Shown here piece by piece: positions 1 to 18,961 of a DNA stretch of 18,961 nucleotides (its first letter is position 1; every line of letters starts with the position of its first letter). The stretch lies in NCBI GenBank assembly GCA_002721895.1, contig PBLV01000009.1, forward strand, positions 46,885 through 65,845, in the 5' to 3' direction. The stretch comes from Verrucomicrobiales bacterium (lineage in GTDB: Bacteria > Verrucomicrobiota > Verrucomicrobiae > Limisphaerales > UBA1100). The translations under genes and the position numbers were made by a program. The notes beneath the pieces were generated by a model that was not told the origin of the DNA, ran no database searches, and was given only the letters and a program-made list of their open reading frames with translations.

Positions 1-2
1 TC

Positions 3-2270
3 CTGCTGACGTTCTGTTTATGGCTTCCCTTGACGGGAGCAGACAGGGGCAAGGTAGTGCCATTGGAGCACGGCTCTTTCTTTATTGATGAAGTGTGGGG
101 CAAGGTGGGAGAGCTCTCGTGCCTAAAATGTCATAATTCTTCGGGCGAAGCGAAGGACAGCGGTTTTATCCTGCAAGAAACGATTCTTCTGGAGGGAGTT
201 GAACTCCAAAATACCCATGCAGCCAACTTCAAGGCCTTCACAAAAATGGCTGGGAAACGCAAGCCAGGCCAACAATCCAGATTGCTCATGAAGCCAATTG
301 GAGAGCTTGATCATGAGGGAGAGCAAGTGCTTAAACCAAATTCAACCGGCCTCCAAATTCTGGAAAGGTTTGTTGCCATAGTAAATGGAAAGACTGATCC
401 CGGCTCGACTGCTTCTAAATATAAACCACGACCATTTTTTGAAGGAGTAACTCTACTAAAGAACTCCAGCTTATTGCGCCGCCTCACACTCTCATTGGCT
501 GGTCGCCTGCCCAATGAAAGCGAAAAAAAAGCCATTGAGGAAAAGGGGCTGGATGGGCTGAACGCGATCCTTAATCGAATAATGAGTGAGGAGGCCTTTT
601 ACGTACGCCTAAAGGAGGGCTTTAATGACATTTTTCTAACCGACGGTTTCGAGGGCAATAGCGAATTAATCCTATCCTACGACCATTTTAACAAGACTCG
701 TCACTGGTACCAAAAGCACGATTTCAGCCACATTAAAGACAAGAGAGAACGGCAAGAGGCGCTTTGGGATATGGCTGGGGTGTATCGCAAGGCGATCCGG
801 GGCGAACCGCTCGAATTGATTGCGCACGTGGTGCGCAATAATCGCCCGTTCACAGAAATCATGACGGCCGATTACATCATGGTTTCACCGTATTCAGCCA
901 GGGGTTATGGCATATACGATCAGGTGAAAAACAATTTCAAGGATCCCAAGAACCCCTTTGAATACATACCTGCAAAACTGCCCGCTCTAAAGGCGAGGAA
1001 CGGCAGTGTGCAAGAATCCAAGACAGGCTTCTACCCTCATGCTGGGTTACTGAGCATGTTTCATTATCTACGCCGCTATCCGACAACCGAAACCAACCGA
1101 AACCGGCTGCGCGCGCGCATGTACTACCAGCATTTCCTTGGTGTTGACGTGATGGAACTGGCTGATCAGGTCACCGATGCGGCCGCTATCGACACCCAAT
1201 ACAAAACTCCATGGATGCAAGCAGCGGATTGTGTGGTTTGCCACCGAACCGTCGACCCCGTTGCTGGATTGTTTCAGGATTTCTATAATGACGAGGGGCA
1301 TTTTGGCCCTCGTAAAGACGGCTGGTTCAAAGACATGTTTGCCCCCGGGCTGGAAGGGGAAAGTCTGCCGATGGAAGAAAAATGGCGATCCTTACAGTGG
1401 CTGGCCTCCCGTACGGCAAAAGACCCTCGCTTTGCCGTAGCGATGACCGAACATGTTTGGTATCTCCTCAACGGACGTAAAGCCTTGCGCCCACCTCAAG
1501 ATATTGAGGATCCACTTTTTACTCCACGCCGTCGTGCCTACCAGATGCAACGTCTGGAAATCAATGGGATCGCAAAAAAATTCGCCAAGGCAAACTTCAA
1601 CCTGAAACTGATCTTTAAGGAACTTTCCAAGTCACCATTCTACCGTGCCGATGGCCTCGCCGCCGTGATTACTCATCCGCACCGAGAAGCTGAGCTGCAC
1701 GATATTGGAGTAGCCCGCTTGTTATCCCCTGAACAACTGGAAAGAAAGATCGAAGCGCTCTTTGGCAAGCGATGGGGGCAAGTGGAGAGTAAGATGAAAA
1801 TTCTTTACGGAGGCATCAACTCACAATCCGTGACCGAACGCTTGACGGAGCCTAGTGGGGCCATGGGTGCAATCCAGCGAATCATGGCCAACGATATCTC
1901 CTGCCTCCACGTTACACGGGACTTTTTCCTGGAGCCTGCAAAAAGGCGGTTGTTCCCCGGGATTGAAATGGATGTTGTTCCTGGGAAAAGCCCCGAAGAT
2001 GATCTCAAAATCCGCAAGGCTATCGTTTACCTGCATTCATACCTACTTGATCGCCAACAATCGGTGAACGACCCCCAAGTTGACCGAACCTTCAATCTAC
2101 TCTCTGCTGTTGTAGCGGAAGCATCAAAACGTAAGGGCATTGATAAGCGTGACACGTATCACTGTGGCCGAATCAAGGGCAAGCAAGTCAATGACCCCCA
2201 TTACACCCTTCGCGGTTGGCGAGCTGTTGTGACTTACCTGTTGCGCCATCAAGAGTTTCTATACGAATAA
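3..2270 (+). CDS. Haem-binding DUF1549/DUF1588-like exported protein, 5' end outside window
   Basis: The frame is open to the window's left edge. Codons 3-59 encode a hydrophobic stretch (LLTFCLWLPLTGA) that looks like the end of a signal peptide, so the TTG at 30 is probably not the start. Numbering from that TTG, a CxxCH haem motif (CLKCH, residues 31-35) lies at the mature N-terminus. A DUF1549-like segment follows at about 145-205 (LLRRLTLSLAGRLP). Next come a TADY motif near 275 and a DUF1588-like part with a second CxxCH (CVVCH, 401-405) followed by the family-typical RTVDPVAG. The C-terminal ~150 residues I do not recognise. Proteins of this type are abundant in Planctomycetes and Verrucomicrobia, are exported, and are encoded next to DUF1501 genes, as here; their biochemical role is poorly known. 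The stop TAA abuts the next ATG, so translation is probably coupled. Confidence 0.85.
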   Translation: MLTFCLWLPLTGADRGKVVPLEHGSFFIDEVWGKVGELSCLKCHNSSGEAKDSGFILQETILLEGVELQNTHAANFKAFTKMAGKRKPGQQSRLLMKPIGELDHEGEQVLKPNSTGLQILERFVAIVNGKTDPGSTASKYKPRPFFEGVTLLKNSSLLRRLTLSLAGRLPNESEKKAIEEKGLDGLNAILNRIMSEEAFYVRLKEGFNDIFLTDGFEGNSELILSYDHFNKTRHWYQKHDFSHIKDKRERQEALWDMAGVYRKAIRGEPLELIAHVVRNNRPFTEIMTADYIMVSPYSARGYGIYDQVKNNFKDPKNPFEYIPAKLPALKARNGSVQESKTGFYPHAGLLSMFHYLRRYPTTETNRNRLRARMYYQHFLGVDVMELADQVTDAAAIDTQYKTPWMQAADCVVCHRTVDPVAGLFQDFYNDEGHFGPRKDGWFKDMFAPGLEGESLPMEEKWRSLQWLASRTAKDPRFAVAMTEHVWYLLNGRKALRPPQDIEDPLFTPRRRAYQMQRLEINGIAKKFAKANFNLKLIFKELSKSPFYRADGLAAVITHPHREAELHDIGVARLLSPEQLERKIEALFGKRWGQVESKMKILYGGINSQSVTERLTEPSGAMGAIQRIMANDISCLHVTRDFFLEPAKRRLFPGIEMDVVPGKSPEDDLKIRKAIVYLHSYLLDRQQSVNDPQVDRTFNLLSAVVAEASKRKGIDKRDTYHCGRIKGKQVNDPHYTLRGWRAVVTYLLRHQEFLYE

Positions 2271-3575
2271 ATGGAAAACTCGAAAACAACATCTCGAAGA
2301 GACTTCTTGGAATTTTGCAGCCATGCAGGACTTGGGTTGGCCGTGCCCTTTGTGGCCCCCAGCTTGCTTCAGGCAAAACCAAAGGAGCCAGATCCTTACG
2401 AAGGTCCTTACTACGTCGTTTTCAATGCCTCTGGAGGCTGGGATACAACCTATTTGATGGATCCCAAAGGAGTAAACGGAATCAATCGACTGTATAAAGA
2501 GGGCGATATCTTGACCCATGGAAAGCACAAGTATGCGCCAAATGCGGCTCATACCGAAAATGGCATGAGTAACGAGGCTTTCTTCAAAGCCTATGGTGAT
2601 GAACTACTCGTGTTCAACGGACTCGACTACTCGATCAACAACCATTCGCCTTGCAAACGATATATGGCCACGGGAAAGCTAGACAGCCTGGCTTACCCCA
2701 CATTTGCCGCCCTTGTCGCCGCCTGTCGCGGGCCGGAGGCCCCGCTAACATTCCTGACCTTCGGAAACTACTCAGCCACCGGAAACCTGATCCCAATGGC
2801 GAGAATCCCGTACCTTTCTTCACTTAAACTAATCGCCAACGCTGACTCAATTCAGGGCATCTCCCGCCTGCCTTACCACGATGATTTTGCACAAGACTTG
2901 ATCGAAAAAACCTTGAACGACCGGGCGAAGGATTCCTTGGCAAAACCTCAGCTGCCACGCATGGAACGGGCTCAAAGCATGCTTTATGCAGCCCAGAACA
3001 ATTCCAAAGCCCTCAAGCGCGCGACCCCATTCATTAAAGACAAGATCCCGAAAGGACGGTTGCCGCAACAAGCGGAGATTGCACTTTCCTGCTTCAAGGC
3101 AGGTGTCTGCGTGTCGGCAAACATATCCATCGGCCAGTTCGACAGTCACGCCAACAACGATCCCGACCAAATGAGACTAATCCCGGAATTTCTTGCGGGC
3201 ATCGACTATTTGGTTAAGCGATCCGAGGAACTGAAAATTCGGGACAAACTGGTCATCATTATACAAAGCGAAATGGGCCGTACCCCCACCTACAACAAAG
3301 GCCGGGGCAAGGATCATTGGTCAATCGGTTCAATCATGTTCATGGGCAAAGACATACAAGGCAACCGTGTTATCGGCGCAACCGATGAAAAGCAATTTCT
3401 CATGCCCATCAATCCGAAGTCTCTTTCCCTTGAAGAAAAAAATGGCATTCGAACGCGCCCAGAACATATTCATCAAGCATTACGAGAACTAGCCGGCATC
3501 GAAGACCATCCGTTCAGTAAAAAATACCCTCTAAAGTTAACCAACACAGAAAAACTCCAAGGCTTGTTCGGCTAA
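2271..3575 (+). CDS. DUF1501 family protein, Tat-exported
   Basis: This 434-residue protein begins at an ATG immediately after the stop of the preceding gene. I see no Shine-Dalgarno, so coupled translation is likely. The N-terminus carries a twin-arginine signal (TSRRDFLEF, residues 7-15) followed by a hydrophobic stretch ending near LLQA. The C-terminal half has hallmark DUF1501 segments: an FDSHANN-like motif, an SEMGRTP motif (the family usually has EFGRTP) and a GKDHW motif. The family is related to the alkaline phosphatase/sulfatase fold, but catalytic function is unproven for most members. It is usually paired with a cytochrome-type DUF1549/DUF1553 or DUF1588 partner, as in this operon, which suggests the two act together in the periplasm. 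The length is normal and there is no sign of damage. Confidence 0.9.
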   Translation: MENSKTTSRRDFLEFCSHAGLGLAVPFVAPSLLQAKPKEPDPYEGPYYVVFNASGGWDTTYLMDPKGVNGINRLYKEGDILTHGKHKYAPNAAHTENGMSNEAFFKAYGDELLVFNGLDYSINNHSPCKRYMATGKLDSLAYPTFAALVAACRGPEAPLTFLTFGNYSATGNLIPMARIPYLSSLKLIANADSIQGISRLPYHDDFAQDLIEKTLNDRAKDSLAKPQLPRMERAQSMLYAAQNNSKALKRATPFIKDKIPKGRLPQQAEIALSCFKAGVCVSANISIGQFDSHANNDPDQMRLIPEFLAGIDYLVKRSEELKIRDKLVIIIQSEMGRTPTYNKGRGKDHWSIGSIMFMGKDIQGNRVIGATDEKQFLMPINPKSLSLEEKNGIRTRPEHIHQALRELAGIEDHPFSKKYPLKLTNTEKLQGLFG

Positions 3576-3613
3576 TGGAGTATTCCCCCTGACCTGGACG
3601 TCGTGAAGATCGC

Positions 3614-3688
3614 TCAGGCGATTAAGGCCTTCCTTGCCAACACGGATTGGCCCATCACAACCGCACATATCAATAAAATCTGTTTCAT
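3614..3688 (-). pseudogene. Signal-peptide-only fragment, probably the 5' end of a lost LRR-type gene
   Basis: A 24-codon ORF encodes MKQILLICAVVMGQSVLA followed by RKALIA and a TGA. The first 18 residues form a textbook signal peptide: Lys at position 2, a hydrophobic core, and a VLA cleavage site. It starts 21 bp downstream of the stop of the LRR lipoprotein gene on the same strand. The few residues after the cleavage site (KALIA) resemble the start of that neighbour's mature region (SKLIEDPIVEAAI), so this may be the severed 5' end of a paralogue. No convincing Shine-Dalgarno or promoter precedes it. It could also be a genuine secreted micropeptide, but a remnant is more likely. Confidence 0.45.
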
Positions 3689-3709
3689 GTTCTGGGAGAA
3701 ATGAGTGGG

Positions 3710-4285
3710 TTAGTTCTCGGCGTTGTGGAGGATTTCGATCTTCAACGCTTCATACAGTTCATCAATCTGTGCCATGGTGAGATTGTTATTTAAAAATAAA
3801 TTCAGCTTCTTTAACTGCGTGAGCTTCTCCAGACCCTTCACATCAGTCAGTTGATTGTAATGGAGATCCAGCCACGTTAACTGTGTGAGCTTCTCCAGCC
3901 CCTTCACAGAAGTCAGTTGATTGGCGCTGAGGTCCAGCCTCGTTAACTGCGTGAGCTTCTCCAGTCCCTTCACATCGGTCAGTTTATTGTCTCCGAGATG
4001 TAGTGCCCTTAACTTCGTAAGCTTTTCCAGACCCTTCGGCAACTCAGTCAGTCGATTTTCACTGAGATTCAGCCTCGTTACTTTCTTCAAATCCGCATTG
4101 GTGAGTTTGCCTTCGGGCTTCTTGAGAGATTTGCGAATCGCTGCCTCAACGATGGGGTCTTCAATGAGTTTGCTTGAAGTGGCCTTGGTCAGTTCTGGCG
4201 GCAGCGATGTTCCCGTTTCCGCATCCTCCTCACACCCCACCCCCAGCACCAGAGCGAGTAGGACGGCGTGGTAGGTGGGTTTCAT
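3710..4285 (-). CDS. Leucine-rich-repeat lipoprotein
   Basis: I place the start at the ATG at 4285 rather than the upstream ATG at 4351, because it begins a lipoprotein signal (MKPTYHAVLLALVLGVGC, lipid-accepting Cys18) and sits 8 nt below a strong promoter. The mature part has a short helical-looking segment (LIEDPIVEAAIRKSLKKPEGKLTNADL), then about four 22-residue LRRs of the pattern GLEKLTQLxxLDLxxNQLTxVK. A cap-like C-terminus (LTMAQIDELYEAL) ends at residue 191. Such repeats form a curved protein-binding surface; the ligand is unknown. The anchor predicts attachment to the outer or inner membrane, facing the periplasm or surface. The repeats are nearly identical at the DNA level, suggesting recent expansion. 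Confidence 0.8.
   Translation of the reverse strand: MKPTYHAVLLALVLGVGCEEDAETGTSLPPELTKATSSKLIEDPIVEAAIRKSLKKPEGKLTNADLKKVTRLNLSENRLTELPKGLEKLTKLRALHLGDNKLTDVKGLEKLTQLTRLDLSANQLTSVKGLEKLTQLTWLDLHYNQLTDVKGLEKLTQLKKLNLFLNNNLTMAQIDELYEALKIEILHNAEN
3821..4084. repeat. Four 66-bp tandem repeats encoding LRR units
   Basis: Plus-strand unit starts at 3821, 3887, 3953 and 4019 are exactly 66 bp apart, each beginning with GAGCTTCTCCAG or a close variant (AAGCTTTTCCAG at 4019). Each unit encodes one 22-residue LRR of the minus-strand lipoprotein. The exact period and high identity suggest duplication or gene conversion, and copy number may vary between strains. Confidence 0.85.
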
Positions 4286-4293
4286 CGCCACCG

Positions 4294-4321
4294 ACCATAC
4301 CCACCCCAAGGCTGGCGTCAA
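4294..4321 (-). promoter_or_regulatory. Sigma70-type promoter of the LRR lipoprotein, near-leaderless
   Basis: On the minus strand, -35 TTGACG (4316-4321), a 16-bp spacer and -10 TATGGT (4294-4299) are followed 8 nt later by the ATG at 4285. The expected transcription start falls at or within a base or two of the start codon. The spacer (CCAGCCTTGGGGTGGG) closely resembles that of the promoter at 6416-6443. Confidence 0.65.
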
Positions 4322-4443
4322 TGGGGAGTGTGAATAGAACAGGATTCCCAAAGCTCACTGATTTAGCTACATGAACCCTGCATTCCAAAAGGATTGCACC
4401 CTACTGGGGACTGAACACCCTTGGCTCTCGGTAGCGGTTTAGG

Positions 4444-4481
4444 CCACCGGGTTACTCCTTGTCGCTCGGTGGTCTTTTATA
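4444..4481 (+). terminator. Hairpin plus U-rich tail (copy A of a two-copy element)
   Basis: CCACCG (4444-4449) pairs with CGGTGG (4467-4472) and is followed by TCTTTTATA, the shape of an intrinsic terminator read on the plus strand. No plus-strand gene obviously needs it; the only upstream plus-strand ORF is 23 codons (4371-4442). The flank GGTAGCGG and the tail TGGTCTTTTATA recur around the hairpin at 5161-5192. The intergenic stretch 4322-4493 otherwise holds nothing I recognise. Confidence 0.4.
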
Positions 4482-4493
4482 TTCGCACCCGTG

Positions 4494-4739
4494 TTATTCA
4501 TGGACATCTCTATCGCGTCTGACCGTGTTCCAGCGACGATGACCACAATGTTTGCATTTATACTCAACTTCATAATCTTCGTTGGCAAAGAATCCGGTAT
4601 TACCTTTGATTTCCCCAGTCTTTTTCATTGCCCAACGACGTTTGCATTTCGGGCATTTCCTAAAATAGATAGTATAGAGCAAAGAACTAAAAAGTATTAG
4701 GAATATGAAGACCTGCTGCCATACAGATTTTTCTTCCAT
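4494..4739 (-). CDS. Small membrane protein with a CxxC zinc-ribbon pair
   Basis: This 81-residue protein has one N-terminal membrane segment (about residues 8-26, VFIFLILFSSLLYTIYF). A short cytoplasmic or periplasmic domain follows with two zinc knuckles: CPKC just after the membrane segment and CKHC about 30 residues later. Four cysteines spaced this way normally bind one structural zinc ion. I cannot assign it to a named family. The basic C-terminus (HRRWNTVRRDRD) could contact nucleic acid or phospholipid heads, which is a guess. The ATG at 4739 lacks a clear Shine-Dalgarno. A promoter at 4767-4794 would give a leader of about 20 nt. Confidence 0.65.
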   Translation of the reverse strand: MEEKSVWQQVFIFLILFSSLLYTIYFRKCPKCKRRWAMKKTGEIKGNTGFFANEDYEVEYKCKHCGHRRWNTVRRDRDVHE

Positions 4740-4766
4740 GACGCTAATCTAGTGACCTCGCCCCCG

Positions 4767-4794
4767 ACTATACCGCCAATGCTGGGCGGGTCAA
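4767..4794 (-). promoter_or_regulatory. Promoter of the zinc-ribbon gene, same family as 4294 and 6416
   Basis: On the minus strand, -35 TTGACC (4789-4794), 16-bp spacer and -10 TATAGT (4767-4772). The sequence after the -10 (CGGGGGCG) matches that after the LRR promoter (CGGTGGCG). Here the ATG lies 27 nt below the -10 rather than 8. The promoter overlaps the last codons of the truncated LamG ORF, suggesting that ORF's tail is not real coding sequence. Confidence 0.6.
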
Positions 4795-5121
4795 TTTTGT
4801 AAGTACCCCTACCCAGAACCAGCCCGTAATTCCGATTCGATATGAAAACGACAGGCCAGCCCAGGCAGGGATGGGGGGATGATGACCCTCCAGAAACCCG
4901 TGATAATTATTCGCAGTCGCATCCTTCGCATTACCGTTGAAGGGATAATAGGCCACCAGCCCTTGCCTTAGAAACTCGGGCTCTTTGGTTATGGCGGCTC
5001 CTTTGGGGTTTTGACTGCTTGCCTTGCCTGGAACCTCCTTGGGCAAACCCACCCAATAGCCCAGCCCCAGTGCAATTACGCACAGGACGGCAATGATGAT
5101 GATTAATTGTTTGGTTGGCAC
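4768..5121 (-). pseudogene. Truncated LamG/concanavalin-like exported protein
   Basis: A GTG start (5121) begins a good signal anchor (MPTKQLIIIIAVLCVIALGLGYWVG). After a linker comes LVAYYPFNGNAKDATANNYHG, the characteristic first strand of a LamG-type laminin G/concanavalin A-like domain (family pattern: GLVAYYPFNGNANDESGN). About 25 residues into the domain the similarity stops. The remaining ~38 residues (from HHPPIPAWAG to a TAG inside the next promoter) look random, and neither other frame restores the domain. A complete LamG domain needs 150 or more residues, so this is a 5' fragment fused to unrelated DNA. It may still yield a short membrane-anchored peptide. Confidence 0.6.
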
Positions 5122-5160
5122 TGTCTGAAATCTACTTAGCCCGGGGTAGCGGGGGAACTC

Positions 5161-5192
5161 CCAACTCTCTGCGGGAGGGTTGGTCTTTTATA
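5161..5192 (+). terminator. Hairpin plus U-rich tail (copy B of a two-copy element)
   Basis: CCAACTCTC (5161-5169) pairs with GAGGGTTGG (5175-5183) over 9 bp including one G-T, with a 5-nt loop, followed by TCTTTTATAATT. As a plus-strand signal it is a good intrinsic terminator, yet no plus-strand gene lies upstream. It sits between two minus-strand genes, as does copy A at 4444-4481, and shares the preceding GGTAGCGG and the tail TGGTCTTTTATA. Confidence 0.45.
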
Positions 5193-5202
5193 ATTAAAGG
5201 CA

Positions 5203-6408
5203 CTACCAACCATATCGAGAGATAAACGCGGGAGGAAGACGTTCGGCCTGGCTATCGCCGGCCAGAGTGAATACGATTCCCATTAATGCGGGAGTAGGGT
5301 TGCGGCGTTGGTTGCAGTTGCCCAACCCCCAGCGCAGTCCGACCGCCACCAACTCGAAGGAAATGAATTTCTGTTCCTTAAGATTAAACGTTGCGCGGCC
5401 CAGCAGCTTCGGTTCGTAGCCGATCTTCTTCGGGGATACCAGTGATGCGCGGGTCTCCCCCTCAAATCTGAGCGATACTAAATCGCCTTTAACCGAAAGC
5501 ACGGTGGATGTTAGCTGCGCCTTCTCAACTGCTTCCTTGGGGAAGAACGTGTAATTGAGGGCATGAACATTATCGAGCAGATGAAAGCGGGCCAGACGTT
5601 CCACCAGCTCACGTGGCACGATGTGCTTGACACCTTTTTTTGGTTTATCGGGAAGCAGGGCACGTGCCTCGCCTTTGCGGAACCAAGCGTAGTCCAGATT
5701 TGAGTCAGGCCACCGCTCCCGTTTCTGGTCGCGGGCGACCACACGCAACACTAGGCCATCGTTGGGATACAGGTTCTCCTTCCGGCGCCAGTTGTTAGCT
5801 GCCTTGGGATCGGGCGCCTCGGCAAGAAGCCGCTTTTCACGAGGAAGTGTTTTCCACTTTGCCAAACCCTGCTTCATCATCTCCACAAGGACCTTGTAGT
5901 TGGCGCTGGAACTGGCGGCGAGCAACTCTCCGCTGGGAGTCACCGCGTAGTGTCCCTGCGCGCCTCCTCTATTTCCTTTTTTAATTGTCCGTTGCTTGGC
6001 AAATTTTCGAAACAGCAACGCGTCCTCATCCTTACAGAAATCTTTCTGCATACGGTCACATGCATCGGCCACCACAACGAACTCGGCGGCCAGCTTTTGC
6101 ACTTCGCGCTTGGACCAGACTAACTGTCGGTCTTTAACACCATTGCCTCACGTGTTGCCCAGTGGGTGGCCGTTCATCGCCCAAAACAGAATCGGCTTAT
6201 CCTTCGCCTGCGCCTCGATGACCGCGTCCCAGAAACTCGTCTGCCAAGGTATCCTTCGGTAAGAGAGCTCCCAGTTTTTTGGCAGAACATGATCGCGCCA
6301 TTTCGCGTAGTTGGCATCCGACAATTCCTTTTCCTGGAATTTATCCGCCGCGGAGACGGGTTGCACCTGCAGCACCAGGGCGAGCAAGACGATGTAATAG
6401 ACTTTCAC
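5203..6408 (-). CDS. Exported thioredoxin-like protein with in-frame TGA; candidate selenoprotein
   Basis: The frame runs from GTG 6408 to TAG 5203, broken only by TGA at 6148-6150 (codon 87). Read through, it gives 401 residues. Residues 1-20 are a signal peptide ending PVSA. Residues 55-90 have the thioredoxin-like pattern W-x(4)-WDAVIEAQAKDKPILFWAMNGHPLGNT-[TGA]-GNG, with the TGA at the end of the first core strand, where the redox centre of thioredoxin folds lies. The remaining 314 codons are intact and protein-like (QKLAAEFVVVADACDRM, then a strand with GHYAVTPSGELLA typical of the thioredoxin C-terminal half), then ~200 residues I cannot assign. If TGA terminates, only an 86-residue exported stub is made. 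A bulged hairpin begins 15 nt after the TGA. Selenocysteine is an inference; a recent nonsense mutation is the alternative. Confidence 0.55.
6113..6150 (-). promoter_or_regulatory. TGA codon with downstream SECIS-like hairpin
   Basis: On the minus strand the TGA (6150-6148) is followed by 15 nt, then GACCGAC (6132-6126), loop AGTTA (6125-6121) and GTCTGGTC (6120-6113). This makes a 7-bp stem with one bulged U on the 3' side and a 5-nt loop with G at its second position. The loop begins 22 nt after the TGA, within the usual range for bacterial SECIS elements (known: short stem, small loop with a conserved early G, often a bulged U). In E. coli fdhF the bulged U is on the 5' side, so the match is not exact. 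Confidence 0.4.
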
Positions 6409-6415
6409 GCCCACA

Positions 6416-6443
6416 ATCCTACTCACACCAACGCTGGCGTCAA
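6416..6443 (-). promoter_or_regulatory. Promoter of the TGA-containing thioredoxin-like gene, leaderless
   Basis: On the minus strand, -35 TTGACG (6438-6443), 16-bp spacer CCAGCGTTGGTGTGAG and -10 TAGGAT (6416-6421). The GTG start at 6408 follows 7 nt after the -10, so transcription should begin at the start codon itself. The spacer and downstream bases match the LRR promoter at 4294-4321, and the likeness runs on into the signal-peptide codons. Confidence 0.6.
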
Positions 6444-6455
6444 TACCGTGCCGCC

Positions 6456-6483
6456 TTGCCAGTGGCTTGCTGTTGTCTAAAGT
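6456..6483 (+). promoter_or_regulatory. Divergent plus-strand promoter for the 6493 gene
   Basis: TTGCCA (6456-6461), 16-bp spacer and TAAAGT (6478-6483), followed 9 nt later by ATG 6493. A GGAG lies 4 nt before the ATG, but with this promoter the RNA would start at about that point. It is divergent from the promoter at 6416-6443, their -35 boxes being 12 bp apart. Confidence 0.45.
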
Positions 6484-6492
6484 TGGAGCGTT

Positions 6493-6951
6493 ATGAAGAA
6501 GTATAAAGTTCAGTGGGAGATGTCGACAATCGAAGGCGCAATCGGCCTCACTGTTGAGGCAAAAAACTGTCGCGATGCATTTAATATAGTGGTGAGGGAG
6601 CATGAAAACTCATCGCACCCGTATATTTATGTCTATAGTGGGTGGGGGCTTTTCGATCATAAAGAATACTCCAATCCTCACTATGTTCAGCCTCAAACAG
6701 CAAAGCCGCAAGTAGACGATGAGGCGCGGACACAACAACCTGCACCAACAGATGGCCGAGTTGCCCGATCAGGTGGGAGCACAGATGGCTCTGATGGCTG
6801 GTTTGAGAAGATTGATGGCTCCAGCCTTACAGAAAAACAAATACTCCTCGCACAGCTGGCCGAACTTAGGATTATTAAACGATGTGTCGTAGGAACTATC
6901 GTTGTTGTCGTTATAATTCCGTTTGTTATGGCTGCCATTATGGCTGGTTAA
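6493..6951 (+). CDS. Small tail-anchored membrane protein, unknown function
   Basis: This 152-residue protein has no signal peptide. The first ~55 residues look like a compact alpha/beta domain (KVQWEMSTIEGAIGLTVEAKNCRDAFNIV, with an aromatic VYSGWGLF strand). Residues about 70-110 are low-complexity and hydrophilic (Q, P, D, S, G). A helix (LTEKQILLAQLAELRIIKR) leads into a C-terminal membrane segment (VVGTIVVVVIIPFVMAAIMAG), so the protein is probably C-tail anchored with its N-domain in the cytoplasm. No family recognised. It has its own divergent promoter and is followed directly by TPR-gene debris. Confidence 0.65.
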   Translation: MKKYKVQWEMSTIEGAIGLTVEAKNCRDAFNIVVREHENSSHPYIYVYSGWGLFDHKEYSNPHYVQPQTAKPQVDDEARTQQPAPTDGRVARSGGSTDGSDGWFEKIDGSSLTEKQILLAQLAELRIIKRCVVGTIVVVVIIPFVMAAIMAG

Positions 6952-6955
6952 CCCC

Positions 6956-7088
6956 ATGGACCAACCCAATTCATCTCCAGACAGCTAAGGGTTGGCTGGA
7001 GTTGGGGAATCATGAGGAAGCCTTTGAGGAACTCGAAAAGGTTGAGGCTCCATTGCGAGGGCAACCGAACGTTTTGGAGTTGTGCTAG
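6956..7088 (+). pseudogene. Broken 5' fragment of a TPR-repeat gene
   Basis: From ATG 6956 the frame reads MDQPNSSPDS and stops. Removing one A from the AA at 6968-6969 gives MDQPIHLQTAKGWLELGNHE and continues EEAFEELEKVEAPLRGQPNVLEL, a typical TPR start (GWLELGN, EELEKV). A single-base insertion has therefore disrupted it. The fragment ends at a TAG (7086-7088), 15 bp before the 3' end of selO, so most of the gene is gone. The source was probably one of the short cytoplasmic TPR proteins seen in this group, recognised from sequence pattern only. Confidence 0.65.
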
Positions 7089-7103
7089 TTGCAAGGCTGT
7101 TAG

Positions 7104-8558
7104 CTATGTTCCGCAAAAGGTCTGGCAGACTTTTTCCTCCGGCGTGGGCGGGAATTGATAGGGCTCATGGACGGGAAGACGGTTGTAGGGATTTTTTAAG
7201 GCAGCCAATAGGTCTTCCAAGGGGCGCATGTTGCCTTGCGTGGCGGCTTCCAAGGCTTCTTCCACTTTGTGGTTTCGCGGGATTAGGGCTGGGTTGTTGG
7301 CGCGCATCAAGGCTTGGGCGTCTTTTAGGGGCTTCGAGTTTTTAGCAAGACGCGCCTGCCAGCGAGCATGCCATTCTTTAAAGTTTTCGTTGTTATAAGG
7401 TTTGCCTTTTGGTGGGGCTTCCGTGGTTAAGTTCAGAAAGGTGTTGGTGTGGTCTGCGCCTTGTCGCTTCATCCAATCCAGTAGATCAGTAATGAGATTT
7501 TCGTCTTCTGGGTGTTCGCCGAAAAGGCCCAGCTTGGAACGCAACATGGTGAGCAATTTTTCCCTGTAAATTGTGGCAAATCCGTTGATGGCTTCTTCCG
7601 CAAGCTGGGTTGCTTTTTCGGTGTCGTCATCCAGGAGAGGCATGAGGGTCTCGGCCAGGCGTGCCAGGTTCCATTGCGCGATGGCCGGTTGTTTGGCATA
7701 TGCGTAGCGTCCCGTGTGGTCAATGGAGCTAAAGACCGTTCCTGGATTATAGGCATCCATGAAGGCGCACGGTCCGTAATCAATGGTCTCACCGGACAAG
7801 GCCATATTGTCGGTATTCATGACACCGTGAATAAAGCCCACGCGCATCCAGTGGGTGATCAGCTCGGCCTGTTTTTCAATGACTCTCTTTAGCAGGGCAA
7901 GAGGCTTGTTTTGCTCGCCTTCAACTTCCGGGTAGTGCCGCTTGATGGTGTAGTCAAGGAGGGACTGGATTGTTTCCCGGTCCCGTTGCAAGGCGGCGTA
8001 TTGAAATGTGCCAATCCGTATGTGTGAGCTGGCAACGCGTGTGAGGATTGCTCCCGGCAAGGGGGTTTCGCGGTACACACGCTCACCGCTGGCAACCACC
8101 GCAAGGCTGCGGGTTGTGGGGATACCAAGTGCGTACATGGCTTCGCTGATGATATATTCACGGAGCATGGGGCCCAGTGCGGCACGTCCGTCGCCTCCCC
8201 GTGAATAGGGAGTGGGACCGGATCCCTTGAATTGAAGGTCATAACGTTGCCCAGTTTGAGTGACGTGCTCGCCCCAGACAATCGCGCGCCCGTCACCCAA
8301 CATAGTAAAGTGGCCGTACTGATGTCCCGCATAAGCCTGGGAGAAAGGCTCCGTTCCATTCGGCATTTGGTTGCCTCCGAACAGCGCGGCTTTTTCGTCC
8401 GGCCTCAATTGGGAAAAATCCAGCCCCAGATCCGTGGCGAGCGGTTCGTTGAAGAGGATCATTTCCGGCTTGGACACAGGCGCAGGCGGGAGCTTGGCAT
8501 AAAACACGTTGGGCAGGTGAAGGTAGGTGTTGTCGAAGTTGAAACCGGCGGCTGCCAT
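7104..8558 (-). CDS. selO: Protein adenylyltransferase SelO (YdiU family)
   Basis: SelO is a pseudokinase-fold enzyme that transfers AMP from ATP to Ser/Thr/Tyr of target proteins and is linked to the oxidative stress response. The 484-residue protein is of normal length and highly typical. It has GHQYGHFTMLGDGRA (77-91), FKGSGPTPYSRGGDGRAALG (110-129), MLREY (131-135) and GVMNTDNM (245-252). Residues aligning with the known ATP/metal site of Pseudomonas SelO are K111, E134, R174, D250, N251 and D260. It ends CQTFCGT, with Cys at the antepenultimate position, where many eukaryotic SelO proteins carry selenocysteine; the second Cys (478) may form the known redox disulfide. ATG 8558 has GGAGAG just upstream. 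It converges on the TPR remnant. Confidence 0.95.
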   Translation of the reverse strand: MAAAGFNFDNTYLHLPNVFYAKLPPAPVSKPEMILFNEPLATDLGLDFSQLRPDEKAALFGGNQMPNGTEPFSQAYAGHQYGHFTMLGDGRAIVWGEHVTQTGQRYDLQFKGSGPTPYSRGGDGRAALGPMLREYIISEAMYALGIPTTRSLAVVASGERVYRETPLPGAILTRVASSHIRIGTFQYAALQRDRETIQSLLDYTIKRHYPEVEGEQNKPLALLKRVIEKQAELITHWMRVGFIHGVMNTDNMALSGETIDYGPCAFMDAYNPGTVFSSIDHTGRYAYAKQPAIAQWNLARLAETLMPLLDDDTEKATQLAEEAINGFATIYREKLLTMLRSKLGLFGEHPEDENLITDLLDWMKRQGADHTNTFLNLTTEAPPKGKPYNNENFKEWHARWQARLAKNSKPLKDAQALMRANNPALIPRNHKVEEALEAATQGNMRPLEDLLAALKNPYNRLPVHEPYQFPPTPEEKVCQTFCGT

Positions 8559-8691
8559 CTCTCCGCCAGTCTAACATCGCTGTCAATTTAGCGGCTTCCG
8601 TGGGCTCGAGGAGCGCCAAGAGGGTTTTTTGATGAGATCGATTCGAGCTGGGGATACACAAGTGTCTGCAATCGTAGGTACCACAAAAATG

Positions 8692-8719
8692 TTGTCCGGA
8701 CCCGACGCGACTTTAGAAT
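8692..8719 (+). promoter_or_regulatory. Candidate promoter of the ceramidase-like gene
   Basis: TTGTCC (8692-8697), 16-bp spacer and TAGAAT (8714-8719), with ATG 8735 15 nt further on. The leader would be about 8 nt and contains no Shine-Dalgarno. The rest of the divergent gap 8559-8734 shows nothing I can name. Confidence 0.45.
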
Positions 8720-8734
8720 GCGGGACGTTGCCAC

Positions 8735-10225
8735 ATGAGAAAATCCGTACATCTGTTTGTTGTTCTACTTGCCCTTGCCTATCCGCTTGCTGCCTCCATT
8801 CCTCCGGCCGGCCGAATCCATGTGGGCTGGGCGATTACCAGCATTACGCCCAAGCAACCTGTTGCCTTGGCCGGCCAGTTTTACAAGCGTATCTCCCAGC
8901 AGGTGGAATCACCCTGCATGGCTACGGTGTTGGCCTTGGAAACGCGAAAGGACGGTCAGTCGCTTGAACAGGCCATCATGGTCTCGTGCGATCTTGTGTT
9001 CATCGCTGACTCCCTTCAGCCGCGACTGCGCAAGATGCTTGCGGGGCGGCTGCCCGGCTTTGACCTGAAGAAACTTTTCCTCAACGCAACGCACACCCAC
9101 TCCGGTCCGGTTACGCACGCCATGGATTGGTATACGGTGGATGATGCGGGCGTGATGAAGCCGGCGGCGTATGTTGATTTCATGCTCCAAAAAATTGCCG
9201 CGGCCATTGAGCGGGCTTGGAAAAACCGTGCGCCCGGCGGTGTTGGCTGGGGGCTGGGGCACGCCGTTGTCGGCTCCAACCGGCGCATGGTTTACCGGGC
9301 GCCGCAGGGCCAACCGCCCTTCGGCGGCGGCACCGCAGCGATGTACGGGCGAAATAATATCCCCGCCTTTCTCAGCACGGAGGGCTCGGAGGATACCGGT
9401 ATCGAAATGCTTTTTTTCTGGAATGACAAAAATGAACTGACCGGCTGTGTGCTAAATGTCGCCTGTCCTTCGCAGGTGCGCGAGTCAGCCCGCGACATCT
9501 CCAGCGATTATTGGGGCAAGGTGCGAAAGGAAATGGCCAAGCGACACGGCCCCAATGTATTCGTGCTACCTTGGTGTGGCGCGGCCGGCGACCAGTCGCC
9601 GCACGTGCAGTATCGCAAGGGTGCCGAGGCTCGCATGCGAAAGCTCCGGGGCGATCTCGCCGCCGATGTCGTTATTGCCCAGCGCATTCTGGATGCGGTC
9701 GATACTGCCCTGCCCGCTGTAAAAAAGGACATTCGCAACGAAGTGCCCTTTGGTCATCATGTCGAGACACTCCAACTTTCCAAACGCTTGGTGACACGTT
9801 CAGAAAAGGAATGGGCACAGGCAAGGGTTGAAAGCTTGCTGGCCAAGCCTGAAGGCAAGCGAACCAGCTCTGAGGAGTCACACCTGCGCTGGAACCAGCA
9901 CGTCCTAAATCGATACCGGGAGCAACAGACCAACCCCAAGTTTGCCATGGAACTGCATGTGTTGCGCCTGGGTGATGTGGCGGTGGCGACCAATCCCTTC
10001 GAGCTGTTTCTGGATTTCGGTCTGCGCATGAAAACCCGCAGCCTTGCGCCGCAAACCTTTGTGGTGCAACTCGCCTGCTCCACCGGCTGGTATCTGCCCA
10101 CCGTCAAGGCCGCGGCTGGCGGCGGTTACAGCGCCATTATCCAGAGCTGCATCGTGGGCCCGGAGGGTGGCGACGTTTTGGTGAATCGAACCGTGGAACT
10201 CATCAACACCATGTGGACGAAATAA
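8735..10225 (+). CDS. Secreted neutral/alkaline ceramidase-like hydrolase
   Basis: The 496-residue product has a signal peptide (MRKSVHLFVVLLALAYPLAA) and resembles the N-terminal catalytic domain of neutral/alkaline non-lysosomal ceramidases, zinc amidases that split ceramide into sphingosine and fatty acid. Visible family features are HVGWAITSITPK near the mature N-terminus, NATHTHSGP at 117-125 (His120/His122 fit the zinc-ligand motif), the later GxVGSNRR-like segment, and LPWCGAAGDQSPH. It lacks the C-terminal immunoglobulin-like domain of full ceramidases. Many PVC genomes carry such shortened homologues, whose substrates are unknown, so true ceramidase activity is not assured. The ATG is chosen for the signal peptide and the promoter at 8692-8719. 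It ends 4 bp from the 3' end of the convergent tRNA-Leu. Confidence 0.8.
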   Translation: MRKSVHLFVVLLALAYPLAASIPPAGRIHVGWAITSITPKQPVALAGQFYKRISQQVESPCMATVLALETRKDGQSLEQAIMVSCDLVFIADSLQPRLRKMLAGRLPGFDLKKLFLNATHTHSGPVTHAMDWYTVDDAGVMKPAAYVDFMLQKIAAAIERAWKNRAPGGVGWGLGHAVVGSNRRMVYRAPQGQPPFGGGTAAMYGRNNIPAFLSTEGSEDTGIEMLFFWNDKNELTGCVLNVACPSQVRESARDISSDYWGKVRKEMAKRHGPNVFVLPWCGAAGDQSPHVQYRKGAEARMRKLRGDLAADVVIAQRILDAVDTALPAVKKDIRNEVPFGHHVETLQLSKRLVTRSEKEWAQARVESLLAKPEGKRTSSEESHLRWNQHVLNRYREQQTNPKFAMELHVLRLGDVAVATNPFELFLDFGLRMKTRSLAPQTFVVQLACSTGWYLPTVKAAAGGGYSAIIQSCIVGPEGGDVLVNRTVELINTMWTK

Positions 10226-10229
10226 AAAA

Positions 10230-10316
10230 TGGTGCCCACGACAGGAGTTGAACCTGTACCCCATTGCTGGGACTAGAACCTGAATCTAGCGCGTCTGCCA
10301 ATTCCGCCACGTGGGC
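10230..10316 (-). tRNA. tRNA-Leu (anticodon CAG)
   Basis: This 87-nt gene has a 7-bp acceptor stem (GCCCACG with CGTGGGC), discriminator A and encoded CCA (10232-10230). The D-arm sequence GGCGGAATTGGCAGACGCGC is typical of leucine tRNA. The anticodon stem CTAGA/TCTAG encloses loop TTCAGGT, giving anticodon CAG (reads CUG). There is a long variable arm (CCCA-GCAA-TGGG) and a T-arm with GGTTCAACTCC. No intron. Confidence 0.97.
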
Positions 10317-10394
10317 ATTTTGTGCGGACGGGGAACATCCCACAAAGGAGTTCGGATTCAAGGAGAAAATCGCCCGGAAAGGCTCAGGCAGGGC

Positions 10395-10422
10395 TTGCCT
10401 TCCGTGCGGAGTTATTTTATAG
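10395..10422 (+). promoter_or_regulatory. Weak candidate promoter of the MlaA-hydrolase gene
   Basis: TTGCCT (10395-10400), 16-bp spacer, TTATAG (10417-10422). An AAAGGA Shine-Dalgarno precedes ATG 10449 by 4-5 nt. The -10 could also be read one base earlier. Confidence 0.3.
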
Positions 10423-10448
10423 GACTCGCTCTCCCGCGAAAGGAATAG

Positions 10449-12278
10449 ATGCATACCGTGCGAAGTGTTGCCCTGTTAATGCTTGCCCTGTTGGCCGCCT
10501 TGATCCTCGGCGGTTCGGGATGTGTTTCGCCCCGTGAATTGCCCGAGGCAGGTCAGCCAGGGGATGCACGCCTGATGGTGCCCACCGTTGCTGATCCTTT
10601 GGAGCCGATCAATCGCCTCTCCTTTGCCATCCATGAAACCGCGTTTCACCTTGCGGTCAATCCAGCTACGAAGCTTTATACCGGGATCATTCCCAGCCCG
10701 GCGCGCAAGGGCATTCGGAATTTTCGCAACAACCTCTTTTTCCCCATGCGCTTTGTCAGCAGCCTCTTGCAGGGCAAGTTCAGCGAGGCGGGTACGGAGA
10801 CCAAGCGGTTCCTGATCAACAGCACCCTCGGCATCGGAGGCTTGGGGGATCCCGCCGCCAATCATTTTGGCCTTCGTACCGGCAATGAGGAGTTGGGCCA
10901 AGTGTTGGGCAAATGGGGCTGGCAATCCCAACTCTATCTTTACCTGCCGCTCATTGGCCCCAGTTCCGAGCGCGATGCTCTCGGAGAGGCGGGCAATGTC
11001 TTTCTCGATCCCGCCAGTCTTTTGCCCGGTGCCAAAATGGCGATGGCGTACAATCGATTCTCCTTCAGCGCCCGCACCATCGACCAGACGCTGGCCACTG
11101 AGTATGACGCTTATGAAATGTACCGGCTGCTTTACTCGGCCAGCCGCGATGCCGCTGTGCGCGATGCTCAACCCGAGGGCAGCGGCGAGGACACCGGCCA
11201 AGTGCAGACCCTCATGTCCATTTATGCCAAGCCCAAGGCGGAAGGCTTTGGCGGCCGGGCCGTCACTCGTCACGTGAAGCCGGTGGGATTTCGTGGCCGC
11301 GTCCACTACTCGTACTGGGCGCAGGACGGACCCGCGCCCCTGATGTATGTTCTGCCTGGACTCGGGGGACACCGTTTGGGCACACGGGCGTTGGCTGTTG
11401 CCGAGATGGCTTATGCCGAGGGTTATCAGGTCGTTTGTGTCAGCAACAATTTCAACTGGGAATTTGTGACCAGTGCGCCCGAGGGCTACCTTCCCGGTTA
11501 TACTCCGCGCGACATCGATCTCTTGGGCAAGGTTCATGCCGCCATCGAAGCCGACCTCGGCGCGGACAGTATTAAAAGCACATCCCTCATCGGCTTTTCC
11601 ATGGGCGGCTGGTACACTCTAAACCTTGCCGCCGGTGCTCCCGATGCCCACGCCCATGCGGTGGCCATCAACCCGCCGCTGGATCTCATCCACGGCATGG
11701 AAGTCCTTGACCGGTTGTACCGCGCGCCGCTGGCTGGCGACGCGGATCCCCAAGCGATTCGCCAATCCGCGCTCGTGAAGGTGTTCCTCAATCAACAAAC
11801 TGAGGCTGAGACTGGCCAACAAATGCCCTTCACGGACAAGGAGGCCAGTTACCTTATCGGGCTCAGCTACCGGCTGACCCTGCGGCAAGCCATCCTCTCG
11901 GGGAAATATCACGAATCCCTGTGGCCATTGGTTCCCCGCGCCAAGCTTTACAAGAAAATCAACGAGCTTAGTTATGCCGACTACCACGCCAAGCTGCTCG
12001 GGCCCAGCCTTGCCGGGGAGGGAGTCACCACCGCCGCCTTGGCGGCAGCCAGCGATTTGCGGAACCAAAGTGACGCTCTTGCTCAAGCTGGCAACCTACA
12101 CCTGTTCCTCACCAGCAATGATTTCCTGCTGACGCCGGAGCACCTGACATGGCTCCGGAACCATTTCCCCAACCGACACACGTACCAGGAGAACGGCGGC
12201 CACATGGGGCACCTGTGGAAGCAGGACGTGCGGGATCAAATCCGCGCTCGAATTAAAATTCTCCAAACTGCGGAGTAA
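10449..12278 (+). CDS. MlaA (VacJ)-like lipoprotein fused to an alpha/beta hydrolase
   Basis: The 609-residue protein starts with a lipoprotein signal (lipobox GGSGC, Cys25). Residues ~49-215 are MlaA-like: DPLEPINR (49-56), then IPSPARKGIRNFRNNLFFP, FLINSTLGIGGLGDPA and LPLIGPSSERD. MlaA sits in the outer membrane and removes misplaced phospholipids from the outer leaflet. From ~290 an alpha/beta-hydrolase domain follows, with PGLGG (oxyanion region), nucleophile elbow GFSMGG (Ser384), Asp558 (TSNDFLL) and His585 (NGGHMGH), a plausible complete triad. Ordinary MlaA is 230-260 residues with no hydrolase. The fusion suggests that lipids reached by the MlaA part may be hydrolysed in place; the substrate is inferred. 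No mla transporter genes are in the window. Confidence 0.85.
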   Translation: MHTVRSVALLMLALLAALILGGSGCVSPRELPEAGQPGDARLMVPTVADPLEPINRLSFAIHETAFHLAVNPATKLYTGIIPSPARKGIRNFRNNLFFPMRFVSSLLQGKFSEAGTETKRFLINSTLGIGGLGDPAANHFGLRTGNEELGQVLGKWGWQSQLYLYLPLIGPSSERDALGEAGNVFLDPASLLPGAKMAMAYNRFSFSARTIDQTLATEYDAYEMYRLLYSASRDAAVRDAQPEGSGEDTGQVQTLMSIYAKPKAEGFGGRAVTRHVKPVGFRGRVHYSYWAQDGPAPLMYVLPGLGGHRLGTRALAVAEMAYAEGYQVVCVSNNFNWEFVTSAPEGYLPGYTPRDIDLLGKVHAAIEADLGADSIKSTSLIGFSMGGWYTLNLAAGAPDAHAHAVAINPPLDLIHGMEVLDRLYRAPLAGDADPQAIRQSALVKVFLNQQTEAETGQQMPFTDKEASYLIGLSYRLTLRQAILSGKYHESLWPLVPRAKLYKKINELSYADYHAKLLGPSLAGEGVTTAALAAASDLRNQSDALAQAGNLHLFLTSNDFLLTPEHLTWLRNHFPNRHTYQENGGHMGHLWKQDVRDQIRARIKILQTAE

Positions 12279-12292
12279 CGCGCCGCGTTCTT

Positions 12293-13576
12293 CTAAACGT
12301 CCTTGCGCAAAACCGCGCCGAAAAACCCGTCCGTGCCGTTCCGGTGTGGCCAAAGGCGCAAAAAACCTTGGTCCCCATCAAGCCGCTCCACCGTGAAGCC
12401 CGGGCATTCCTTTAACACCCAATCCACCTGACGCTCGTTTTCATCCATAAAAACAGAGCAAGTTATGTAAACCAAACGACCCCCCGGTTTCACGCACGGA
12501 GCAGCCGCGGCAAGAATAGCCCGCTGTCTGGCTACGGCAATTTGCAGGTCGTCGGCCGAAGTGCGCCATTTCAAATCCGGGCTGCGTCGCCAAGTGCCTG
12601 AGCCCGAGCAGGGTGCATCCACCAACACCCAGTCCGCCGTTCCGTGGTGTTTTGCCACAAAAGGATCACGCCGCGATTTCAATTTTCGCATGCGCACCAT
12701 GGTTACTCCCGCGCGCTTCAGGCGGCCCTCCATTTGCGTCAGTCTCGGTCGATCCACATCCCACGCCAAGATTTCTCCCTCATTGCCCATTGCCGCCGCC
12801 AATGCCAGCGTTTTTCCACCCGCGCCTGCACAAAAATCCACCACCCGCTCGCCGGCCCGCGCTCTGACCAGTTGCGCGGCCAACTGTGACCCTTCGTCCT
12901 GTATCTCCACCCAACCCTCCCGAAATGCGCGGGTCTCCCGCAGGGGCCCTCGCCCCATGAGTCGAATCCCAATACCGTTATGCTCCATCGCCTCAGCCTC
13001 CAGCCCCTTGGCCCGCAAATTTTCCAGCACCAAATCACGGGATGATTTTAAAACATTCACCCGCAAATCGACCGGTGCCACCGTGTTCAAACCGGCCAAT
13101 CCCGTCGACAGATCATCCCCCAAGACTTCATCCAAGGCTGGCAACATCCAGTCTGGGACTTCTCCGCGCACCGCTGTTGGCATGTCCGCATGCAGCAAAT
13201 TCAGCCCGGTATGTTCGCCGACCCAGGCCCGTTCCCACGGTGCCAACGGAGTCGCGCCGTACTTGGTTCCATCAAACAGAACGTCCACCTCGGCCTCACC
13301 CAGTTCATCCAGAAAAACCGCGTGCCCCAACGCCAATCCCCGCGGAGAGGCCTTGCGCTTCGCCCTTTTCAGCCACCACTCCAAAGTTGCCCCGTGCCGC
13401 AAGACCCCATAAACCACTCGGGCAATTTCCGTGCGATCCTTTGAACCTATGAACCGCCGCCCCCGGAAATAACGCTGCAACACTCCATCCGCCGCCACTC
13501 GTTCCCCTCGGCCCCACAAAACATCCAGCCGCTCCAGAAGCTCAATCGAAGAAGCCATGCGTGCACTTGGTTTCAT
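12293..13576 (-). CDS. 16S rRNA (cytosine-C5) methyltransferase, RsmB/Sun-like
   Basis: This is an S-adenosylmethionine-dependent m5C RNA methyltransferase of the RsmB/NSUN family. The 427-residue product has an N-terminal NusB-like helical region (~7-140), a linker with VDLRVNVLK and DEGSQL, and a Rossmann domain with SAM motif VVDFCAGAGGKT. Motif IV is DAPCSGSGTWRRSPDLKWR (Cys323) and motif VI is YITCSVF (Cys373). These are the release and catalytic cysteines and fall almost exactly where they do in E. coli RsmB. The target is probably a 16S rRNA cytosine, but C967 specificity cannot be read from sequence. The ATG at 13558 (MASSIELLERL) is an equally plausible start; neither has a clear Shine-Dalgarno. 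It converges with the MlaA fusion, with 14 bp between stops. Confidence 0.9.
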   Translation of the reverse strand: MKPSARMASSIELLERLDVLWGRGERVAADGVLQRYFRGRRFIGSKDRTEIARVVYGVLRHGATLEWWLKRAKRKASPRGLALGHAVFLDELGEAEVDVLFDGTKYGATPLAPWERAWVGEHTGLNLLHADMPTAVRGEVPDWMLPALDEVLGDDLSTGLAGLNTVAPVDLRVNVLKSSRDLVLENLRAKGLEAEAMEHNGIGIRLMGRGPLRETRAFREGWVEIQDEGSQLAAQLVRARAGERVVDFCAGAGGKTLALAAAMGNEGEILAWDVDRPRLTQMEGRLKRAGVTMVRMRKLKSRRDPFVAKHHGTADWVLVDAPCSGSGTWRRSPDLKWRTSADDLQIAVARQRAILAAAAPCVKPGGRLVYITCSVFMDENERQVDWVLKECPGFTVERLDGDQGFLRLWPHRNGTDGFFGAVLRKDV

Positions 13577-13756
13577 TTGGTCAAGAAACAGGAACGAACG
13601 GGCCGATTCGCTCCAGCCGGGCGGAAGCCTATCGGGAGAACGGAATCACTCCAAGCCAAACTCAGGGTCAGTTTAAATTCATGAAGAATCTCGAAACCAA
13701 ACTGAACTCGGAAAATTCAATTTCGTGATTTGGGTTTGCACGGTAGGTTTCTCACA

Positions 13757-14419
13757 GTGATTCGAATGTTGAATTTGGTGATCGGGGGCGTGGCTGCCTG
13801 TTGGATGGGTTGCGGTCCAATGGAGACCGTGCCTGACATAAGGTCAGCTTCTGCGGCCGGTGATAAAATCGCGGAGGCCGAGGAAAATGCCAGTCCTCCG
13901 ATTGTGCGGGCGGCAAGAAGGCAGATTGAGGAAACCACGATTTATGACCCTGCCTATGTGCGCTTGAAATATCCTGGCGGCGACGTGCCCCGGGAACGCG
14001 GGGTATGCACGGATGTTGTCATCCGGGCACTACGTGAAGGGGCGGGGATGGATTTGCAGAAACTGGTGCATGAAGATATGAATCGTGCCTTTAATCAGTA
14101 TCCTGCGATTTGGGGATTAAAGAAACCCGATCCCAACATTGATCACCGGCGAGTTCCCAACCTGATCGCCTTTTTCAAAAGGCAAGGGTTCATGGTAGAT
14201 GGAGGCAAAGACAAGGCGAACTATCTTCCGGGAGACGTGGTAACCTGTCTGGTTGGCAACCGGCCGCACATCATGATCGTAAGCGACAAGACAGCGGAAG
14301 ACGGTACTCCGCAGATTATCCACAACATAGGCTCTGGGGTCAAGGAAGAGGCTGTGCTTTTGTCCTTTAAATTAACGGGACATTTTCGAGTAAAGGGGAG
14401 TGGATTTAACGGGCCTTGA
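13757..14419 (+). CDS. DUF1287 lipoprotein (NlpC/P60-like cysteine peptidase fold)
   Basis: I choose GTG 13757 because GGTAGG lies 9 nt upstream and it keeps an Arg before the hydrophobic core (VIRMLNLVIGGVAACWMGC, lipid Cys19). The TTG at 13730 and ATG at 13766 are alternatives. The 220-residue protein matches DUF1287 throughout: YDPAYVRLKYPGGDVP, RGVCTDVVIRALR (Cys84), VHEDM, PDPNIDHRRVPNL, PGDVV and HIMIVSD (His171). DUF1287 proteins, such as E. coli YijF, are predicted periplasmic and structurally related to NlpC/P60 enzymes. Cys84 and His171 are the likely catalytic pair; the substrate is not known. The gene is intact and stands alone before the sulfatase pseudogene. The gap 13577-13756 holds only a weak inverted repeat (TCAGTTT/AAACTGA). 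Confidence 0.85.
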   Translation: MIRMLNLVIGGVAACWMGCGPMETVPDIRSASAAGDKIAEAEENASPPIVRAARRQIEETTIYDPAYVRLKYPGGDVPRERGVCTDVVIRALREGAGMDLQKLVHEDMNRAFNQYPAIWGLKKPDPNIDHRRVPNLIAFFKRQGFMVDGGKDKANYLPGDVVTCLVGNRPHIMIVSDKTAEDGTPQIIHNIGSGVKEEAVLLSFKLTGHFRVKGSGFNGP

Positions 14420-14468
14420 ATTTGTGAACAAAGGAGTGGCCGATGGCTTGGGATGGATTTTTTGAAAG

Positions 14469-15413
14469 ATGATAACTTTTTTACGAATATCGCTGCTGGT
14501 ATGTTTTGCATTATGGGCCGAAGCAAAGCAGGCCAAACCTGCTTTTTATCACGATTGATGACCTTAATGACTGGGTTGGTTGTATGGACGGGCATCCGCA
14601 AGTTCGCACGCCGAACATCGATCGCTTGTTTAAACGAGGTGCCTTGTTTCTCGATGCGCATTGTCAGGGGCCCATCTGTGGGCCGGCTAGGGCGTCTTTA
14701 ATGTCCGGTTATTATCCACACACCACCGGCTGTTTGCCAACAGCCCACTGCTAAGCCAATGGAGAAGGATGAAACCTTCTTCCACGGACAAATGGTCTCG
14801 CAATATTTCGCCAATCACGGATACCGGACTCTGGCGGCGGGAAAGACCACCCACGGATATCGCGCCCCAAAGGCTTTTGATGAATACGGCGGCAAGTTCG
14901 CCGGATCGGGTCAGCAAACATAGCCTATGGGAGGAATCAACCCGAGCGCCTTTGGTTGTCGTTTCCGCCAAGTCGCAGGGGGAAATTTTTGGTAAACCGA
15001 ACTAAGTCTGCACAAAACCCGTCGGCCTGATCGATCTCTATCCCAGAATACTCGAGCTGTGCGGCTTACCGGCCAAGAAGAGTAACCACGGGGACAGCCT
15101 TGTTCCTCAGCTCAAGAACCTCTCCGCAAATTGGCGATTCACCGCGCTAACCACCTATGCGCGCGGCAACCATACCCTGAGAACCGAACATTACCGCTAT
15201 CTCCGCTTTGAAGGCGGATCTGAGGAACTCTGCGATCACAACGCGAATCCCAACGAGTGGAGCAACCTAGCCGCTTCGCCCAAGCACGCCCAATTGATTC
15301 TACAACTGCGCAGGGAACTGCCTGCCAAGGAGGCACCTTATCATCCAGCCGTTCGCGGCGGAGCAGTTAACGCTTGGTTCGCAGAACACCTCCGCCGCAA
15401 GGGCCTTCAGTGA
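14469..15413 (+). pseudogene. Decayed formylglycine sulfatase
   Basis: ATG 14469 starts a signal peptide ([19 protein letters not shown]) continuing KQAKP. The frame then shifts at ~14530, consistent with loss of 5 nt between AAACC-like repeats, into [15 protein letters not shown] and [12 protein letters not shown]. The sulfatase signature follows with formylglycine cysteine at 14677-14679 (CGPAR). A stop after CLPTAHC and further frame changes lead through FFHGQMVSQYFANHGYRTLAAGK to a junction near 14920. There FDEYGGKFAGSGQ is joined to SKHSLWEESTRAPLVV, so the central ~200 residues of the catalytic domain are missing. A TAA at 15003-15005 breaks the C-terminal part (PVGLIDLYP, ELCGLPAK, NEWSNLA), which otherwise stays in frame to TGA 15411. 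At least four lesions rule out function. Confidence 0.9.
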
Positions 15414-15471
15414 GCTGCATGTTTTCCCGTTAAGCCAGAATTGTAACATTTCATATATTGACAAGGATCTC

Positions 15472-15897
15472 ATGAACCGTTACACCGCCCGTCCAGCAGT
15501 CGTGCAGAGCCGCATAACATTGCCCATGAGAGTCACTGCCAGCCTTTTGGCAGCAGTGTTTGGGCTGCAGTGGATTCTCTTGCATCTGGTGGCACTTGGC
15601 ATTTCCATTCTTTCCCCTGACTTTAGTAAAGCGGACTCACCCTCATCTTCCTTTGGGTTAATGGAAAGTCACAAAGATTGTCAGGTTTGTATTGTCTTGA
15701 AAGAGCAAAACCAGAACGATGATGGCTCGCCGTCAAACATCTCGGTGGAGCTAGTCAAGATAGAAGCAATATCGCGACGTGGTGACGCGTTTCTTGGTGT
15801 CAAGAATCTGCATGTGGCTTACATTCTCGACCCCGACTCTTTTAATGCTCCACCCTATCCCTTTTCTTCAAAAAAGCCGCCTAAATACGCGGCTTAA
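15472..15897 (+). CDS. Small membrane protein with HxDCxxC motif (DUF2946-like?)
   Basis: This 141-residue protein has an N-terminal basic segment and one hydrophobic helix (about residues 22-48). An extracytoplasmic tail follows with HKDCQVC (~66-72), then hydrophilic sequence rich in Asn, Ser and Pro. An H-x-D-C-x-x-C motif after one membrane helix recalls DUF2946-type proteins, often found near metal-handling genes, but the match is by eye and weak. AAGGAT 5-8 nt before ATG 15472 supports the start. The next gene encodes a His/Glu-rich exported protein, so a shared role in metal binding or sensing is possible. The upstream gap holds a TTGTAACATTTCATATATTG stretch that may be an operator or promoter. 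Confidence 0.6.
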   Translation: MNRYTARPAVVQSRITLPMRVTASLLAAVFGLQWILLHLVALGISILSPDFSKADSPSSSFGLMESHKDCQVCIVLKEQNQNDDGSPSNISVELVKIEAISRRGDAFLGVKNLHVAYILDPDSFNAPPYPFSSKKPPKYAA

Positions 15898-15920
15898 TTT
15901 CTGTTACATTATTCTGTTTT

Positions 15921-15945
15921 AGTGGCGGATTCCGCCATTGGTTTT
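15921..15945 (+). terminator. Possible terminator after the HxDCxxC gene
   Basis: AGTGGCGG (15921-15928) pairs with CCGCCATT (15932-15939) around loop ATT, followed by GGTTTTGG. The stem is GC-rich but the U-tract is short, so termination may be partial, allowing read-through to the gene at 16010. Confidence 0.35.
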
Positions 15946-16009
15946 GGTGCCCACTTTTGGAGCATTCCAAGCCTTAAATTAAACTCTAACCTATTTATTG
16001 ATATTAGAC

Positions 16010-16930
16010 ATGAAAACTAGTTTGAAAAACAAATCGGCTTTTACCCTTATTGAACTGTTAGTGGTAATTGCCATCATCGGCATTCTTGCCGCCATGCTCT
16101 TGCCGGCCTTGGCAAAGGCAAAAGTCAAGGCTGCACGGGTGAAGTGCGTGAACAACCTCAAGACGATAGCTCAGGCTGCCAACATGCAGGATATTTTGCC
16201 GTGGAACAGACCTCCAAACGGCGTTGCCAATGCCTATGGTGCCGGGAAAAGTGTAAATTGTTTGAACATTGAAACGATATGGAAACCCTTCGGAGGAGAC
16301 ATGGGCACGCCCAAGGTTTTAATGTCTCCCTGCGATCCAGAGGTTGTGATGCATCAACAAGGAGTGCAGGCTGAAGGCTTTGATTGGGCTGACGCAGAGG
16401 CAGCCATGCAAAGTTATGCCGTGTTCTTGGGTGCATCTACGAGCCGACCCAATAACATTATTGCGAGCACAAGGAACATTGATGCTCACAGTGAGGTGTC
16501 CCCGTGGAAATGGAATTGGGGGACAGCAACGCCAAATGCAAAGTATGGCGTCACTCTTTGGGAGGACGGCGATGTAGAAGCAGGCGGCTTCCGCGGTGCA
16601 GATGAAATTGGAGGGCATCAAGAAGAGCACCACGAGGAAGAGGGCGAAGAGCACCACGAGGAAGAGGGCGAAGAGCACCACGAGGAAGAGCACGAAGAGC
16701 ATCATGGAGCAGGTCCAGGGTTGATGAAGATTACAATGGCGATGCTGAATAAGAACCAAGGCCAAATTGCTCTTATTGATGGTTCGGCCAGAATATCCAA
16801 TGACGCTGATTTGGCGGGTAGCTTGGATAAGATGATGAAATCGGTGGGCGGAAACACAAGGTTCACAGCACCTTTTGCGACGCGACCATGGCTTGAAGAA
16901 GATGATCACGATCACGACCACGACCATTAA
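16010..16930 (+). CDS. Prepilin-like exported protein with His/Glu-rich repeat and (DH)n tail
   Basis: Start ATG 16010 is preferred to the TTG at 15998. The N-terminus is a type IV prepilin/pseudopilin signal ([20 protein letters not shown]), with cleavage expected between Ala10 and Phe11 and the conserved Glu15. The helix continues [12 protein letters not shown], typical of the large G-type pseudopilin-like families of PVC bacteria. The middle (~50-200) is a globular part with several Trp and three Cys (Cys45, CLN, SPCDPE). Residues 205-232 are a tandem EEHHEEEG repeat. [10 protein letters not shown] matches the DGSxR-like end segment of the family. The last residues are DDHDHDHDH. The two His-rich stretches strongly suggest binding of zinc, nickel or copper outside the cytoplasm; the metal is unknown. 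Length is 306 residues. Confidence 0.85.
16622..16705 (+). repeat. 24-bp tandem repeat, 3.5 copies, encoding EEHHEEEG
   Basis: Units start at 16622, 16646 and 16670 with consensus GAAGAGCACCACGAG plus GAAGAGGGC. The third unit ends in CAC instead of GGC, and a half unit (16694-16705) ends CATCAT. The period is a multiple of three, so slippage would add or remove whole His/Glu blocks without shifting the frame. Confidence 0.9.
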
Positions 16931-16978
16931 AGAACGGCAAATGGATGGTTAGAGGATTCTGATCATGACACAGACTAA

Positions 16979-17016
16979 AGTCATGGATGCAACTGCGTAC
17001 AGTTGCATCCATGGCT
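16979..17016. repeat. Long near-perfect inverted repeat (17-bp stem, 4-nt loop)
   Basis: CATGGATGCAACTG (16982-16995), loop CGTA, CAGTTGCATCCATG (17000-17013) is a perfect 14-bp stem. AGT/GCT extends it to 17 bp with one G-T pair. No U-tract follows on the plus strand, and on the minus strand it is preceded, not followed, by A/T-rich sequence. It lies 48 bp after the prepilin-like gene and could be a terminator or RNA-stabilising structure, a protein-binding palindrome or a repeat-family unit. Confidence 0.7.
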
Positions 17017-17432
17017 GAGCGTCTGGGACATGCCTGAACCCAACAAGATTAATTCTAGAATCTCTAAGATCCACAATACCATAGAGAAACAGATGGGGGG
17101 ATGAGAATCAGAACCCATTTATTAGGCTTGAGAGATATACTCTCCACCCTTTTTCGAAATCACCATGAAACCAGCAGATTTTGTCAGGATGGCAGGATGT
17201 AAGAGGACAAATATGAATAGGTTGATTTTTAGCCGCGATATGCCTTAAGGCGTGTGCTTCTCCTTATATTACCAGCGTCTACTGCAATTCGCGATTTTGA
17301 TGTAATTGCTCCAAACAGGCATCTTAATGAAACTGTAGCCCTTTGGATTACAGTGGATTGTTGCCAGTTTCTGATCACCTAATCACGCATCAAATAGTTT
17401 GCAATCCTGCTGCATCACGCTCCAATGCCTCC
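17017..17432. other. Intergenic stretch without recognisable gene
   Basis: These 416 bp are AT-rich compared with both neighbours. The longest sensible ATG frame is 27 codons (17168-17251, MKPADFVRMAGCKRTNMNR...) with no recognisable similarity. A TTGCAA / 16 bp / TCCAAT pair (17399-17426) just before GTG 17433 is a weak candidate promoter for the beta-propeller gene, again almost without a leader. Confidence 0.4.
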
Positions 17433-18671
17433 GTGCGCACGCTGTTAACTCTCATCTTCGCCGTTTCGCTTCTGGCCGATGAACCGTGGCCACAGTTCCG
17501 AGGCCCACGAGGGAACGGTCACTCGGCGGCTGATGGTCTGCCGCTCGAATGGACGGAGACGAAAAATGTCGTGTGGAAAACGGCGATTCATGACCGCGGG
17601 TTTTCCTCGCCAGTCATTTGGGGCAAACAGGTTTGGCTGACCACGGCCACGGAGGACGGCAAAAAACTTTTTGCCGTTTGTGTGGACAAGGATACGGGCA
17701 AGGTGCTGCATGATCTGCATCTGTTTGATGTCGCCAAACCGCAGCGGATCACGCGTGACAATACGTACGCTTCGCCCACGCCGGCCATCGAAAAGGGGCG
17801 TGTGTTTTTGCACTTTGGCACCTACGGCACGGCGTGTGTGGATACCACCACCGGCAAGGTGCTTTGGCAGCGGCGCGATTTGAATTGCGACCACGAAGCC
17901 GGCGCCGGACCGGCCAGTTCGCCGATGCTTTTTGGGAACACGATGATCGTGCACGTCGACGGACGGGACGTGCAGTACATCGTTGCGCTGGACACCGCCA
18001 CCGGCAAGACGGTGTGGAAGACGCCCCGCTCGCTCGATTACAGCAAGTTCCCCGTGCACCATCGCAAGGCGTACTGCATGCCGATGCTCGTGCCGCGCGG
18101 CACAGGCCAACAACTCATCAGCCCTGCCGGGCGTGGCCTGTACGCGTACGATCCGAAAACCGGCAAGGAGCTTTGGCACATGCGCCATCGCGGCTGGTCC
18201 GTGGCGCCCCGGCCGATCTTTGGGCACGGGCTCATCTTCGCCACCATCGACCGCGACAACCCTGAACTGTGGGCCATCCGCCCCGACGGCAAGGGTGACA
18301 TCACCGATACCCACATTGCCTGGAGCGAAAAACGCGGCATGCCCGAGCGCAGTTCGCCGTTGCTGGTGGATGACCTGCTCTATTTTGTAAATCGCGGCGG
18401 CATCGCCACCTGCCTCGAGGCCAAGACCGGCAAGGAGGTTTGGAAGGAACGCCTCAAGGGTGCGTACTCCGCCTCACCGATTTACGCCAAAGGCCGCATT
18501 TATTTTTTCAACGAAACTGCTGTCGCCACAGTCCTGCGCCCGGGACGCAAGTTCGAGGTGATCGCCACCAGCGCCCTCGCTCCCCAACCCCTCCTCGCCA
18601 CGCCGGCGGTGGATGACAATGCGTTCATCATTCGCACCGGCAGCCATTTGTATCGCGTCGAGAAGCGCTGA
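17433..18671 (+). CDS. Secreted PQQ-like beta-propeller protein
   Basis: The frame is open from 17343, but I choose GTG 17433 because it begins a clean signal peptide (VRTLLTLIFAVSLLA, then DEPWPQFRGP). The 412-residue product is an outer-membrane-assembly/PQQ-like beta-propeller. PWPQFRGPRGNG is the usual PVC N-terminal signature, and blade motifs recur as TGKVLW, TGKTVW, TGKELW and TGKEVW, each followed by a strand. Most such Verrucomicrobia and Planctomycetes proteins lack demonstrated PQQ binding or dehydrogenase activity and may be scaffolds. The C-terminus reaches a final strand (AFIIRTGSHLYRVEKR), so it seems complete. GC is higher than in the preceding intergenic region. It converges with the DUF1585-type gene, with 23 bp between stops. 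Confidence 0.85.
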   Translation: MRTLLTLIFAVSLLADEPWPQFRGPRGNGHSAADGLPLEWTETKNVVWKTAIHDRGFSSPVIWGKQVWLTTATEDGKKLFAVCVDKDTGKVLHDLHLFDVAKPQRITRDNTYASPTPAIEKGRVFLHFGTYGTACVDTTTGKVLWQRRDLNCDHEAGAGPASSPMLFGNTMIVHVDGRDVQYIVALDTATGKTVWKTPRSLDYSKFPVHHRKAYCMPMLVPRGTGQQLISPAGRGLYAYDPKTGKELWHMRHRGWSVAPRPIFGHGLIFATIDRDNPELWAIRPDGKGDITDTHIAWSEKRGMPERSSPLLVDDLLYFVNRGGIATCLEAKTGKEVWKERLKGAYSASPIYAKGRIYFFNETAVATVLRPGRKFEVIATSALAPQPLLATPAVDDNAFIIRTGSHLYRVEKR

Positions 18672-18680
18672 GAGAATTCG

Positions 18681-18693
18681 GGGCCTATGGCCC
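18681..18693. terminator. Short hairpin between convergent genes
   Basis: GGGCC-TAT-GGCCC lies in the 23-bp gap between the two stop codons. It is symmetric, so it could act in both directions, but no U-tract follows on either strand. Confidence 0.25.
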
Positions 18694-18694
18694 G

Positions 18695-18961
18695 TCATCG
18701 GTCCTGCCGGAACCGAAACTGCTTCGATAAAACGATCTGTTCGATGAACGTGTTTGTCTTGTAGCCGTCCTTTTTCGCCGCGCTGATGATTTGCTCCAAT
18801 GCCACACGATCGTACGGCTGCAGCTTGCGGCCGAGGGCGTAGGCGAAAAGTTGGCGGGCGAAATTTTCGGCGATGTCGTCGCGGTACAGCTCGAGCAATA
18901 GCGTTTTCATTTCGCGGGGTGTCTTGAACGCCTTGCCATTGGGCATCACGCCGGAGGAAAC
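18695..18961 (-). CDS. C-terminal end of a DUF1592/DUF1588/DUF1585-type protein, cut by window edge
   Basis: The minus-strand frame is open to the right edge (VSSGVMPNGKAF before the first in-window Met), so only the last 88 codons are present. They match the DUF1585 C-terminal domain of planctomycete-type cytochrome proteins: GVMPNGKAFKTPREMKTLLL (usual pattern GxLPDGxxFxxxxELKxLL), ENFARQLFAYALGRKLQPYD, IISAAKKDGYKTNTFIEQIV and the ending SKQFRFRQ. The missing part should carry the DUF1592 and DUF1588 domains and a haem CxxCH. A DUF1501 gene would be expected nearby, outside the window. Confidence 0.85.
   Translation of the reverse strand, partial: VSSGVMPNGKAFKTPREMKTLLLELYRDDIAENFARQLFAYALGRKLQPYDRVALEQIISAAKKDGYKTNTFIEQIVLSKQFRFRQDR

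Follow-up and report, generated by a model that had tools for sequence, protein, structure and literature searches.

A very probable selenoprotein gene in a Verrucomicrobiales bacterium, read through an in-frame TGA that is conserved among its relatives

RESULTS

A reading frame with a single internal TGA

The window, by which we mean the whole stretch of 18,961 nucleotides analyzed here from contig PBLV01000009.1 of a Verrucomicrobiales bacterium, carries on its minus strand a gene with one in-frame TGA. Translation from 6408 to 5203 gives 86 codons, the TGA (6150-6148), 314 further codons, and a TAG, in agreement with an earlier note on this DNA that had described a single frame across the TGA and proposed a selenoprotein. 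The GTG at 6408 is a fitting start codon, with which the ATG starts of relatives align; upstream of it, the same open frame extends to an ATG at 6603. The gene and its features are as follows.

5203..6408, minus strand: gene for a very probable selenoprotein of 401 residues, with the internal TGA as selenocysteine (Sec) at 87 (GTG start, TAG stop)
6346..6408, minus strand: probable signal peptide, residues 1-21, with export inferred (from the sequence and its alignment with relatives)
5929..6291, minus strand: putative thioredoxin-like domain, approximately residues 40-160, with the motif GHPLGNT-Sec-GNG (from weak profile matches to thioredoxin-fold chains and weak Pfam matches in some relatives)
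6148..6150, minus strand: in-frame TGA, very probably read as Sec (residue 87)
6113..6132, minus strand: bSECIS-type hairpin, nucleotides 16-35 after the TGA, with a 7-pair stem, one bulged U, and the apical loop AGUUA (G at the second position)
5206..5916, minus strand: conserved C-terminal region, approximately residues 165-401 (from conserved columns; no known domain)

In a six-frame scan, the TGA at 6150 was the sole TGA in the window that was preceded by more than 60 codons since the last stop and followed by more than 200. The same triplet is the final stop of three of the 14 window frames checked (13730-14419, 17343-18671, and 18695-18949), as the earlier note had said of other genes here, and the genetic code is thus not generally changed. 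The note had also credited the gene with its own intact promoter. That claim was not borne out, since 3 promoter-like sites were found in 1.7 kb, compared with a mean of 1.1 in shuffled sequences.

We compared substitution rates on the two sides of the TGA with those of relatives, all six of which (L001-L004, L029, and L030) keep the TGA. Against five close relatives (L001-L004 and L029), dN was 0.03-0.07 and dS 0.95-2.0 for residues 23-86, and dN was 0.04-0.13 and dS 0.56-1.1 for residues 88-401. Against the more distant L030, dN was 0.28 before the TGA and 0.24 after it, with dS saturated (infinite) and 3.1, respectively. These comparisons indicate that purifying selection is acting on both sides of the TGA.

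Other genes of the window include one for a SelO protein adenylyltransferase close by (7104-8558, minus strand; Pfam E = 2e-115). Farther along, a single frame (10449-12278, plus strand) joins an MlaA lipoprotein domain to an alpha/beta hydrolase-like region, and another (15998-16930, plus strand) encodes a pilin-like protein with an N-terminal methylation motif and a His/Glu and Asp/His repeat tail that is perhaps metal binding.

Conservation of the TGA in two phyla

To characterize the family, we searched a protein database (5.8 billion entries) with the read-through product, which returned 464 relatives, and examined the best 120 of these 464. All five loci from named genomes, labelled Verrucomicrobiota except for one labelled Planctomycetaceae, have TGA at codon 87. 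When a single sequence was searched against the phylum of genome G002, 3 of 387 genomes matched. The match in G201 is weak and free of stops, and every other match carries the TGA; a second TGA in G245 is the final stop of its gene. In a draw of genomes from the order, 16 of 293 matched, and all 24 of the listed matches that cover codon 87 carry one TGA.

A profile built from an 18-row read-through alignment was more sensitive than the single-sequence search. The rows of this alignment were picked from the matches and share 27-90% identity with the window, and 13 of its columns, that of the TGA among them, are invariant. With the profile, 18 of 20 genomes of one family matched, three of them (G592, G601, and G621) only through weak stop-free stretches. 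Matches were also found, many of them weak, in 129 of 294 genomes from the phylum of the genome labelled Planctomycetaceae, and at least 77 of the 294 have the strong TGA form. This second phylum besides Verrucomicrobiota is presumably Planctomycetota.

Among 70 rows from second-phylum loci (L081-L150), the Sec column holds TGA in 61, Asp in 5, Ser in 1, and Cys in 3. Loci L081-L110 are the best matches, while L111-L150 were chosen by hand and deliberately include long stop-free matches, so that the share of codons other than TGA is, if anything, too high. Two loci (L120 and L121) gave no row, and L081 is the L003 gene again. We then constructed a maximum-likelihood tree of 94 rows, comprising 87 with TGA, 5 with Asp, 1 with Ser, and a DUF255-type outlier with Cys; L116 and L117 were left out. 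Counting the window, 87 of the tree's 93 family rows keep the UGA at one alignment column, and the Cys or Sec that the earlier note had proposed to look for at residue 87 of homologs is overwhelmingly a TGA. The window gene groups with L005, L004, L001, and L002, all labelled Verrucomicrobiota. Some branches of the tree are long, and the placement of L113 and L118 is unsure.

A hairpin downstream of the TGA

A SECIS-type hairpin with a G in its small apical loop follows the TGA, lying 12-30 or 16-35 nucleotides past it depending on the group. Covariation was tested in 15 sequences (14 distinct) chosen for one common register, which differs from that of the window. In this sister group, the stem pairs nucleotides 15-21 with 27-33 (the TGA being 1-3), 89.8% of cells are paired, and five of the seven pairs show changes on both sides. 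The covariation score was 0.414, compared with 0.207 in shuffles (none of 500 as high) and 0.006-0.119 when the stem was slid along the alignment. For further pair types, 42 of 500 shuffles reached the observed value. The loop CGUG is invariant in all 15 sequences.

In the group of the window, the stem pairs nucleotides 19-25 with 31-38 around a bulged U, and the window itself forms seven of seven pairs. Across 52 sequences, pairing was 82.4%, compared with 11-51% when slid; this count omits L081 as a repeat and nine divergent loci that were removed manually, three of which the motif search missed anyway. Changes on both sides of a pair were few (7) and not above the slid controls (6-15), so that covariation proper is shown for the sister group only. 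The folding energy of the window hairpin is modest (z = -2.14, with 7 of 200 shuffles as good).

Association with the selenocysteine machinery

Nearly all genomes that carry the TGA form also encode the machinery for selenocysteine. Either selB over the cut-off or tRNA-Sec was detected in 92 of 93 genomes with the strong TGA form. In the phylum draw, selB exceeded the cut-off in 73 of 77 TGA-bearing genomes but in only 117 of the 217 others (one-sided Fisher test, P = 1.9e-12); in the order draw, the corresponding counts were 14 of 16 and 66 of 277 (P = 3.8e-7). Because related genomes are not independent, both P values are somewhat too low. The 77 genomes were selected by eye from the best matches listed, on the basis of a TGA-bearing match with an E value no higher than 1e-20, and selB status in the phylum draw was read from the best E values. 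The "others" include weaker matches and fragments that lack the Sec column (such as G761 and G798), and they may contain unseen members, of which G637 in the order draw is one.

All four selB exceptions of the phylum draw have tRNA-Sec (67.5-74.2 bits) together with selA over the cut-off. Of the two order-draw exceptions, G615 has tRNA-Sec and a partial selA, while G641, a 1.7-Mb and probably incomplete assembly, lacks selA, and its sole tRNA match scores 47.2 bits. A match of 47.2 bits in G001, although counted as over the cut-off, was rejected as tRNA-Sec, since ARAGORN types it as tRNA-Ser, and that of G641 is probably of the same kind. ARAGORN confirmed tRNA-Sec with the anticodon UCA in four of five relatives' genomes. 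The genome of L005, the nearest kin of the window gene, has both selB and selC.

Forms without a TGA

Pairs of Sec- and Cys-containing homologs are the usual proof of a selenoprotein. Here, our searches found no full-length Cys homolog, including among 217 database proteins fetched. Cys was seen at the Sec column only in the remote thioredoxin-like L116, L117, and L118. One of these, L117 from genome G688, is a 232-residue frame encoding a single-domain protein, and on its account we dropped an initial reading of the family as one without any Cys relative. In G688, there was no selA match and neither selB nor tRNA-Sec over the cut-off.

Within the family, a sense codon at this column instead specifies Asp in five rows and Ser in one. 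The earlier note had held that homologs with a residue other than Cys or Sec would speak against a selenoprotein. Such homologs do exist, but in the tree they fall among Sec forms, with Asp requiring at least three changes, and they either accompany a TGA copy as paralogs or come from genomes in which no Sec machinery was detected. For example, G776 and G853, in which the Asp form is the only match, gave no selA match and neither selB nor tRNA-Sec over the cut-off. In a further case (L151, 10103-13999, minus strand, from G840), the Asp form makes up the C-terminal portion of a long frame, and the start of that frame resembles a Ser/Thr kinase by eye.

Domains and the Sec motif

The N-terminal domain is tentatively thioredoxin-like. 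In a search of PDB with the family profile, the best match was AGR2 (E = 0.037), and 3ira, a DUF255-type protein, matched at E = 0.59 and 0.2. The match to AGR2/AGR3, which have a thioredoxin fold, is nonsignificant and speaks for a fold resemblance at most. Against Pfam, the window protein matched no family at E = 1. Across Pfam and NCBIfam it had no real match, and an IS630 hit (E = 0.039) was rejected as far below the cut-off. At E up to 0.1, Thioredoxin_7 (PF13899) matched 6 of 28 members and DUF255/Thioredox_DsbH (PF03190) matched 5 of 28, in both cases over the thioredoxin-like domain and in neither case with the window among them. The best E values among these members were 0.005 for Thioredoxin_7 and 0.0023 for DUF255, a separate search of relatives gave 0.0044 and 0.0017, respectively, and neither model gave a whole-protein match at a significant score. 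Altogether, no Pfam or NCBIfam cut-off was reached by the 28 members or the window protein, and the C-terminal region (about 235 residues) had no shared match in either collection.

The earlier note had placed the TGA where thioredoxin folds have their catalytic Cys. The profile alignments, weak as they are, favor this placement and refine it: the residue opposite Sec is the second CxxC cysteine, in CHWC of 3ira and of L118. We counted the Cys residues that precede Sec in 84 aligned members rather than 87, because a second alignment had misplaced the Sec column in six divergent rows (three Sec and three Asp). A Cys lies two residues before Sec in 66 of the 84, three before in 5, one before in 4, and four before in 1. 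The remaining 8 have no nearby Cys. The window copy (GNT-Sec) is among these, as the earlier note had recognized, and its loss of Cys-85 looks derived because most Sec members have a Cys there.

Database annotation and known selenoprotein families

Gene-finding programs cut the proteins of this family in half at the TGA codon. Among the 217 database proteins fetched, 210 start after the TGA and 6 end at the codon preceding it. No entry reads across the position with Cys, and P0121 is the only one to span it at all. Its Trp at the Sec column comes either from gene calling under code 4 or from a genuine TGG codon. In two entries (P0123 and P0217), an N-terminal half that ends exactly one codon before the TGA is fused to unrelated N-terminal material. 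The secretin domains PF03958 and PF00263 are present in P0217. No relatives were found in viral contigs or plasmids.

We compared the family with described selenoproteins. The closest in kind are the VPGUxxT thioredoxin-like (seleno)proteins (NF041382 and NF041383, types 1 and 2), which likewise have a thioredoxin-like domain with Sec. Type 2 was matched weakly by 4 of 28 members and type 1 by 2 of 28, over the thioredoxin-like domain and at 13.2-18.5 bits, far from the cut-offs (at most 18.5 bits against 275 for type 2 and at most 17.7 against 350 for type 1). To judge by its name, the VPGUxxT family has Sec at the first place of UxxT, whereas Sec takes the second place here (C-x-U or C-x-x-U), and its models leave the C-terminal part of the present family unmatched. 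A second likeness is to CxU/CxxU selenoproteins, which according to the accessible part of a 2026 review (PMC13188914, Table 1) include the UshA-like NF041198, Trx7/PDZ NF041199, and TsoC with its NEPxGxxU motif (NF045708). As in most members here, these have a Cys two or three residues before Sec or the pattern P-x-G-x-x-U; the likeness to the TsoC motif was compared by name only. None of the three models matched the window (E = 1), the 28 members (E = 0.1), or 10 members (E = 1).

The same review counts 119 prokaryotic selenoprotein families and subfamilies, and within its accessible part, we recognized none as the present family by name, domain, or motif. Nor was the family recognizable in the accessible part of a survey that lists marine selenoprotein families by domain and motif (PMC2398784). 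Selenoproteins have been reported in two planctomycetes, as far as the available text of PMC4807772 goes. In the open-license literature, no title or abstract described the present family.

DISCUSSION

Very probably a selenoprotein, and likely one with a redox function

A TGA conserved throughout a deep family, a bSECIS-type hairpin behind it, and Sec machinery in nearly all TGA-bearing genomes together argue that the earlier note was right to propose a selenoprotein, and we consider it very probable that the window TGA is read as Sec. SelB and tRNA-Sec would decode the UGA at 6150-6148 as directed by the hairpin 16-35 nucleotides downstream, and the ribosome would then produce a single protein of 401 residues with Sec at position 87. 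The protein is probably exported. Its N-terminal part would adopt a divergent thioredoxin-like fold in which Sec occupies the position of the second CxxC cysteine, giving a Sec-based redox center that would lie outside the cytoplasm. Most relatives have a Cys two positions ahead of Sec (C-T-U), and the two residues could be joined in a selenenylsulfide. In the window copy and its closest kin, this Cys is lost, so that Sec most likely works alone there and the partner thiol would come from elsewhere. Sec insertion in the organism, export, and thiol/disulfide or peroxide chemistry are all inferred here from sequence.

The redox step is likely, and it is less sure than the selenoprotein reading itself. 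Conceivably, the protein is a selenoprotein whose Sec domain is no working thioredoxin-type redox enzyme and serves instead in metal binding, structure, or scavenging. The Cys partner shifts in position (U-1 to U-4) or is absent altogether in 8 of 84 members, the in-family sense forms have Asp or Ser in place of Sec, and one Asp form is the C-terminal end of a kinase-like frame. On the other hand, the C-x-U motif with its nearby Cys is kept in 66 of 84 members, and a remote homolog has Cys at the Sec column. On balance, we regard a nonredox role as rather unlikely.

The annotations suggest a different possibility, namely, that the TGA ends a short exported peptide and that the downstream part is a separate, internally started protein, as most of the fetched database entries have it. 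A GTG is indeed found at the fourth codon after the TGA in 49 of 84 sequences. However, the other 35 have no start codon at that site, including the window (GTT), and each other position within the first 15 codons past the TGA holds a start codon in at most 2 of 84. This pattern shows that internal initiation does not explain the annotated downstream halves. Moreover, a split into two proteins would cut through the thioredoxin-like domain and would leave both the hairpin and the link to the Sec machinery unexplained. We consider such a pair of proteins very improbable. It is equally hard to credit that a reassigned code or leaky read-through places Trp or some other standard amino acid at the TGA. 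The Trp of P0121 would fit this idea, but of 26 family genes listed, 15 terminate with TGA, as do the three window frames noted above, and the sense-codon members of the family among our loci have Asp or Ser and never Trp. A reading as an ordinary amino acid also offers no reason for the link to selA, selB, and tRNA-Sec. Least credible of all is the idea that the gene is a recent pseudogene with a true stop or that the TGA is an error of sequencing: databases do treat the TGA as a stop codon, but its conservation in many genomes refutes this account, and the purifying selection on both sides speaks against it.

Taking Sec at codon 87 as the preferred reading, we lean slightly toward the view that the window gene represents a large, so far uncatalogued, and nearly Sec-obligate family, in which Sec is ancestral and has been given up for Asp or Ser, or by loss of the gene, and not for Cys. 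If so, a family with Sec in 87 of 93 tree rows and otherwise Asp or Ser would expose a blind spot of pipelines that require Cys homologs, and the number of selenium-dependent genes would rise in two environmental phyla. Judging from the accessible parts of the sources, one discovery pipeline keeps candidates only with Cys homologs (PMC1088965), and another asks for Cys homologs or a known Sec homolog (PMC12013277). The authors of the latter acknowledge that selenoproteins lacking Cys homologs may escape their method, and they state that such homologs now seem to exist for all known selenoproteins. This restriction need not apply to SECIS-based searches, according to the consulted portion of PMC13188914. 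The family could also serve as a case for asking why Sec is kept, perhaps for chemistry that Cys cannot do here.

Neighboring genes and gene ends

Genes of cytochrome c, DUF1501, and DUF1552 types are common in these phyla. Three loci have PSD4/DUF1501-type or planctomycete cytochrome c plus DUF1552 genes near the selenoprotein gene (window 30-3575, plus strand; L002, 9467-13005; and L003, 521-3472). No conserved partner gene emerged from ten frames surrounding the selenoprotein gene in L002, L003, and L004. In genome G002, a leucine-rich-repeat gene directly follows a C-terminal scrap of the selenoprotein gene (L026; G002:C19:51053-51133), and the leader of this repeat gene is nearly identical to that of the full selenoprotein. 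A leucine-rich-repeat gene with a similar leader also lies near the selenoprotein gene in the window (3710-4351, minus strand). The shared leaders and the scrap look like the product of recombination of gene ends.
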